The notes under the pieces are model-generated. The model had not been told where the DNA came from, made no database searches, and saw only the letters and a list, made by a program, of their open reading frames with translations. Below, piece after piece: positions 1 through 64,000 of a DNA stretch of 64,000 nt. The first letter of the stretch is position 1, and every line of letters begins with the position of its first letter. The position numbers and the translations under genes were made by a program. This DNA comes from Streptomyces sp. NBC_01460 (GTDB lineage Bacteria; Actinomycetota; Actinomycetes; Streptomycetales; Streptomycetaceae), in assembly GCF_036227405.1 (NCBI RefSeq), contig NZ_CP109473.1, positions 5,518,001-5,582,000 of the forward strand, written 5' to 3'.

Positions 1-683
1 TCTCCGAGGACGCCGAGCTGCGGGCCACCGCAGAGGCCACCGGGGTCGGCGACCTGCTGGAGATCGAGCGGCTCGGCCGCCGGGCCCCGCGCGCCCACCC
101 CGGCCTCAACGTCACGGTGGTGCGCCCCACGGTCCTGGTCGGCGGGACGGACACGGCGCTCACCCGGTACTTCGAGTCCCCCAGGCTGCTGGTCGTCGCC
201 GGGTCCCGGCCGGCCTGGCAGTTCTGTCACGTGGACGACCTGGTGACCGCCCTGGAGTACGCCGCTCTCGAGAAGATCGAGGGCGAGTTCGCGGTCGGCT
301 GCGACGGCTGGCTCGAACAGGAGGAGGTGGAGGAGCTCTCCGGGGTACGGCGCATGGAACTGCCGTCCGCCGTCGCCCTCGGCGCCGCCGCCCGGCTGCA
401 CCGGATCGGCCTCACTCCCTCACCGGCGGGCGACCTCGCCTACACCATGCACCCCTGGGTGGTCAGTGTGAGCCGGCTGCACGACGCGGGATGGCGCCCC
501 AGGTGGACCAACGAGGAGGTCCTGGCGGCGCTCCTGGAAGAGGTGGAGGGGCGCCACACGGTCGCCGGCCGGCGGCTCGGCCGCAAGGACGCCACCGCGG
601 CGGGGGCGGCGGGGGCGACCGTTGCGCTGCTCGGTACGGCGGCGCTGGTCCGGCGGGCCCGCAAGGCACGCCGTCGTTTCTGA
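1..683 (+). CDS. SDR-family NAD(P)-dependent epimerase/oxidoreductase, C-terminal part
   Basis: The gene enters from the left edge; the frame is open from base 3 and gives 226 residues before the stop. The visible part matches the back half of extended SDR proteins: a VRPTVLVGG stretch after the central strand, then WQFCHVDDLVTAL, the usual substrate-side segment of NAD-dependent epimerases. The N-terminal Rossmann GxxGxxG and the YxxxK motifs lie outside the window, so activity cannot be judged. The last 35 residues hold an Ala/Gly-rich hydrophobic stretch followed by an Arg/Lys tail, possibly a C-terminal membrane anchor or simply a basic tail. It is co-directional with moaE 135 bases downstream. 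The family is clear; the substrate is unknown. Confidence 0.8.
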   Translation, partial: SEDAELRATAEATGVGDLLEIERLGRRAPRAHPGLNVTVVRPTVLVGGTDTALTRYFESPRLLVVAGSRPAWQFCHVDDLVTALEYAALEKIEGEFAVGCDGWLEQEEVEELSGVRRMELPSAVALGAAARLHRIGLTPSPAGDLAYTMHPWVVSVSRLHDAGWRPRWTNEEVLAALLEEVEGRHTVAGRRLGRKDATAAGAAGATVALLGTAALVRRARKARRRF

Positions 684-818
684 CCGGGCGGAGGCCCGGG
701 CGCCGGTCCGTGGAGCGGGCCGGGCGGCCCCGCCTGGTAGGAGGCTCCAAGCAGGCCGGCACCCCACCGGTCGAAAGCGCTATTCCGCGATACCGCTGAC
801 GTGCGGCACGATGGCCCC

Positions 819-1280
<462 letters not shown>

Positions 1281-1407
1281 GCGCAAACCGCCCCGGGCCG
1301 CATCAGCCCCGATTTGCGTAACCGCACCCCTGCCGTGAGCGTTGGTCCTGCAACTGGTTAATCTTCTGATCGTCAGTTGCGGTCGCTCATGGGGCAGGGA
1401 GGTCGTG

Positions 1408-1578
1408 ATGGCAGCACTCGCTTGGCTGTTGATTCCACTTATAGCCGCTCTCGGCGCGGCGATATGGGGAGGGTGGGCAGCCCGCAATCGAACGACCGGC
1501 GACGTCACCGAACTCGCCGGCTACGCCAGGTTCCGTGAAGCGATGGAGAAGTCGCACTCCGGTTCCGAGGCCGTCTGA
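1408..1578 (+). CDS. Small single-pass membrane protein, 56 aa
   Basis: ATG at 1408 is preceded by a good ribosome-binding site (CAGGGAGG, 1395-1402). The protein has one hydrophobic helix at residues 4-22, rich in Ala, Leu and Ile, followed by a charged cytoplasmic-type tail with a GDVTELAGYARFREAMEK segment. An upstream in-frame GTG at 1342 would add 22 residues but lacks a comparable ribosome-binding site. It sits between moaE and the Lon-type protease gene. I do not recognise a function; short proteins of this form are conserved in Streptomyces at this position as far as I can recall. Confidence 0.6.
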   Translation: MAALAWLLIPLIAALGAAIWGGWAARNRTTGDVTELAGYARFREAMEKSHSGSEAV

Positions 1579-1747
1579 GACTCCGCAGCCGTACGCGGTT
1601 GCCAATTCCGCATTCGCTCCGCCGGGCGCAGCCCGCGCGACGAGCGCGCACGCGACGCCTCCCGGACCTGCCGGACACCTCGGCCGTCCGCCCCGTACGG
1701 ACCGGCCCCGACGGTGCACTGACAGGCCGTTCCCGTACTGTCGTTCC

Positions 1748-2854
1748 ATGCCACGCCGCACCGCGACGATGCTCGCCTCCACCCTCATCCTGATCGCGCT
1801 GCTCTGCGCAGGCGTGCTGATCCGCGTGCCGTACTCGGAGATGTCTCCCGGTCCGACCGTGAACACGCTCGGCGACGCACGGGGCGAGCCGGTGCTGCAC
1901 ATCAGCGGGCACAAGACGTACCCGACGTCCGGGAACCTCAACATGACCACGGTCCGGGTCACCGGCGCGGACTACGACATGAACATCGTCGAGGCCGTGT
2001 ACGGCTGGCTGGCCCACGACAGCGTGGTCGTGCCGCACGACACCCTCTACCCGGACGGCAAGACCGAGGAGGAGTCGACCCAGGAGAACGCCGAGGAGTT
2101 CAGCCTGTCCCAGGAGAGCGCCAAGGTGGCGGCCCTGGAGGAGCTGAAGATCCCCGTCACCTCCCGTGTGGTCGTCTCCACCGTCGTGAAGGACAGCGCC
2201 GCCGAGGGCGTGCTGCACGCGGGCGATGTGATCAAGGCCGTCGACGGCGCGGCCGTCGAGCGGCCCGAGGACGTCGCGAAGCTCGTCACGAAGCACGAGC
2301 CCGGAGAGGACGTCGTCTTCACGGTCATCCCCGCGAAGACCGCTGCCGCCGCCGAGAAGGCGGGCAAGGAGCCCGAGGGCTCCAAGGACGTCACCCTCAC
2401 CACGCGGAAGGCGCCCGAGGACCCCTCTAACCCCTCCGAGGACCGGGCGATCGTCGGGATCCAGGCAGGGACCGACCACACCTTCCCGTTCGAGATCGAC
2501 ATCAAGCTCGCCGACGTCGGCGGACCGAGCGCCGGCCTGATGTTCTCGCTGGGCATCATCGACAAGCTGACACCCGGAAAGCTGACGGGCGGCAAGTTCA
2601 TCGCGGGCACCGGCACCATCGACGACGACGGCAAGGTCGGCCCCATCGGTGGCATCAACATGAAGCTGGTCGGCGCGCGCGACGCGGGCGCCAGGTACTT
2701 CCTCACCCCGGACGACAACTGTGCCGCCGCGGCGTCCGACACCCCGGGCGGCCTCACCCTGGTGAGGGTGAAGACCCTGGACGACGCGAAGAAGTCCCTG
2801 GAGAAGATCCGGGCGGGGGACACGGCCGGCCTGCCGGGCTGTTCGGCGGGCTGA
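1748..2854 (+). CDS. PDZ-domain Lon-type (S16) serine protease, YlbL family
   Basis: A 368-residue protein with an N-terminal signal anchor (residues 7-22), a PDZ domain around residues 140-195 (SRVVVSTVVKDSAAEGVLHAG), and a C-terminal Lon proteolytic domain without the ATPase part. The catalytic pair is visible: Ser261 in GGPSAGL and Lys306 in GGINMKLVGAR, the 45-residue spacing of Lon Ser-Lys dyads. Family members (YlbL/SdrC-like) are membrane-anchored extracytoplasmic proteases. ATG 1748 puts the signal anchor at the N-terminus; the frame is open further upstream but those codons do not look coding. The gene is convergent with the next gene, 21 bases away. Confidence 0.9.
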   Translation: MPRRTATMLASTLILIALLCAGVLIRVPYSEMSPGPTVNTLGDARGEPVLHISGHKTYPTSGNLNMTTVRVTGADYDMNIVEAVYGWLAHDSVVVPHDTLYPDGKTEEESTQENAEEFSLSQESAKVAALEELKIPVTSRVVVSTVVKDSAAEGVLHAGDVIKAVDGAAVERPEDVAKLVTKHEPGEDVVFTVIPAKTAAAAEKAGKEPEGSKDVTLTTRKAPEDPSNPSEDRAIVGIQAGTDHTFPFEIDIKLADVGGPSAGLMFSLGIIDKLTPGKLTGGKFIAGTGTIDDDGKVGPIGGINMKLVGARDAGARYFLTPDDNCAAAASDTPGGLTLVRVKTLDDAKKSLEKIRAGDTAGLPGCSAG

Positions 2855-2875
2855 GGCCGGCCCCCGCCGCGGGGG

Positions 2876-3445
2876 TCAGGACTCGAAGGTGGCCGCGAGC
2901 GCCTCGGCCAGCCCCGGGACCAGCCCCGCACCGGTCAGGACCTCGGTCGGGGAGTCCTTCTCCCGCAGGCGCACCGCAGAGTCCCTGGCGCCGTCCCGCA
3001 GGACCGCCACGGTCATCCGGACCTCCTGCCGGTCCGGGTGCCCGGAGACCCACTTGGTCAGCTGGGCGTCGGACAGGCCGTCCGGTACGGAGGCCTCCGC
3101 GGACGGCGGCAGCATCATCCGCTCCACGGTCATCGCACAGCCGACCACGGCGTCGGGCCAGGCGATCGTGGCGAGGAACTCGTCCAGCGCGGTGCCGGCG
3201 GGAAGCTCCTCCTGCTCGACGGGGGTGAGGGCGGCGGTCGTGGAAGCGGTGTCGTCGAGGCCGAGCTGGGCGGCGAGGCCCGGCTCGTGGGCACGCAGCC
3301 GGGCGGTGTCGACCAAGGCGAACAGCCGGGCGGGCTGGTCCCAGCCGAGACTGGCCGCATAGGTGTCGATTTCGAGGACGGCGACGGTGAGTGGGCTCGC
3401 GGCCATCGGAGGGCCTGAGGGGGAAACGTTGGGCATGCCCAACAT
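2876..3445 (-). CDS. PPA1309-family conserved actinobacterial protein
   Basis: A 189-residue soluble protein recognised as the actinobacterial PPA1309 family by its opening LTVAVLEIDTYAASLGWDQPARLFALVDT and the VERMMLPP segment near the middle. Function is unknown; no catalytic motif, signal peptide or membrane segment is visible. Start chosen at ATG 3445, four bases after an AGGAGG; a second ATG at 3436 is also possible. It is divergent from the UPF0182 gene, and the two share a 127-base promoter region. The pairing of a PPA1309 gene back to back with a UPF0182 gene is a conserved actinobacterial arrangement as I recall it. Confidence 0.75.
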   Translation of the reverse strand: MLGMPNVSPSGPPMAASPLTVAVLEIDTYAASLGWDQPARLFALVDTARLRAHEPGLAAQLGLDDTASTTAALTPVEQEELPAGTALDEFLATIAWPDAVVGCAMTVERMMLPPSAEASVPDGLSDAQLTKWVSGHPDRQEVRMTVAVLRDGARDSAVRLREKDSPTEVLTGAGLVPGLAEALAATFES

Positions 3446-3572
3446 CCTGCCTCCTTCTGCCCCGGGAACGGGAACTAGGTAAAGCCTCAGTAAGTTGCAT
3501 AGGTGGGCTCTACGATCGCTGGGCCTGCTCCACACGACCGCGAACTTCGAGGTGCGCACGTTGGCTTTCCAG

Positions 3573-6497
3573 ATGCCGGACCGCGGCGGAGGCCCGACCG
3601 GGCCACGGATCAGAGTCGGCCGCCCGTCCCGGCGCGTCCGTACCCTGCTCATGACATTGGGCGTCCTGGCGGTTCTCGCCATGGCCTTCGTCATGTTCGC
3701 CGGGTTCTGGACGGACTGGCTCTGGTACAGGTCGGTCGCGTTTTCATCCGTCTTCACCACCACTCTGTGGACCAAGATCGGGCTGTTCCTCGTCTTCGGA
3801 CTGCTGATGGCCGTCGCCATCGGTGTGAACGTCTGGCTCGCGCACCGGCTCCGGCCGCCGCTGAGCGCGATGTCGCTGGAGCAGCAGAGCCTGGACCGTT
3901 ACCGGATGAGTGTCGCCCCCTACAAGAAGTGGGTGCTGCTCGCGGTCACCGCCCTCGTCGGGCTGATCGCCGGTGCCTCCGCGTCGGGCCAGTGGCGCAC
4001 ATGGCTGATGTACGTCAACGGCGTGTCGTTCGGGCAGAAGGACCCCCAGTTCAAGCTGGACGTCTCCTTCTACGCCTTCGACCTGCCGTGGTACCGCTTC
4101 CTGCTCGGGTTCGGCTTCGCCGCCGTGGTGCTGTCGCTGATCGCGGCTGCGCTGACCCACTACCTCTACGGCGGGCTGCGGGTCACCAGCCCTGGCGCGC
4201 GGGCCACGGGTGCGGCCACCGGCCACCTCTCCGTGCTGCTCGGCGTCTTCGTCGCGCTGAAGGCCGTGGCGTACTGGCTCGACCGGTACGGCCTGGCCGT
4301 GAAGTCCAGTGACTTCAAGGCCACGGACAACTGGACCGGCCTGCGGTACGTCGACGCCAACGCCTATCTGCCGGCGAAGACGATCCTGTTCTGCATCGCC
4401 GTGATCTGCGCCGTGCTCTTCTTCGCGACCCTCTGGCGGCGCACCTGGCAGCTGCCGGTGATCGGCTTCGGGCTGATGGTCCTGTCGGCGATCCTGATCG
4501 GCGGCCTCTATCCGGCGATCGTGCAGAAGTTCCAGGTCCAGCCCAACGAACAGGCCAAGGAAGCGCCGTTCATCCGGAAGAACATCGACGCGACGCGTGA
4601 TGCCTACGACATCGACGACGCGCAGGTGGACGACTACTCCGGCAAGAGCACCACGACGGACGAAGCCGCGCTCCGTACCGCCGCGGGCGAGGCCGCGAGC
4701 TACCGGGTGATGGATCCGAACGTCGTCTCCCCGGCCTTCCAGCAGCTCCAGCAGAGGAGGAACTACTACCAGTTCCCCAGGACGCTGGACGTCGACCGCT
4801 ACAAGGGCGAGGACGGCAAGGAGCAGGACACCGTCATCGGCCTGCGCGAGCTCAACCTCGACGGTCTCCCGAAGCGGAACTGGATCAACGACCACTTCAC
4901 GTACACCCACGGCTACGGTGCCATCGCGGCCCGGGGCACCACGACGGGCACCAACCCGGCCGGGTCCCCGGACTTCACGGAGTCGGGTCTCCCGACCACC
5001 GGCGAGCTGGGGGAGTACGAGCAGCGGATCTACTACGGCGAGAAGACCGAGCAGTACTCCATCGTCGGCGGGCCCCAGAAGGAGCTCGACTACGAGGAGG
5101 ACGGCGAGAAGACCACCAGCTACAAGGGTGACAGCGGGGTCAGTCTCTCCAACGCCTTCAACCGCGCCGCCTACGCGGTGTCCATGAGCGAGCCGCAGAT
5201 CCTGTATTCCGGGGCCATCGGCGAGGGATCGCGCATCCTGTACAACCGGACACCCAAGGAGCGCGTCGAGGCTGTCGCCCCCTGGCTGACCATCGACGGC
5301 GACGCCTATCCGGCGGTCGTCGGCAAGCGCATCCAGTGGGTCGTCGACGCGTACACCACGACCAACGGTTACCCGTACGCCTCGCGTACGACGCTCGGTG
5401 ACACCACGGCCGACTCGCTGACCACCAACCAGCGCGCGGTCGTCGCCCAGCAGAACCAGGTCAACTACATCCGCAACTCGGTGAAGGCCACCGTCGACGC
5501 CTACACCGGCAAGGTCACGCTCTACGAGTGGGACACCAAGGACCCGGTGCTCAAGACGTGGCGCAAGGCCTTCCCCGGGACCGTGAAGTCCCGGGGCGAC
5601 ATCCCGCAGGACCTGATGGACCACCTGCGGTACCCGCAGGACCTGTTCAAGGTCCAGCGGGAGCTCCTCACGCGCTACCACGTCGAGGATCCCGCGCAGT
5701 TCTACAGCGGCAGTGACGCCTGGCAGGTGCCGGACGACCCCACCAACAAGGAGCCCGGGGCCGTCCCGCCGTACTACCTGAGCATGAAGATGCCGGGCCA
5801 GGACACGCAGAAGTTCTCCCTGACCACGACGTTCACACCGAGAGGGCGGCCCAACCTCGGGGCGTTCATGGCGGTGGACGCGGACGCGGCGGGCAAGGAC
5901 TACGGCACGATAAGACTGCTGAGAGTCACCACCACCGTGAAGGGCCCCGGCCAGGTACAGAGTGAGCTCAACGGCAACGACGACGTCGCCGAGTTCGTGA
6001 GAAACCTCAAGGGGACCGACTCGGACATCGAGTACGGCAACCTGCTGACGGTGCCGCTCGACGGGGGCTTCCTCTACATCGAACCGGTGTACACGCGCGG
6101 TGGCACGCAGAACTATCCGCTGCTGCGCAAGGTGGCCGCCTCGTACGGGTCGAAGATCGTCTTCGAGAACAGTCTCGGGGAGGCGCTCAACGCGGTCTTC
6201 GGGGTCGAGGGGTCCGATCCGACCACGCCACCGACGGAGCCGACCGAGCCACCGGGTGACACCACGGAGCCGCCGGCCACCGGGGACGCCGCCCTGAAGA
6301 AGGCCATCGCGGACGCCCAGCAGGCGTACACGGACGGTGAGGCGGCCCTCAAGGAGCAGGACTGGGAGGCCTACGGCAAGGCCCAGGAGGCCCTGCAGGA
6401 AGCCCTGGAGAAGGCGGCCGCGGCCCAGCCCGAGTCCGGCTCCGGCCCAGGGGCCGAGGGTGCGGAGAAGCCCGCGGGCGACGACCAGGGCAGCTGA
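3573..6497 (+). CDS. UPF0182 (COG1615) large integral membrane protein
   Basis: A 974-residue protein of the actinobacterial/cyanobacterial UPF0182 family. About seven hydrophobic helices lie in the first 320 residues (for example around residues 22-40 and 60-85), followed by a large extracytoplasmic domain containing family segments such as [15 protein letters not shown] and [13 protein letters not shown]. The C-terminus is a Pro/Thr/Glu-rich linker and a predicted helical tail rich in Ala, Glu and Gln that could form a coiled coil. Biochemical function is unknown. ATG 3573 was chosen from family length; the frame is open to 3495. An initiator tRNA gene begins 42 bases after the stop. Confidence 0.88.
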
Positions 6498-6504
6498 GAA
6501 AGGT

Positions 6505-6549
6505 CCACCCCGCGTCGTGGTATGGTTTGAACACAACGACGCGGGGTGG
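6505..6549 (+). repeat. 14-bp inverted repeat spanning the 5' end of the first initiator tRNA
   Basis: Bases 6505-6518 (CCACCCCGCGTCGT) are the exact reverse complement of 6536-6549 (ACGACGCGGGGTGG), which includes the first ten bases of the tRNA. A transcript reading through from the upstream gene could fold its tRNA 5' end into this hairpin with a 17-base loop. The loop contains TATGGT (6521-6526), a possible -10 element for the tRNA. The same arrangement is not present at the second tRNA copy. Confidence 0.6.
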
Positions 6550-6613
6550 AGCAGCTCGGTAGCTCGCTGGGCTCATAACCCAGAGGTCGCAGGTTCAAAT
6601 CCTGTCCCCGCTA
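6540..6613 (+). tRNA. Initiator tRNA-fMet (CAT), copy 1
   Basis: A 74-base cloverleaf with anticodon CAT. Initiator features are clear: position 1 is C facing U72 (no Watson-Crick pair at the acceptor end), and the anticodon stem carries three consecutive G:C pairs (GGG/CCC). The T-loop TTCAAAT and D-loop AGCTCGGTAG are normal. CCA is not encoded. It is identical to the copy at 9050-9123 and is followed by a strong hairpin terminator. Confidence 0.97.
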
Positions 6614-6623
6614 CTGAAAGGTG

Positions 6624-6653
6624 AAGGCCCGGATCCTTTGGGATCCGGGCCTT
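6624..6653 (+). terminator. Rho-independent-type terminator of tRNA-fMet copy 1
   Basis: Perfect 13-bp stem AAGGCCCGGATCC / GGATCCGGGCCTT with a TTTG loop, beginning 10 bases after the tRNA and followed by TGTCAT. The stem core GGCCCGGATCC is repeated in the terminator of the second tRNA copy. Confidence 0.85.
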
Positions 6654-6825
6654 TGTCATGTCGTGAGTCGTTTTCTCAACTTGTCGGAGTGAAGTGCGGT
6701 TCGCGGGGCACGAGTTGGGATCAACCGTGTTTCACTTGTCTCTCTGTGGGCATGTCGACAAAGCGCCGAAGTGACCTCACTGGCCGCGGTATTCCAGGTG
6801 TACGCGGGTTGCGGGTGGTGGGACG

Positions 6826-8901
6826 ATGGTATTTATGGGGGACAGGGCAACTCTGTTGGAGACAGGGCGGTTTGTGCAGCGACGCGGCCGGACGACGGAA
6901 AAAGAGGCAGATGCGGCATTCGCCGCTGCCCCGGCCGGGACCGTTGACACCGCCGACGGTGCTCTCGAGGCCGCCGTCGTCACCGCGGACATCATCGATG
7001 CGACCGACGCCGTCGAGAGCGCCGGCGCCGCCGGAGGCACGGACGCCACCGGGAGCGCGGACACCACGGACACCGACACCGCGGATCACGCCGACGAGAC
7101 CGAGGCCCGCCACCGGCGGGGAGCGGAGGCCGGCGACACGGCGTCGATGAGCGTCCTGGGCGCTCTCCTGCTGCGCCGCGGGGACCTGGACGGCGCCGAG
7201 GCCCACCTGCGCGCCGCGACGGCCGAGGGCGACCGCGCCGCCGCGAACAACCTCGGCGTCCTTCTCCATCAGAGGGGATACGCGGACGAGGCGGCCGGGT
7301 GGTGGCGCATCGCCGCCGTCGCCGGTTCCGCCGCGGCCGCGCACGCCCTCGGGCGCCACTTCCGGGAGCGCGGGGACGAGCCCGGCGCCGAGTACTGGCT
7401 GCGTCAGTCCGCCGAGCAGGGTCACGCGCTGGGTGCGTACGCCCTGGCCGATCTGCTGGAGCACCGCGGCGACGTGGGCGCCGAGCGCTGGCTGCGCGCG
7501 GCGGCGGAACAGGGACACCGGGAGGCCGCGTACCGACTCGCGCGGACGATCGAGCGCAACGCGGTCGGCGACGCCCATGACGCCTTCGGCCTGGGCCGTG
7601 GGATGGGCCGCGGCATGGGCGAAGGCCGGCGGGTGCTCGACAGCGGTGCGCCGTCGAAGCGGGACAGCCCCGTCGCGGGCCCCGACTCCGGCCGGGTCGG
7701 CGAGGCCGAGCAGTGGTACCGCCAGGCTGCCGCGCGCGGTCACCGCCGTGCCGCGCTGCACCTCGGATCGATCCTCGAACAGCGCGGGGAGCTGAAGGAG
7801 GCCGGCCGCTGGTACCTCACCGCGGCCAAGGACGGTGAGGCCCGCGCGGCCTGTGCCCTCGGCTTCCTGCTGCGCGACGCCGGTGACGAGGAGAGCGCGG
7901 CCGTCTGGTGGCTCCGTGCCGCCCAGGACGGCGACGGCAACGCCGCCAACGCCCTCGGTGCGCTGCACGCCGCCAGGGGTGAGCAGCAGACGGCCGAGCG
8001 CTGGTACCGGGCCGCGATGGACGCCGGTGACGTCAACGGGGCGTACAACCTCGGCCTGCTCTGCGCCGCTCAGGACCGGATCCCCCAGGCCGAGCAGTGG
8101 TACCGCCGGGCCGCCTACGCCGGGCACCGTGAGGCGGCCAACGCGCTGGCCGTGCTGCTGCTCCAGGCGGGCGACGCGACGGGGGCCGAGCCCTGGTTCT
8201 CCAAGGCGGCCGAGGCCGGAAGCGTGGACGCCGCCTTCAACCTCGGCATCCTGCACGCCGGGCGGGACGAGGACCGCACGGCGCTCGGCTGGTACCAGCG
8301 GGCGGCGGCCGCCGGGCACACCGATGCCGCGCTCCAGGTCGGCATGGCCCTGCTGAGGGACGGCGAGGAGCAGGCGGCCGAACGCCACCTCCGGTGCGCC
8401 GCGGGCGGCGGCAGCGCCGAGGCGGCCTTCCGGCTGGCCGGTGTCCTCGACCTGCGCCAGCCGGCCCCCGGGCCGCCCGCGCTGGGAGAGCCGATGCCGG
8501 AGAAGACCGAGTGCGAGGAGTGGTACGAGAGGGCTGCCGAGCAGGGCCACCGCCGTGCCCAGGTCAGGGCCGGGATGCTCGCGGCCGCGCGCGGCGACAT
8601 GGTGAGCGCCGCCCGCTGGTACCGCGAGGCTGCGGAGTCCGGAAGCCGCAACGGGGCCTTCAACCTCGGCCTGCTGCTCGCCCGGGAGGGCAGCGAACGC
8701 GAGGCGGCCCTGTGGTGGAGCCGCGCCGCCAACGACGGCCACGGCCGGGCGGCCCTGCGCCTCGCGCTGCTCGCCGCGCGGCGCGGCGAGCTCACCGAGG
8801 GGCAGCGCTGGTGTGCCCGTGCGGTCGAGCTGGGTCCGGCGGAGGTGGCGGAGCGGGCCGCGCGGCTGCTCGAGGCGCTGCACCAGGAGCTCACCGCCTG
8901 A
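6826..8901 (+). CDS. Sel1-like/TPR repeat protein
   Basis: A 691-residue soluble protein made almost entirely of about 36-residue helical repeats of the Sel1/TPR type, with recurring A..LG.LL..RGD...A..WYRRAAE.GH pattern from residue about 90 to the end. Residues 15-85 are an Ala/Thr/Asp-rich low-complexity segment. The repeats suggest a protein-protein interaction scaffold; no enzymatic motif is visible. ATG 6826 and ATG 6835 are both possible starts. The gene is bracketed by two identical initiator tRNA genes on the same strand, 212 bases before and 148 bases after. The 6614-6825 gap holds the tRNA terminator and presumably the promoter. Confidence 0.85.
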   Translation: MVFMGDRATLLETGRFVQRRGRTTEKEADAAFAAAPAGTVDTADGALEAAVVTADIIDATDAVESAGAAGGTDATGSADTTDTDTADHADETEARHRRGAEAGDTASMSVLGALLLRRGDLDGAEAHLRAATAEGDRAAANNLGVLLHQRGYADEAAGWWRIAAVAGSAAAAHALGRHFRERGDEPGAEYWLRQSAEQGHALGAYALADLLEHRGDVGAERWLRAAAEQGHREAAYRLARTIERNAVGDAHDAFGLGRGMGRGMGEGRRVLDSGAPSKRDSPVAGPDSGRVGEAEQWYRQAAARGHRRAALHLGSILEQRGELKEAGRWYLTAAKDGEARAACALGFLLRDAGDEESAAVWWLRAAQDGDGNAANALGALHAARGEQQTAERWYRAAMDAGDVNGAYNLGLLCAAQDRIPQAEQWYRRAAYAGHREAANALAVLLLQAGDATGAEPWFSKAAEAGSVDAAFNLGILHAGRDEDRTALGWYQRAAAAGHTDAALQVGMALLRDGEEQAAERHLRCAAGGGSAEAAFRLAGVLDLRQPAPGPPALGEPMPEKTECEEWYERAAEQGHRRAQVRAGMLAAARGDMVSAARWYREAAESGSRNGAFNLGLLLAREGSEREAALWWSRAANDGHGRAALRLALLAARRGELTEGQRWCARAVELGPAEVAERAARLLEALHQELTA

Positions 8902-9049
8902 CGGTGGCCCCGGCCCCGTACACACGGGGGTCCGCCCGGCCCGGGCCACGCGCGCAGGTATCCGCCCGGCCGTCAGCCGTGCGCACAGGTGTCCGGGTAA
9001 GTGATTTGCTCCGGCCGGTGAAGGTGCCGTAGTGTTGCACTCACAACGG

Positions 9050-9123
9050 CGCGGGGTGGAGCAGCTCGGTAGCTCGCTGGGCTCATAACCCAGAGGTCGC
9101 AGGTTCAAATCCTGTCCCCGCTA
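9050..9123 (+). tRNA. Initiator tRNA-fMet (CAT), copy 2
   Basis: Identical in all 74 bases to the copy at 6540-6613: CAT anticodon, C1.U72 mismatch, GGG/CCC anticodon-stem pairs. The upstream flank differs from copy 1, although an imperfect inverted repeat (GCCGT-A-GTG / CAC-A-ACGGC, 9027-9050) again ends at the tRNA 5' end. A strong terminator follows. Confidence 0.97.
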
Positions 9124-9129
9124 CTGAAA

Positions 9130-9169
9130 GACAGAGGCCCGGATCCTTCCAAGGATCCGGGCCTCTGTC
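9130..9169 (+). terminator. Terminator of tRNA-fMet copy 2
   Basis: Long perfect inverted repeat, 19-bp arms 9130-9148 and 9151-9169, with core AGGCCCGGATCC shared with the first tRNA's terminator. It lies between the tRNA and the 3' end of the convergent fur-type gene, so it may act in both directions. Confidence 0.85.
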
Positions 9170-9220
9170 ATATGCCCTCGCAAACGCACCCGCCGGGACG
9201 GACGCGGGGCGGGTGCCCTC

Positions 9221-9640
9221 TCAGGCCGTGGCGGCGCAGTTCGGGCAGATGCCCCGGTAGGTCACCTCGACGTCCGAGACGGTGAAGCCGAAACGCTCGT
9301 CGGCCGGCAGGTCCGCCAGGGGGTCGCCGGCCGGGTGTACGTCCCGGATGGCACCGCAGCGCCCGCACACCAGGTGGTGGTGGGGGCGGTGGGCGTTGGG
9401 GTCGTAACGCTTCGCCCGGCGGTCGGTGGAGACCTCGATGACCTCTCCGAGGGACACCATCTCGCCCAGCGTGTTGTACACGGTGGCGCGTGAGATCTCG
9501 GGGAGCCGCTCGACGGCCCTCGCGTGGACCTCGTCCGCCGTCAGGTGCACATGGTCCCCCTCGAGAACCTCGGCCACCACGCGCCGCTGTGCCGTCATGC
9601 GCCAGCCGCGTCCACGAAGTCGTTCCAGGAGGTCACTCAT
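9221..9640 (-). CDS. Fur/PerR-family transcriptional regulator (CatR-like)
   Basis: A 139-residue Fur-superfamily repressor: N-terminal winged helix (residues 1-80, RMTAQRRVVAEVL and ISRATVYNTLGEM recognition helix), His-rich metal site HRPHHHLVC, and two CxxC pairs (CGRC, CPNC) for structural zinc. It is divergent from the catalase gene with 176 bases between starts, the classic arrangement of Streptomyces peroxide-sensing CatR with catA. From family and context it is likely a metal-dependent peroxide sensor that represses itself and the catalase. A perfect palindrome in the shared promoter is its likely operator. FurA-type iron sensing is the main alternative. Confidence 0.85.
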   Translation of the reverse strand: MSDLLERLRGRGWRMTAQRRVVAEVLEGDHVHLTADEVHARAVERLPEISRATVYNTLGEMVSLGEVIEVSTDRRAKRYDPNAHRPHHHLVCGRCGAIRDVHPAGDPLADLPADERFGFTVSDVEVTYRGICPNCAATA

Positions 9641-9705
9641 GGGGCCCAGCCTAACAGTGGATCGGCCGAGTCCCGAGTAGGTGTGACTTTAGATCCTCAT
9701 TTGAT

Positions 9706-9720
9706 TTGGACAAAGTCCAA
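9706..9720. promoter_or_regulatory. Candidate Fur/CatR operator palindrome
   Basis: Perfect palindrome TTGGAC-AAA-GTCCAA in an AT-richer patch of the intergenic region between the fur-type gene and the catalase. Position and symmetry suit binding of a Fur-family dimer controlling both divergent genes. Assignment to this regulator is inference. Confidence 0.6.
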
Positions 9721-9816
9721 TGTGGGATCGATGGTGAATCGGCCAAGGGCCGGCTGCGGCCGAGAACGGACCGTGCAGGGAGCGACGCTGTGCGGGGAAC
9801 GACGCAGGAGGCGCAC

Positions 9817-11265
9817 GTGACCCAGGGACCGCTCACCACGGAGGCCGGTGCACCGGTGGCCGACAACCAGAACAGTGAGACCGCCGGCCCGGGTGGACCG
9901 GTGCTCGTCCAGGACCAGGCGCTGCTCGAGAAGCTGGCCCACTTCAACCGGGAGCGCATCCCGGAGCGTGTCGTGCACGCCCGTGGAGCCGGTGCGTACG
10001 GCACCTTCACGCTGACCCGGGACGTCTCGCGGTGGACGCGGGCGGGCTTCCTCTCGGAGGTCGGGAAGCGGACCGAGATCTTCCTGCGCTTCTCCACCGT
10101 CGCGGGCAACCTCGGCTCCGCCGACGCGGCCCGGGATCCCCGTGGCTGGGCGCTGAAGTTCTACACCGAAGAGGGCAACTACGACCTTGTCGGCAACAAC
10201 ACCCCGGTCTTCTTCATCAAGGACGCCATCAAGTTCCCCGACTTCATCCACACCCAGAAGCGCGACCCGTACACCGGTTCCCAGGAGGCGGACAACGTCT
10301 GGGACTTCTGGGGGCTGTCGCCCGAGTCCACGCACCAGGTGACCTGGCTGTTCGGCGACCGGGGCATCCCGGCCTCGTACCGCCACATGAACGGCTACGG
10401 CTCGCACACCTACCAGTGGAACAACGAGGCCGGCGAGGTCTTCTGGGTCAAGTGCCACTTCAAGACCGACCAGGGGATCAAGAACCTCACCACCGAGGAG
10501 GCCGTCCGCCTCTCCGGCGTGGACCCGGACAGCCATCAGCGCGACCTGCGCGAGTCCATCGAGCGGGGCGACTTCCCGACGTGGACCGTGCAGGTCCAGA
10601 TCATGCCGGCGGCCGAGGCGGCGACGTACCGCTTCAACCCGTTCGACCTCACCAAGGTGTGGCCCCATGAGGACTACCCGCCGATCGAGATCGGGAAGCT
10701 CGAGCTCGACCGCAACCCCGAGAACGTCTTCGCCGAGGTCGAGCAGTCGGTCTTCAGCCCGGCGCACTTCGTCCCCGGTATCGGCCCCTCCCCGGACAAG
10801 ATGCTCCAGGGCCGCCTCTTCGCGTACGGCGAAGCCCACCGCTACCGCGTCGGGGTCAACGCCGACCACCTGCCGGTGAACCGCCCGCACGCCACGGAGG
10901 CGCGCACCCACAGCCGTGACGGCCACCTGTACGACGGCCGCCACAAGGGTGCGAAGAACTACGAGCCGAACAGCTTCGGCGGCCCGTCGCAGACGGGCCG
11001 GCCGCTCTGGCAGCCCGTCCCCGTCACCGGCGGCACGGGCAACCACGAGGCGCCGTCGCACGCGGAGGACGACGACTTCGTGCAGGCCGGCAACCTCTAC
11101 CGGCTGCTGTCGGAGGACGAGAAGGTCCGGTTGGTCGACAACCTCGCCGGGTTCATCGCCAAGGTCTCGCGCGACGACATCGCCGAGCGTGCGATCGGCA
11201 ACTTCCGTCAGGCCGACGGAGACTTCGGCAAGCGGCTGGACGCCGCGGTCCAGGCCCTGCGCGGT
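9817..11265 (+). CDS. katA: Monofunctional heme catalase, conserved part (stop codon lost)
   Basis: Clade-type small-subunit catalase that dismutates hydrogen peroxide. GTG 9817 follows GGAGG at the right spacing. Catalytic His54 is in [13 protein letters not shown], the catalytic Asn in [11 protein letters not shown], and the proximal heme Tyr in [15 protein letters not shown]. Homology to about 483-residue catalases ends at VQALRG (base 11265). There is no in-frame stop there: the frame stays open to 12816, across two genes on the opposite strand. A TGA sits one frame over at 11265-11267, exactly where homologues stop, so a one-base deletion or a sequencing error near 11263 is likely. The gene is divergent from a Fur-family regulator. 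Confidence 0.9.
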
Positions 11266-11360
11266 GAGGGCGGACGCTCGCCGTCGGCGGCGGGCCGGAT
11301 TCCCCTGGATGCCCAGGGGTCCGGCCCGCAGGCGTGTGCGGGCCCGGCAAGGGCTGCCCC

Positions 11361-11762
11361 TCAGAGCGCCATGCTCGCGGCCTGCCTCCGGGACGGGATC
11401 CAGCACCTGATGATGTCGCGCACCGAGACGATGCCGACCGGCCCGTCCCCGTCCAGCACGACCAGGTGCCGGAAGCCGCCGTGCGTCATGGCCTCCGCGG
11501 CCTCCTCGAGGGTCCAGGCGGGAGAGGCGAAGACCACGTCGGTCGTGGTGTGGGTGGAAGCGGTCTCGACATCGGGATCCAGGCCGGCGCCGAGGGCGTC
11601 GAGGATGTCGCGCTCGGTGAGGATGCCGAGACCGCAGGTGTCCGGGTCGTGGACGACGGCTGCTCCGACACGTCGGGCCGACATCAGCCGGGCCGCCTGG
11701 CGGAGCGTGTGGGCCGGGCCGATGGTGAGGACCAGGGTGCTCATGGCGTCACGGACAAGCAT
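11361..11762 (-). CDS. Tandem CBS-domain protein
   Basis: A 133-residue protein consisting of two CBS motifs: first [25 protein letters not shown] to [11 protein letters not shown], second [22 protein letters not shown] to [14 protein letters not shown] pairs bind adenine nucleotides and act as energy or ligand sensors; stand-alone forms are common in Streptomyces and their partners are usually unknown. ATG 11762 has AAGGAGGT ten bases upstream; an upstream GTG (11774) overlaps that site and was rejected. It lies downstream of hisN on the same strand, about 170 bases away, and is antisense to the catalase read-through frame. Confidence 0.85.
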
Positions 11763-11934
11763 GAGGGGAGCCACCTCCTTGGGGAGTGAGCTGCGAAGCG
11801 GCCCTCGTGAGCCAATTCACAAGTTCACAAGTGGGGGGGACTCCCAGAGTGGCACCCGGGACCGGGCTCGACAAGGGGGCGGGCGCGCTCCGGCGGGCCG
11901 GGGGCGAGCGCGCGCCCGGCCCCCGCCGAAAGCC

Positions 11935-12735
11935 CTAGTAGCGCTGGTTGAGGTAGCCGAGCAGCTCGTGGTGGAGCAGCCCGTTGGACGCCGCCGCGTT
12001 GCCGCCGCCCGGCCCGGAGACGCCGTCCAGGCTGGTGAACCGCCCGCCCGCCTCCTGGACGATGATCGCGTTCGCCGCCATGTCCCACAGGGAGAGCTCC
12101 GGCTCGGCGCAGATGTCCACCGACCCCTCGGCGACCATCATGTACGGCCAGAAGTCCCCGTAGCCGCGGGTGCGCCAGCAGGCCCGTGTCAGATCCATGA
12201 ATCCGTCGAGTCGGCCCTGCTCCTCCCAGCCGGTCATCGAGGCGTACGCGAACGAGGAGTCGGCGATGCGCTCGACCTTGGACACGTGCAGCCGGGTCGC
12301 GGACGTCAGGCTGCGGCCCGAGAAGGCGCCGGCACCCTTCGCCGCCCACCAGCGGCGGTTCAGCGCGGGGGCCGACACCACGCCGACCACGGGCTGGAAG
12401 CCGTCCTCGCCCGCCTCCATCAGCGAGATCAGCGTCGCCCAGACGGGGACACCCCGTACGTAGTTCTTGGTGCCGTCGATCGGGTCGACGACCCAGCGCC
12501 GCGGGCCCGTGCCCTCGATGCCGTACTCCTCGCCCAGGATCGCGTCGCGTGGGCGTGCCCGGTGCAGGTGACCGCGGATCAGCTCCTCCGCGTGTTTGTC
12601 GGCCTCGCTGACCGGAGTCATGTCCGGCTTGGTCTCGACCTTCAGGTCCAGAGCCTTGAACCGGTCCATCGTCGCCGCGTCGGCGGCGTCCGCCAGGACA
12701 TGGGCCAGGCGCAGATCATCGTGGTAGTCGGGCAT
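11935..12735 (-). CDS. hisN: Histidinol-phosphatase HisN (inositol monophosphatase family)
   Basis: A 266-residue IMPase-superfamily phosphatase. The metal-binding signature [15 protein letters not shown] (DPxDGTxN) and the second motif [18 protein letters not shown] are intact, with the first-shell Glu in LGEEYG. In actinobacteria this branch is HisN, which dephosphorylates histidinol phosphate in histidine synthesis; an inositol-phosphatase role is the alternative. ATG 12735 gives the family's N-terminus; the ribosome-binding site is weak. It is divergent from a TetR-family gene, with a 137-base shared promoter region. Confidence 0.88.
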
Positions 12736-12872
12736 GCCGTCACAGTATCCACCGCCACCCGCCCGGGCTACACGGACCCGTGCGGGCCGGGTGTCCCGCG
12801 GTACGCGGACCCTTGACAGTGCCCTTGGGCGCGTCGACTCTGCATCGCAGGTCCCCGGCGTGGGAGGCGACG

Positions 12873-13511
12873 ATGCCATCGGCGCGAGAAGCACTGCTGG
12901 ACTCCGCACACTCGGCGCTCTCCGCGCTGCCCTGGACGGCCGTGCGCATGGTCGACGTGGCGGCGGCGGCCGGAGTCTCCCGGCAGACCCTCTACAACGA
13001 GTTCGGCAGCAAGGGCGGCCTGGCCCGCGCGCTGATCCGGCGCGCGGCGGACAGGTATCTGGCCGGCGCGGAGGAGGCGCTCGGCGCTCACCGGGCCGGG
13101 GTGACGGGGCCGGCGGAGCTGGCCCGCTGGACGGTCGCGGCGGCCCGCGCCGACGTGCTCGTCAAGGCGCTGCTGACCGGTGTCTGGGCCGACCGCCTAC
13201 CCGCCCCGGGAGCCCTTCCCGCCGCCGGGCCCGGCGTGCCGCTTCCCACGCCCACCGAACTGCTCGCGCTCGTCCGGGACCGGGCCGTCGCCGAACTGGA
13301 GCGCGGTCCCGCGCCGCGCGAGCCGGGGGAGCTGCGGCTGGCCTGCGAGATCGCGCTGCGGCTCGCCCTCTCCTACGCGCTCGTACCGGCGGACGCAGCG
13401 GATCAGTGCGCCGAACCGGACAGCTGCAGACCGATCACGCCGATGATGACCAGGGAGATCGACACCAGCTTGAGGGCGGAGACCACGTCGTCGAGGAAGA
13501 TCATCCCGTAG
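12873..13511 (+). CDS. TetR-family transcriptional regulator
   Basis: A 212-residue regulator with an N-terminal TetR helix-turn-helix (residues 1-55; VDVAAAAGVSRQTLYNEFGSKGGLARAL). The ligand domain that follows is Ala/Arg-rich and not diagnostic. ATG 12873 is preceded by GGGAGG. The last 36 codons run 109 bases into the 3' end of the convergent SMR transporter gene; this tail does not look like a TetR domain, so the natural protein may be shorter or the stop lost. The adjacent SMR exporter is a possible target by context only. Confidence 0.85.
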   Translation: MPSAREALLDSAHSALSALPWTAVRMVDVAAAAGVSRQTLYNEFGSKGGLARALIRRAADRYLAGAEEALGAHRAGVTGPAELARWTVAAARADVLVKALLTGVWADRLPAPGALPAAGPGVPLPTPTELLALVRDRAVAELERGPAPREPGELRLACEIALRLALSYALVPADAADQCAEPDSCRPITPMMTREIDTSLRAETTSSRKIIP

Positions 13512-13726
13512 ATCGCCGTCCCCGCCGCCCCGATACCCGTCCATACGGCGTACGCGGGTCCGACGTCGAGCTTCTTGAGGGCCAGCGTGAGCAGACCGAA
13601 GCTGCCGAGGGCGAACGCGCAGAACGCGATCGTCGGCCAGAGACGGGTGAAGCCGTGCGAGAGCTTCAGACACACGGCGAAGCCGGTCTCGAGCAGTCCG
13701 GCGACCACGACCAGCAACCACGCCAT
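13403..13726 (-). CDS. Small multidrug resistance (SMR) transporter, SugE/Gdx-like
   Basis: A 107-residue protein with four hydrophobic helices and the SMR signature at the first helix, VVAGLLETGFAVCLK, containing the proton-coupling Glu (residue 13). SMR dimers exchange protons for small cations; the SugE/Gdx branch exports guanidinium and related compounds, which fits the sequence best, but the EmrE-like drug-export branch is possible. ATG 13726 has GGGAGG ten bases upstream. No guanidine riboswitch is visible in the 108 bases upstream. It overlaps the convergent TetR gene by 109 bases. Confidence 0.85.
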   Translation of the reverse strand: MAWLLVVVAGLLETGFAVCLKLSHGFTRLWPTIAFCAFALGSFGLLTLALKKLDVGPAYAVWTGIGAAGTAIYGMIFLDDVVSALKLVSISLVIIGVIGLQLSGSAH

Positions 13727-13834
13727 CGTCAGGTGCCTCCCACATAGGTGACGCTTCGTCCCACTCGACGCGATTATGCCCTTACCAAGAGGCACGGCCC
13801 GCAAACGCGCGCGTCGCGGGGCCCGGCGTCGGCC

Positions 13835-14851
13835 TCAGTCGCCCTCGCGCCGCTCCCGGGTCGAGAGCAGCCTGCGCAGCGAGTCGAGCCGCGCCGGATC
13901 CGCATGGCCCTCCGCGACCCACGCGTCCAGGGCGCACTCCGGCTCCTGGCCGTCATGGGTGCACCCGCGCGGGCAGTTCTCCGTGCCCGGCTGCAGATCG
14001 GGGAAGGCGTTGATGACGCGCGAGGGGTCGACGTGGTGCAGTCCGAACGACCGCACGCCCGGGGTGTCGACCACCCAGCCGCGGCCGTCGGGCAGCGGCA
14101 GCGCGAGCGCCGACGTGGTGGTGTGCCGGCCGCGGCCCGTGACGGCGTTGACCACCCCGGTCGTACGACGCCGGTCCTTCGGCACCAGGGCGTTGACCAG
14201 GGTCGTCTTGCCGACCCCGGAGTGTCCGACGAAAGCGGTCACCCGGTCGTTCAGCAGCTCGCGCACACGGTCGGCGGCGTCACCGTTCTCCAGCTCCTCG
14301 CGGCTGGTCACGATGTAGGGGACACCCAGCGGGGTGTACGCCTCCAGGAGCTTGTCCGCCGAGGCCAGGTCCGACTTGGTCAGCACCAGGAGCGGGGTCA
14401 GCCCGCCGTCGTACGCCGCCACGAGGCAGCGGTCGATCATGCGCGGGCGTGGTTCCGGGTCGGCGAGCGCCGTGACGATGGCCAGCTGGTCGGCGTTGGC
14501 GACGACCACCCGCTCGAACGGGTCGTCGTCGTCCGCCGTGCGGCGGAGCACCGACGTGCGGGCACCGATCCGCACGATGCGCGCCAGGGTGTCCTTGTCG
14601 CCGGAGAGGTCACCCACCAGCGAGACCCGGTCGCCCACCACGGCGGCCTTGCGGCCCAGCTCGCGGGCCTTCATGGCCACCACCGTACGGTCCTCGACCA
14701 GGCAGGTCAGCCTGCCCCGGTCGACGGTGAGGACCATGCCGTCCTCGGCGTCCTCGTGCTTGGGGCGGGTGTGCGTACGGGGCCGGTTGCCCTTGGGGTT
14801 GGGGCGGACGCGGATGTCGTCCTCGTCGGGGTTCTTCCCGTAGCGGCGCAT
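13835..14851 (-). CDS. rsgA: Ribosome-small-subunit-dependent GTPase RsgA
   Basis: A 338-residue circularly permuted GTPase that assists late 30S subunit maturation. The permuted order is visible: G4 LTKSDL comes before G1 GHSGVGKTTL, followed by G3 DTPGV. An OB-like N-terminal domain lies around residues 35-100, and a C-terminal zinc finger is present (CPRGCTHDGQEPECAL). The basic N-terminus (residues 1-35) is typical of actinobacterial forms. It starts four bases after the aroA stop, so the two are almost certainly co-transcribed, an arrangement conserved in Streptomyces. Confidence 0.93.
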   Translation of the reverse strand: MRRYGKNPDEDDIRVRPNPKGNRPRTHTRPKHEDAEDGMVLTVDRGRLTCLVEDRTVVAMKARELGRKAAVVGDRVSLVGDLSGDKDTLARIVRIGARTSVLRRTADDDDPFERVVVANADQLAIVTALADPEPRPRMIDRCLVAAYDGGLTPLLVLTKSDLASADKLLEAYTPLGVPYIVTSREELENGDAADRVRELLNDRVTAFVGHSGVGKTTLVNALVPKDRRRTTGVVNAVTGRGRHTTTSALALPLPDGRGWVVDTPGVRSFGLHHVDPSRVINAFPDLQPGTENCPRGCTHDGQEPECALDAWVAEGHADPARLDSLRRLLSTRERREGD

Positions 14852-14855
14852 GCCC

Positions 14856-16235
14856 TCAGACCCCGCGCCTCGCCGGCGCGGCGCCGCGCGCCCCGGGTGA
14901 GACGCCGACGGTGCCCGAGGGTTCCCCGAGCATGCCGGTCCACATCTCCGGGAAGTCCGGGAGGGTCTTGGCCGTCGTGGCGACGTTCTCGATCTCCACC
15001 CCGGCGACGGCGAGACCGATGATCGCGCCCGCGGTCGCCATCCGGTGGTCGTCGTACGTGTGGAAGGTCCCCGCGTGCAGCGGGCGCGGGTCGATGCGCA
15101 GGCCGTCGGCGGTCTCCGTGACGTCGCCGCCGAGACCGTTGATCTCCTTGGTGAGCGCCGCCAGGCGGTCCGTCTCGTGCAGCCGCAGGTGGGCCACGCC
15201 GCTCAGGGTGGACGGGGAGTCGGCGAGGGCGGCGAGGGCCGCGATGCCCGGTGTCAGCTCACCGACCTCGCTCAGGTCGACGTCGATGCCGTGGACCGTG
15301 CCTGAGCCGGTGAAGGTGAGACCGCGTTCGGTCAGCTCGCACGCGCCCCCCATTGCGGTGAAGATCTCGCGCAGCGCGTCACCCGGCTGGGTGGTCCTCA
15401 GCGGCCAGTCGGGGACGGTGACACGGCCTCCGGTCACCAGGGCCGCGGCCAGGAACGGCTGGGCGTTGGAGAGGTCGGGCTCGACGGTCAGGTCGCGGCC
15501 CAGCAGGGCGGAGGGGGAGACCCGCCAGACATCGGGTTCGCCGCCCGACTCCGGCTCGTCGACCTGGGCGCCGACGGAGCGCAGCATGTCGACGGTCATC
15601 CGGATGTGGGGCATGGACGGCAGGGCCGAGCCGGTGTGGCGTACCTCCACGCCCTGGTTGAACCGGGGGGCGGACAGCAGCAGCGCCGAGACGAACTGGG
15701 ACGAGGAGGAGGCGTCGATGGACACCGGGCCGCCGTCCAGCGCGCCCGCGCCGTGCACGGTCAGCGGCAGCGTGCCCCGGCCGTCGTCGTCGATCCGGGC
15801 TCCCAGCGACTTCAGGGCGCCGATCACGCCGTGCAGCGGCCGCTCGTAGGACCGGGGGTCACCGTCGAAGTGGACGGGGCCGTCCGCGAGGCAGGCCACG
15901 GGAGGCAGGAAACGCATCACGGTGCCCGCGTTGCCCACGTCCACCCGGGCAGGGCCGTGCAGGCCGGCGGGGATGACGCGCCAGGCCTCACCCGAGCCGT
16001 CCGGGCCGACGCCCTCCTCGATGCCGACGCCCATCGCGCGGAGCGCCTGGGCCATCAGCAGGGTGTCGCGGCTGCGGAGCGGGCGGCGCAGCCACCCGGG
16101 CTCGGAGGAGAGCGAGGCGAGGACGAGAGCGCGGTTGGTGACCGACTTCGATCCGGGCACGGTGACGGTCGCGTCGACGGCCCCTGTCGCAAGGGGGGCG
16201 GGCCAGAGGGCGGGGTGCACGGAACTTTCGGTCAT
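14856..16235 (-). CDS. aroA: 3-phosphoshikimate 1-carboxyvinyltransferase (EPSP synthase)
   Basis: Catalyses transfer of enolpyruvyl from PEP to shikimate 3-phosphate in aromatic amino acid synthesis. The 459-residue protein shows [15 protein letters not shown] (substrate/PEP lysine site), [29 protein letters not shown] and HETDRLAAL, and the C-terminal [11 protein letters not shown]. The last 20 residues are an Ala/Arg/Gly extension beyond the fold. ATG 16235 was taken; a GTG nine bases upstream is an alternative. It is the first gene of an aroA-rsgA unit; the promoter should lie in 16236-16338. Confidence 0.95.
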
Positions 16236-16338
16236 GCCCCTCACTTTAGTGGCTCAGCGCAAACCCAGATCCTGAACAAAAGGGAGGAAATAAGGGCGTA
16301 ACGCAAGGGTGGTAGGGGCGAGCTCCCACCCCGCACCC

Positions 16339-17052
16339 TCACAGCCCGAGAAGCCAGCGTCCCCCGCCGATCAGCGAGCAGAGCGACACCGCGTGGAAGA
16401 GGAAGAGCCACATCGCGGCCGGCGCGTGCGTGAGCCGGGCGAGCTGGTCGGCGTCGGAGTCGGGGGCCCCGCCGTACCTGCGCTTGGACTGGAGCTCGAA
16501 CGCCGGGCGCACGCCGCCGAGCAGCAGGAACCAGACCACCGTGTACGCGAACGCCGACTGGACGTCGGCCGAGGTCAGCCAGGACACCAGCAGGAAGGTC
16601 GCACCCGTGAGGATGACCGTGAGCGCCCCGTACAGGTTGCGGATCATCACCAGCATCACGGCCAGGAGCGCGGTCGCCAGCCACAGGAGCAGGGTGATCC
16701 GGCCGTTGGTCAGCAGCCAGGCGCCGCCCAGTCCGAGCAGCGGCGGTGCCGTGTAGCCGGCCGCCGCCGTGAGGATCATGCCGACGCCGGTGGGCTTGCC
16801 GCGGCTGACGGTGAGGCCGCTGGTGTCCGAGTGCAGCCGGATCCCGGAGAGCTGCCGCCCGGTGAGCAGGGCGACCAGCCCGTGGCCGCCCTCGTGCGCG
16901 ATGGTGACCGCGTTGCGTGAGAGCCGCCATATGAGGTTCGGGACGACGGCGACGAGCGCCGCCGTGGCCGTGACCACCACCAGCCACTGCTCGGGGGCGG
17001 GCTGGATCCCGGAGACGCGATCCCACAGATCTCCCAGTTCGGTGCTGTCCAT
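16339..17052 (-). CDS. M50-family membrane metallopeptidase
   Basis: A 237-residue multi-pass membrane protein with HEGGHGLVALL (HExxH zinc motif) in the second helix. This is the M50B-type peptidase family related to sporulation/intramembrane proteases, often annotated only as an M50 family peptidase in Streptomyces. Six or so hydrophobic helices follow; a conserved Asp partner in a later helix is plausible but I could not assign it with confidence. ATG 17052 has AAGGAGCC at good spacing. It is divergent from the SRAP gene (74 bases). Confidence 0.82.
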   Translation of the reverse strand: MDSTELGDLWDRVSGIQPAPEQWLVVVTATAALVAVVPNLIWRLSRNAVTIAHEGGHGLVALLTGRQLSGIRLHSDTSGLTVSRGKPTGVGMILTAAAGYTAPPLLGLGGAWLLTNGRITLLLWLATALLAVMLVMIRNLYGALTVILTGATFLLVSWLTSADVQSAFAYTVVWFLLLGGVRPAFELQSKRRYGGAPDSDADQLARLTHAPAAMWLFLFHAVSLCSLIGGGRWLLGL

Positions 17053-17126
17053 GGTGGGGGCGGCTCCTTGGAGTGCTTGAGGGATCGGCGTCCACTCGGG
17101 TGGCGGGTCGTGGCAGTCTGGCACTT

Positions 17127-17942
17127 ATGTGCGGACGGTATGCAGCGAGTCGGCGGCCGGAGGATCTGACCGGGCTCTTCGGCGTGGAGAAGTGGGAACC
17201 CACGGAGACCTTGGAGCCCGACTGGAACGTCGCGCCCACCAAGGAGGTCTACGCGGTCCTGGACCGTCCTGTGAAGGACGCGGACGACCAGCGGCCGGTT
17301 CGCCAGCTTCGCGCCCTGAAGTGGGGGCTCGTACCGTCCTGGGCGAAGTCGCCGGAGGGCGGCGCCCGGATGATCAACGCCCGCGCCGAGACGGTCCACG
17401 AGAAGCCGTCCTTCCGCCGCCCCTTCGTGTCGCGGCGCTGCATCCTGCCCGCCGACGGCTACTACGAGTGGGTCACCGGGGCCGACGAGCGCCAGCTGGA
17501 GGAGAAGGGCAGGAAGAAGCGGCCGCGCAAGCAGCCGTACTTCGTGACCCCCGCCGACGGCTCCGTGTTCGCCATGGCGGGCCTGTACGAGTTCTGGCGC
17601 GACCGGACGCTCCCCGACGACCATCCGCAGGCCTGGTGGGTCACCTGCTCGGTGATCACCACCGAGGCGGAGACGGCCCCCCTCGCCGTGGCCCCCGCCG
17701 AGGGACCCGGATCGCTGTCCGACATCCACCCCCGGATGCCGCTGATGCTGACCCCGGACCGCTGGGACGACTGGCTCGACCCGTCGCACACCGACGTCGA
17801 GGGACTGAAGGCGCTGCTGGAGCCGCCGCCCGGCGGGCTGATGCGGGCCTATCCGGTGGCCACCGCCGTCAGCAACGTGCGCAACAACGGCCCGGAACTC
17901 CTGGAGGAGCTCGCCGCGCCGGAGGTGGGCACGCTCTTCTGA
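17127..17942 (+). CDS. SOS-response-associated peptidase / abasic-site crosslinking protein (SRAP, HMCES/YedK family)
   Basis: A 271-residue SRAP-domain protein. Start MCGRY exposes Cys2, the residue that crosslinks to abasic sites in single-stranded DNA after removal of Met1; NVAPT, WGLVPSWA, NARAET and LPADGYYEW are all family motifs. It protects abasic sites in ssDNA. A 25-residue Lys/Arg-rich loop (residues about 125-140) is usual in Streptomyces members. The start is fixed by the required Cys2. It is followed 17 bases later by an alpha/beta hydrolase gene, probably in one operon. Confidence 0.93.
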   Translation: MCGRYAASRRPEDLTGLFGVEKWEPTETLEPDWNVAPTKEVYAVLDRPVKDADDQRPVRQLRALKWGLVPSWAKSPEGGARMINARAETVHEKPSFRRPFVSRRCILPADGYYEWVTGADERQLEEKGRKKRPRKQPYFVTPADGSVFAMAGLYEFWRDRTLPDDHPQAWWVTCSVITTEAETAPLAVAPAEGPGSLSDIHPRMPLMLTPDRWDDWLDPSHTDVEGLKALLEPPPGGLMRAYPVATAVSNVRNNGPELLEELAAPEVGTLF

Positions 17943-17959
17943 CCCGGCAGGATGGTGCT

Positions 17960-18613
17960 GTGAGCCGTACGACAGGGACAACGCAGAAGACGGAGAACGT
18001 CGGCACCGACGCCGGAGAGGCCAGGATCACCTGGTTCCCCGCGAAGGCGCCCCGCCTGGTGCTCGCCGCCGGCCACGGCGCCGGGGGCGGGATCGAGGCG
18101 CGGGACCTCCAGGCCCTGGCCGCGGCACTGCCGGGCCACGGGGTGACCGTGGCGCTGGTGGAGCAGCCGTGGCGGGTGGCCGGCAAGAAGCTCGCACCGG
18201 CGCCCCGGACCCTGGACACCGGCTGGCGCGGGCTGTGGCCCGCGCTGACGGTCCCGGGACTCCCCGTCGTCGCCGGGGGGCGCAGCGCGGGGGCCCGGGT
18301 CGCCTGCCGGACGGCGGCGGAGCTGGGCGCCCACGCCGTGCTCGCCCTGAGCTTCCCCCTGCACCCGCCGGGCAGGCCGGAGAAGTCGCGCGCGGACGAG
18401 CTGCTCGGCGCGGGCGCCCCCACCCTCGTCGTGCAGGGCGGCCGCGACCCGTTCGGCCGTCCGGAGGAGTTCCCTCCGGGGGACCACGGGCTCGTCGAGG
18501 TGCCGTACGCGGATCATGGGTTCGCCGTACCGAAGAAGGCGCCGCTGACCCAGGATCAGGCCCTGGAGACCCTCACCGGGGCGGTGGGCCGGTGGCTGGA
18601 GGGGCTCTCCTAG
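17960..18613 (+). CDS. Alpha/beta-hydrolase (KANSL3/TEX30-like)
   Basis: A 217-residue small hydrolase: [18 protein letters not shown] (oxyanion-hole loop), nucleophile elbow [10 protein letters not shown], acid region [15 protein letters not shown] and histidine [11 protein letters not shown]. This is the dienelactone-hydrolase-like KANL3/Tex30 family; substrates are not known. GTG 17960 is chosen for the family N-terminus. It is co-directional with the SRAP gene and lies just upstream of the sigR promoter. Confidence 0.8.
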
Positions 18614-18651
18614 CCCCTCGCCCCCTCGGGCCCCGTCGCCCGGCCGGCCCC

Positions 18652-18678
18652 GGGAATGCGCCGTGCGGGACGTCTGTT
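18652..18678 (+). promoter_or_regulatory. SigR-dependent promoter (sigRp2-type)
   Basis: GGGAAT (18652-18657), exactly 18 bases, then GTT (18676-18678): a full match to the SigR consensus GGGAAT-N18-GTT. A start near 18685 would produce a transcript covering the longer in-frame start at 18729. This is the positive autoregulatory promoter known for sigR in S. coelicolor. Confidence 0.88.
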
Positions 18679-18914
18679 GTGGCTGGTGTCGGTACAACAA
18701 CGACCTACGTGGAGAGGGAGTCCGTCGCATGGGTTCGACCATCTGCCCGAGCCGCTCGAACGCCGCAGAGCTGGAGTGGACGGTGCTTCACGCGGCCAAG
18801 AGCACTCCGGCGCGCGCCCCGGGCGGAGCCGATCGACAGCCCGCGCAGAAGCAAGGTCGACTATTCTCCGATGCGAGCGGGTCCGGTTTCGGCCCCGTGA
18901 CATCGTTGGAGGAG

Positions 18915-19571
18915 GTGGGTCCGGTCACTGGGACCGACACAGGGACCGACGACGGCCGTGCGCAGGAGACGACCGCGGAGCGCAACGCGCGCTTCGAGCG
19001 GGACGCCCTCGGATATCTCGACCAGATGTACTCGGCCGCGCTGCGCATGACGCGCAACCCCGCTGACGCCGAGGACCTGGTCCAGGAGACGTACGCGAAG
19101 GCGTACGGCTCCTTCCACCAGTTCCGCGAGGGTACGAACCTCAAGGCGTGGATGTACCGCATCCTCACCAACACCTTCATCAACTCGTACCGCAAGAAGC
19201 AGCGTGAACCCCAGCGGAGCGCCGCCGAGGAGATCGAGGACTGGCAGCTGGCACGTGCGGAGTCGCACATGTCGACGGGCCTGCGCTCGGCGGAGTCCCA
19301 GGCGCTCGACCACCTGCCGGACTCCGATGTGAAGTCCGCGCTGCAGTCGATCCCCGAAGAGTTCCGCATCGCCGTGTATCTCGCCGATGTAGAGGGCTTT
19401 GCCTACAAGGAGATCGCGGACATCATGGGGACACCCATCGGTACGGTGATGTCCCGGCTGCACCGGGGACGCCGTCAGCTGCGCGGCATGCTGGAGGACT
19501 ACGCGCGTGAGCGCGGACTCGTCCCGGCCGGAGCCGGTGAGTCGGACGACACGAAAGGCTCGGCCTCATGA
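18915..19571 (+). CDS. sigR: Thiol-oxidative-stress ECF sigma factor SigR
   Basis: ECF sigma factor that directs the disulfide-stress regulon (thioredoxin, mycothiol genes). Region 2 ([21 protein letters not shown] segment, with [20 protein letters not shown]) and region 4 ([28 protein letters not shown]) are intact. GTG 18915 after GGAGGA gives the 218-residue housekeeping form. The same frame is open to ATG 18729, giving a 280-residue form with a 62-residue N-terminal extension: in S. coelicolor such a form (SigR prime) is made from the SigR-dependent promoter and is rapidly degraded. The stop overlaps the rsrA start by four bases. Confidence 0.95.
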
Positions 19572-19888
19572 GCTGCGGAGAGCCGCACGAGACGGACTGC
19601 TCAGAGGTTCTCGACCATCTCTACGAGTTCCTCGACCACGAGATGCCCGAGGGCGACTTCACCAAGTTCGAGGTGCACTTCGAGGAGTGCTCCCCGTGCC
19701 TCGAGAAGTACGGCCTCGAGCAGGCCGTGAAGAAGCTGGTCAAGCGCTGCTGCGGCCAGGACGACGTCCCCGCCGACCTGCGCTCGAAGGTGATGGGACG
19801 GATCGACCTGATCCGTTCGGGGCAGGCCGTGCCCGAGCAGGACGTGGCCGTGGGCGGCGCCGACCGTCCGGCCGCCGCCGCCGAGTGA
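19568..19888 (+). CDS. rsrA: Redox-sensing zinc anti-sigma factor RsrA
   Basis: A 106-residue ZAS-type anti-sigma factor that holds SigR until disulfide formation expels zinc. The zinc/redox residues fall exactly where known in S. coelicolor RsrA: Cys11, His37, Cys41, Cys44 (HFEECSPC), with additional Cys3, Cys61 and Cys62. The ATGA overlap with sigR indicates translational coupling that balances sigma and anti-sigma. Confidence 0.96.
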
Positions 19889-20031
19889 CGGTGCTCACCC
19901 CGCCGTACCCCGAGCGCTGAACCCCCGGTCGTGTCACCCGAATGTGCTAATCCGGCCCGTTCGGGCCCCGGCCGACCCCCCACTGACTAGCCTGGCGCCT
20001 CCATCGACCAGGCTGGGGGCGGGCGGTACGG

Positions 20032-21423
20032 GTGAGGGGCACACCGGGGGCGGCGCGCGTCCTCATCCTCTGCGCGGCGGTCTGCGCCGTACTGGGCGCG
20101 CTTCCCGCGCTGTCCCCGGGGGCCGCCACCCCGTGGGGCACGCTCGGTCTCCTGGCCGCGCTGCATCTCGCCTGTGAACTGCCGGGACGCTGCCGTGTCC
20201 TCGGCAGCTCCGTGCCGGTCAGCGCGGGATCCTTCTTCCCCCTGCTGCTGGCCGCCGCGTTCCTGCTGCCGCCGTCCGCCGCCGTTCTCGTCGCCGTACC
20301 CGGCGCACTCGCGGGCCGGGTGGAGAGGCCCCCCGCGACGGCCCGCCGTCTCTGGCGGGCCGCCCAGCTGGCACTGGCCGTCGGGGCCTCCTCATGGGTG
20401 TACGCCTTCCTGGGCGGCCCCGCCACCCTCGGAGGCCCCTCGGACGGAGGCGTTCCCCGTCTTCCGTACGCCCTCCTCCCGGCCTGCGCGACGGCGCTCG
20501 TCCTCAGCCTCGTGCTGGCCGCGCTGGACGGTGGCATCCTCGTCACGGCCGAGCGCGTGGCCGTCAGGCACGCCTGGCGCGGGCTGCCGGCCCGGTCGGT
20601 GGGGCCGCACCTGGTGCACGCGCTCGCGGGGCTGATGATGGCGGTCCTGTGGCGCAGTTCCTACGGCCCGCTGTCGGCACTGGTCGTCCTGCTGCCCATG
20701 TACATCTCCTGCTGGGTGTTCGCGCAGTACCACCGCCGGCACGCCGCCCACCGCGCCACGATCCGGGCACTCGTCCAGGCGGTCGACATCAAGGACGGCT
20801 ACACCCGGGGCCACAGCGAACGCGTGGGGCGCGCCTCCGAGCTGATCGCCCGTGAACTCGGCATGGAGGAGGACCGGATGGAGGCGCTCCGCTTCGCCGG
20901 CATCCTGCACGACGTCGGAAAGCTCGGAGTCCCGACGCGGGTCCTGCGCAAGGACGGGCCGCTCACACCCGATGAGCGCCGCGTGATCGAGCTGCACCCC
21001 GAGTACGGCCACGAGATCGTCCGGGGCATCGGCTTCCTGGACGAGGCCCGCGCGGCGATCCTGCACCACCACGAGCGGCTCGACGGCAGCGGCTATCCGT
21101 ACGGCCTCTCCGGTGACACGATCCCCGAGTTCGCCCGGGTCGTCGCCGTCGCGGACGCCTTCGACGCGATGACCTCCACGCGCTCCTACCGGCGCGGACG
21201 GCCCGTCCCCGCGGCCGTGGAGGAGCTGGAGCGCTGCGCGGGGAGCCAGTTCGACCCGCGTATGGTGCGGGCGCTGGCCCGCGCCCTGGACCGCCACGGC
21301 TGGTCCGCGGCCGCCAACACGGTCACCTCGGACGAGGAGCCGGCCGGACTGCCGAGACCGCGGGCGGGCGCACGGCCGCCCGCCACCGGGTCCCCGGACC
21401 GCCGACGGGGACGGCACCGGTGA
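20032..21423 (+). CDS. Membrane HD-GYP domain protein (candidate c-di-GMP phosphodiesterase)
   Basis: A 463-residue protein. The first 240 residues hold about six hydrophobic helices; the remainder is an HD-GYP domain with HSERVGRAS, GILHDVGKLGVP (HD metal site), HPEYGHEI and the HHHERLDGSGYPYG stretch that carries the GYP motif. HD-GYP enzymes hydrolyse c-di-GMP, controlling development in Streptomyces. The C-terminal 40 residues are disordered and Arg/Pro-rich. GTG 20032 is the first plausible start. It overlaps the next gene by four bases (GTGA). Confidence 0.88.
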   Translation: MRGTPGAARVLILCAAVCAVLGALPALSPGAATPWGTLGLLAALHLACELPGRCRVLGSSVPVSAGSFFPLLLAAAFLLPPSAAVLVAVPGALAGRVERPPATARRLWRAAQLALAVGASSWVYAFLGGPATLGGPSDGGVPRLPYALLPACATALVLSLVLAALDGGILVTAERVAVRHAWRGLPARSVGPHLVHALAGLMMAVLWRSSYGPLSALVVLLPMYISCWVFAQYHRRHAAHRATIRALVQAVDIKDGYTRGHSERVGRASELIARELGMEEDRMEALRFAGILHDVGKLGVPTRVLRKDGPLTPDERRVIELHPEYGHEIVRGIGFLDEARAAILHHHERLDGSGYPYGLSGDTIPEFARVVAVADAFDAMTSTRSYRRGRPVPAAVEELERCAGSQFDPRMVRALARALDRHGWSAAANTVTSDEEPAGLPRPRAGARPPATGSPDRRRGRHR

Positions 21424-22667
21424 CCCCGGGCCACCCGTCGCCGCCGGTCCTCGCGGTCCGTGGCGCCGCGCTGCTCCTCGCGCTCGTCGCGCTCGGACAC
21501 ACCCTGTGGAACGGCGTCGTCGAGCCGGGGCACGCCCTCGCCTTCGGGGTCCTGGTCGCCGTCGGCGAGCTGGCACGCTGGGGCGCCCTGCCCGAGGAGC
21601 GCGAGCCCGCGCCGCTGGGGGCAGCCGGAGCGCTCGCGTACGCGCTGCTCGGACGCAGCGCCGGTCAGGAGACGGCGCACGGTGTCCTCCAGGTGGTCAC
21701 CGTCGTCGTCGCGGCGCAGCTGCTGGCCTCCGTGCCGCACGTGGCGCGCGGCAGCGGCCCCGGGCCCGACCAGGCGGCCCGCCGCGTCCTGGCCGCGGCC
21801 TTCGCGGCTCTGTGCTTCCAGCCGCTCCACCACACGGGCCGGTCGGAGCGCTGGTTCGGCGAGGGGCCGTACTTCGCTCTCTTCCTGCTCCTGCTGCTGG
21901 CCCTGACCGCCCTGTGCGACGCCGTCCTCGCGGCGCTCACGGCGGGCACGTCCCGGCCGTACGGGCCTCAGCTCCGCGACGAGCTGCGCGCCCTCAGCGG
22001 CATCGGCTCGGCGGTCTGCGCGACCGGTGCCGTCATGGCGCTCGGGGTGGCCGTCGCGGGGCTCTGGGCACTGCCCGTGCTCTGCGTGCCGCTGCTGCTC
22101 ACCCAGGTGTCGTTCCGCCGGTACGCCGCCGTGCGTACGACCTACCGGCAGACCATCGCGTCGCTGGCCAGGTCCACGGAGATCGCCGGGTACACCCCGC
22201 ACGGCCATGCCCGCAGGGTGGCCGACCTCTCGACGGCCGTCGGGCGGGAGCTGGGGCTCGCCGGCCCCGAGCTGACCGTGCTGGAGTACGCGGCGCTGAT
22301 GCACGACATCGGCCAGCTCTCGCTCGTCGACCCGGTCGCCGACGGGGCGACCGCCGTCCTCCCGGCCGCCGAGCAGCGCCGGATCGCGCTGCTCGGCGGC
22401 GCGGTGGTCCGGCAGACGGGTGTGGATCCCGCGGTCGCGCTGGTGGTGGAGCAGCAGGCCGATCCGTACCGGGAACAGCAGACCGCCGCCAGGATCGTCC
22501 GTGCGGTGAACGCGTACGACGACCTGTGCGGGGAAGGCGTCAAAGGGCCCCTGGGGGCGCTGGAGCAGCTCAGGCTCGGCACCGGCCGCGACTACCAGCC
22601 GCAGGTGGTGGAGGCGCTGGCCAGAGTCCTGGCGCGGGGCGGTCTGACCCCGGTCGGGGCGGGGTAA
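21420..22667 (+). CDS. Membrane HD-domain protein lacking the GYP motif
   Basis: A 415-residue paralogue-like partner of the preceding gene, translationally coupled to it. The N-terminal half has several hydrophobic helices. The C-terminal HD domain keeps HARRVADLS and LMHDIGQLSLVDP but the region corresponding to HHE..DGSGYP is replaced by VVEQQADPYREQQTAAR, so the GYP signature and some metal ligands are missing. It may be catalytically weak or a regulatory partner of the intact HD-GYP protein. An alternative is a phosphohydrolase with another nucleotide substrate. Confidence 0.8.
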   Translation: MTPGHPSPPVLAVRGAALLLALVALGHTLWNGVVEPGHALAFGVLVAVGELARWGALPEEREPAPLGAAGALAYALLGRSAGQETAHGVLQVVTVVVAAQLLASVPHVARGSGPGPDQAARRVLAAAFAALCFQPLHHTGRSERWFGEGPYFALFLLLLLALTALCDAVLAALTAGTSRPYGPQLRDELRALSGIGSAVCATGAVMALGVAVAGLWALPVLCVPLLLTQVSFRRYAAVRTTYRQTIASLARSTEIAGYTPHGHARRVADLSTAVGRELGLAGPELTVLEYAALMHDIGQLSLVDPVADGATAVLPAAEQRRIALLGGAVVRQTGVDPAVALVVEQQADPYREQQTAARIVRAVNAYDDLCGEGVKGPLGALEQLRLGTGRDYQPQVVEALARVLARGGLTPVGAG

Positions 22668-22758
22668 CCCATGGGTAATGAGCGAGCGTCCGGCCGGGCA
22701 TGGTTGGATGCGAAGGAGAGCGGAAAACGAGGGTGTCCAGTCGGGACAGGCGGGAATC

Positions 22759-23751
22759 GTGAGGATCTTCGGGAAGGTACGGCATCGGCCGTCCGCCTCT
22801 TGGCGGCAGGCCACGGACCGCGCGTTCACGCTGATCGGCGACGGCCGGTACGAGGACGCGGGGGCGCTTCTGACGCGCGCGGCGGATCTGGAGCCCTGGC
22901 TCTCCGAGTCCTGGTTCAATCTGGCGCTGCTGCACAAGTTCCGGCACGACTGGGAACAGGCGAGGGCCGCGGGTCTGCGCGCCGTCGCCCTGCTCGACCG
23001 GGAGTCCGGAGCCCCGGACTGGTGGAACGTCGGGATCGCGGCCACCGCGCTCCAGGACTGGCCGCTGGCGCGCCGGGCCTGGCAGGCGTACGGGCTGAAG
23101 GTGCCGGGCAGCGGCCAGCACAACGCGGCGGCGAACAGCGAGCCCACGGGCATGGAGCTGGGCAGCGCCGCCGTGCGGCTCTCGCCCGAGGGCGAGGCCG
23201 AGGTGGTCTGGGGCCGCAGGCTGGATCCGGCACGGTTGGAGGTGCTGTCGATCCCGCTGCCGTCGTCCGGCCGGCGCTGGGGCGAGGTCGTCCTGCACGA
23301 CGGGGTGCCGAACGGTGAGCGGGTCACCGCCGCCGGGCCGTCCTACCCGGTCTTCGACGAGATCGAGCTGTGGGCCCCCTCTCCCGTCCCGACCTGGGTG
23401 GTGCTCCTGGAGGCCGCGACCGAGGCCGACCGGGACGCGCTGGAGCGGCTCGCCTCCGACGCCGGGTTCGCCGCCGAGGACTGGTCGTCCTCCGTGCGGC
23501 TGCTCTGCCGCGCCTGTTCGGAGAGCCGGATGGAGAGCGACGAGGGCGACGGCGAGCACCTGGACCCGCACGACCACAGCGAGCCGGGCCACCCGGGCCC
23601 CCTCGGCCACCGCACCGCGGGCGACCTCTGGGTGCCGGAGCGTGAGTGCGGCATAGCGGCCCCCGCCGGGCTGGTGCGCGGACTGCTGGACGGCTGGGTC
23701 GCGGACAGCCCGGACAGCCGCGAGTGGCGGGATCTGGAAGAAGTCTGCTGA
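22759..23751 (+). CDS. TPR-containing protein
   Basis: A 330-residue soluble protein. Residues 15-110 form two to three TPR-like helical pairs ([29 protein letters not shown] pattern and a following [10 protein letters not shown] pair). The middle segment [26 protein letters not shown] and the His-rich loop near residue 265 ([12 protein letters not shown]) are unusual; the C-terminal part has two Cys (LLCRAC). I know it as a conserved Streptomyces hypothetical. GTG 22759 is chosen; upstream codons in the open frame look non-coding. It precedes def by 80 bases on the same strand. Confidence 0.75.
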
Positions 23752-23831
23752 CCGGTGCCCGTAGGCTGTACGGGCACCGATGCGGGTGCGGGTACTCACG
23801 GGTTCAGGTTGCAGGAAGGCGTACGGCGGAC

Positions 23832-24470
23832 ATGTCGCAGCAGGAGACGGACCAGCAGGCCGGTGTGGACGACGAGGGATTCCTCGTGGACACCGAGGAC
23901 TGCGAGGCGCGCGAGGCGGCGCACCGCGAGCGCGGCACCTCCCGCCCGATCACGGTGGTCGGCAACCCGGTCCTGCACAAGGAGTGCAGCGACGTCACGG
24001 AGTTCGACGACGAGCTCGCGCAGCTGATCGACGACATGTTCGCCAGTCAGCGGACGGCGGAGGGCGTGGGCCTGGCCGCCAACCAGATCGGTGTGAACCG
24101 CAAGGTCTTCGTCTACGACTGCCCGGACGACGACGGGGTGCGGCACGTCGGCGCCATCTGCAACCCGGTGCTGGAGGACCTCGCGCCGGAGCAGCGCAAC
24201 CTCGACGACTCCAACGAGGGCTGCCTCTCCGTGCCCACGGCGTACGCCGCGCTCGCGCGTCCCGACTACGCGGTCGTGCGCGGTCAGGACGCCCAGGGCA
24301 ACGCGGTGAAGGTGCGGGGCAGCGGCTACTTCGCGCGCTGCCTCCAGCACGAGACGGACCACCTGTACGGCTACCTGTACATCGACCGGCTCTCGAAGCG
24401 TGACCGCAAGGACGCGCTGAAGCAGATGGCGGAGGGCACCCCGCGCTACGAGGTCGTTCCGAACGACTGA
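23832..24470 (+). CDS. def: Peptide deformylase
   Basis: Removes the N-formyl group from nascent proteins. The 212-residue enzyme has the three deformylase motifs: [17 protein letters not shown] (Cys metal ligand), and QHETDHLYG (HExxH ligands). The N-terminal 40 residues, acidic and Gln/Glu/Asp-rich, extend beyond the fold; this is common in actinobacterial forms. ATG 23832 is preceded by a GGCGGAC stretch only, so the start is moderately certain. A perfect 17-bp hairpin terminator follows. Confidence 0.95.
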
Positions 24471-24478
24471 TCGCCTCC

Positions 24479-24515
24479 GGAGAGGGGGCCCCGCCGACGG
24501 CGGGGCCCCCTCTCC
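24479..24515 (+). terminator. Terminator after def
   Basis: Perfect inverted repeat with 17-bp arms (24479-24495 and 24499-24515) and a GAC loop, nine bases after the def stop. GC-rich without a T-tract, as is common in Streptomyces. Confidence 0.85.
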
Positions 24516-24637
24516 GTGTCCGCAGGGGCACGGGGCGCCGACCGGTGTTCTCCCGGGCGTGGTTGACGCGCGTCGACCCGTCCGACAGGCTCACCCTCAC
24601 ACCGCTCCACCACGCCTCACCGTGCAGGGAGAACCCC

Positions 24638-25375
24638 ATGATCAGACGCACCGCACATCTGCTGCTCGGCCTTGTCATGACCATGGCTTTTGCGATCGGC
24701 GGGGCCGTCGTCACGGCCGGCACCGCGCAGGCCGACGGTTGTTACACCTGGACGCGCACCCTGTCCCCGGGCGCCACGGGCAACGATGTCACCCAGCTCC
24801 AGATCCGGGTGGCGGGCTACCCGGGATACAACTCGGTGCTGGCCGTCGACGGCTCGTACGGCCCCGCCACGACGGCGGCGGTCAAGCGCTTCCAGTCCGC
24901 GTACGGCCTCGCCGCGGACGGTGTCGCCGGACCTGCCACACAGTCCAAGCTGTACGCGCTCCAGGACGACGACTGCACCCCCATCCACTTCACGTACCCC
25001 GAGCTCAACACGTGCAACAGCACCTGGGCGGGCGGGGCGGTCGCTGCGGGAACGGCCAAGGCCAACGCGCTGAGCAGCATGTGGAAGCTGGAGGCCCTGC
25101 GGCACGCGCTCGGTGACCAGTCGATCCGTGTCACCAGCGGCTTCCGCTCCACCTCCTGCAACTCGGCGGTCGGCGGAGCGACGAACAGCCGCCATCTGTA
25201 CGGCGACGCCGTCGACCTCGGCTCCGGTCCGCACTCGCTCTGCACCATCGCCAAGCAGGCCCGCAACCACGGCTTCAACGGCATCCTCGGCCCGGGGTAC
25301 GCGGGCCACAGCGACCACATCCACGTGAACCAGGGGCCGAGCCACTTCTGGTCGGCCTCCGGCTGCGGCATCTGA
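24638..25375 (+). CDS. Secreted zinc D-Ala-D-Ala carboxypeptidase (M15 family) with peptidoglycan-binding domain
   Basis: A 245-residue exported protein: signal peptide (residues 1-33, ending near GTAQADG), a PG_binding_1 domain (residues about 42-105, LQIRVAGYPGYNSVLAVDGSYGPAT pattern), then an M15 peptidase domain with zinc ligands in SRHLYGDAVDLG and HSDHIHV. Architecture and size match the Streptomyces albus G zinc D,D-carboxypeptidase, which trims peptidoglycan stem peptides. Six cysteines suggest disulfides. ATG 24638 follows CAGGGAGA. It is separated from def by a terminator, so it has its own promoter. Confidence 0.93.
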   Translation: MIRRTAHLLLGLVMTMAFAIGGAVVTAGTAQADGCYTWTRTLSPGATGNDVTQLQIRVAGYPGYNSVLAVDGSYGPATTAAVKRFQSAYGLAADGVAGPATQSKLYALQDDDCTPIHFTYPELNTCNSTWAGGAVAAGTAKANALSSMWKLEALRHALGDQSIRVTSGFRSTSCNSAVGGATNSRHLYGDAVDLGSGPHSLCTIAKQARNHGFNGILGPGYAGHSDHIHVNQGPSHFWSASGCGI

Positions 25376-25398
25376 CACCCGCCCCGGGGGTTCTCCGC

Positions 25399-26373
25399 TC
25401 AGGCCACCTCGGTCAGGTCGGAGGGCCCCCGGAAGGTGCGGCGGTACGCGTTCGGCGTCGTGCCCAGGGAGCGTACGAACTGGTGGCGCAGGGCCGCCGC
25501 GTTCCCGAAGCCGGTCCGTCCCGCGATCATGTCCATGGTCTCGTCCGAGGTCTCCAGCAGGTGCTGCGCCAGCAGGACGCGTTGCCGGAGCAGCCAGCGG
25601 TACGGCGTGGTCCCCGTCTCCTGCTGGAAACGGCGGGCGAAGGTCCGGGGCGACATGTGGGTGCGGTCGGCCAGCTGCTCGACGGTCAGCTCCTGGTCGA
25701 GGTGGTGCTCCATCCAGGCGAGGGTCTCGCCGACCGTGTCGCACCGGGTGCGCGGCAGCGGGCGCTTCACGTACTGCGCCTGGCCGCCGTCCCGGTGCGG
25801 GGGTACGACCATGCGGCGGGCGATGGCGTTGGCGACGGCGGGGCCGTGCGCCTGGCGGACCAGGTGCAGGGCGGCGTCGATGCCCGCGGCCGTCCCCGCC
25901 GAGGTGATGACCGGGCCCTCGTCCACGTACAGCACGTCCGGCTCCACCCGGGCCTCGGGATAGCGGCGGGCCAGCTCGTCGGCGTGCCGCCAGTGCGTGG
26001 TGCAGCGGCGGCCGTCCAGGAGCCCGGCGGCACCGAGGACGAAGGCGCCGGAGCAGACGCTCAGCACCCGCGCGCCGCGCGCCACGGTCCGCCGCAGGGC
26101 CGCGAGGACCTCCTCGGGGTACTCCCTGGCCACGAAACTGCCGCCGGCCGGGACGGCGACGAGGTCCGCCTCCTCCAGGCGGTCCAGCCCGTGCGGTGTG
26201 CTGATCGTGAATCCGGCATGGGTCCGCAGGGCCTGTCCCTCGGCGGAGACCACCGCGAAGTCCTGCACGGGCAGGCCTTCCTCGGACCGGTCGAGGCCGA
26301 ACACCTCGCACAGCACGCCGAGTTCGAACGGATGGACCTCGTCGAGGAGCAGAACGGCGACATTCTTCAGCAT
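25399..26373 (-). CDS. nrdS: AraC/GlxA-family regulator, NrdS
   Basis: A 324-residue regulator with an N-terminal DJ-1/PfpI-like domain (residues 1-180, including ARVLSVCSGAFVLGAAGLL with its nucleophile-elbow Cys) and a C-terminal pair of AraC helix-turn-helix motifs (LTVEQLADRTHMSPRTFARRF; AGRTGFGNAAALRHQFVRSLG). In S. coelicolor an AraC-like gene directly downstream of nrdAB is called nrdS and is part of the nrdABS operon. Here the order is kept, but a small opposite-strand gene occupies the nrdB-nrdS gap, so co-transcription is uncertain. The ribosome-binding site is weak. Confidence 0.85.
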   Translation of the reverse strand: MLKNVAVLLLDEVHPFELGVLCEVFGLDRSEEGLPVQDFAVVSAEGQALRTHAGFTISTPHGLDRLEEADLVAVPAGGSFVAREYPEEVLAALRRTVARGARVLSVCSGAFVLGAAGLLDGRRCTTHWRHADELARRYPEARVEPDVLYVDEGPVITSAGTAAGIDAALHLVRQAHGPAVANAIARRMVVPPHRDGGQAQYVKRPLPRTRCDTVGETLAWMEHHLDQELTVEQLADRTHMSPRTFARRFQQETGTTPYRWLLRQRVLLAQHLLETSDETMDMIAGRTGFGNAAALRHQFVRSLGTTPNAYRRTFRGPSDLTEVA

Positions 26374-26454
26374 GACGCCAGTGTGGCAGCAATTCGATGG
26401 TGTGTGACAGTCCTGCCACTGCCGGAATCCGGGCGCACGGACGACAGTGGAGCC

Positions 26455-26670
26455 ATGAACACATTCCTGAGCTACCTGGCCATAGCCGCACTTTTCGCCC
26501 TCGTCCTGCTGCCCGCCGTCCTCGGGTTCGCGCGGGAGCGCCGGATCGACCGCGAACTGCGGGAGGCACGACGGAACGGGGAAGCCGCCGCGCCCCCGGG
26601 AACGACCGGCGCCGCGCGGCCGGTCCCGGCCACGCGGCGCCCCCACCTCAGGTCGTGGGCGAGGGTCTAG
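26455..26670 (+). CDS. Small single-pass membrane protein between nrdB and nrdS
   Basis: A 71-residue protein with one hydrophobic helix (residues 5-24, LSYLAIAALFALVLLPAVLG) and a basic, Pro-rich tail. ATG 26455 follows GTGGAG. Its stop codon TAG shares a CTAG with the stop of nrdB on the other strand, so the two genes end exactly on each other. It is divergent from nrdS by 81 bases. Function is unknown; the coding call rests on codon bias, start context and the helix. Confidence 0.6.
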   Translation: MNTFLSYLAIAALFALVLLPAVLGFARERRIDRELREARRNGEAAAPPGTTGAARPVPATRRPHLRSWARV

Positions 26671-27683
26671 AAGTCGTCGTCGAAGCCGACGGACCCCTCC
26701 ACCGCCACCTGGTACGCGGAGGGGCGGCGCTCGAAGAAGTTCGTCAGCTCCTGCACCCCCTGGAGCTCCATGAAGGAGAACGGGTTCTCCGAACCGTAGA
26801 GCGGCGGGAATCCGAGGCGGGTGAGCCGCTGGTCGGCGACGCACTCCAGGTACTGGCGCATCGACTCGGTGTTCATGCCGGGCAGGCCCTCGCCGCACAG
26901 GTCGCGGCCGAACTGCAGCTCCGCCTCGACGGCCTCCTTCAGCATGTCGGTGACCTGCTGCTGGAGCTCGTCGTCGAAGAGGTCCGGCTCCTCCTTGCGG
27001 ACGGTGTCCACGACCTCGAAGGCGAAGTTCATGTGCATGGTCTCGTCACGGAACACCCAGTTGGTGCCCGTGGCGAGGCCGTGCAGCAGCCCGCGCGAGC
27101 GGAACCAGTAGACGTACGCGAACGCGCCGTAGAAGAACAGCCCCTCGATGCACGCGGCGAAGCAGATGAGGTTCAGCAGGAAGCGGCGGCGGTCGGCCTT
27201 CGTCTCCAGCCGCTCGATCTTCTCGACCGAGTCCATCCACCGGAAGCAGAACTGGGCCTTCTCGCGGATCGAGGGGATCTCCTCGACCGCGTCGAAGGCC
27301 GCCGCGCGGTCCTCCGGGTCGGGCAGGTAGGTGTCGAGCAGCGTCAGGTAGAACTGGACGTGCACGGCCTCCTCGAACAGCTGGCGCGACAGGTAGAGCC
27401 GCGCCTCGGGGGAGTTGATGTGCTTGTAGAGCGTCAGCACCAGGTTGTTGGAGACGATCGAGTCGCCCGTCGCGAAGAAGGCGACGAGCCGGCCGATCAT
27501 GTGCTGCTCACCGGGCGAGAGCTTGGCGAGGTCGGAGACGTCGGAGTGGAGATCGACCTCCTCCACCGTCCAGGTGTTCTTGATCGCGTCCCGGTACCGC
27601 TCGTAGAAGTCCGGGTAGCGCATGGGACGCAGGGTCAGTTCGAAGCCCGGGTCGAGCAGGTTCTTGTTCTCGTTGGTGCTCAT
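26667..27683 (-). CDS. nrdB: Class Ia ribonucleotide reductase small subunit
   Basis: The 338-residue R2 subunit carries the diiron-tyrosyl radical cofactor for oxygen-dependent deoxyribonucleotide synthesis. Ligands are readable: Asp74 (FATGDS), Glu105 and His108 (FEEAVHVQFY) with the radical Tyr112 four residues after the His, then EGLFFYGAF and RDETMHMNF for the remaining Glu/His. The radical tyrosine is present, so this is a tyrosyl-radical rather than a Phe-type enzyme. The start overlaps the nrdA stop by one base (TAATG), ensuring coupled translation. Confidence 0.96.
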   Translation of the reverse strand: MSTNENKNLLDPGFELTLRPMRYPDFYERYRDAIKNTWTVEEVDLHSDVSDLAKLSPGEQHMIGRLVAFFATGDSIVSNNLVLTLYKHINSPEARLYLSRQLFEEAVHVQFYLTLLDTYLPDPEDRAAAFDAVEEIPSIREKAQFCFRWMDSVEKIERLETKADRRRFLLNLICFAACIEGLFFYGAFAYVYWFRSRGLLHGLATGTNWVFRDETMHMNFAFEVVDTVRKEEPDLFDDELQQQVTDMLKEAVEAELQFGRDLCGEGLPGMNTESMRQYLECVADQRLTRLGFPPLYGSENPFSFMELQGVQELTNFFERRPSAYQVAVEGSVGFDDDF

Positions 27684-30079
27684 TACTGGCAGGCCTCGCA
27701 GGACTCGGGGTTTTCGAGGGAGCAGGCGATCGCGTCCGCGTCGGGGGCGGAAGCCTGCTGGACGGGGATCGGGGCGGCGGCGGCAGCCGTCCCGGACGCC
27801 GCGCGGGCGATCCGGGTCGCCGGCCGCGACCGCAGGTAGTACGTCGTCTTCAGCCCCTGCTTCCAGGCGTACGCGTACATCGAGGAGAGCTTGCCGATCG
27901 TCGGCGTCTCCAGGAACAGGTTGAGCGACTGGCTCTGGTCGAGGAACGGCGTACGGGCCGCCGCCATGTCGATGAGGCCGCGCTGCGGGATCTCCCACGC
28001 CGTGCGGTACAGCGCCCGCACGTCCTCGGGGATCCAGGCGAAGCCCTGCACGGACCCGCTGGCCTCGCGCAGCGCCTCGCGGGTGCGGGCGTCCCAGACG
28101 CCGAGCTTCTTCAGCTCGTCGACCAGGTAGGCGTTGACCTGGAGGAACTCGCCGCTGAGCGTCTCGCGCTTGAAGAGGTTGGAGACCTGCGGCTCGATGC
28201 ACTCGTACACCCCGGCGATCGAGGCGATCGTCGCCGTCGGGGCGATGGCGAGCAGCAGGGAGTTGCGCATGCCGCTCTTCGCGACCCGGGCGCGCAGCGC
28301 CTCCCAGCGCTCCGGCCAGTTCAGCTCGGTGTCGTAGTGGTCCGGGTGCAGCACGCCGCGCGCGGCGCGGGTCTCGGACCAGGCGGGCAGCGGGCCCGAC
28401 CTCTCCGCGAGGTCGCAGGACGCCTCGTAGGCGGCGAGCATGATCCGCTCGGAGATCCGCGTGGAGAGCGCGCGGGCCTCGGGCGAGTCGAAGGGCAGGC
28501 GCAGCTGGAAGAAGACGTCCTGGAGTCCCATCGCGCCCAGACCCACCGGCCGCCAGCGGGCGTTGGAGCGCCCGGCCTGCTCGGTCGGGTAGAAGTTGAT
28601 GTCCACGACGCGGTCGAGGAAGGTCACCGCCGTACGGACGGTCGCGTCCAGCCGCTCCCAGTCGATCGAACCGTCGGCGACGAACGCGCCGAGGTTGACC
28701 GAACCCAGGTTGCAGACGGCGGTCTCACCGTCGTCGGTGACCTCCAGGATCTCGGTGCAGAGATTCGAGGAGTGCACGACCCGGCCCGGCTCCGCCGTCT
28801 GGTTCGCCGTGCGGTTGGAGGCGTCCTTGAACGTCATCCAGCCCTGGCCGGTCTGCGCGAGCGTGCGCATCATGCGGCCGTACAGCTCACGGGCGGGCAT
28901 CGTCCTGCGGGCCAGGCCCTTCGCCTCGGCCGCGCGGTAGGCCGCGTCGAACTCGTCGCCCCACAGGTCCACGAGCTCCGGGGTGTCCGCCGGGGAGAAC
29001 AGCGACCACTCCGTGTCCGCGTCCACGCGGCGCATGAACTCGTCCGGGATCCAGTGCGCCAGGTTGAGGTTGTGCGTGCGCCGCTGGTCCTCACCGGTGT
29101 TGTCGCGCAGCTCCAGGAACTCCTCGATGTCCGCGTGCCAGGTCTCCAGGTAGACGGCGGCGGCCCCCTTGCGGCGGCCCCCCTGGTTGACCGCGGCGAC
29201 CGAGGCGTCCAGCGTCTTCAGGAACGGGACGATGCCGTTGGAGTGCCCGTTGGTCCCCCGGATGAGTGAACCCCGGGCACGGATGCGGGAGTACGAGAGG
29301 CCGATGCCGCCCGCGTGCTTGGAGAGGCGCGCCACCTGGTGGTAACGGTCGTAGATCGAGTCGAGCTCGTCCAGCGGCGAGTCCAGCAGGTAGCAGGAGG
29401 ACATCTGCGGGTGCCGGGTGCCGGAGTTGAAGAGGGTGGGGGAGGACGGCAGGTAGTCGAGCCGGCTCATCAGGTTGTACAGCGCGGCGACTTCGCCCAG
29501 GGCGCGCTCGGAGGTGTCCTCGGCGAGCCCGGCGGCGACGCGCAGCATGAAGTGCTGCGGCGTCTCGACGACCTCCCGGGTGATCGGGTGACGCAACAGG
29601 TACCGGCTGTGCAGAGTCCGCAGCCCGAAGTAGCCGAAGCGGTCGTCGGCGCCGTCGGCGAGGGCCTGGTCGACCAGGGCGTCGAGGGCGGCGGCGTGCA
29701 GCGTGACGAACTCGGCCGTCCGGTCCGCGATCAGGCCCTCGCGGTGTCCGACGGCGACCGACGCCGAGAAGGAGACGGCACCCTGACCGGCGGCCTCGTC
29801 GGCGACGGCCAGGGTGAGGAGCCGGGCCGCGAGCCGGGAGTACGCCGGGTCCTCGGAGATCAGGCCGGCGGCGGCCTCGGTGGCCAGCGAGCGCAGCTCG
29901 GCCTCGTCCGACCGGGCGTTGCGGCCACGCAGCGCGGCGGCGGCGACCCGTCCGGGGTCGGTGTCGGGCAGATCGGCGGTGAGACCGGTCAGGGTCCGCA
30001 GGAGTGCGGTCCCGGGCGCGTCGGTCGTGCGGCCTTCGTATTCCGCGGCTGAAACCGGGTCTGCTGGCGCGATGGTCAC
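27683..30079 (-). CDS. nrdA: Class Ia ribonucleotide reductase large subunit
   Basis: The 798-residue catalytic subunit reduces ribonucleoside diphosphates. Recognisable segments are NLCTEILEV, VCNLGSVNLGAF (active-site Cys), QNQ-equivalent and radical-path region near IEPQVSNLFKRETLSGEF, and a C-terminal ESCEACQ Cys pair for re-reduction by thioredoxin. The first 90 residues resemble a diverged ATP-cone. GTG 30079 is the start. The long 5' leader contains a cobalamin riboswitch and NrdR boxes: in S. coelicolor B12 shuts this operon down, leaving the B12-dependent class II enzyme (nrdJ) to supply dNTPs. Confidence 0.96.
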   Translation of the reverse strand: MTIAPADPVSAAEYEGRTTDAPGTALLRTLTGLTADLPDTDPGRVAAAALRGRNARSDEAELRSLATEAAAGLISEDPAYSRLAARLLTLAVADEAAGQGAVSFSASVAVGHREGLIADRTAEFVTLHAAALDALVDQALADGADDRFGYFGLRTLHSRYLLRHPITREVVETPQHFMLRVAAGLAEDTSERALGEVAALYNLMSRLDYLPSSPTLFNSGTRHPQMSSCYLLDSPLDELDSIYDRYHQVARLSKHAGGIGLSYSRIRARGSLIRGTNGHSNGIVPFLKTLDASVAAVNQGGRRKGAAAVYLETWHADIEEFLELRDNTGEDQRRTHNLNLAHWIPDEFMRRVDADTEWSLFSPADTPELVDLWGDEFDAAYRAAEAKGLARRTMPARELYGRMMRTLAQTGQGWMTFKDASNRTANQTAEPGRVVHSSNLCTEILEVTDDGETAVCNLGSVNLGAFVADGSIDWERLDATVRTAVTFLDRVVDINFYPTEQAGRSNARWRPVGLGAMGLQDVFFQLRLPFDSPEARALSTRISERIMLAAYEASCDLAERSGPLPAWSETRAARGVLHPDHYDTELNWPERWEALRARVAKSGMRNSLLLAIAPTATIASIAGVYECIEPQVSNLFKRETLSGEFLQVNAYLVDELKKLGVWDARTREALREASGSVQGFAWIPEDVRALYRTAWEIPQRGLIDMAAARTPFLDQSQSLNLFLETPTIGKLSSMYAYAWKQGLKTTYYLRSRPATRIARAASGTAAAAAPIPVQQASAPDADAIACSLENPESCEACQ

Positions 30080-30227
30080 TTGGGGCTATCCCTCGCTCGG
30101 CTCAGGGCCTGCGGGAGCGGGGGGCCGGACACGTGGACACCCGGGGGAGGGCAGCACGGCGCGCACGGCGTCCACCGGCCCTCCGCGGGGCCCGGACGTC
30201 TCTGCGCCCGGTTCGGTCGAGCCGGAC

Positions 30228-30331
30228 GCGCTGCCGACAGGTCTTCGGACTCCGCGGTGCGCGAAAGCACACCGATCACACCGTTGCGGGACAGTTCCGG
30301 ATTCGCACCGGATTCCCCTGCGGCGACAGCG
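30228..30331 (-). ncRNA. Cobalamin (B12) riboswitch controlling nrdAB
   Basis: Read on the minus strand, the leader contains the cobalamin aptamer core: GGGGAATCCGGTGCGAATCC, then ACTGTCCCGCAAC, and the B12 box GTCCGAAGACCTGTCGGCAG (30250-30231). The closing P1 stem pairs 30331-30324 (CGCTGTCG) with 30235-30228 (CGGCAGCG), one G.U included. It lies 149 bases upstream of the nrdA start. A GGAGGGC/GCCCTCC pair downstream (30179-30150 region) could form part of the expression platform. This corresponds to the experimentally known B12 riboswitch of Streptomyces nrdABS. Confidence 0.95.
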
Positions 30332-30337
30332 AGGTCG

Positions 30338-30385
30338 AGCATACATGTGGGGGCCGCCAGTTATGGCAGCCCCCACATGTAGTGT
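30338..30385 (-). promoter_or_regulatory. Tandem NrdR boxes upstream of nrdA
   Basis: Two 16-base elements: 30370-30385 (minus strand ACACTACATGTGGGGG) and 30338-30353 (CCCCCACATGTATGCT). They resemble half-conserved NrdR boxes and are centred 32 bases apart, about three helical turns, as usual for NrdR pairs. Together they form a near-perfect large inverted repeat that could also serve as a hairpin after the GNAT gene. Confidence 0.75.
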
Positions 30386-30394
30386 CGTGATGGC

Positions 30395-30895
30395 TCAGAA
30401 GGCCAGGCGGAATGTGAGGAGGGGCAAGCCCGGGAGAGGGCTCCAGTCCCGCTCCGGCGTCCGTACGAAGCCGAGGCGGCGGTAGATCCGGTGGGCGGCC
30501 TCCATGGACGACCGGGTCGACAGGACGATCCCGGAGAGCCCTTCGGTGGCACGTGCCCGCTCGACGCAGGCCCGTACGAGCGCCTCACCCGCACCGCGCC
30601 CACGCGCCTTCGCGGAGACGGCCAGCATCCGGAACTCGGCCTCGTCCTCCCCGGCGATGTCCGCCCAGGGGCTCCCGGGCGGGACATAGGTGACCCCGCC
30701 CAGCAGATCGCCGTCGGCGTCCGCCGCGACCAGTACCAGGGCCTCGGCGGCCCGTCGCCCGATGGCGCGAAGCTGTTCCAGATAGGGGTCGTCGGCGCCG
30801 AAGTCCAGCAGCCCGTCGTCGAGATACGCCTGGGCGGTCATCTCACCGAGGGCCTCGTGCTCCTCGGCGTGGACCGGTCTGATCGAGACATCCAT
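30395..30895 (-). CDS. GNAT-family N-acetyltransferase
   Basis: A 166-residue single-domain GNAT: motif A MLAVSAKARGRGAGEALVRACVE (acetyl-CoA pyrophosphate loop RGRGAG) and motif B HRIYRRLGFVRTPERDW. Substrate unknown. Start ATG 30895. It lies immediately upstream of the nrdA regulatory region on the same strand; the NrdR inverted repeat begins 10 bases beyond its stop, so read-through into nrdA is possible unless that repeat terminates it. Confidence 0.88.
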   Translation of the reverse strand: MDVSIRPVHAEEHEALGEMTAQAYLDDGLLDFGADDPYLEQLRAIGRRAAEALVLVAADADGDLLGGVTYVPPGSPWADIAGEDEAEFRMLAVSAKARGRGAGEALVRACVERARATEGLSGIVLSTRSSMEAAHRIYRRLGFVRTPERDWSPLPGLPLLTFRLAF

Positions 30896-30969
30896 GGGCG
30901 TCAGTCTCCCCCCGCCCGCGCGCCGGGCGCACGCCTTTTCCGGGGCCGCGCTCTGCGCACACAGAGGAA

Positions 30970-30999
30970 CGTCCCGGCGGGGCGGACCCCGCCGGGACG
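30970..30999 (-). terminator. Terminator of the SSS-permease operon
   Basis: Perfect 13-bp stem CGTCCCGGCGGGG / CCCCGCCGGGACG with a CGGA loop, located 14 bases beyond the permease stop in the direction of transcription. Confidence 0.85.
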
Positions 31000-31013
31000 T
31001 ACGCCATCGGGTC

Positions 31014-32666
31014 CTACACCCGTTGCAGCGGTTCGTCGTCGCCCGGTGCGCCCACCGTGGCCGGCGGGAGCTCGGCCTTGACGCCCGGGTCGCCGACGTC
31101 CGCCGTGTAGTCGGACGGAGAGGTCTCGTCCACGCCGGCCGGGGCCTTCAGCGCGTTCAGGACGAAGGTCAGCACGACCACGACGACGATGTTCAGCACG
31201 ATCGCGGTGAGACCGATGTAGCCGATCTCGCCGATGCCCGGAATCTCCTTCGAGGACCCGCCGAAGTGCTTCTGGGTCGGGCTGGCCACGCCGTACGCGG
31301 CCACCGTGCCGTAGAGCATGCCGACCGCCCAGCCGGCGATCAGGGCCCAGCGGTGGAACCACCGGGTGAACAGACCGCCCACCAGGGCCGGCATCGTCTG
31401 GAGGATCCAGATGCCGCCCAGCAGCTGGAAGTTGATCGCGACCGTCTTGTCCATGGTGAGGACGAAGGCGAGCGCGCCGACCTTCACCAGCAGCGAGACC
31501 AGCTTGGAGACCTTGGTCTCCTGCGCCGGGGTCGCGTCGGGCTTGATGAAGTCCTTGTAGATGTTCCGGGTGAAGAGGTTCGCCGCGGCGATCGACATGA
31601 TCGCGGCGGGCACCAGGGCGCCGATGCCGATCGCGGCGAAGGCCACGCCCGCGAACCAGTCGGGGAACATGTTCTCGAACAGCTGGGGGATCGCCAGCTG
31701 GCCGTTGTCCACCTTGATCCCGGCGGCGATCGCCATGAAGCCGAGCAGGGCGAGCAGGCCGAGCATCAGTGAGTACAGCGGCAGGATCGTGGTGTTGCGC
31801 CGGATCACCTCACGGCTGCGGCTGGAGAGCGTCGCCGTGATCGAGTGGGGGTACATGAAGAGCGCCAGCGCAGAGCCGAGTGCCAGCGTGGCGTAGCCCC
31901 ACTGGCCCATCTCCCCGGGGACGAGTGCGCCGCGAGGCTTGCCCGTCGCCTCGTTGGTCTGGGCGAACGCCTCACCGGCCTTGGCGAAGATGTCGTCGAA
32001 GCCCCCGAGCTTGATCGGGATGTAGATGATGGCCACCGCGATGACCAGGTAGATCAGGCCGTCCTTGACGAACGCGATGAGCGCGGGTGCGCGCAGTCCC
32101 GAGGAGTACGTGTACGCGGCGAGCACGGCGAACGCGATCAGCAGCGGCAGGTCCTTGATGAACCAGTGCGTGGTCTCGCCGCCGCCGACGCCCATGACGT
32201 CCAGCACGGCCTGGATGCCGACCAGCTGGAGCGCGATGTACGGCATCGTGGCGAGGATGCCGGTGAGGGCGACCGCCAGCGAGAGCCCCTTCGAGCCGAA
32301 CCGGCCCCGCACGAAGTCCGAGGTGGTGACGTAGCCGTGCTTGTGCGAGACGGACCACAGGCGCGGCAGGAAGGTGAAGATCAGCGGGTAGACGAGGATC
32401 GTGTAGGGGACCGCGAAGAAGCCGGCCGCGCCCGCCGCGTAGATCGCCGCGGGCACCGCGACGAAGGTGTACGCCGTGTAGAGGTCGCCGCCGAGCAGGA
32501 ACCAGGTGACCCAGGTGCCGAACGACCGTCCGCCCAGGCCCCATTCGTCGAGGCTGGCCTCGTTCTCGGCCTTGCGCCAGCGCGCGGCCATGAATCCGAC
32601 GACCGTGACGGCCAGGAAGAAGAAGATGAACACGGCGAGTGCCACACCGTTGACGCCGTCCTTCAC
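31014..32666 (-). CDS. Sodium:solute symporter, monocarboxylate/acetate-permease type (SSS family)
   Basis: A 550-residue permease with about thirteen transmembrane helices. Family motifs are GGRSFGTWVTWFLLGGDLYTAYTF near the N-terminus and GIGALVPAAIMSIAAANLFTRNIYKDF in the later helices, which point to the MctP/ActP-like branch for short monocarboxylates. The C-terminal 45 residues are acidic and likely cytoplasmic. Start GTG 32666 overlaps the stop of the DUF3311 gene by four bases. Substrate specificity (acetate, lactate, pyruvate) cannot be read from the sequence. Confidence 0.9.
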   Translation of the reverse strand: MKDGVNGVALAVFIFFFLAVTVVGFMAARWRKAENEASLDEWGLGGRSFGTWVTWFLLGGDLYTAYTFVAVPAAIYAAGAAGFFAVPYTILVYPLIFTFLPRLWSVSHKHGYVTTSDFVRGRFGSKGLSLAVALTGILATMPYIALQLVGIQAVLDVMGVGGGETTHWFIKDLPLLIAFAVLAAYTYSSGLRAPALIAFVKDGLIYLVIAVAIIYIPIKLGGFDDIFAKAGEAFAQTNEATGKPRGALVPGEMGQWGYATLALGSALALFMYPHSITATLSSRSREVIRRNTTILPLYSLMLGLLALLGFMAIAAGIKVDNGQLAIPQLFENMFPDWFAGVAFAAIGIGALVPAAIMSIAAANLFTRNIYKDFIKPDATPAQETKVSKLVSLLVKVGALAFVLTMDKTVAINFQLLGGIWILQTMPALVGGLFTRWFHRWALIAGWAVGMLYGTVAAYGVASPTQKHFGGSSKEIPGIGEIGYIGLTAIVLNIVVVVVLTFVLNALKAPAGVDETSPSDYTADVGDPGVKAELPPATVGAPGDDEPLQRV

Positions 32667-32944
32667 GCGGACGCACCTCCCTTGCGGGCGCGCTGGTCAC
32701 GCTGCCACAGCTTGTACGCGATCATGGTCAGCGCGGTCGAGACGAGCACCCAGAGCATCTGGTACCAGTAGAAGAACGGGATGCCGATGAAGGTCGGTTC
32801 GACCTTCGCGTACGAGCTCACCCAGAGCATCGCCACGAACGGGGCGACGAGGCAGAGCGCGATGACCACCCTCGCGGGTGTCACCGTCGGTGCTGTCGGT
32901 GTTGCCGGTGTTGCCGGTGGGTTCGCATCGGTTTCTTCTGGCAT
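32663..32944 (-). CDS. DUF3311 small membrane protein, permease partner
   Basis: A 93-residue protein with two hydrophobic helices (residues about 25-45 and 58-78) and the DUF3311 pattern PFVAMLWVSSYAKVEPTFIGIPFFYWYQMLWV. Such proteins are encoded next to SSS monocarboxylate permeases, like YhjB/DUF485 partners elsewhere. The N-terminus is a Pro/Ala/Thr repeat (PPATPATPTAPTVTP) encoded by short DNA repeats near 32885-32925. First gene of the two-gene unit. Confidence 0.88.
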   Translation of the reverse strand: MPEETDANPPATPATPTAPTVTPARVVIALCLVAPFVAMLWVSSYAKVEPTFIGIPFFYWYQMLWVLVSTALTMIAYKLWQRDQRARKGGASA

Positions 32945-33071
32945 GTGGCGACTCCGTCCCCTCGCTGATCACCTGGTGTAATGCGCAGGAAATCTAGGCG
33001 AGAGGTCCGCCCATCGTCACCCCCCGTCCGCATTGCGGTCCTGCAACGGTCCGGTGTCGCCCGAAATGACT

Positions 33072-33097
33072 GATCCCCCTGTGTGGACAGGGGGATC
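33072..33097 (-). terminator. Terminator downstream of dasR
   Basis: Stem GATCCCCCTG / CAGGGGGATC (10 bp) with a six-base loop, 26 bases beyond the dasR stop. It also lies in front of the DUF3311 gene promoter region. Confidence 0.75.
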
Positions 33098-33122
33098 GGT
33101 CGCGCCGGAGGTCCGGAAGGTC

Positions 33123-33992
<870 letters not shown>

Positions 33993-34050
33993 TCAGGTGT
34001 CGGTCCGATAACGGACGCGAGTGCACTTCTTATACACCCTTGACACCCCT

Positions 34051-34066
34051 AAAGGTCTAGGCCAAG
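34051..34066. promoter_or_regulatory. DasR-responsive element (dre) 1 upstream of dasA
   Basis: AAAGGTCTAGGCCAAG, a good match to the 16-base dre palindrome ACTGGTCTAGACCACT (core GGTCTAG-CCA). It starts six bases after a TTGACA (34040-34045) and so would overlap the dasA promoter. Confidence 0.8.
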
Positions 34067-34074
34067 CTCCCGGT

Positions 34075-34090
34075 ACTGGTCTAAACCATT
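34075..34090. promoter_or_regulatory. DasR-responsive element (dre) 2 upstream of dasA
   Basis: ACTGGTCTAAACCATT, 13 of 16 bases identical to the dre consensus, centred 24 bases from dre 1. Confidence 0.85.
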
Positions 34091-34178
34091 AAAGACCAGG
34101 TCCCAGCCCCACAGGTAGCGCCGGCGTACGTCTTCGCGGTGGGCGGGGGGTTGCTGGTATCCCTGAGGAGGGTGTGGC

Positions 34179-35477
34179 ATGAAGCGCAAGCTCATTGCGG
34201 CAGTAGGCGTCGCAGCGATGATGACCGGAATCGCGGCGTGTGGTGGGGACAGTAATGACAACGCCTCGAAGGACCCGAAGGACCGTACCGAGAGCCTGAC
34301 GGTCTGGCTCATGGTCGACGCGCAGAGCACCTGGCCGGAACTGGTCAAGGACGTCAACGCGCAGTTCAAGAAGAAGTACCCCAAGGTGAAGGTCAACGTC
34401 CAGTACCAGCAGTGGGCGGACAAGGCCAAGAAGCTCGACACGGCCCTCGGTGGCGACAAGTTCCCGGACGTCGTCGAGCTCGGCAACACCGAGACGATGC
34501 AGTACATCCTCAACGGCGCGCTGGCCGAGATCGACCCCAAGAAGTACGACAACTCGGACACCTGGATCAAGGGTCTGAAGGACACCTGCACCTTCGAGGG
34601 CAAGCAGTTCTGCGTGCCCTACTACGCGGGCGCCCGTGTCGCGATCTACAACAAGGACATGCTCAAGAAGGGCACGGGCAGCGATGTCCTCCCGCAGACC
34701 GAGGACGAGCTGCTCACCGCGCTCGACAAGGTCTCGGCGGAGTACAACAAGAAGGACAAGCGCTTCTCGTCCCTCTACCTGCCGGGCCGTTACTGGTACG
34801 CGGCCATGTCCTACGTCGCGGGCTACGGCGGCTCCATCGCCGAGTACGACGAGGGTGCGAAGGAGTGGAAGGGCAACCTCTCCTCCCCCGAGTCCCAGAA
34901 GGGCATCGAGCACTTCGTCAACCTGGTCAAGAAGTACAACAAGGCCGACCAGACCAAGGACGAGCAGGACCACGCCAACGTCATGGCCAACGAGAAGACG
35001 GCCCTGATCTACGGCAACGGCTGGGAGGCCGGCTCGGTCGTCGACGGTGCCAACAACGGCAACCCGAAGCTCGAGGGCAAGATCGGAACGGCCGGCATGC
35101 CCGGCCCGGACGGCAAGGCGCTCCCGTCCTTCATCGGCGGCTCCGACCTCGCGGTGACCGCGAAGTCGAAGGTCACCGACCTGGGTGAGGAGTGGGTCTC
35201 CCTCTTCACCAGCGAGAAGTCGCAGGAGGTGCTCACCTCCAAGAACATCCTCCCGAACAACGAGAAGCAGCTCGAGCCGCTGAAGTCCAAGCCGGAGACG
35301 GCCGCCGTCGCCAACGCCGTGCCGGACGCCTGGTTCACGCCGATCGCGCCGGGCTGGACCTCCATCGAGAAGGAGGAGGTCCTGGAGAACATGCTCCTGG
35401 AGATCCTCAAGGGCACCTCGGTGGCCGACGCCGCCAAGAAGGCCGACGACAAGATCAACGAGCTGATCAACAAGTAG
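34179..35477 (+). CDS. dasA: Chitobiose ABC transporter substrate-binding lipoprotein DasA
   Basis: A 432-residue extracytoplasmic binding protein. Signal peptide with lipobox TGIAAC, lipidated Cys21, followed by an Asp/Asn-rich linker. The body is an SBP_bac_1 fold (LTVWLMVDAQSTWPELVKDVNAQF start, VVELGNTETMQYIL). DasA binds N,N'-diacetylchitobiose for DasBC. ATG 34179 follows GAGGAGG. Two dre operators lie 90-130 bases upstream. A strong hairpin separates it from dasB, which would favour dasA mRNA over the permease genes. Confidence 0.95.
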   Translation: MKRKLIAAVGVAAMMTGIAACGGDSNDNASKDPKDRTESLTVWLMVDAQSTWPELVKDVNAQFKKKYPKVKVNVQYQQWADKAKKLDTALGGDKFPDVVELGNTETMQYILNGALAEIDPKKYDNSDTWIKGLKDTCTFEGKQFCVPYYAGARVAIYNKDMLKKGTGSDVLPQTEDELLTALDKVSAEYNKKDKRFSSLYLPGRYWYAAMSYVAGYGGSIAEYDEGAKEWKGNLSSPESQKGIEHFVNLVKKYNKADQTKDEQDHANVMANEKTALIYGNGWEAGSVVDGANNGNPKLEGKIGTAGMPGPDGKALPSFIGGSDLAVTAKSKVTDLGEEWVSLFTSEKSQEVLTSKNILPNNEKQLEPLKSKPETAAVANAVPDAWFTPIAPGWTSIEKEEVLENMLLEILKGTSVADAAKKADDKINELINK

Positions 35478-35500
35478 TCACGAGCCTTCGGCTCTCCAGG

Positions 35501-35528
35501 CGGGGGCCCGGCGAACACCGGGCCCCCG
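35501..35528 (+). terminator. Intercistronic hairpin between dasA and dasB
   Basis: Perfect 11-bp stem CGGGGGCCCGG / CCGGGCCCCCG, loop CGAACA, followed by TCCCTTTCTT. It lies inside the das operon, 23 bases after dasA, so it probably acts as a partial terminator or an RNA stabiliser. Confidence 0.8.
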
Positions 35529-35600
35529 TCCCTTTCTTAGGTTGAGAACGCCGTGATTCCCGGGTAGAGACCCCGGGTGTCCCGATGGAAGGTCAGTCAC

Positions 35601-36617
35601 GTGACTGCTGCCGACACCAAGGCCGCCGGTCCACCGGTCCCCGTACCGCGTGTCCCGGAGAAGACCGGGACCTCGCCCGCCCCGCAGGAAGCCGCCGGGC
35701 CGCGCCCGAAGAGACAGCGCAGGAAGGGAGAGCTGCTTCCCTATCTCCTGATCCTGCCGGCGATCCTGGCGATCGCCGCCGTCTACGTCTACCCGCTGGT
35801 CAAGACCGTGATCATGTCCTTCCAGGACCTGGGACGGGCGGCGCTCTGGGGCAACGGCGAGACCCCGTGGGTCGGCTTCGAGCAGTTCACCAACATCCTC
35901 GGCGACCCGGACTTCTGGGCGGTCGTCGGCCGGACCGTCGTCTTCATGACCATCTGCGTCGTGCTGACGATGGGCATCGGCCTGCTGATCGCCCTGATGA
36001 TGCTCCGGGTCTCCACCTGGGTGCGGATCGTCCTCACGGTGGCGCTGATCGCCGCCTGGTCGATGCCGCTGATGGTCGCCGCGTCGGTCTTCCGCTGGCT
36101 CTCCGACTCCGACTACGGCCTGATCAACACGCTGCTCGCGAACATCACGGGCGACGAGGACCGGTGGCTCGGCCACAACTGGTTCCTCGACCCCTGGCAG
36201 GGCTTCGGCATCATCACGCTGCTGGTCGTCTGGGGCGCCATCCCGTTCGTCGTGATCACGATGTACGCGGCCCTCACCCAGGTCCCCAAGGAGCTGGAGG
36301 AGGCCGCCTCCCTGGACGGGGCCACGGCGTACGGCGTCTACCGCTACGTGACCTGGCCCGTCATCAAGCCGGTCTTCACGATGGTCGCCACGCTCTCGGT
36401 CATCTGGGACTTCAACGTGTTCGGCCAGATCTGGCTGCTGCGCGGCAACAAGCCCGAGCCCGACTACGAGACCCTCGGCCTCTACTCGTTCTCCAAGGCG
36501 TTCGAGTCCACCTCGTTCAGTCAGGGCAGCGCGATCGCGCTGATCACCGTCCTGATGCTCTCCGGTGTCGCCGTGTACTACCTGCGCCAGCTGATCAAGA
36601 CGGGAGAGGTCGAATGA
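35601..36617 (+). CDS. dasB: Chitobiose ABC transporter permease DasB
   Basis: A 338-residue MalF-type permease: disordered Pro-rich N-terminus (residues 1-45), six hydrophobic helices, and the cytoplasmic EAA loop EEAASLDGATAYGVYRYVTWPVIKP that docks the ATPase. The ATPase (MsiK in Streptomyces) is not encoded here. GTG 35601 follows GGAAGG; GTG 35577 is an alternative. Overlaps dasC by four bases. Confidence 0.94.
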   Translation: MTAADTKAAGPPVPVPRVPEKTGTSPAPQEAAGPRPKRQRRKGELLPYLLILPAILAIAAVYVYPLVKTVIMSFQDLGRAALWGNGETPWVGFEQFTNILGDPDFWAVVGRTVVFMTICVVLTMGIGLLIALMMLRVSTWVRIVLTVALIAAWSMPLMVAASVFRWLSDSDYGLINTLLANITGDEDRWLGHNWFLDPWQGFGIITLLVVWGAIPFVVITMYAALTQVPKELEEAASLDGATAYGVYRYVTWPVIKPVFTMVATLSVIWDFNVFGQIWLLRGNKPEPDYETLGLYSFSKAFESTSFSQGSAIALITVLMLSGVAVYYLRQLIKTGEVE

Positions 36618-37486
36618 GTGCCTCCACGACCACGGACAGGCCGGCCCAGGTCCTGAGGCCCGACCGCAAGCGGAACCGCCTCGGCTACAACGTCCTGGCA
36701 CTGGTCACGGCCGCGCTGATGGCCTTCCCGGTCTACTGGCTGATCGTCAGCTCACTGCGGCCCAACCACGAGATCCGGTCCTACGACCAGACGCTGTGGC
36801 CGTCCTCCCTCACCTTCGACAACTTCGCGCGAGCGGTGAAGCAGGACAACTTCGGCACGGCGATCCAGTCGAGTCTCATCGTCTCGGTCACCGCCGTCGT
36901 CGGCGGGATGATTATCGCGACCCTCGCGGCGCTCGCCATCGGACGCTTCCGCTTCTTCGGACGGAAGGCGCTGATGATGATCATGATCCTCGTCCAGATG
37001 CTGCCGCCGACCGCGATGCTGATCCCGATCTACCTCCAGCTCAACGCGCTGGGAGGCATCGACGAGTACTGGGGACTCATCGTCGTCTACCTGGTGTCCA
37101 CGCTCCCGTTCGCGACCATCATGATCCGCGGATTCGTGATCAACATCCCGGTGGAGCTCGAGGAGTCCGCGATGGTGGACGGCTGCACCCGCATGGGGGC
37201 CTTCCGCCGGGTCATCTTCCCGCTGCTGGCACCGGGACTGGCCGCCGCGTCCATCTTCGCGCTGGTCAACGCGTGGAACGAGTACCTCTTCGCGTACATC
37301 CTGATCAACGACAACTCCAAGTACACGCTCAACGTGTGGCTCATGACCTTCACCACGGAGCGCGGAACGGACTACGGCGCCCTGATGGCGGCCTCCACAC
37401 TGATCTCCATCCCGGTCGTCATCTTCTTCATGATCATCCAGGGGAAGATGGCTACGGGGCTCACCTCCGGCGCCGTGAAGGGATAA
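36614..37486 (+). CDS. dasC: Chitobiose ABC transporter permease DasC
   Basis: A 290-residue MalG-type permease with six hydrophobic helices and EAA motif ELEESAMVDGCTRMGAFRRVIFPLLAPG. ATGA overlap with dasB. Pairs with DasB for uptake of N,N'-diacetylchitobiose, energised by a shared ATPase encoded elsewhere. Only nine bases separate it from dasD. Confidence 0.94.
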   Translation: MSASTTTDRPAQVLRPDRKRNRLGYNVLALVTAALMAFPVYWLIVSSLRPNHEIRSYDQTLWPSSLTFDNFARAVKQDNFGTAIQSSLIVSVTAVVGGMIIATLAALAIGRFRFFGRKALMMIMILVQMLPPTAMLIPIYLQLNALGGIDEYWGLIVVYLVSTLPFATIMIRGFVINIPVELEESAMVDGCTRMGAFRRVIFPLLAPGLAAASIFALVNAWNEYLFAYILINDNSKYTLNVWLMTFTTERGTDYGALMAASTLISIPVVIFFMIIQGKMATGLTSGAVKG

Positions 37487-37495
37487 CGCAGCCCC

Positions 37496-39019
37496 ATGAC
37501 CACCCTCGTATCCACCACGGACACCGTCACCCGCGACGCTCTCGCCGTCCTCCAGCCGGGCTTCACCGGTACGAGCGCCCCCGACTGGCTCCTGCGCAGG
37601 GTCGGCGAAGGTCTCGCCTCCGTCGGACTGTTCGGCCGGAACATCCACTCTCCCGAGCAGCTCGCCGCCCTCACGGCCCGGCTGCGCGCCGAGCGGGACG
37701 ACGTGCTCGTCGCGATCGACGAGGAGGGCGGCGACGTCACCCGGCTGGAGGTCCGCAACGGCTCCTCCTTCCCCGGCAACCTCGCCCTCGGTTCCGTCGA
37801 CGACGTGGACCTGACCAGGGCCGTCGCCCAGGAGCTCGGCCGCCGGCTGGCCGAGTGCGGGGTCAACCTCAACTGGGCCCCGTCCGCGGACGTCAACTCC
37901 AATCCGGGCAACCCGGTCATCGGTGTGCGGTCCTTCGGTGCCGACACCGCGCTCGCCGCCCGGCACACCGCCGCGTACGTGGAGGGGCTCCAGGCCGCCG
38001 GCGTCGCCGCCTGCACCAAGCACTTCCCCGGGCACGGCGACACCGCGGTCGACTCGCACCACTCGCTGCCCCGCATCGATGTGGACCTGGACACCCTGCA
38101 CGCCCGTGAGCTGGTGCCCTTCCGCGCGGCCATCGCGGCGGGTTCCAAATCGGTGATGAGTGCACATATCCTGCTTCCCGCACTCGACCCGACCCGTCCG
38201 GCGACCCTGAGCCCGCAGATCCTCACCGGTCTGCTGCGCCAGGAGCTGGGCTACGACGGGCTGATCGTCACCGACGGCATGGAGATGGACGCCATCGCCG
38301 GGACGTACGGCATCGAGCGCGGATCCGTCCTCGCCATCGCCGCGGGCGCCGACGCCATCTGTGTCGGAGGCGGGCTGGCCGACGAGGACACCGTGCTGCG
38401 GCTGCGCGACGCGCTGGTGGCGGCGGTACGGACCGGTGAACTGCCCGAGGAGCGGCTGGCCGACGCGGCCGCACGTGTACGGGCCCTCGCGTCCTGGACG
38501 CAGAGGGTCAGGGGGGCTGCCCCGGAGCCGGGCGCGGACATGCAGGAGGGGACCGCGCCCGGCGCCGGAGCCGGGATCGGACTGGTCGCGGCCCGACGGG
38601 CCGTGAGGATCACGGGTACCGCCGAACCGCTGACCGAGCCGGCGTACGTCGCCGCCCTCACCCCGGTCGCCAACATCGCGGTGGGCCACGAGACGCCCTG
38701 GGGCGTGGCGGCCGAGCTGTCGCGGATCCTGCCCGGCACGGAGACGGACACCTACGACGGCGGGAGCCCGGAGCCGGGCGCCGAGGTGCTCAGGGCGGCG
38801 GGGGAGCGGCGCATCGTCGCCGTCGTCCGCGACGCCCACCGGCACGCGTGGATGAGCGAGGCGCTGGACGCCGTGCTGGCGGCCCGTCCCGACACGGTCG
38901 TGGTCGAGATGGGCCTGCCCGAGGCGCCGCCCCGGGGCGCGCTGCACATCGTCACCCACGGCGCCGCACGGGTGTGCGGGGTCGCGGCGGCGGAGGCGAT
39001 CACGGGGACGGGGGCCTGA
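37496..39019 (+). CDS. dasD: GH3 beta-N-acetylglucosaminidase DasD
   Basis: A 507-residue intracellular glycoside hydrolase family 3 enzyme (NagZ-like, no signal peptide). The family His/Asp loop KHFPGHGDTAVDSHHSLP and the nucleophile region VTDGMEMDAI are intact. It is followed by a C-terminal domain of about 170 residues beyond the NagZ barrel. It splits imported chitobiose into GlcNAc, linking DasABC uptake to nagB. Co-directional with dasABC; ends at a bidirectional terminator against nagB. Confidence 0.93.
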   Translation: MTTLVSTTDTVTRDALAVLQPGFTGTSAPDWLLRRVGEGLASVGLFGRNIHSPEQLAALTARLRAERDDVLVAIDEEGGDVTRLEVRNGSSFPGNLALGSVDDVDLTRAVAQELGRRLAECGVNLNWAPSADVNSNPGNPVIGVRSFGADTALAARHTAAYVEGLQAAGVAACTKHFPGHGDTAVDSHHSLPRIDVDLDTLHARELVPFRAAIAAGSKSVMSAHILLPALDPTRPATLSPQILTGLLRQELGYDGLIVTDGMEMDAIAGTYGIERGSVLAIAAGADAICVGGGLADEDTVLRLRDALVAAVRTGELPEERLADAAARVRALASWTQRVRGAAPEPGADMQEGTAPGAGAGIGLVAARRAVRITGTAEPLTEPAYVAALTPVANIAVGHETPWGVAAELSRILPGTETDTYDGGSPEPGAEVLRAAGERRIVAVVRDAHRHAWMSEALDAVLAARPDTVVVEMGLPEAPPRGALHIVTHGAARVCGVAAAEAITGTGA

Positions 39020-39040
39020 GCCCCGGAGGGACGACGCACG

Positions 39041-39073
39041 AGGGCCGGGCCACCGTCACGGTGGCCCGGCCCT
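39041..39073. terminator. Bidirectional terminator between dasD and nagB
   Basis: Perfect 13-bp stem AGGGCCGGGCCAC / GTGGCCCGGCCCT with a seven-base loop, placed between two convergent genes. Confidence 0.88.
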
Positions 39074-39093
39074 CATGCGTGTACGGCGAACGG

Positions 39094-39879
39094 CTACAGG
39101 CCCTGCCACGGCGGCTTCGCGGCGTACGTGGCGCGGAAGTAGTCGGCCAGCTTCAGCTTCGACGCCGCCGCCTCGTCGACCACGACCGTGGCGTGCGGGT
39201 GCAGCTGCAGTGCCGAGGCCGGCACGATCGAGGCGATCGGGCCCTCGACGGTCTGCGCCACGGCGTCGGCCTTGCCTTCGCCGGTGGCCAGCAGGACCGG
39301 GTGGCGGGACTCCAGGATGGTCCCGATCCCCTGGGTGATGACGTGGTGCGGCACCTGCTCGATGTCGTCGTCGAAGAAGCGCGCGTTGTCGATCCGGGTC
39401 TGCTCGGTGAGGGTCTTGATCCGGGTGCGGGAGGCGAGCGAGGAGCACGGCTCGTTGAAGCCGATGTGCCCGTCGGTGCCGATGCCGAGCAGCTGGAGGT
39501 CCACCCCGCCGGCCTCGGCGAGCGCCTTGTCGTACGCCTCGCAGGCGGCCTGGACGTCCTCGGCGGAGCCGTCCGGGCCCATGAAGGACGCTTCGGACAG
39601 TCCGAGCGGCTCGATGACCTCGCGGAGCACGACCGAGCGGTAGGACTCGGGGTGGCCGGCGGGGAGTCCGACGTACTCGTCGAGCTGGCAGATCCGGGCG
39701 CGCGAGACGTCGACGGCGCCGGAGCGGACCTTCGCCGTCAGGGCCTGGTAGATGGGCAGCGGGGTCGAGCCGGTGGCGACACCGAGCAGGGCGTCGGGCT
39801 TGCGGCTCAGCAGGGCGGCGATGGCCTCCGCGATGAGCTCGCCGCCTGCCGTGGCGTCCGGGACGATGACAACTTCCAC
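39094..39879 (-). CDS. nagB: Glucosamine-6-phosphate deaminase
   Basis: Converts glucosamine-6-phosphate to fructose-6-phosphate and ammonia, the step that removes the DasR inducer. 261 residues with ATGSTPLPIYQAL (phosphate loop), CQLDEYVGL (catalytic Asp) and LGIGTDGHIGFNEP. Start GTG 39879. A dre operator sits 32 bases upstream, so it is under direct DasR control. Confidence 0.96.
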   Translation of the reverse strand: MEVVIVPDATAGGELIAEAIAALLSRKPDALLGVATGSTPLPIYQALTAKVRSGAVDVSRARICQLDEYVGLPAGHPESYRSVVLREVIEPLGLSEASFMGPDGSAEDVQAACEAYDKALAEAGGVDLQLLGIGTDGHIGFNEPCSSLASRTRIKTLTEQTRIDNARFFDDDIEQVPHHVITQGIGTILESRHPVLLATGEGKADAVAQTVEGPIASIVPASALQLHPHATVVVDEAAASKLKLADYFRATYAAKPPWQGL

Positions 39880-39910
39880 GCTGTGCCTGCCGATCTGGAG
39901 AGTGGCGTCA

Positions 39911-39926
39911 TGTGGTATAGACCAAT
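39911..39926. promoter_or_regulatory. DasR-responsive element (dre) upstream of nagB
   Basis: TGTGGTATAGACCAAT: core TGGT-N4-ACCA palindrome matching the dre consensus at most positions. It overlaps the expected nagB promoter. Confidence 0.85.
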
Positions 39927-40284
39927 TGTGGGTCCCAATCTAGCAGAACGGGGCGGTGCGGAGGTGAACCGTCCGTGAGTGGGGCACCGGTTGTCGCCCT
40001 GTCGGCGGACGGTCCGTCCGTGAGGGGGAGCGGCCCTCGTCCGTGAGAGGAGAACACCCCCGGAAACACCCGCGGGCCGCGGCGCCGGGACGGGACCCTC
40101 AGCCCGTCCGGCACCGCAGCCCGGAGCTACCTGGCCGGCGGTGTGCGGTGCCTCCGGCCACTGGAGGCACCGGCGCAGTCAGGGCAGAGAGCGCCGGGTG
40201 CCTCGGTCCGCTCTCCTGTGCGGGGAGAGCGGAGGTCTGTCGCGCGGGGACGGGCCCTGCCCGTCATGTCCCCACGTGGTGCAT

Positions 40285-40300
40285 TGTGGACTAGACCAAT
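40285..40300. promoter_or_regulatory. dre-like palindrome upstream of the PdtaS-like kinase
   Basis: TGTGGACTAGACCAAT, closely similar to the nagB dre (14 of 16 bases) with the CTAGACCA core of the consensus. It lies 128 bases before the kinase start and 406 bases from nagB. Confidence 0.7.
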
Positions 40301-40427
40301 AGGCCGTGTCCATCCATGGGCGCGGACAATCTCCCGTCCGGGCCGCCCCTCACAGTGTCACGTATCCGGGCGCCGATCGGTTCGGAACCTCTTCCTTTCC
40401 ACGGGTACGCTCGCACGTGTGCCCTCC

Positions 40428-41894
40428 ATGAACGATCTGGTCCGCCAGCACACCGCCCTCAGTGACACCGACCTCGAGTGGCTCCACCTGCTGGTCTCGG
40501 AGTGGCAGCTGCTCTCCGATCTCTCCTTCGCCGACCTGGTCCTGTGGGTTCCCACCCGCGACGGGACCCGCTACGTCTCCGTGGCGCAGATGCGGCCCAA
40601 CACCGGCCCGACGTCCTACCAGGACGACATGGTCGGCCACCTCGTGCCGCGCGGCCGCCGGCCGCTGCTGGACGCCGCCCTGGACGAGGGCCGCATCGTG
40701 CGCGAGGGGGACCCGGAGTGGCGGGAGGAGGTGCCCGTCCGGGTCGAGTCGATCCCCGTGCGGAGGGAGGGCCGGATCCTCGGGGTCATCGCCCGCAACA
40801 CCAACCTCCTCACCGTGCGCACGCCCTCCCGGCTGGAGCTCACCTATCTCCAGTCCGCCTCCGACCTTGCCCAGATGATCGCCGCCGGGTCCTTCCCCTT
40901 CCCCGGCCAGCAGGTCGACATGGACGCGTCGCCGCGCGTGGGTGACGGGCTGATCAGGCTCGACGCCGACGGCGTCGTGCAGTACGCCAGCCCCAACGGC
41001 CTCTCCGCCTACCACCGGCTGGGCCTCGCCTCGGACCTCGTCGGCCACAACCTCGGCGCCACGACCGCCGAACTCGCCCCGTCGCGCGGCCCGGTGGACG
41101 AGGCCCTCGTCAAGGTGGCGAGCGGGTACGCGCCCAGGGAGTTCGAGGTCGAGGGCGCGGGCGGGGTCATCCAGCTGCGCGCGATTCCGCTCAAGCCCAA
41201 GGGGGTGCGCATCGGGTCGCTGGTGCTGCTGCGCGACGTCACCGAACTACGGCGCCGTGAGCGGGAACTGATCACGAAGGACGCCACCATCCGGGAGATC
41301 CACCACCGGGTGAAGAACAACCTGCAGACGGTGGCCGCCCTGTTGCGTCTCCAGGCGCGTCGGATGGACTCGGAGCGGGGCCGTGAGGCTCTCAACGAGG
41401 CGGTACGGCGCGTCGGTTCGATCGCGATCGTCCATGAGACGCTGTCCCAGAATCTGGACGAGCGGGTCGAGTTCGACGAGATCGCCGACCGGGTGATCGC
41501 GATGGTCGCCGAGATCTCACCAGGGAAGGTCACCTGCCGTCGCACGGGGCGCTTCGGGATCCTCGACGCGGAGGTGGCCACTCCGCTTGCGATGGTGCTC
41601 ACCGAGGTGCTGCAGAACGCGCTGGAGCACGCGTTCACCGTGGCCGAACACGGCACCGTGGAGGTCTCCGCGGTGCGCGGCGGCTCACCGGCCGAGGGGC
41701 GGCTCCTGATCACGGTGACGGACGACGGGCGCGGGCTGCCCGAAGGGTTCGATCCCCAGCGGGCCGGCAACCTGGGCCTCCAGATCGTACGGACGCTGGT
41801 GGTGGGTGAGCTCGGCGGCACCTTCGGCATGGTCCCGGCCCCCGAACGCGGCACCCAGGTGGTGCTCGACATCCCCGTGCAGAACGACAAGTAG
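40428..41894 (+). CDS. PdtaS-type sensor histidine kinase
   Basis: A 488-residue cytoplasmic kinase without membrane segments: N-terminal GAF-like domain (residues 10-150), a PAS domain (about 165-280), HisKA_2 dimerisation segment with phospho-acceptor His in EIHHRVKNNLQTVAALLRLQARR, and an ATP-binding domain (VLTEVLQNALEHAF, DDGRGLPEGFD, NLGLQIVRTLV). This matches mycobacterial PdtaS, whose partner is an ANTAR-type RNA-binding regulator; no such regulator is adjacent. It is convergent with wblE, the same neighbourhood as Rv3220c/whiB1. ATG 40428 or GTG 40419 may be the start. Confidence 0.9.
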   Translation: MNDLVRQHTALSDTDLEWLHLLVSEWQLLSDLSFADLVLWVPTRDGTRYVSVAQMRPNTGPTSYQDDMVGHLVPRGRRPLLDAALDEGRIVREGDPEWREEVPVRVESIPVRREGRILGVIARNTNLLTVRTPSRLELTYLQSASDLAQMIAAGSFPFPGQQVDMDASPRVGDGLIRLDADGVVQYASPNGLSAYHRLGLASDLVGHNLGATTAELAPSRGPVDEALVKVASGYAPREFEVEGAGGVIQLRAIPLKPKGVRIGSLVLLRDVTELRRRERELITKDATIREIHHRVKNNLQTVAALLRLQARRMDSERGREALNEAVRRVGSIAIVHETLSQNLDERVEFDEIADRVIAMVAEISPGKVTCRRTGRFGILDAEVATPLAMVLTEVLQNALEHAFTVAEHGTVEVSAVRGGSPAEGRLLITVTDDGRGLPEGFDPQRAGNLGLQIVRTLVVGELGGTFGMVPAPERGTQVVLDIPVQNDK

Positions 41895-41935
41895 GCCGGC
41901 TGTACGGCGGTCGCCACCGCCGTCACCCGTAGAAG

Positions 41936-41977
41936 CGCAGTGGGCCCGGACCGTTGTAACGGTCCGGGCCCACTGCG
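41936..41977. terminator. Strong bidirectional terminator between kinase and wblE
   Basis: Inverted repeat with perfect 20-base arms (41936-41955 and 41958-41977), 41 bases after the kinase stop and ahead of the convergent wblE stop. Confidence 0.88.
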
Positions 41978-42093
41978 TGGTGCTCACGGTGCGATGCGCT
42001 TCGGGGGTACTGCGCGCTGCGACTCGAAGGCGGGGCTGTGCGTACGCTCTGTACGCGCCGCCGGGCTGAGGCTCGTCGTGCGGGGGGCGTCGG

Positions 42094-42351
42094 TCAGGCG
42101 CTGGCGTTACGCGCCCGGTTGCGAGCGGCACGGCGCTTCATTGCGCGGCGCTCGTCCTCGCTGAGGCCACCCCAGACGCCGGAGTCCTGGCCGGACTCGA
42201 GCGCCCACTGCAGGCACTGCTCCATGACGGGGCAGCGACGGCAGACGGCCTTGGCTTCCTCGATCTGCAGCAGCGCAGGACCGGTGTTGCCGATGGGGAA
42301 GAACAGCTCGGGGTCTTCCTCACGACAAACGGCGTTGTGACGCCAGTCCAT
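42094..42351 (-). CDS. wblE: WhiB-family iron-sulfur transcription factor WblE (WhiB1 orthologue)
   Basis: An 85-residue Wbl protein. Four cluster ligands Cys9, Cys37, Cys40 and Cys46 (AVCRRCPVMEQC) and the GVWGGLSEDERRAMKRR turn and basic helix are intact. Wbl proteins hold a [4Fe-4S] cluster and bind the principal sigma factor; the orthologue WhiB1 is essential and NO-responsive in mycobacteria. AAGGAGAGG precedes the ATG. A TTCACA-N18-TAATAC promoter and an overlapping CRP-type palindrome are visible upstream. Confidence 0.95.
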   Translation of the reverse strand: MDWRHNAVCREEDPELFFPIGNTGPALLQIEEAKAVCRRCPVMEQCLQWALESGQDSGVWGGLSEDERRAMKRRAARNRARNASA

Positions 42352-42671
42352 GGCTGCTACCTCTCCTTGGTATTACATGCTGGTGCTTGTGAATGTGAAC
42401 GCTTTCACGAATCCCCCCGCAGACGAAGGTCCGACGCCCAGATGAACTGGATGTGGTCCTGTTGTGGTGAGGAGGGGTTCTGGCTCTCAGTGGAGGCCGA
42501 TGTTGCGGGCCGTCCCGATCGCCATGTAGAGATTCGCAAACCTCGGCGGCGGATACAACCCCTTCTGGAAACTTTTTTTTGATTCCTCGGTGTCGACTAG
42601 GTCACAGCCGTACTTCTAAGGGGTGGGGGCCAGCCCAAACGTTCGAGTCAAAGGACTTTCGCCCCTTCTAC
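42352..42671. other. 320-base wblE upstream region
   Basis: Gene-free. The part near wblE has a promoter-like TTCACA...TAATAC (minus strand, within 42375-42400) and a TGTGA-N6-TCACG palindrome. The middle (42480-42600) is unusually AT-rich for this genome and includes an eight-T run near 42573-42580. Nothing else is recognised. Confidence 0.6.
42394..42409. promoter_or_regulatory. CRP-type palindrome in the wblE promoter
   Basis: TGTGA-ACGCTT-TCACG, one mismatch from the CRP consensus TGTGA-N6-TCACA. It overlaps the -35-like TTCACA of the wblE promoter and is centred about 50 bases upstream of the start codon. Confidence 0.6.
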
Positions 42672-43640
42672 TCACACAATCACACGCAGTGCACGGCGTA
42701 CGCCTGTGAACGTCACGCTTGTACGCAGTCCCAGGTGGTCGCCGTCCATCTGGAAGGGCAGTGGAGCCTTTGAATGCAAGGTGAAGTCCGTGAGGTCGTG
42801 CAAGGAGACGGCGTGCTTGCCGTGTGGGCCCTTCTCGGGGCTCGAAGTGAGCAGCTGAGTGGCGTACCGGGTCACGGCCGGGGTGGAGAGGCGCTTGAGG
42901 GCGAGGATGTCCAGGGCGCTGTCGAAGGAGGCCTTCGGGGAGGCGTATATCGGGCGGTTCCCCAGGTAGGTCCAGGGCGCGGTGTTGCAGATTATCGACA
43001 GCGCGAGGTCCGTGACCGGGTCCTGGCCGGGCACCTCCAGGGTGATCAGCCCGTTGCGCCGGTGCGGGTCCTCCATGAACTGCCGGAGCACCTGGCGCAC
43101 GTACAGGGCGTGGGTCGACCGCTTGCCCCGCTCGCGCTTCTGTTCGACCCTGCCGATGACGCCCGCGTCGAAACCGAGCCCCGCGCAGAAGGTGAACCAG
43201 CGTCCCGGAACGGCCTCGTCCGCCGTGCCCGGGGTGCCGGCCGCCAGGCCCAGGCCCACCGTGCGCTCGCTGCGGTCGGCGAGGGCGTCCAGGATGGCGC
43301 CCGTCGCCTCGACGGCGTCGTTGGGGATGCCCAGCGCCCGGGCGAAGACGTTGGTGGACCCGCCGGGGACCACGGCGAGGCTCGGCAGGCCCTCCGGATC
43401 GGGGCCGTCGTGCAGCAGCCCGTTGACCACCTCGTTGACCGTGCCGTCACCCCCGAGCGCGACCACCAGGTCGATGTCGTCGGAGTCGGCGGCCCGTCGC
43501 CCCAGGTCCCGGGCGTGCCCGCGGTACTCGGTGGTCACGGCCTCGAGTTTCATCTCGCTGGCCAGGGCGTGGATCAGTACGTCACGGGTCCGCGCACTGG
43601 TAGTGGTGGCAGCTGGGTTGACCACGAGGAGTGCGCGCAT
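42672..43640 (-). CDS. Diacylglycerol/lipid kinase family protein (DAGK_cat)
   Basis: A 322-residue protein with the DAGK_cat signature: VVNPAATTTSARTRD at the N-terminus, the nucleotide site ALGGDGTVNEVVNGLL, and VVPGGSTNVFARALG. The C-terminal domain (LALSIICNTAPWTYLGNRPI) is typical of YegS/DgkB-like lipid kinases. The exact lipid substrate is not known; in actinobacteria diacylglycerol is the usual guess. ATG 43640 starts directly at the conserved strand. It is divergent from a small membrane protein gene. Confidence 0.88.
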   Translation of the reverse strand: MRALLVVNPAATTTSARTRDVLIHALASEMKLEAVTTEYRGHARDLGRRAADSDDIDLVVALGGDGTVNEVVNGLLHDGPDPEGLPSLAVVPGGSTNVFARALGIPNDAVEATGAILDALADRSERTVGLGLAAGTPGTADEAVPGRWFTFCAGLGFDAGVIGRVEQKRERGKRSTHALYVRQVLRQFMEDPHRRNGLITLEVPGQDPVTDLALSIICNTAPWTYLGNRPIYASPKASFDSALDILALKRLSTPAVTRYATQLLTSSPEKGPHGKHAVSLHDLTDFTLHSKAPLPFQMDGDHLGLRTSVTFTGVRRALRVIV

Positions 43641-43789
43641 GTCCGCCAGAGTACCTACGCCGCGCCACCGCCCTGAAGTCACGATCCAGGGGGTCCGCGA
43701 GCGGTCACGCTGGGTGACCGGATCGCCGTGTCGTGTCCGGCGCGGCCCCGGCTTCACGATCGGGCGGCCGGGATGCGAATCTGAAAGAC

Positions 43790-44239
43790 GTGAGCACTCA
43801 GCAGAACACGCCCTCTCCGTCGCCCTCGGCCGACGCGGAGAAGCCGGGCCGGATCGCCGCCCTGGCCGCACTCAACGCGCTCGAAGGCGCGGCGCTCGTC
43901 GTCGGCGGGATCTACATGCTGGCCGTCGGGCTGTTCGGGACCCCCGACGACATGCAGCAGGCCGAGATGGGCGGACTGACGCTGGTCGCCCTCGGCCTGA
44001 TCCCGCTCTTCGCGGCCCGCGGGCTGCTGCTGCGGCGCAGCTGGAGCCGTGGCCCCGCGCTCATCACCCAGCTCATGGCGCTGCCGGTGGCCTGGACCCT
44101 GCTGCGGGCCCAGGGCGCGCTGATCCCCGCCGGCATCGTCCTGGCCGCCGTCGCCGTGACGGCGCTCGTCCTGGTGCTCGACCCCGCGACCACGAAGGCG
44201 CTGGGCATCCGGAGGTCGCGGACGACCCCCGACGCCTGA
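43790..44239 (+). CDS. Integral membrane protein, four helices
   Basis: A 149-residue protein with a Ser/Pro-rich N-terminus and four hydrophobic helices (about residues 20-42, 55-75, 80-100, 105-128). No family motif that I recognise beyond the generic Streptomyces integral membrane protein class. GTG 43790 starts just after an apparent promoter-like GAATCTGAAAG stretch and lacks a clear ribosome-binding site, so it may be leaderless or have another start. Convergent with sigH. Confidence 0.75.
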   Translation: MSTQQNTPSPSPSADAEKPGRIAALAALNALEGAALVVGGIYMLAVGLFGTPDDMQQAEMGGLTLVALGLIPLFAARGLLLRRSWSRGPALITQLMALPVAWTLLRAQGALIPAGIVLAAVAVTALVLVLDPATTKALGIRRSRTTPDA

Positions 44240-44289
44240 CCCGCGTCCGGGCCGGGGCACCCGGCCCGTCCCCGGGACCCTTCCGGCCG

Positions 44290-45252
44290 CTACTCCTCGA
44301 CGAGCAGCCGCTCGCGCAGCTGTGCCAGCGTGCGGGCGAGGAGCCGGGAGACGTGCATCTGGGAGATGCCGACCTCCTGGGCGATCTGCGACTGGGTCAT
44401 GTTGCCGAAGAAGCGCAGCAGCAGGATCCGCTTCTCGCGCGGCGGGAGGTCCTCCAGCAGCGGCTTGAGCGACTCGCGGTACTCGACGCCCTCCAGCGCC
44501 TCGTCCTCGGAGCCCAGCGTGTCCGCGACCGCCGGGGACTCGTCGTCCGTGTCCGGGACGTCCAGCGAGAGCGTGCTGTAGGCATTGGCCGATTCCAGCC
44601 CCTCCAGGACCTCCTCCTCGGAGATGCCCAGGCGCTCCGCCAGCTCGTGCACGGTGGGGGAGCGGCCGTGCTGCTGGGAGAGCTCGGCGGTGGCCGTGGT
44701 CAGCGACAGCCGCAGCTCCTGGAGGCGCCGGGGCACCCGGACCGCCCAGCCCTTGTCCCGGAAGTGGCGCTTGATCTCGCCGACGACCGTCGGGGTCGCG
44801 TACGTCGAGAACTCGACGCCGCGGTCCGGGTCGAACCGGTCCACCGACTTGATCAGGCCGATCGTGGCGACCTGGGTCAGGTCGTCCAGCGGCTCGCCGC
44901 GGTTACGGAACCTGCGGGCCAGGTGCTCGACCAGCGGCAGGTGCATCCGCACCAGCCGGTTGCGCAGCTCGGCCTTCTCCGCCGAGCCGTCGGGAAGCTC
45001 CCGGAGCTCGATGAAGAGCGCCCGCGCCCCGCTGCGGTCGTGTGGATCGTGGTGCCTGTGCTCGCTCATCTGGCCCGCCCGCTCCGCCTGCGACTGCTCC
45101 ACCGCGACCGGACGGCCCTGCGCGCCGTCCGCACCGTCCGGCCCGCCCTCCGGGTGCGGCCGGGCCTGCTGTTCCGGGAGGGCCGCTGGGCGCACCGCCT
45201 CCGACCGGATCGTCTCGTCCCGCACAGGACCGTCCCCGTTCCCGTCGCTCAC
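44290..45252 (-). CDS. sigH: SigB/SigF-group stress sigma factor SigH
   Basis: A 320-residue group 3 sigma factor with all SigB/F/G regions: region 2 (HLPLVEHLARRFRNRGEPLDDL, GLIKSVDRFDPDRGVEFSTYA), region 3 (VRVPRRLQELRLSL) and region 4 (PPREKRILLLRFFGNMTQSQIA). The first 80 residues form a charged extension. In S. coelicolor sigH yields several isoforms of different N-terminal length and responds to osmotic stress and development. GTG 45252 overlaps the anti-sigma stop by four bases. Confidence 0.93.
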   Translation of the reverse strand: MSDGNGDGPVRDETIRSEAVRPAALPEQQARPHPEGGPDGADGAQGRPVAVEQSQAERAGQMSEHRHHDPHDRSGARALFIELRELPDGSAEKAELRNRLVRMHLPLVEHLARRFRNRGEPLDDLTQVATIGLIKSVDRFDPDRGVEFSTYATPTVVGEIKRHFRDKGWAVRVPRRLQELRLSLTTATAELSQQHGRSPTVHELAERLGISEEEVLEGLESANAYSTLSLDVPDTDDESPAVADTLGSEDEALEGVEYRESLKPLLEDLPPREKRILLLRFFGNMTQSQIAQEVGISQMHVSRLLARTLAQLRERLLVEE

Positions 45253-45662
45253 GCCGGCCCGGGTCCCGCGCCGCGCTGTTTGTAGAGGCTGATGCTGACC
45301 GTACGGTCGTCGGCGACCGTGGAGTCGACCTTGCCGGCCAGTGCGGAGAGCACCGTCCACGCGAAGGTGTCGCGTTCCGGGGCGCGGCCGTCCGTCGTGG
45401 GGGCCGAGACGGTCACCTCGAGGGAATCGCCGACGAGGCGGAACACGCAACTGAGCACGGAGCCCGGCACGGCCTGCTGGAGCAGGATCGCGCAGGCCTC
45501 GTCGACCGCGATACGGAGATCCTCGATCTCATCGAGAGTGAAGTCCAAGCGCGCTGCGAGACCGGCCGTGGCCGTACGCAGCACCGACAGGTAGGCACCC
45601 GCAGCGGGCAGCCGGACCTCTACGAAGTCCTGGTTCCCGGGCTCGCCTGCGATCTGGGACAC
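45249..45662 (-). CDS. prsH: Anti-sigma factor PrsH (UshX/RshA), HATPase type
   Basis: A 137-residue serine-kinase-type anti-sigma factor (GHKL ATPase fold): LRIAVDEACAILLQQ (N-box region) and the closing VSISLYKQ strand. It binds SigH and is countered by anti-anti-sigma proteins such as BldG. GTG 45662 is preceded by GGAGGTGA; the frame's further upstream TTG was rejected. The ATPase G-boxes look reduced, as is usual for RsbW-like anti-sigma factors in Streptomyces. First gene of the prsH-sigH operon. Confidence 0.9.
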   Translation of the reverse strand: MSQIAGEPGNQDFVEVRLPAAGAYLSVLRTATAGLAARLDFTLDEIEDLRIAVDEACAILLQQAVPGSVLSCVFRLVGDSLEVTVSAPTTDGRAPERDTFAWTVLSALAGKVDSTVADDRTVSISLYKQRGAGPGPA

Positions 45663-45881
45663 CCTCACCTCCAAGGTGGCACAAACTCGTTCGAGGCTCC
45701 GGGACGAACGCCCGGGGCCATGCGGACCGTCGCCGGTTCTGTGGTTCGGCGACGCTGTCGCGACCCATGATGCCGTGTCGCCGAGACCGCAACCCCACCG
45801 TCACTCATGGTAGGCACACGAGTACGCACAGTGGCTAGAGGTCTGCGGCGGTCAATTGCGAAGAACCGGCGCCGGTTTGAC

Positions 45882-45906
45882 GTACCCAGGCGTCAGACGA
45901 TCGAAC
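45882..45906 (-). promoter_or_regulatory. SigH/SigB-type promoter for prsH-sigH
   Basis: Minus strand GTTC (45906-45903), 15 bases, GGGTAC (45887-45882): a near-exact match to the SigB/SigH consensus GTTT-N14-16-GGGTA. It overlaps the 3' end of the UBP zinc-finger gene and gives a leader of roughly 210 bases before prsH. Confidence 0.8.
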
Positions 45907-46153
45907 CGTCCACGAAGCACCAGCGCCAGCTCTCGGCGCATTCGAAGCTGCGCATCACCGGATGCCCGGTCTCCCGGTAGTGCGCGGTGGCGTGCTTCAG
46001 GCGCGAGGAATCGCAGCACCCGACGTGCCCGCAGACGAGGCAGAGACGCAGCTGCACGGGATGGGTGCCCGCCTCCACGCACTCCCGACAGGTGTCGTGG
46101 AGCGGGGCGGGCTCGGGGCGCGGCAATTCGGATACGTGGGCGCACTCACTCAT
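45893..46153 (-). CDS. UBP-type zinc-finger protein
   Basis: An 86-residue protein with a complete ZnF-UBP fold: Cys/His ligands in DTCRECVEAGTHPVQLRLC, LVCGHVGCCDSS, RLKHATAHYRETGHPVMRSF, and the conserved ESWRWCFVD. Such domains bind C-terminal Gly-Gly tails of ubiquitin in eukaryotes; the role in bacteria is unknown. It is divergent from the antiporter gene with only 35 bases between the starts. ATG 46153 chosen. Its 3' end contains the prsH-sigH promoter. Confidence 0.85.
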   Translation of the reverse strand: MSECAHVSELPRPEPAPLHDTCRECVEAGTHPVQLRLCLVCGHVGCCDSSRLKHATAHYRETGHPVMRSFECAESWRWCFVDGSIV

Positions 46154-46188
46154 GATGGCCACGTTACGTCGGATGTGAGGACAGTGAG

Positions 46189-47790
46189 ATGGACGCATTG
46201 CCGCTGGTGGCGCTCATCGCGGCCAGCGCGGCGGTCGCGGGGGCCGCGCGCCGGACCCCGGTCCCCGCACCGCTGCTGCTGGTGGCCGCAGGCCTGCTGG
46301 CCTCGTACCTGCCGGGGGTGCCGACCTACACGCTCGACGCGCACATCGTGCTGCCCCTGCTGCTCCCGCCGCTGCTGTACACGGCGGCGGTCGACAGCTC
46401 GTACCTCGACCTGCGGGCCAATCTGAGGCCGGTCGCGCTGCTCTCCGTGGGGTACGTGCTCTTCGCGACGGTCGCCGTGGGGTGGCTGGCCTATCTCCTC
46501 GTGCCGGACCTGCCCCTCGCCGCCGCCCTGGTGCTCGGTGCGGTGGTCGCCCCGCCGGACGCGGTCACGGCCGCCGCGATCGCCCGCAGGGTCGGTCTGC
46601 CCGCACGGGTGACGACGATCCTCCAGGGTGAGTCCCTGGTGAACGACGCCACCGCGATCACCGCCTTCAAGGTCGCCCTCGCCGCCGCCGTCGGCGAGGG
46701 CATGAGCTGGGGCGCCGGGGCAGGTGAGTTCCTGCTCGCGTCGGTCGGCGGCGTCGCCGTCGGCCTGTTGCTGATGGTGCCGCTGCACTGGCTGCGCACC
46801 CACCTCAAGGAGGCGCTGCTCCAGAACACCCTGTCGCTGCTGATCCCCTTCGTCGCCTACGCGGCGGCGGAGCGGGTGCACGCCTCCGGGGTGCTCGCCG
46901 TGGTCGTCGTCGCCCTCTACCTGGGGCACCGCTCCTGGCAGGTCGACTTCGCGACACGCCTCCAGGAGGCGGCCGTCTGGAAGATGGTCGCGTTCGTCCT
47001 GGAGTCCGCGGTCTTCGCGCTCATCGGGCTGCAGCTGCCCTTCGTGCTCAAGGGGCTGGGTGCGTACGGCGTGGCCGAGGCCCTCGGCTACGCCGTCCTC
47101 GTGTTCCTGGCCGTGGTCGTGGTGCGCTTCGTCTGGGTCTACCCGGCGACCTATCTGCCGCCCCGGCTCTCCAGGCGGATCAGGGAACGCGAGGGGGTGC
47201 CCCCGTGGAACTCGACCCTGATCGTGGGCTGGGCCGGGATGAGGGGCGTCGTCTCCCTCGCCATCGCCTTCTCCATCCCCATGGTCACGCACGACGGCGA
47301 GGACTTCCCCGCGCGCAACCTGGTGCTCTTCCTGACCTTCACGACCGTCATCGGGACGCTGGTCGTCCAAGGGCTCAGCCTGCCCCTCCTGGTGCGCGTG
47401 CTGAAGCTCCCGGGGCGCAGCGAACGCGCCGAGACCCTGGCGGAGGCGCAGGCGCAGAGCGAGGCCTCCACGGCGGCCGACGAGCGGCTGGAGGCGCTGC
47501 TGGCCGACCCGCGCAACGAACTCCCCGACTCCCTCACCCAACGGCTGCGGGCCGTCATGGAACGGCGCCGCAACGCCGTGTGGGAGCGGCTCGGCGCGCC
47601 CAATCCGGTCACCGGGGAGTCGGTGGACGACACCTACCGGCGGCTGGCGCGGGACATGATCGCCGCCGAGCGCGCGGTCTTCGTACGCCTCAGGGACGAG
47701 CGGCGGATCGACGACGAGATGCTGCGCGCCCTCCTGCGGCGGCTGGACCTGGAGGAGGCCGCCGCCTACCGGGAGTCGGACGGCCCCTGA
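46189..47790 (+). CDS. CPA1-family sodium/proton antiporter
   Basis: A 533-residue antiporter with about twelve transmembrane helices (residues 1-400) and a cytoplasmic helical tail of about 130 residues. The ion-binding region is visible: PPDAVTAAAIARR in helix 5 and a conserved Glu/Asp in GESLVNDATAITAF. Exchanges Na+ or K+ for protons. ATG 46189 lies 35 bases from the divergent UBP gene. The 3' end overlaps the convergent PLP-enzyme gene by 25 bases. Confidence 0.92.
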   Translation: MDALPLVALIAASAAVAGAARRTPVPAPLLLVAAGLLASYLPGVPTYTLDAHIVLPLLLPPLLYTAAVDSSYLDLRANLRPVALLSVGYVLFATVAVGWLAYLLVPDLPLAAALVLGAVVAPPDAVTAAAIARRVGLPARVTTILQGESLVNDATAITAFKVALAAAVGEGMSWGAGAGEFLLASVGGVAVGLLLMVPLHWLRTHLKEALLQNTLSLLIPFVAYAAAERVHASGVLAVVVVALYLGHRSWQVDFATRLQEAAVWKMVAFVLESAVFALIGLQLPFVLKGLGAYGVAEALGYAVLVFLAVVVVRFVWVYPATYLPPRLSRRIREREGVPPWNSTLIVGWAGMRGVVSLAIAFSIPMVTHDGEDFPARNLVLFLTFTTVIGTLVVQGLSLPLLVRVLKLPGRSERAETLAEAQAQSEASTAADERLEALLADPRNELPDSLTQRLRAVMERRRNAVWERLGAPNPVTGESVDDTYRRLARDMIAAERAVFVRLRDERRIDDEMLRALLRRLDLEEAAAYRESDGP

Positions 47791-48701
47791 GCGTGGTCCT
47801 CGGCCGGCCCGGGACGTCCCGTGACGACCGCGGTGACCGTGGACCCGGGGGCGAACGCGCCCTCCCCGGCCAGGACGGTCAGCCCGTACAGGAGCTTGGC
47901 CACGTAGAGCCGTTCCACGGGCAGGCCGTGCCGGTCCTCGAAGTCGTCGGCGAAGGCGTGCAGCTCCGGGGTCGTGCGGGCGTACCCGCCGAAGTGGAAG
48001 CGTTCGTCCAGCGACCACTCCCCGGCCGGTCCGCCGAACGCCTCCCGCTGCAGGTCGCGCACCGCCTCTCCCAGGAAGCCGCCACGCAGGACGGGGACGC
48101 CCAGGGCGCGTTGCCCCCGGCCGAGCCCGGCGGCCAGACCCGCGAGGGTGCCGCCGGTGCCGCAGGCGACCGCCACGGTCCCGGCCGGGCCGCACAGTTC
48201 GCGGCCGAGCTCTGTGCAGCCCTGTGCGGCGAGTGCGTTGCTGCCGCCCTCCGGGACGACCAGGCAGTCCCCGAAGAGCCTCAGCAGGCCTTCCAGGACG
48301 CCGGGGGAGGTCTTCGCGCGGTAGGTCGCGCGGTCCACGAAGTGCAGGCGCATGCCGTCGGCGGCGCACCGCGCCAGCGAGGGGTTCAGCGGGCGGTGGG
48401 CCAGCTCGTCGCCCCGTACGACGCCGACGGTGGGGAAGCCCAGCAGCCGCCCGGCGGCGGCCGTGGCCCTGAGGTGGTTCGAATAGGCCCCGCCGAAGGT
48501 CAGCACCGTACGGCCGGCGGCGGCACGGAGGCTGGGGGCGAGCTTGCGCCACTTGTTGCCCGGGAGGTCCGGGTGGATCAGGTCGTCGCGCTTGAGCAGC
48601 AGCGTCACGCCGTGCCGCGCGAAGCGCTCGTCCTCGGCCGGCTGCAGGGGTGAGGGGAGCACCGGCTGCAGCCGGGAGAGGTCGAGAGCGTCGTCGTCCA
48701 T
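47766..48701 (-). CDS. PLP-dependent ACC deaminase / D-cysteine desulfhydrase family enzyme
   Basis: A 311-residue fold-type II PLP enzyme. The PLP lysine is in HPDLPGNKWRKL, the substrate loop is GGAYSNHLRATAAAG and the phosphate-binding loop is ACGTGGTLAGLAAG. Family members act as 1-aminocyclopropane-1-carboxylate deaminase or D-cysteine desulfhydrase; deciding residues cannot be settled by eye. Start ATG 48701. It is convergent with the antiporter (25-base overlap) and follows the amidase gene on the same strand by 28 bases. Confidence 0.88.
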   Translation of the reverse strand: MDDDALDLSRLQPVLPSPLQPAEDERFARHGVTLLLKRDDLIHPDLPGNKWRKLAPSLRAAAGRTVLTFGGAYSNHLRATAAAGRLLGFPTVGVVRGDELAHRPLNPSLARCAADGMRLHFVDRATYRAKTSPGVLEGLLRLFGDCLVVPEGGSNALAAQGCTELGRELCGPAGTVAVACGTGGTLAGLAAGLGRGQRALGVPVLRGGFLGEAVRDLQREAFGGPAGEWSLDERFHFGGYARTTPELHAFADDFEDRHGLPVERLYVAKLLYGLTVLAGEGAFAPGSTVTAVVTGRPGPAEDHAQGPSDSR

Positions 48702-48729
48702 GCCTTCATTGTGTGCTGCCCGTACCGCC

Positions 48730-49320
48730 CTACTTCAGCCGGTCGTGGATCCGGTTGCGCATGCCCGTCATCGAGAAGCCGCGCGGGTCGACCTTGCCGG
48801 GCTGCCATTCCCGGTGCCCGATGACCGAGGGGGCGTCCCAGCCGTGGAAGCGGCAGACGGCGGCCGCGGCCTTCTCGATGGCCTCCAGCTGGACGGCGGG
48901 CCAGGGGTCCTTGCCGTCGCCGAGGTTCTCGCACTCGAAGCCGTAGAAGTGCCGGTTGCCGTCGGTGTTGGACTCGTTGTCCGCCGGCAGGCGCGTCTCG
49001 GCGATGACGGCGCGCAGGACGTCGTCGTCGCCGAGACCGGCGTGGTTGGCCCGGCCGTAGCCGACCAGATGGACCCGGCCGTCCTTGGCGATCACACCGT
49101 GGCAGAGCGGGCCCGGCAGGCCCGAGTAGCCGTCCCGGCAGATCTCGACGGTGCGGGCGGTTCCCTTCGTGACGGTGTGGTGGAGCATCACCCCGTGCAC
49201 GGGTCCCCAGGGACCTTTGTGGTTGCGGTTGTGCGTACGCCAGTCGCCCACCTGGACGACGGTGAGTCCTTCGTCCTTCAGGGCCTTGAGGAAGCTGCTC
49301 GCGGACATCGGTGAGGACAT
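48730..49320 (-). CDS. N-acetylmuramoyl-L-alanine amidase (Amidase_2)
   Basis: A 196-residue single-domain zinc amidase that cleaves the MurNAc-L-Ala bond. Zinc ligands are in VMLHHTVTKG and VIGHREWQPGKVDP (His and Asp). There is no signal peptide and no cell-wall-binding domain, resembling phage-type or cytoplasmic amidases common in Streptomyces chromosomes; no other phage genes are adjacent. AAGGAG precedes ATG 49320. It is just upstream of the PLP enzyme gene. Confidence 0.9.
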   Translation of the reverse strand: MSSPMSASSFLKALKDEGLTVVQVGDWRTHNRNHKGPWGPVHGVMLHHTVTKGTARTVEICRDGYSGLPGPLCHGVIAKDGRVHLVGYGRANHAGLGDDDVLRAVIAETRLPADNESNTDGNRHFYGFECENLGDGKDPWPAVQLEAIEKAAAAVCRFHGWDAPSVIGHREWQPGKVDPRGFSMTGMRNRIHDRLK

Positions 49321-49464
49321 GGCCTACTCCTTCGATACGGGTGGAGCGTGTGTCCGTACAGCGCTTGTACCGGAACAGGAGGCTCCGGCAAACCTGTTCG
49401 GGCACTGTTCGTGTCGTGTGCGACTCGATCCGGACACTCCGTACGTGGCCACGAGGCGTTGTGT

Positions 49465-50661
49465 TCAGTCCTGGGCGAGCCAGAGATCGGGGCCGAACAC
49501 CTCGTAGTGGACGTCGGCCGGAGCGACGCCCCTGTCCAGGAGCTGGGAGCGGACCGCGCGCATGAAGGGCAACGGGCCGCAGAGGTAGGCGTGGGTGCCC
49601 GGAGCGACCTCCAGTCCGCCCAGATCGACCCTCCCGGTGCGCTCGGCGGGGTGTCCGGGCTCCGGGGTCTCGTACCAGAAGTGGGACGAGCCGCCGGGGA
49701 GGCCGGCGGCGAGTGCCCCGTGACGGGCGCGCAGCGCGTGGTCGGCGGGCGACCGGTCACCGTGCACCACGGTGACGGGCGCACGGTGACCCGCCTCGGC
49801 CAGGTGCTCCAGCATCGACAGGATCGGGGTGCAGCCGATACCGGCCGATGCCAGGAACAGGGGGGCGTCGGAGTCGTCGAGCACCAGGTCGCCGTAGGGT
49901 GCCGAGACGCGCAGCCGGCCGCCCGCGTGCAGCCTCGCGTGCAGGTGGGCGGAGACCTCGCCCTCCGGGCCCTCCGCGCCCCGCACCCGCTTGACCGAGA
50001 AGGAGCGCGGGCCCGGGCCGGGGGCCCCGGTGAGGCTGTACTGGCGTATCTGACGAGCGCCGTCGGGGAGTTCCACCTGGACGGAGACGTACTGGCCCGA
50101 CCGGAAGGCGGGTGCCGGTGTGCCGTCGGCGGGGGTGATCGTGAAGGTGGCGACGTCGGGGGTGTCCTCGGTGCGGGAGGTCACCGTCCACTCGTGCCAT
50201 ACGTCGCCCGCCGTCACGTCCCGCTGCGCGTAGAGCCGCTCCTCGAAGGCGATCAGGGCGTTGGCCATCAGCCAGTAGACCTCGTCCCAGGCCGCGGCGA
50301 CCTCGGGCGTGACCGCGTCGCCGAGCACCTCGGTGATCGCGGCGAAGAGGTGGGTGTGGACGATCGCGTACTGCGGGGCGGTGATGCCCAGTGAGGCGTG
50401 CTTGTTGGCGATGCGGCCCAGCATCACGTCGGGCCGGGTGCCGGGGTGTTCGACCAGGTGCGTGGCGAAGGCGGCGATGGAGCCGGCGAGCGCCCGGCGC
50501 TGTGTGCCGGAAGCCTGGTTGCCCCGGTTGAACAGGTCGCGGAGGAGCTCCGGGTGGGCGTCGAACAGCTTCCGGTAGAAGAGGTCCGCGATGTCCCCGA
50601 CGGCCGCTCCCACGGCGGGAAGCGTGGCTCGGACAGTGGCGGTCGATGTGTCGGAGAGCAT
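49465..50661 (-). CDS. hmp: Flavohemoglobin (nitric oxide dioxygenase)
   Basis: Oxidises NO to nitrate using O2 and NAD(P)H. The 398-residue protein has an N-terminal globin (residues 1-145) with B10 Tyr29 (DLFYRKLF), proximal heme His88 (NKHASLGI), an FAD domain (IRQYSLTGAPG) and an NAD domain (ASAGIGCTPILSMLEH), ending YEVFGPDLW. ATG 50661 follows GAGGAG. It is downstream of nsrR on the same strand with an NsrR-like site in the 128-base gap. Confidence 0.95.
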   Translation of the reverse strand: MLSDTSTATVRATLPAVGAAVGDIADLFYRKLFDAHPELLRDLFNRGNQASGTQRRALAGSIAAFATHLVEHPGTRPDVMLGRIANKHASLGITAPQYAIVHTHLFAAITEVLGDAVTPEVAAAWDEVYWLMANALIAFEERLYAQRDVTAGDVWHEWTVTSRTEDTPDVATFTITPADGTPAPAFRSGQYVSVQVELPDGARQIRQYSLTGAPGPGPRSFSVKRVRGAEGPEGEVSAHLHARLHAGGRLRVSAPYGDLVLDDSDAPLFLASAGIGCTPILSMLEHLAEAGHRAPVTVVHGDRSPADHALRARHGALAAGLPGGSSHFWYETPEPGHPAERTGRVDLGGLEVAPGTHAYLCGPLPFMRAVRSQLLDRGVAPADVHYEVFGPDLWLAQD

Positions 50662-50707
50662 CGGTCGACTCCTCGGTGGGGAGGCGGGCCGCGCGTGCGG
50701 TCCGCAT

Positions 50708-50730
50708 GTTGGTATCTGGGATGCATATTT
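50708..50730. promoter_or_regulatory. Candidate NsrR site upstream of hmp
   Basis: TTGGTATCTGGGATGCATA within a 23-base, 11-1-11-like imperfect inverted repeat. Similar in layout to known S. coelicolor NsrR sites of hmpA genes, with weaker symmetry than the nsrR-proximal site. Confidence 0.65.
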
Positions 50731-50789
50731 TTGGCCGGGCGTGCCCGCCCATGGGTGCGGTGGGACGGGTCCGCCGGGCTGTGGCCGGA

Positions 50790-51242
50790 TCAGTCGGCTG
50801 CGGGCCCGCCGCGGCTGATGCCGAGCAGGAGCGGACCGGTGGGGGACGAGACGAGATCGCCGACCGTGAGGGGGTCGAGCGAGGCGTAGAACGCCTCCTC
50901 GGCCCGGCGCAACGCGGAGCGGAGCAGGCAGGCGGACCGCAGGGGGCACGGGGTGCTGCCCTCGCATTCGACGACCTCGCCCGGTCCTTCCAGCCGCCTC
51001 ACCAGCGCGCCGATCGACGCCGACCGTCCGGCGGTGGTGAGGGTGAGGCCCCCGCCCCGGCCGCGTCGCGCGTCGACCAGGCCGAGGTGCTGGAGGCGGG
51101 CGACGACCTTCGCCGCATGGGTGTAGGGCACCTGCATGGTGGCCGCCACCTCGCGGGTGGTCGGCGGGTCCTCGCCCTCCGCGACGGTGGTCAGGCGCAT
51201 GAGAACCCGGAGCGCCACGTCGGTGAATCGCGTCAGCCGCAT
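50790..51242 (-). CDS. nsrR: NO-sensing iron-sulfur repressor NsrR (Rrf2 family)
   Basis: A 150-residue Rrf2 regulator. The winged helix occupies residues 1-60 (TTREVAATMQVPYTHAAKVVARL). Cluster ligands Cys93, Cys99 and Cys105 (CX5CX5C) fall at exactly the residue numbers of S. coelicolor NsrR, which carries a [4Fe-4S] cluster destroyed by NO. ATG 51242 gives this numbering; ATG 51266 would add eight residues and overlaps the operator. It controls itself and the downstream hmp. Confidence 0.95.
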   Translation of the reverse strand: MRLTRFTDVALRVLMRLTTVAEGEDPPTTREVAATMQVPYTHAAKVVARLQHLGLVDARRGRGGGLTLTTAGRSASIGALVRRLEGPGEVVECEGSTPCPLRSACLLRSALRRAEEAFYASLDPLTVGDLVSSPTGPLLLGISRGGPAAD

Positions 51243-51257
51243 GGCCGCAGCGTAGGT

Positions 51258-51280
51258 AAGTTGCATAGGGGATGCAACTT
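51258..51280. promoter_or_regulatory. NsrR autoregulatory site
   Basis: AAGTTGCAT-AGGGG-ATGCAACTT: perfect 9-bp arms in 23 bases, 15 bases upstream of the nsrR start. Length and half-site ATGC-AACTT type fit the NsrR consensus. Confidence 0.85.
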
Positions 51281-51379
51281 AGGGCGGGCGTCCCCGGCCC
51301 GAGGGGGAGGGTCATGATGGAGGGAGCGGCTCCGTGACGGATGCGGGGTCGCGTGGTGCGAGAGAGGTGGTCAGCGGCC

Positions 51380-52768
51380 GTGCCGAAGCCGAACGCAGCC
51401 GACGGGATTCCGGCGAGCAAGGTCATCACCGACCCGGACAGCCTGGGCCGTTACGCGCACGACGAGGCGGAGTGGGCCCCGGCGGGGACGCCCCTCGCCG
51501 TCGTCCGGCCCCAGGACACCGACGAGGTACGGGCCGTCGTCGCGTACTGCGCCGGACGCCGGATCCCGGTGGTCCCGCGCGGCGCCGGTACGGGCCTCTC
51601 GGGCGGTGCCAACGCGGTGGACGGCGCCGTCGTGCTCTCGTTCGAGGACATGAACCGGATCCTGCGCATCGACCCGGTGGAGCGCATCGCCGTCGTCCAG
51701 CCGGGCGTCGTCAACGACGACCTGCGCGCCGCCTGCGCCGCCGAGGGGCTCTGGTACCCGCCGGACCCGGCGAGCTCGCCCTGGTCCACCATCGGCGGCA
51801 ACACCGCCACCAACGCCGGGGGCATGTGCTGCGTCAAGTACGGCGTCACCCGCGACTACGTGCTCGGGCTGGAGGCCGTCAACGGCCTCGGTGAGGTCGT
51901 GCGGATGGGCCGGCGGACCGCGAAGGGTGTCGCCGGGTACGACCTGTGCGGGCTGTTCGTCGGTTCCGAGGGCACCCTCGGCGTGATCACCGAGATCACC
52001 GTGAAGCTGCGCGGCGCGCGTCCCGCCGAGCGCACGGTGGCGGGCTTCTTCGACTCGGTCGTCGCCGCGGGTGACGCCGTGAGCCGGGTGACGGCCGCGG
52101 GCATCGTGCCCTCCGCGCTCGAACTCCTCGACCGGCACTGCCTGAAGGCCGTCGACGAGTGGAAGAACATGGGGCTGTCGGCGGACGCGAACGCCATCCT
52201 GCTCGGCCGGGTCGACACCCCGGGGGCCGCGGGTGACGCCGAGGCCGAGGCCGTACGGGCCTGTTTCGCGGAGGCCGGCGCCGCCTGGGCCGAGGTCTCC
52301 ACCGACCAGGCGGAGGCGGACGCCCTGTTCCAGGCCCGCCGCCTCGCCTACCCCGCCCTGGAGCGCCTGGGGCCGGTGCTCACCGAGGACGTGGTCGTGC
52401 CGCGGTCCCGCGTCCCGCAGATGCTGGCACGGGTCGAGGAGATCGCCGGTGAGTACGACGTCCTGATCGCCAACATCGCCCACGCCGGCGACGGCAACCT
52501 CCACCCCCTCATCATCACCGAGCCGGGGGACGACGCCGCCCGCGCCCGCGCCCAGCTCGCCTTCGAGGACATCCTCGACGCGGCGATCTCCTTCGGCGGC
52601 ACCGTCACCGGTGAGCACGGGGTGGGCCTGCTGAAGATGGGCGGCATGGGCCGGGAGGTGGGCCCCGTGAACCTCGCCATGCAACGGGCGGTCAAGGCCG
52701 CCCTGGATCCGCACGGCATCCTCAACCCGGGCAAGGTCGTCACCTCGGGCGCACCGCTGTCCGGCTGA
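51380..52768 (+). CDS. FAD-linked oxidase, glycolate oxidase GlcD type
   Basis: A 462-residue VAO/PCMH-type flavoprotein: FAD-binding PxxxGTGLSGGANAVDGAV and SSPWSTIGGNTATNAGG, then FAD_oxidase_C with IANIAHAGDGNLHPLI and TGEHGVGLLK. Family members oxidise 2-hydroxy acids (glycolate, D-lactate, D-2-hydroxyglutarate). GlcE/GlcF partners are not adjacent. GTG 51380 is taken; the frame is open to GTG 51341. It is divergent from nsrR and convergent with the questin-oxidase gene, six bases apart. Confidence 0.9.
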   Translation: MPKPNAADGIPASKVITDPDSLGRYAHDEAEWAPAGTPLAVVRPQDTDEVRAVVAYCAGRRIPVVPRGAGTGLSGGANAVDGAVVLSFEDMNRILRIDPVERIAVVQPGVVNDDLRAACAAEGLWYPPDPASSPWSTIGGNTATNAGGMCCVKYGVTRDYVLGLEAVNGLGEVVRMGRRTAKGVAGYDLCGLFVGSEGTLGVITEITVKLRGARPAERTVAGFFDSVVAAGDAVSRVTAAGIVPSALELLDRHCLKAVDEWKNMGLSADANAILLGRVDTPGAAGDAEAEAVRACFAEAGAAWAEVSTDQAEADALFQARRLAYPALERLGPVLTEDVVVPRSRVPQMLARVEEIAGEYDVLIANIAHAGDGNLHPLIITEPGDDAARARAQLAFEDILDAAISFGGTVTGEHGVGLLKMGGMGREVGPVNLAMQRAVKAALDPHGILNPGKVVTSGAPLSG

Positions 52769-52774
52769 CCCGCC

Positions 52775-53785
52775 CTACCGCAGGGGCTCACTGAGCTCCA
52801 CGGCCCGCAGCGCCGCCGCGAGCGCCCGCTCGTCGCCGACGTCGAGGGCCGTGTCGGTCAGCTTGATGACGTGCTCGTCGCCGTGCGCCAGGGCCAGCTC
52901 GAAGACCTCCTCGGGCGTCACCGCGCCCGGCGGGACCCACGCGACCGGGGCGTCCGGCGCGTACATGGCGGTGACCGCGGCCGAGGCGGTCCACGCGGCC
53001 CGGAGGCTCGGCACCCACAGGGCGCGCGGGAGCGCGGGGAGCGTCCGGAGGACGGCGTTCGGCGCGGTGGCCGCGTGCACCAGCATCGTCTCCTCGCCGT
53101 GGCCGTGCGTGGCGTACCGGTGGGTGGCCGCCCGTACCAGCTCGGTGAGCCGGCGGTGCGCCTCGTCCGGGTCCGTGACCGACGCGGCCCACACCGGCAG
53201 GCTCGTGACGCGGCCGAGCCGGTCGGGGAAGCCGCCCTCCCGCCCGGCGACGGGCCGTACCGCGTCGAGGGCCGCGCTCGCGCTGTCGGCACCGGTCACC
53301 GGGACGAGGCCGGTGACGGCGTGGTGGCGGGCCGCCCAGTAACCGAGGCCGTGCGCGAGCTCGTTCAGCCGCGGCTCGGTGCTCTCGCCGGCCAGGAGCG
53401 TGCGCACGGCGTGGCCCACGCGGATCACCGGGTGCGTCGACCCGCCGTACATGCCGGGCAGGAGACGGGGCCACCACTGGGCGAGCACGTCGCGCCAGGG
53501 CCGCTCGGCGATCTCGCGGCCGAAGTGGCCGATCCAGTCGGCGGCGCGGCGCGGGTCGCCCAGCGCGGAGCGCCAGTCGGCGTCCGTGACGGGCTCCACG
53601 CCGGACGGGAACTCCTCGAGCCGGGACGCGTACACGTCGAGCCAGCGGTGCACGGCCTCCGGCCGGCCGTGGGCGGCGAGGGCCTCGACGGCCATCGGCG
53701 CGTGGTTGGTGAGCCGGCCGAGGCGCTCGGGACCGGAGCGGTGCAAGCGCTGGAGCGCCTCGTCGAGGGTGCCTGTCGTATCCAT
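52775..53785 (-). CDS. Questin-oxidase family protein (DUF4243)
   Basis: A 336-residue protein of the questin_oxidase-like family, recognised by HAPMAVEALAAHGR, WWPRLLPGMYGGSTHPVIRVGHAVRTL and ATHGHGEETMLVHAATAPNAVLRTLP. In fungi the family contains Baeyer-Villiger-type questin oxidase; in Streptomyces the substrate is unknown. Multiple conserved His residues might bind metal. ATG 53785. It is divergent from the encapsulin gene with a 269-base gap. Confidence 0.85.
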   Translation of the reverse strand: MDTTGTLDEALQRLHRSGPERLGRLTNHAPMAVEALAAHGRPEAVHRWLDVYASRLEEFPSGVEPVTDADWRSALGDPRRAADWIGHFGREIAERPWRDVLAQWWPRLLPGMYGGSTHPVIRVGHAVRTLLAGESTEPRLNELAHGLGYWAARHHAVTGLVPVTGADSASAALDAVRPVAGREGGFPDRLGRVTSLPVWAASVTDPDEAHRRLTELVRAATHRYATHGHGEETMLVHAATAPNAVLRTLPALPRALWVPSLRAAWTASAAVTAMYAPDAPVAWVPPGAVTPEEVFELALAHGDEHVIKLTDTALDVGDERALAAALRAVELSEPLR

Positions 53786-53964
53786 GACGAGAACGCTAGG
53801 CCGCCGTCCCCGGCGCCGTAACGGGCGGAGGTCCGGGGCGCGTGACGGGCTGAGGACCTAGGTCCCCGGGCCGGCGGCCCTGGGTCCGCGACCGCCTCGC
53901 ACGGTTCGCGCCCGGTCCGTACGCGGGCGCCCGGATGCGGGCAACGTTCCCGTTCCACACCCGA

Positions 53965-53988
53965 TTAGTCACACTCTTTTGTGTAATA
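53965..53988 (+). promoter_or_regulatory. AT-rich palindrome in the encapsulin promoter region
   Basis: ACAC-TCTTTT-GTGT inverted repeat within an AT-rich island; TAATAG (53984-53989) could be a -10 element. It lies about 65 bases upstream of the shell gene start. The binding protein is unknown. Confidence 0.5.
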
Positions 53989-54054
53989 GCGCGCGGTGTC
54001 CTCGGGCTGGAAGTGTGCTTCTCGCAGGTCAGCCCATGATCGAGAGGATGTCGG

Positions 54055-55461
54055 ATGTCCGTTGGTGAAGAGGTTCGCGACACGCAGCCGCCGCAGCAGC
54101 AGAGTCTCGGCACAGCGGCTGCGCGGAACCTCGCGACGACCACCAAGTCCGCCCCGCAGATGCAGGAGATCACCTCACGGTGGCTGCTGCGCATGCTGCC
54201 GTGGGTACAGGTGCAGGGCGGTGCCTACCGGGTGAACCGCCGGCTGAGCTACTCGGTCGGGGACGGCAGGGTCACCTTCGTCCAGACCGGTGACCGGGTC
54301 ACGGTCATCCCCGCCGAGCTCGGCGAGCTCCCCGCCCTGCGCGACTTCGGTGACGAGGAGGTACTGGCCGAGCTGGCGCGCAGGTGCGAACAGCGCGACG
54401 TCGCGGCGGGCGAGGTGCTCGTCGCGGCCGGTGACGCGGCGGACCGCGTCCATCTGCTGGCCCACGGCAAGGTCGAGAAGATCGGCACCGGGCCGTACGG
54501 TGACGAGACCGTGCTCGGAGTCCTCGCGGACGGCGCCTACTTCGGCGACCACGTCCTGATCGACGGGGACGCGAACTGGGAGTACACGGCCCGCGCGGTG
54601 ACCGCCTGCACGCTGCTGACCCTGCGCCGGTCGGACGTGCTCAACCTCGCGGCCCGCGCGGACTCGCTCCGCGACCACCTCGCCGGGCTGCTCGCCATCC
54701 CCCACCAGCGGACCAACCGCTACGGCGAGGCGGAGATCGACCTCTCGGCGGGCCACGTGGGGGAGAGCGTCGTCCCGCACACCTTCGTCGACTACGAGTC
54801 GGCGCCCCGCGAGTACGAACTGAGCGTCGCCCAGACCGTGCTGAAGGTCCACAGCAGGGTGTCCGACCTCTACAACCAGCCGATGAACCAGACCGAGCAG
54901 CAGTTGCGGCTCACGGTCGAGGCGCTGCGCGAGCGCCAGGAGCACGAGCTCATCAACAACCGGGAGTTCGGCCTGCTCAACAACTGCGACTACGGGCAGC
55001 GGCTCCAGCCCCACGACGGGGCGCCCGGACCGGACGACATGGACGAGCTCCTGTCGCGGCGGCGCGGATCGAAGCTGTTCCTCGCCCATCCGCGGGCCAT
55101 CGCCGCGTTCGGCCGTGAGTGCAACAGGCGGGGCCTGGTGCCGGAGACCATCGAGGTCGGGGGACACCACGTGTCCTCGTGGCGCGGTGTGCCGATCTTC
55201 CCGTGCGACAAGATCCCCGTCACCGACGCCCGTACCACCTCCATCATCTGCATGAGGACCGGTGAGGAGGACCAGGGAGTCATCGGGCTCCAGCAGAGCG
55301 GCATCCCGGACGAGATCGAACCGAGCCTCTCGGTCCGCTTCATGGGCATCGACGAGCAGGCGATCATCTCGTACCTCGTGACGGCGTACTACTCCGCCGC
55401 CGTCCTGGTGCCCGACGCGCTCGGTGTCCTGGAGAACGTGGAGGTGAGCCGCTGGCGGTGA
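54055..55461 (+). CDS. Family 2B encapsulin shell protein with cyclic-nucleotide-binding domain (EshA type)
   Basis: A 468-residue HK97-fold nanocompartment shell protein. Residues 1-35 are a flexible N-terminus; shell segments lie at 36-95 and 215-468 ([45 protein letters not shown] type family stretch; [37 protein letters not shown]). A Crp-type cNMP-binding domain is inserted at about 95-215. Its phosphate-binding cassette reads YFGDHVLID...YTARAVTA, so the usual FGE is FGD and the Arg context differs. Known Streptomyces relatives are EshA proteins. The prenyl synthase gene follows 89 bases later. Confidence 0.93.
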
Positions 55462-55469
55462 CGCTCCCC

Positions 55470-55496
55470 GGGCCCGGGCGGCGACCGCCCGGGCCC
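55470..55496 (+). terminator. Hairpin between shell gene and prenyl synthase gene
   Basis: Perfect 12-bp stem GGGCCCGGGCGG / CCGCCCGGGCCC with a CGA loop, eight bases after the shell stop. Either an attenuator that lowers cargo transcription or an mRNA stabiliser. Confidence 0.7.
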
Positions 55497-55550
55497 CGGC
55501 AGGGCCGAGGCCGCGACCAAGGTGCCCCGAGGCACCCGGAAGGAGTGACC

Positions 55551-56600
55551 GTGACCATGACCAGTTCGGATGCCGCGATGGAGGGGCACAAGGCCGCCAC
55601 GCTGCTGGAACACACGCGCAGCGCCGTCGACCCGCACCTTCGCGCCGCCGTCGAAACGCTGCCCGGGGCGATACGCCGGGTCGCCATGTACCACTTCGGC
55701 TGGCAGAACGCCGACGGCACACCGGCGTCCGGGCAGGCCGGCAAGGCCATCAGACCGGCACTCGTCCTGGCCGCCGCCCGTGCCCTGGGGGGCGACCCGG
55801 AGGCGGCGATGCGGGCGGCCGTCGCCGTCGAGCTCGCGCACAACTTCACCCTGCTCCACGACGACGTCATCGACGAGGACACCACGCGGCGGCACCGGCC
55901 CACGGCCTGGGCGGTGTTCGGGGTGCCGGACGCCGTGATCACCGGGGACGCCATGTCCTCCCTCGCCCTGAGGCTGCTGGCCGACGACCCGCACCCCGCG
56001 TCCGCACAGGCCGCGGTCCGGCTCTCCACCTGCGTCATCGAGCTCTGCGCCGGCCAGCAGGCCGACTGCGCCCTGGAGGAGCGCGGCCCCGAGGACGTCA
56101 CCCTGGACGAGTGCCTCGCCATGGCCATGGCCAAGACGGGCGCCCTGCTCGGCTGCGCCTGCGCCCTGGGCGCGCTCTACGCGGGGGCGGGGGAGCAGGA
56201 GGTCCGGGCGATGGACGGCTTCGGCCGGGAGGCGGGCCTCGCCTTCCAGCTCATCGACGACCTGATCGGCATCTGGGGGGACACGGCCCGCACGGGCAAG
56301 CCGGTCGGGGCGGACCTGACCGCTCACAAGAAGTCCCTTCCGGTGGTCGCGGCGCTGACCTCGGACACACCGGCCGCCACCGAGCTCGCCGCCCTCTACC
56401 GGGGTGCCCTGAACACCTCGGGGGAGGTGGGGAGTGCGGCCGACGCGGTCGACCGGGCCGGTGGCCGGGACTGGGCGCAGACCGCCGCTGCGGACCGGAT
56501 GGCCCGGGCCGTCCACCACCTGTCCCGTGCCGTGCCCGCGCCGGACGCCGCCGGAGACCTGCTGGCACTGGCCGAGTTCGTCACCCGAAGAACCCACTGA
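55551..56600 (+). CDS. All-trans polyprenyl diphosphate synthase, predicted encapsulin cargo
   Basis: A 349-residue prenyl-elongating synthase. First Asp-rich motif D104-D105-xx-D108 (LLHDDVIDED) and second motif D236-D237-xx-G240 (QLIDDLIG) are present; KAIRPALVL is the substrate Lys/Arg site. Product length cannot be read; GPP, FPP or GGPP are all possible. AAGGAG lies five bases before GTG 55551; ATG 55557 is the alternative. In Family 2B encapsulin loci this enzyme class is the predicted cargo. The N-terminus before the fold is only about 30 residues, with no long disordered targeting tail visible. Confidence 0.92.
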   Translation: MTMTSSDAAMEGHKAATLLEHTRSAVDPHLRAAVETLPGAIRRVAMYHFGWQNADGTPASGQAGKAIRPALVLAAARALGGDPEAAMRAAVAVELAHNFTLLHDDVIDEDTTRRHRPTAWAVFGVPDAVITGDAMSSLALRLLADDPHPASAQAAVRLSTCVIELCAGQQADCALEERGPEDVTLDECLAMAMAKTGALLGCACALGALYAGAGEQEVRAMDGFGREAGLAFQLIDDLIGIWGDTARTGKPVGADLTAHKKSLPVVAALTSDTPAATELAALYRGALNTSGEVGSAADAVDRAGGRDWAQTAAADRMARAVHHLSRAVPAPDAAGDLLALAEFVTRRTH

Positions 56601-56707
56601 GGCGGGCCGCCCGTGGCCGCCGCCGTCCCCAACTCTAGTATTCCGTGCGTTGGTCGGGAGGGGCATCCTTCCCTCATCACCACGGGACGAAGGGGGCGGG
56701 GCCGGCC

Positions 56708-57304
56708 ATGGGCGTACGCGTTCGGCAGGCGGACGGGCGGGACAGGGACCTGGTCGTACGGATCCTGGAGGAGGCGTTCCACGACGATCCGGTGAGCAGC
56801 TGGGTCTTCCCGGACGAGGAGCACCGGCGCGCGGTGCACGGGAAGTTCCTCGGTGTCTTCGCCGACGTCACGCTGGAAGAGGGCCGGATCGATCTGCTGG
56901 AGGACGGTACGGCGACCGCCCTCTGGCTCTCCGTGCCGGCGGGTGCGCCCGAGGAGGAGGACGACACGCCGGCCCTCATGCGGGAGACGGCGGACCCCGG
57001 CAACGAGCGGTGCGAGCTGGTGGGGAGGCTGACGGGCGCCGTCCACCCCCACGACCGTGCGCACGCGTACCTGTTGATGATCGGCGTCTCCCCGGAGCGG
57101 CAGGGCGAGGGCCTGGGCGATGCGCTGATCAGAGGCGTCCTGGAACGGTGCGACCGTGAAGGGACCCCCGCCTATCTGGAGGCGAGCAGCGCGCGCAGCC
57201 GTGCGCTCTACGAACGCCTCGGATTCACCTTCACGGGACGGACGGTCGACCTTCCCGACGGCCCGCCGATGTGGCCCATGTGGCGTGAGCCCCAGGGCGG
57301 ATGA
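56708..57304 (+). CDS. GNAT-family N-acetyltransferase
   Basis: A 198-residue GNAT. Motif A YLLMIGVSPERQGEGLGDALIRG and motif B AYLEASSARSRALYERLGF are clear. Substrate unknown. ATG 56708 starts at the family N-terminus VRVRQADGRD. It follows the prenyl synthase by 107 bases on the same strand; a link to the encapsulin is possible but not shown. Confidence 0.88.
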   Translation: MGVRVRQADGRDRDLVVRILEEAFHDDPVSSWVFPDEEHRRAVHGKFLGVFADVTLEEGRIDLLEDGTATALWLSVPAGAPEEEDDTPALMRETADPGNERCELVGRLTGAVHPHDRAHAYLLMIGVSPERQGEGLGDALIRGVLERCDREGTPAYLEASSARSRALYERLGFTFTGRTVDLPDGPPMWPMWREPQGG

Positions 57305-57413
57305 GCGGGACCCGGCGGACGGGGCCGCGGAAGAGGAGGATGCCGCAGGGCAGGGCCGCGGAAGGGGAGGGTGCCGCCGGGCGGGTCCCGGGGCACGGCT
57401 ACAGTCCCTGCTC

Positions 57414-58082
57414 ATGACAGATGAGTCGTGGGCAGGCTGGTACCGGGACCGTCGTGGTTCCGAGGCAGTCATCCTCACCACGGACGGACAGCAGCTCCGC
57501 ATCCGCGTCCGGGGCACGGACTTCGAGGGCGAGAGCTTCGACGGCCTGGGCCCGGTGGCGGGCGCACCGGTCCAGGAGGGTCTGTTCGACCTGGTCGACG
57601 GTGTGCTCGACGACTGCGTACTGGAGTGGGACCTCCCGCTGCCGGTGCTCGTGTCCGGCACGGTCCGGCAGGCCACCCTCGGCTGTCTGCTCTCCCTGCG
57701 CAGGGAGGACCCGGATCTGTATCTCGCCCTCCATCTGGACGGGGCGGTGTACGAGTCGAACCGTGCCGAGGGCGACTTCGCCGCCGCGCTGGCCACGATC
57801 CAGCGGATCCTGCCGCCGGACATGCATCTGCAGACCTGCATAGCCTGCGCCTTCTCCGACTACTTCCCCGCCCCCGTCCGGGGCCTGTCCGGTGGGCTCG
57901 CCTGCTTCCGCGGGGCCAAGGACGCCTACCGTGACGTGGAGGGCGGCGACGACGTCGCCGGCCTGTGGGACCGGCGCACCGGATTCGTCCAGGAGATCTG
58001 GAGCTGCCGGGAGTTCGAGCCGCGCCCGGCGCACGGCGCCGGCACCGGGCATCGCGGCGCCTTCCCCCTGGAGCTCGCCTGA
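57414..58082 (+). CDS. DUF6304-family protein
   Basis: A 222-residue soluble protein that I recognise as the Streptomyces DUF6304 family (WAGWYRDRRGSEAVILTTDG start; CIACAFSDYFPAPVRGLSGGLACFRG; WSCREFEPRP). The CxxC and surrounding acidic/aromatic residues are conserved in the family as I recall, but no function is known. ATG 57414. Co-directional with the GNAT gene, 109 bases apart. Confidence 0.78.
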   Translation: MTDESWAGWYRDRRGSEAVILTTDGQQLRIRVRGTDFEGESFDGLGPVAGAPVQEGLFDLVDGVLDDCVLEWDLPLPVLVSGTVRQATLGCLLSLRREDPDLYLALHLDGAVYESNRAEGDFAAALATIQRILPPDMHLQTCIACAFSDYFPAPVRGLSGGLACFRGAKDAYRDVEGGDDVAGLWDRRTGFVQEIWSCREFEPRPAHGAGTGHRGAFPLELA

Positions 58083-58166
58083 CGGTTCCCGTCACCCCGA
58101 AGGGGCCGCTCCGCACAGACGGAACGGCCCCCTCGGTGCGTGATGCGTGATGCGTGGTGCCGGGTG

Positions 58167-58850
58167 TCAGGAGGTGGCGCGGGCGAGGGCGGCCGCGAGG
58201 CCGTTCTGCCACAGGGAGTTCACCCGTGAGCGCTCGGTGGCGTTCGGATAGGCGTTCGTGCAGGAGGTGCCGGGGCCGCCGCCCGACATGAGCTCGCTGC
58301 ACGGTCCCGTGTAGTGGTCGGGCAGTCCGAGCACGTGCCCCGTCTCGTGGGCGGTGACGCGGGTCGAGTTGTACTGCCGGTTCTGCGCGTAGTCGAGGAA
58401 GATGTAGCCGCTGCCGTGGCCGTCGGTGCTGGCGTACGAGCCCCGGGAGTCGTTGCCCTCGTAGTAGGAGAAGTCCGCGTTGGAGCCCTCCTGCAGCTTG
58501 ACGTTGGAGACCGAGCTGTTCCAGATGCTGGTGCTGCTCGCTATCTGGCTGCGGAAGCTGGGGGCGTTGGTGGTGCTGTAGACCACGGTGACCGCCTGCG
58601 CGCCCGGCTTGGCGGCCCGCTTCTCGGCCACGGACTTCATGACGGCGTCGAAGAAGGCCTTGTTGGCGGCGGCGTTCTCGCTCGAACCGGCGTACGCGGC
58701 GAAGCCGGCCTGTGCGGTGGAGCCGGCCCGCGCGGTGCCGGCGGAGGACGCGGGACCCGCGTCGGCGGCGACCGCGGGTGCGGTGCCCAGTGCGGCGGCG
58801 AGTCCGAGACCGGCCACGGCCGACATGACAGCTGTCCTGAGGTGTCTCAT
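58167..58850 (-). CDS. Snapalysin, secreted M7 neutral zinc metalloprotease
   Basis: A 227-residue exported protease: signal peptide (about 1-29), a propeptide, and the M7 catalytic domain with zinc motif [11 protein letters not shown] (HExxHxxGxxD) and the C-terminal [14 protein letters not shown]. Snapalysins are small Streptomyces milk-hydrolysing proteases. ATG 58850. It is divergent from a LysR gene, the usual arrangement of snpA/mprA with its activator. Confidence 0.94.
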
Positions 58851-58965
58851 GGGGGGTGTCTCCTGCCTGTCCGAAGAACCCCGCCCGGGGACCGGGCGGG
58901 GAACGGGTGGGGGGTACGGACAGAGTCTCCGGCCGGGCGGGCCCCCGCGGATGATGTCAACCGGC

Positions 58966-58982
58966 GATAGCGCCGCCTTATC
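58966..58982. promoter_or_regulatory. Candidate LysR site between snapalysin and lysR
   Basis: GATAG-CGCCGC-CTTATC imperfect inverted repeat containing a T-N11-A spacing, in the 255-base divergent region. It is the best LysR-type motif there; assignment is tentative. Confidence 0.45.
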
Positions 58983-59105
58983 ACCCCGGCATGACGCACA
59001 CGGAATCAGCACGTGCCGGTCGCCCCGACACCCCCTGAACCGTCCCCCTTTGGTGGGGTTGGGACATCTGGTGCTCGACGTGCGAACAGCCATACCCTCG
59101 CCGTC

Positions 59106-60059
59106 ATGGAGCTCGAGGTGAGACACCTCAGGGCGCTCTGCGCCATCGCGGACACGGGCAGCCTGCACCGGGCGGCGCGGATGCTGGGCGTCAGCCAGCC
59201 CTCCCTGACCACCCAGCTCCAGCGGATCGAGAGGACGATGGGGGCGGAACTGTTCCGCCGGGAGAGGACGGGCTGCCGGCCCACCCTCCTGGGCCGTGCC
59301 GTCCTCAGCCGGGCACGCCCGCTGGTGGACGGCATGTCGGCCCTGGTGGGTGCCGCGCTGGCGGAGGCCGAGGCCGCCCGGGCGGGCGGCCCCCGCCTCC
59401 GGATCGGGTCGACCGCGAGCCGGGTCATCGGCGGCTGGCTGCGCGGACTTCGGGTGAGGCTGCCCGGTACCGACATCTCGCTCCGGGTGGACGTCTCGGC
59501 CCGGTCGCTCCTCGGGGCGGTGGCGGCCGGCCGGCTCGACGTGGCCTTCGTGCACGAGGTGGAGGGCTGTCCGCTCGCCGTCCCGGACGGGCTGATCCAG
59601 CGCGTACTCGTGGAGCGCGAACCGCAGTTCATCTCCCTGGCCCGGGACCACCCGGCGGCCGGACGTGCCGTGGTGGACCTCGACGACCTGGCGGGCGACC
59701 GGTGGATGGTCGACCCCTCGGTGGACGGTGAATGGGACGGGGTCCGCCGCGTCCTCGGTGCCGCCGGTCTCGATCCGCCCGTCCTGCACGGCGACTACCT
59801 CACGGCCGCCTCCCTCGTCGTCCTCGGGGAGGCGGTCGCCCCCTGCCAGCCGACCTCGGGCCCGCGCGACGACATGGCGATCCGCCCGCTGCGCGGGGAC
59901 CCGCTGGCGGTGCGGCTGCTCCTGGTCTCGAGGCCGGGAGCGGACATGGATGCCGTGTACGAGGAACTGGAGGCGGCCTACCGCGACGCGGCGCGGCGGG
60001 CGGAGGAGTACCACCGGTGGCTGCTGCGCCACAGCAGCCCTCTCGCGCACACGTCCTGA
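59106..60059 (+). CDS. LysR-family regulator of the snapalysin gene
   Basis: A 317-residue LTTR with N-terminal helix-turn-helix ([35 protein letters not shown]) and a periplasmic-binding-like effector domain. Snapalysin genes in several Streptomyces are activated by a divergent LysR regulator; the layout here is the same. ATG 59106. The coding region ends 74 bases before the epimerase gene on the same strand. Confidence 0.92.
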
Positions 60060-60132
60060 GCGGGATGGTTCCCCGTTCTGCCGAGAGCGACATCCCGTTT
60101 CCTCCGGCCGCGACGACGGGCAGGACCCCCGC

Positions 60133-61137
60133 ATGAGGCTCTTGATGCTGGGCGGTACGGAATTCGTGGGACGCGCGGTCACCGAAGCGGCTCTCGGGCG
60201 CGGATGGGAGGTGACGGTCTTCCACCGAGGCCGCCACGCGGCACCACCCGGGGTGCGGACGCTGACCGGTGACCGCACGGCTGGTGAGGCGGGCCTCGCG
60301 GAGCTGTCCGACGGCACCTGGGACCTGGTGGTCGACACCTGGAGCGGCGCGCCCTCGGCCGTGCGGGACGCCGCCCGGCTGCTGTCGGGCCGTGCCGGGC
60401 ACTTCAGCTATGTCTCCAGCCGTTCCGTGTACGAGTACCCCGCCCCGGCGGGGCTGGACGAGGACGGTCCGCTCGTGGCCGGAGCCTCTCCCGACGCCGG
60501 CTCCGACGTCTCGTACGCCCTGGCCAAACGAGGCGGGGAGCTGGCGGCGCAGGACGCGTTCGGTGACCGGGCGCTGCTGGCCCGTGCCGGCCTCATCCTC
60601 GGCCCCGGGGAGAACATCGGCCGTCTGCCGTGGTGGCTGGGCCGGACGGCCCGGGGCGGGGACGTGATCGCGCCGGGGCCGCCGGACGCCGGGCTCCAGT
60701 ACATCGACGCCCGCGATCTGGCGGACTGGCTGCTGGACGCCTCGGCGGACGGCCTGTCAGGGGCGTACAACACGGTGAGCCGTCCGGGGCACACCACCAT
60801 GGGGGAGTTCCTGGACACCTGCGTCCGTGTCACCGGATCGCGGGCCCGGCTGCGCTGGACCGACCCCGAAGTGCTTCTCGCGGCGGGTGTCGAACCATGG
60901 ACGGACCTGCCGGTCTGGCTGCCCGCCGGGGAGCTCCACGACACCCTGCACAGGGGCGATGGCACCAAGGCGCACGCCGCCGGGCTGCGGTGCAGACCCG
61001 TCGGGGAGACCGTCGCCGACACCTGGGCCTGGCTGCGCGGTCTGGGAGGCACCGCCCCGCAGCGGCCCGACCGGCCGGTCCTCGGTCTCGACGCGCGGAC
61101 GGAGGCGAAGCTCCTCGCCTCACCCGACAGCGCTTAG
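60133..61137 (+). CDS. NAD-dependent epimerase/reductase (extended SDR)
   Basis: A 334-residue SDR with the Rossmann start [18 protein letters not shown] (GGTxFxG, characteristic of the atypical, isoflavone-reductase/CSP41-like branch), [12 protein letters not shown] and [10 protein letters not shown] (YxxxK). Substrate unknown. ATG 60133. Lies just before a DUF952 gene (nine bases), likely one operon through 62393. Confidence 0.88.
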
Positions 61138-61146
61138 CGTGGCCCG

Positions 61147-61509
61147 ATGACCGAAGAGCTGCTGCACCTCACCGAAGAGCCCCTGTGGGAGGCCGCCCGC
61201 AGAGCGGGGACGTACGAGATGTCCACACGGGGCCGCACCCTCCGGGAGGAGGGGTTCATCCACTGCTCGCTGCCCCATCAGCTCCCGGCCGTCGCACGGG
61301 CGTTGTACGGGTCCGACGACGAGGGCCTGGTGGTGCTCGTCATCGATGCCGCACGGCTCGGGTCGCCCGTGAGGTACGAGGCCATGGAGCCCGGCGGTGA
61401 GGAGTTCCCGCACCTCTACGGACCGCTGCCGGCGGACGCGGTCGTGGAGATGCGCACCTGGGCCGCCCGATCCGCACGCACCGTGCGCGGGGAGGGCGGG
61501 GCCCGGTGA
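61147..61509 (+). CDS. DUF952-family protein
   Basis: A 120-residue protein matching DUF952: LLHLTEEPLWEAARRAGTYEMST, EEGFIHCSLPHQLPAVA, HLYGPLPADAVVEM. The family has a PSII-like/ADP-ribosyltransferase-related fold and no established activity. ATG 61147. Overlaps the next gene by four bases (GTGA). Confidence 0.9.
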   Translation: MTEELLHLTEEPLWEAARRAGTYEMSTRGRTLREEGFIHCSLPHQLPAVARALYGSDDEGLVVLVIDAARLGSPVRYEAMEPGGEEFPHLYGPLPADAVVEMRTWAARSARTVRGEGGAR

Positions 61510-62393
61510 TCAGTCCCCTCGTCGCGGTCACCGGTGCGAGCGGGGCGGTCGGCGGCCGGGTGGCCGAGCGGCTGGCCCGGACCGGCGTCCCCGTGCGCCT
61601 CCTCGGCCGGGACCCCTCCCGGCTCCCCAGGCTCCCCGGCACGGACACCGCGCCCCCGGCGCCGTACGGGGACGGGGAGGCGATGCGGCGCGCGCTCGAC
61701 GGCGCGCACACCCTGTTCCTCGTCTCGGCGCACGAGAGCCCGGGCCGGGTGCTGGAGCACACCACGGCGGTGGACGCCGCTCTCGCCGCGGGCGTCGAGC
61801 GCATCGTCTACGTGTCGTTCCTCGGTGCGGCACCGGACGCGACGTTCACGTTCGCCCGTGACCACTGGCACACCGAGGCACACATCCGGATGACCGGAGT
61901 GCGCCACACCTTCCTCCGCGACAGCTGGTACCTGGCGGCGTTCCCCGCGATGACGGACGCCGACGGCATCCTGCGCGGGCCGGGCGGCGAAGGGCGGGTG
62001 TCGGCCGTCTCCCACGAGGACATCGCGGACTCGGCGTCAGCAGTCCTGCTGGACGAGGGAACCGCCCACGACGGCAGGACGTACGACCTGACGGGCCCCG
62101 AGGCGATCACCCTGGCGGAGGCGGCCGCCGAGCTGAGCCGCCGTACGGGACGAGTGATCCGGTACGTCCCCGAGACAAGGGAGGAGGCGTACGCCTCACG
62201 CGCCCACCACGGCGCCGAGGACTGGGAAGTGGCCGGCTGGGTGACGTCGTACGAGGCGATCGCCGCGGGTGAACTGGAGAGGGTCTCGGACGCCGTACCC
62301 ACACTCACGGGCCGCCCGGCGCAGAGCCTGTCCGCCTACCTCCGAGAGAACCCGGCGAGCTGGCGCCACCTGCTGGCGGGCTCGGACTCCTGA
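61506..62393 (+). CDS. NmrA-like SDR-family NAD(P)-binding protein
   Basis: A 295-residue atypical SDR of the NmrA/QOR2-like group: AVTGASGAVGGRVAERLARTGVPVRLLGRDPS (Rossmann), IVYVSFLGAAPDATFTFARDHWHTEAHI, and a C-terminal ITLAEAAAELSRRTGRVIRYVPETREE. Such proteins bind NAD(P) and act as redox sensors or quinone reductases. GTG 61506 coupled to the DUF952 gene. Confidence 0.88.
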   Translation: MISPLVAVTGASGAVGGRVAERLARTGVPVRLLGRDPSRLPRLPGTDTAPPAPYGDGEAMRRALDGAHTLFLVSAHESPGRVLEHTTAVDAALAAGVERIVYVSFLGAAPDATFTFARDHWHTEAHIRMTGVRHTFLRDSWYLAAFPAMTDADGILRGPGGEGRVSAVSHEDIADSASAVLLDEGTAHDGRTYDLTGPEAITLAEAAAELSRRTGRVIRYVPETREEAYASRAHHGAEDWEVAGWVTSYEAIAAGELERVSDAVPTLTGRPAQSLSAYLRENPASWRHLLAGSDS

Positions 62394-62819
62394 TTCCTCA
62401 GGGCGGATGGGAGTAGCGTGCCGTGCCCTGCCGCCCTGCCCTACCGGGGCGTCCGGGCGGCCGGGCGGCCGGGCGTCCGGCGGGAACACGACCGCACCCG
62501 GCCCATCGGGGTCGCCGTGAACGGCGGACGATGGGCCGGGTGCGGACAGGTAGGCGACGTGACCGGTGAAACTCCCAGGTCAGACGGCCTAACCGTAGAT
62601 CAGGCCTTCTTGGTCTCCAAGTAATGGGGTGGGTCGGTGACCTGCGGCGATGATAGCTGTAGGTCGCTGACCTGGCTTTTTACTGTTGGCTGGCGATGGG
62701 GTACGACGGTCCTGATCGGGTGTCCTGCGGACTGTGTGCGGACTGCCGAGGCGCTCAGTGCTCCCCCGTCGGGCTGTGGGCGGATCTCCGTAGTCGCTAT
62801 CTGGTGGCAGCGACTGTCC
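62394..62819. other. 426-base gene-free boundary region
   Basis: Contains a strong hairpin (62492-62506 with 62531-62545, 15-bp arms CCGCACCCGGCCCAT type) probably terminating the upstream operon, and two related palindromes GGTC-GGT-GACC (62632-62642) and AGGTC-GCT-GACCT (62661-62673). No convincing reading frame. GC content falls visibly from here. Confidence 0.65.
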
Positions 62820-63839
62820 TCAGCTCAGCAGCCCCTTGAGGTTGAGCGCGTTCATGAGTTCGGCACGTGCCTTCAAGAAGTCGTCACGTGCTTCAGACAG
62901 GTCAGCCAGAGCCTGCTCGTATCGCTGACGGTCGGATCGCTTCCACTCGGGAGGCACTTCGACGTACAACGGCAGGCTCGGCCCATCTTCGGGGGGAAAC
63001 ATGCCCTCTAGCTCGGCGTGCAGGCGCTCGAGGCTGCTCAGGAACGCGTCGTGCATGTGTGCCAGTTCGGAGTCGATGAACGCAACGTCGTCGTAACGAA
63101 GCTCGTCAAGCGCCTTCCCGACGGCCTGCGTGTACTCGTACTTCACCCGTCGCATTGGGGGCTGGCTCTGCACGAACCGCAACCACTGAGCTTCGAAGGG
63201 CACGGCAGTGAGGATCCGCTGGGCCTTGGTGCGGTCCAAGGCCGCCGGCGGTTCCTTGACAGCCTCTGGTGCGCCTGCCTCGTCTTCGGGCGGAGCGCCA
63301 ATGACCATCCACCCTGCCGAGAGGTGTCGGTGGGCTTCCGGAGGACTCCAGAAGACCGTTCGGTCTCCACGCCGCACAGGGATGGCGACGCCGACCGAGC
63401 CGCCATTCTTCCCGGTGGGGGCGGGGATGACGAAGGGGCGCGCAGCGTGTGGCTGGGCCGGGATATCAATGCTCAGCACCCCCTTGTTGTCGCCTCGGTC
63501 GATCCATTCCAGCCTCAACCCTTGAATCTGCGGGAAGACCCGTTCGTCGATCAGCTTGCTGTACGTGTCGACGTTCACTCGCTCCCGCGGCACGGGATTG
63601 ACCTCAGACACGGTCTCGACTGCGTTGGCTGTGCTTGTCTTGAAGCCAATGATGAGTAGCCCGCCGGTGAGGGCGTTGGCGAAACTTGCCACGTCCTTGA
63701 CGAGTTCCTCCTTGTGATGGGCGTCCTGGTCGACCGCGTACGGCATGGACTTGACGTCCATCCAGTCGGACTCTTCGAGCCCTATCAGCGCTTCAAGGTC
63801 ACCGGTGCTGAGCGCCTGGCGCACGTCATCAATGTTCAC
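62820..63839 (-). CDS. AlbA_2 (Schlafen-like) DNA-binding domain protein
   Basis: A 339-residue protein with an N-terminal AlbA_2 domain (residues 15-130): EESDWMDVKSMPY (the ExxxxEFK-type start), ELVKDVASFANALTGGLLIIGF, then an acidic linker and a helical C-terminus (residues 240-335) that may form a coiled coil. The family is often found in mobile or defence contexts. GTG 63839. Codon use is less GC-biased than in the rest of the window (several A/T third positions), suggesting horizontal origin. The neighbouring truncated gene runs the same way. Confidence 0.8.
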   Translation of the reverse strand: MNIDDVRQALSTGDLEALIGLEESDWMDVKSMPYAVDQDAHHKEELVKDVASFANALTGGLLIIGFKTSTANAVETVSEVNPVPRERVNVDTYSKLIDERVFPQIQGLRLEWIDRGDNKGVLSIDIPAQPHAARPFVIPAPTGKNGGSVGVAIPVRRGDRTVFWSPPEAHRHLSAGWMVIGAPPEDEAGAPEAVKEPPAALDRTKAQRILTAVPFEAQWLRFVQSQPPMRRVKYEYTQAVGKALDELRYDDVAFIDSELAHMHDAFLSSLERLHAELEGMFPPEDGPSLPLYVEVPPEWKRSDRQRYEQALADLSEARDDFLKARAELMNALNLKGLLS

Positions 63840-63878
63840 GGGCTCAGCATGGACGGCGGGACTGCCCGCGTAAACGCC

Positions 63879-64000
63879 TTATGCCCATGGCTGTTCCGAT
63901 CGGGAGATCTTGATGGCGAGGGCACCAAGGGCTTCCTTCTCGGGCCCGTAGATGGTGCGGATGTTGGCCAGCTGCTGGTCGCTGGTGGCGGTCGGGTTGA
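63879..64000 (-). CDS. C-terminal end of an unidentified protein (truncated by window)
   Basis: On the minus strand a reading frame enters at the right edge and ends with TAA at 63881-63879; 39 residues are visible (QQLANIRTIYGPEKEALGAL then IKISRSEQPWA). Codon choice and the absence of stops suggest a real gene end. No family is recognised. It is upstream of the AlbA_2 gene by 39 bases, probably the same operon. Confidence 0.55.
   Translation of the reverse strand, partial: NPTATSDQQLANIRTIYGPEKEALGALAIKISRSEQPWA

Follow-up and report, generated by a model that had tools for sequence, protein, structure and literature searches.

The window, by which we mean the entire 64,000-nucleotide stretch of Streptomyces sp. 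NBC_01460 DNA analyzed here, carries a gene for a family 2B encapsulin shell protein followed by a gene for a prenyl diphosphate synthase (Table 1). The two genes are co-directional and lie 89 bases apart with no intervening gene, as an earlier sequence-only reading of this DNA had described.

Table 1. Features of the shell and synthase locus in the window, and of a second shell locus in the same genome.
Feature	Position	Strand	Details
Conserved 23-bp element TTAGTCACACTCTTTTGTGTAAT, candidate promoter/operator	53965..53987	+	90 bp before shell ATG
Family 2B encapsulin shell protein	54055..55461	+	468 aa; NF041163 773.2 bits, cut-off 400
Shell N-arm motif	54103..54147	+	LGTAAAR/LGTSAAR in relatives' N-termini
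Inserted cyclic-nucleotide-binding-type domain of shell	54394..54657	+	PF00027 cNMP_binding 60.8 bits, cut-off 27.5; residues 114-201
HK97-type SrpI-like domain	54703..55449	+	PF19307 459 bits; residues 217-465
Prenyl (polyprenyl) diphosphate synthase, predicted cargo	55551..56600	+	349 aa, or from ATG 55557; NF041169 493.2 bits; PF00348 195 bits
First Asp-rich motif DDVID, Phe at -5 (F99)	55860..55874	+	Residues 104-108; invariant in 73/73
Second Asp-rich motif, D236 D237	56256..56261	+	Identical in 73/73 aligned
GNAT acetyltransferase ORF	56645..57304	+	PF00583; downstream match in 35/80 loci
DUF6304 ORF, true start probably inside	57156..58082	+	PF19822 168 bits, residues 90-234; downstream match in 60/80 loci
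Second locus: family 2B shell, tagged terpene cyclase, geranyl-diphosphate methyltransferase	L003:7314-11062 (G000:C1, about 8.10 Mb)		

We found the shell gene to be full length, with all 450 positions of the family 2B model (NF041163, encap_f2b) covered. The protein combines an HK97-type SrpI-like domain, recognized by PF19307 as well as by NF041163, with an inserted CNMP-binding-type domain (PF00027), which upholds its earlier assignment to family 2B. The nearest solved chains (9bhu, 9bje and 9bix) cover almost the entire protein, with 67.9% identity over 455 amino acids to the closest of them, the S. griseus shell (sequence of PDB 9bhu), and by analogy with these relatives the window's shell protein would be expected to self-assemble into an icosahedral particle.

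The downstream protein is a complete prenyl diphosphate synthase of the cargo class that the literature predicts, as had been proposed. It scores above the cut-off of 450 bits of the curated model for this class (NF041169, f2_encap_cargo4), matches polyprenyl_synt (PF00348), and is encoded beside the shell gene on the same strand. Both Asp-rich motifs, previously judged intact, are so by conservation as well, since D104, D105, D108 and F99 of the first and both Asp residues of the second are identical in all 73 aligned proteins (the window's included). A Phe at position -5 together with a DDxxD motif without insertion is the pattern of archaeal-type GGPP synthases, and the second-nearest solved relative, 1wy0, is a GGPP synthase; the score against the GGPP synthase model IdsB (NF045549) is 359.8 bits, below its cut-off of 475. 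Our guess is that the product is FPP or GGPP. In the literature searched, we saw no biochemically characterized member of this synthase type and found no experiment on the window's shell and synthase pair.

The open frame of the synthase (55458-56600) overlaps the shell stop codon, and a start at GTG 55458 would have implied translational coupling and a disordered tail. We rejected this longer start because the frame upstream of the synthase start is unconserved in close relatives, where it differs and is closed by stops (1 and 5 codons ahead of the matching start in L012 and L015, respectively). The start is thus likely GTG 55551 or ATG 55557, behind GGAAGGAG.

We estimated how general this arrangement is with the synteny survey that the sequence-only reading had suggested. 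Among 121 Streptomyces genomes, 118 carry a family 2B shell above the cut-off and 90 a synthase of this type, nearly always beside a shell gene: 87 of the 90 lie directly downstream of a shell, on the same strand, among the matches listed (median gap of 192 bases between model matches). As for the other three, G013 has its shell, the synthase of G111 is truncated at the start of its contig, and no shell is present at the G075 locus. A shell gene thus immediately precedes the synthase gene in 88 of the 89 cases that could be resolved. Of 60 synthase relatives with scores below the cut-off, none has a shell within 20 kb among the matches listed, a comparison that is partly circular since curators set the NF041169 cut-off for encapsulin-linked members. 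Furthermore, among the 80 loci (GTDB genomes) whose shells are closest to the window's, 75 have the synthase directly downstream on the same strand, which argues against a chance pairing; at two loci of this set (L032 and L064) the synthase is cut by a contig end.

Widespread shells lacking this neighbor had been named as an observation that would speak against the pairing. Such shells do exist, with 63 of 150 listed Streptomyces shells having no above-cut-off synthase listed downstream (some of these sit at contig ends), but close to the window's shell they are few, at only 4 of the 79 nearest assessable loci. All 40 synthase-linked shells fall on one side of a 100/100 branch (67-row tree), and all 18 synthase-less shells among the 30 of the 150 listed that were included in the tree fall in another shell clade.

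The four full-length shells without a synthase match (L041, L052, L053 and L059) do not group together in the tree but are dispersed among shells that are synthase-linked. L041 has a 12-residue synthase match that is not significant (E = 2.5), 1.6 kb of downstream sequence was examined for L052, and no synthase above the cut-off occurs elsewhere in the L041, L053 and L059 genomes. L030 ends 111 bases past the shell, with the apparent first synthase codons visible. The reverse loss is found in L132 (1541-1850), which has no shell gene but retains the synthase together with a version of the upstream element carrying 5 mismatches. Four loci without a synthase and one without a shell indicate that the partnership is strong but not obligatory, and these losses are too few to show whether the shell or the synthase is the more dependent partner. 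Genes for a GNAT acetyltransferase and a DUF6304 protein are frequent further neighbors downstream of the pair, the latter also at L041, L053 and L059, all without a synthase.

At 57 of the 80 related loci (exact in 18), the 23-bp upstream element occurs with at most 5 of 23 mismatches, on the same strand and 88-137 bases before the shell match, a count made without a shuffle control; it is absent at this threshold from the other 23. When up to 3 mismatches are allowed, the 8.8-Mb genome has a single occurrence of an overlapping 22-mer (control, 0). At the 5-mismatch threshold the element is likewise missing from the cyclase-linked shell loci tried (L003, L171, L172 and L173) and from the synthase-linked L131, and a standard promoter and terminator scan returned nothing. 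Among related genes, the eshB promoter of S. coelicolor is reported to be up-regulated in development (PMC3878966) and the eshA-mib operon of S. venezuelae to be activated by BldC (PMC6428758).

A nucleotide-responsive shell had also been proposed. In a cyclic-nucleotide pocket, Arg is the canonical residue of the phosphate-binding cassette. The CNMP-type domain of the window's shell aligns to the domains of cGMP-dependent kinase and MlotiK1. In place of this Arg it has Ala in the alignment with 5dyk and Trp in that with 3co2, a structure that itself shows Trp at this position; a canonical pocket was not found in either alignment. PMC12407261, citing a preprint, states that the corresponding domain of a characterized 2B shell binds no cyclic nucleotide and places the domain above the two-fold pore. 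Together, the substituted Arg position and this statement do not support a nucleotide response, though the shell may still be gated by another ligand.

Cargo synthases of this class are described as having 50-100 disordered N-terminal residues (PMC8346489), an extension that we did not find in the window's synthase, which has about 14-16 residues before its folded core. From residue 16 onward it aligns with the crystallized synthase 3nf2, whose closer kin in the window's genome (L005) is not beside a shell, and is matched by NF041169, whose 334 positions do not call for an extension. Short tails are common: by automated start choice, the conserved helix is preceded by no more than 20 residues in 60 of 77 synthases (the window's, 74 from the 80 loci, L131 and L133), and the median is 14. 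Some of these starts are misjudged, for example L084 and six scored as 1 for which the next candidates give 14-16. Long tails occur in some relatives (L058, L070 and L082). In L070, a very long Pro/Gly/Ser/Ala-rich open frame precedes the synthase core, upstream of 2475.

Terpene-cyclase cargo proteins carry GPTGLGTSAAR-like tags (PMC8346489). We rejected the presence of such a tag in the synthase, since the best place for each of three tags was no better than in shuffled sequences (1889, 966 and 1840 of 2000 shuffles reached the observed score). With so few residues before the core and no GLGT tag, loading, if it occurs, would proceed via the short N-terminal stretch or the enzyme surface.

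Sequences resembling the tag are found in the shell itself, whose N-arm reads SLGT[AS]-. The motif is LGTAAAR in 55 of 84 distinct shell N-termini and LGTSAAR, letter for letter as in the cyclase tag, in 18, and the N-arm is the best place for all three tags in both shells of the genome. In the window's shell, 143, 380 and 38 of 2000 shuffles reached the observed scores, and in the second shell 19, 83 and 6. Given this modest signal against shuffled shells, mimicry of the N-arm by the cyclase tag is a lead with modest support. In a family 2A shell, N-arms interlace with neighboring subunits (PMC8049743), and the family 2A N-terminus has been placed outside the capsid (PMC8346489), which speaks against an N-arm binding site for interior cargo. 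In the literature that we searched, we came upon no mention of this resemblance. The pattern GLGT-x-AAR occurs at 5 places in the genome; the two tagged cyclases account for 2 of these, and 3 lie elsewhere (control, 1). An extension of the tag to cysteine-desulfurase cargo was rejected: the single above-cut-off match among 198 genomes (L175) has another, repeated motif in its first 330 residues and no such tag.

The absence of a terpene cyclase near the pair, noted previously, held as far as tested, with no match to a geosmin-type cyclase model in the window and none among the 8 ORFs around the pair. Some 2.5 Mb away, a locus for a terpene cyclase and a geranyl-diphosphate methyltransferase includes a further family 2B shell gene (L003:9650-11062), whose product shares 79.7% identity with the window's shell over 454 amino acids. 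This shell gene is followed by those for the cyclase (NF041167, 503 bits, cut-off 400), which carries the tag GPAGLGTSAARL, and the methyltransferase (NF041943, 515 bits, cut-off 400). The geosmin synthase of the same genome ends in GPTGFGTSAARV at its C-terminus. The S. griseus shell to which PDB 9bhu is identical in 469 of 469 aligned residues, and which we take to be EshA, is encoded beside genes for a methyltransferase and a cyclase, the latter with a weaker tag form, GPHGLGTAGLR. The L003 cyclase is only about 37% identical to this cyclase, and its product is therefore uncertain. The name EshA derives from the eshA-mib operon of S. venezuelae (PMC6428758).

The second shell is placed among synthase-linked rather than cyclase-linked shells in the 67-row tree, and forcing it together with seven cyclase-linked shells cost 100 log-likelihood units (p-AU 1.25e-5, 28-row tree), with the constrained group having been chosen once the first tree was known and the branch being long in the larger tree. 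The second shell thus looks, from these phylogenies, like one that changed its cargo. At least 10 further protein clusters share 83-96% identity with it, and below 83% follow shells at 78-82%, which may be of the synthase-linked type. Public sources already name relatives of the second shell as family 2B encapsulin shells. Geosmin synthases have GPTG[LF]GTSAA-like C-terminal tags at 30 of 32 loci by a loose pattern (L090, L135, L136 and L142-L170), these being mostly the best-scoring ones; many lower-scoring ones end before the tag part of the profile. A geosmin synthase gene lies directly after a shell in G085, G043 and G051.

Our combined findings point to a family 2B encapsulin operon of the polyprenyl-transferase type with one shell gene, in which the shell would enclose the adjoining prenyl diphosphate synthase, a reading to which we assign a probability of roughly 0.68. 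The data show the families of both proteins, their intact catalytic motifs, the conservation of the adjacency and the clade that the shells have in common. Assembly, encapsulation, product and purpose are what we infer here: the shell protein would form a small 60-subunit icosahedral shell, as in solved relatives (PMC12407261), and this shell would enclose the neighboring synthase, with IPP and an allylic diphosphate entering, and the product, probably FPP or GGPP, leaving, via shell pores, of which the large two-fold ones would be overhung by the outward CNMP-type domains. The missing tag and near lack of a tail would also suit a synthase working outside the shell, the two genes being co-regulated in one pathway and the real cargo being tagged cyclases that are encoded elsewhere and use the prenyl diphosphate. 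Tagged cyclases do lie away from the locus in the same genome (the L003 cyclase and the geosmin synthase), and one of them is the partner of a shell that belongs to the synthase-linked clade. The L041 genome yielded a single family 2B shell, which is of the window's type and without a synthase, and it has a geosmin synthase carrying GTPTGLGTSAFR. We nonetheless consider this arrangement unlikely, since it leaves unexplained why the synthase type is beside a shell in 88 of 89 cases, and since L059 keeps its shell in a genome where no full-length match to geosmin synthase was found.

Less probable again is that the neighbors stay together only because they share a promoter and the genome rearranges slowly, the two proteins being physically unconnected. 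A single conserved upstream element precedes the pair and single losses of either partner do occur, yet the adjacency is kept across the genus while GNAT, questin-oxidase-like and FAD oxidase neighbors come and go, and among the shells in the tree one clade alone carries it. It is similarly improbable that the synthase-linked (EshB-type) shell is a general terpenoid compartment, in which tagged cyclases would be loaded in trans by imitation of the N-arm (LGTSAAR) and the tagless synthase would be a co-cargo or an external supplier. Chain building and cyclization, such as geosmin synthesis, would then share one shell with their genes megabases apart. Loci that have naturally lost one partner or the other, together with the nearly tailless synthase and the shell with an apparent change of cargo, make the loading question directly testable.

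Several known systems resemble the window's pair. The S. coelicolor eshB gene (SCO5249; PMC3878966) is a paralogue of eshA and probably encodes the window's shell type, an orthology that we infer. The S. griseus shell of 9bhu, encoded beside 2-MIB-type genes, shares with the window's shell a nearly identical N-arm besides the sequence identity given above, but it neighbors a terpene cyclase and a methyltransferase and lies in the other shell clade. Two-component shells, such as Enc1/Enc2 of S. lydicus (PMC12407261), belong to the same shell family, whereas the window's locus has a single shell gene. We rejected a two-component shell here since the second shell gene of the genome is 2.5 Mb away, beyond the 10-kb criterion of that paper. 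The closest likeness is to the family 2B polyprenyl-transferase operon, 900 of which were counted in 2021, 888 of them in Actinobacteria (PMC8346489). The window shares with it the CNMP-inserted shell, the prenyl synthase directly downstream and the actinobacterial host, and differs in the very short tail of its synthase, compared to the long disordered tails of the survey's synthases. The pair in the window thus belongs to an already published system, of which it is a new instance and not a new type.
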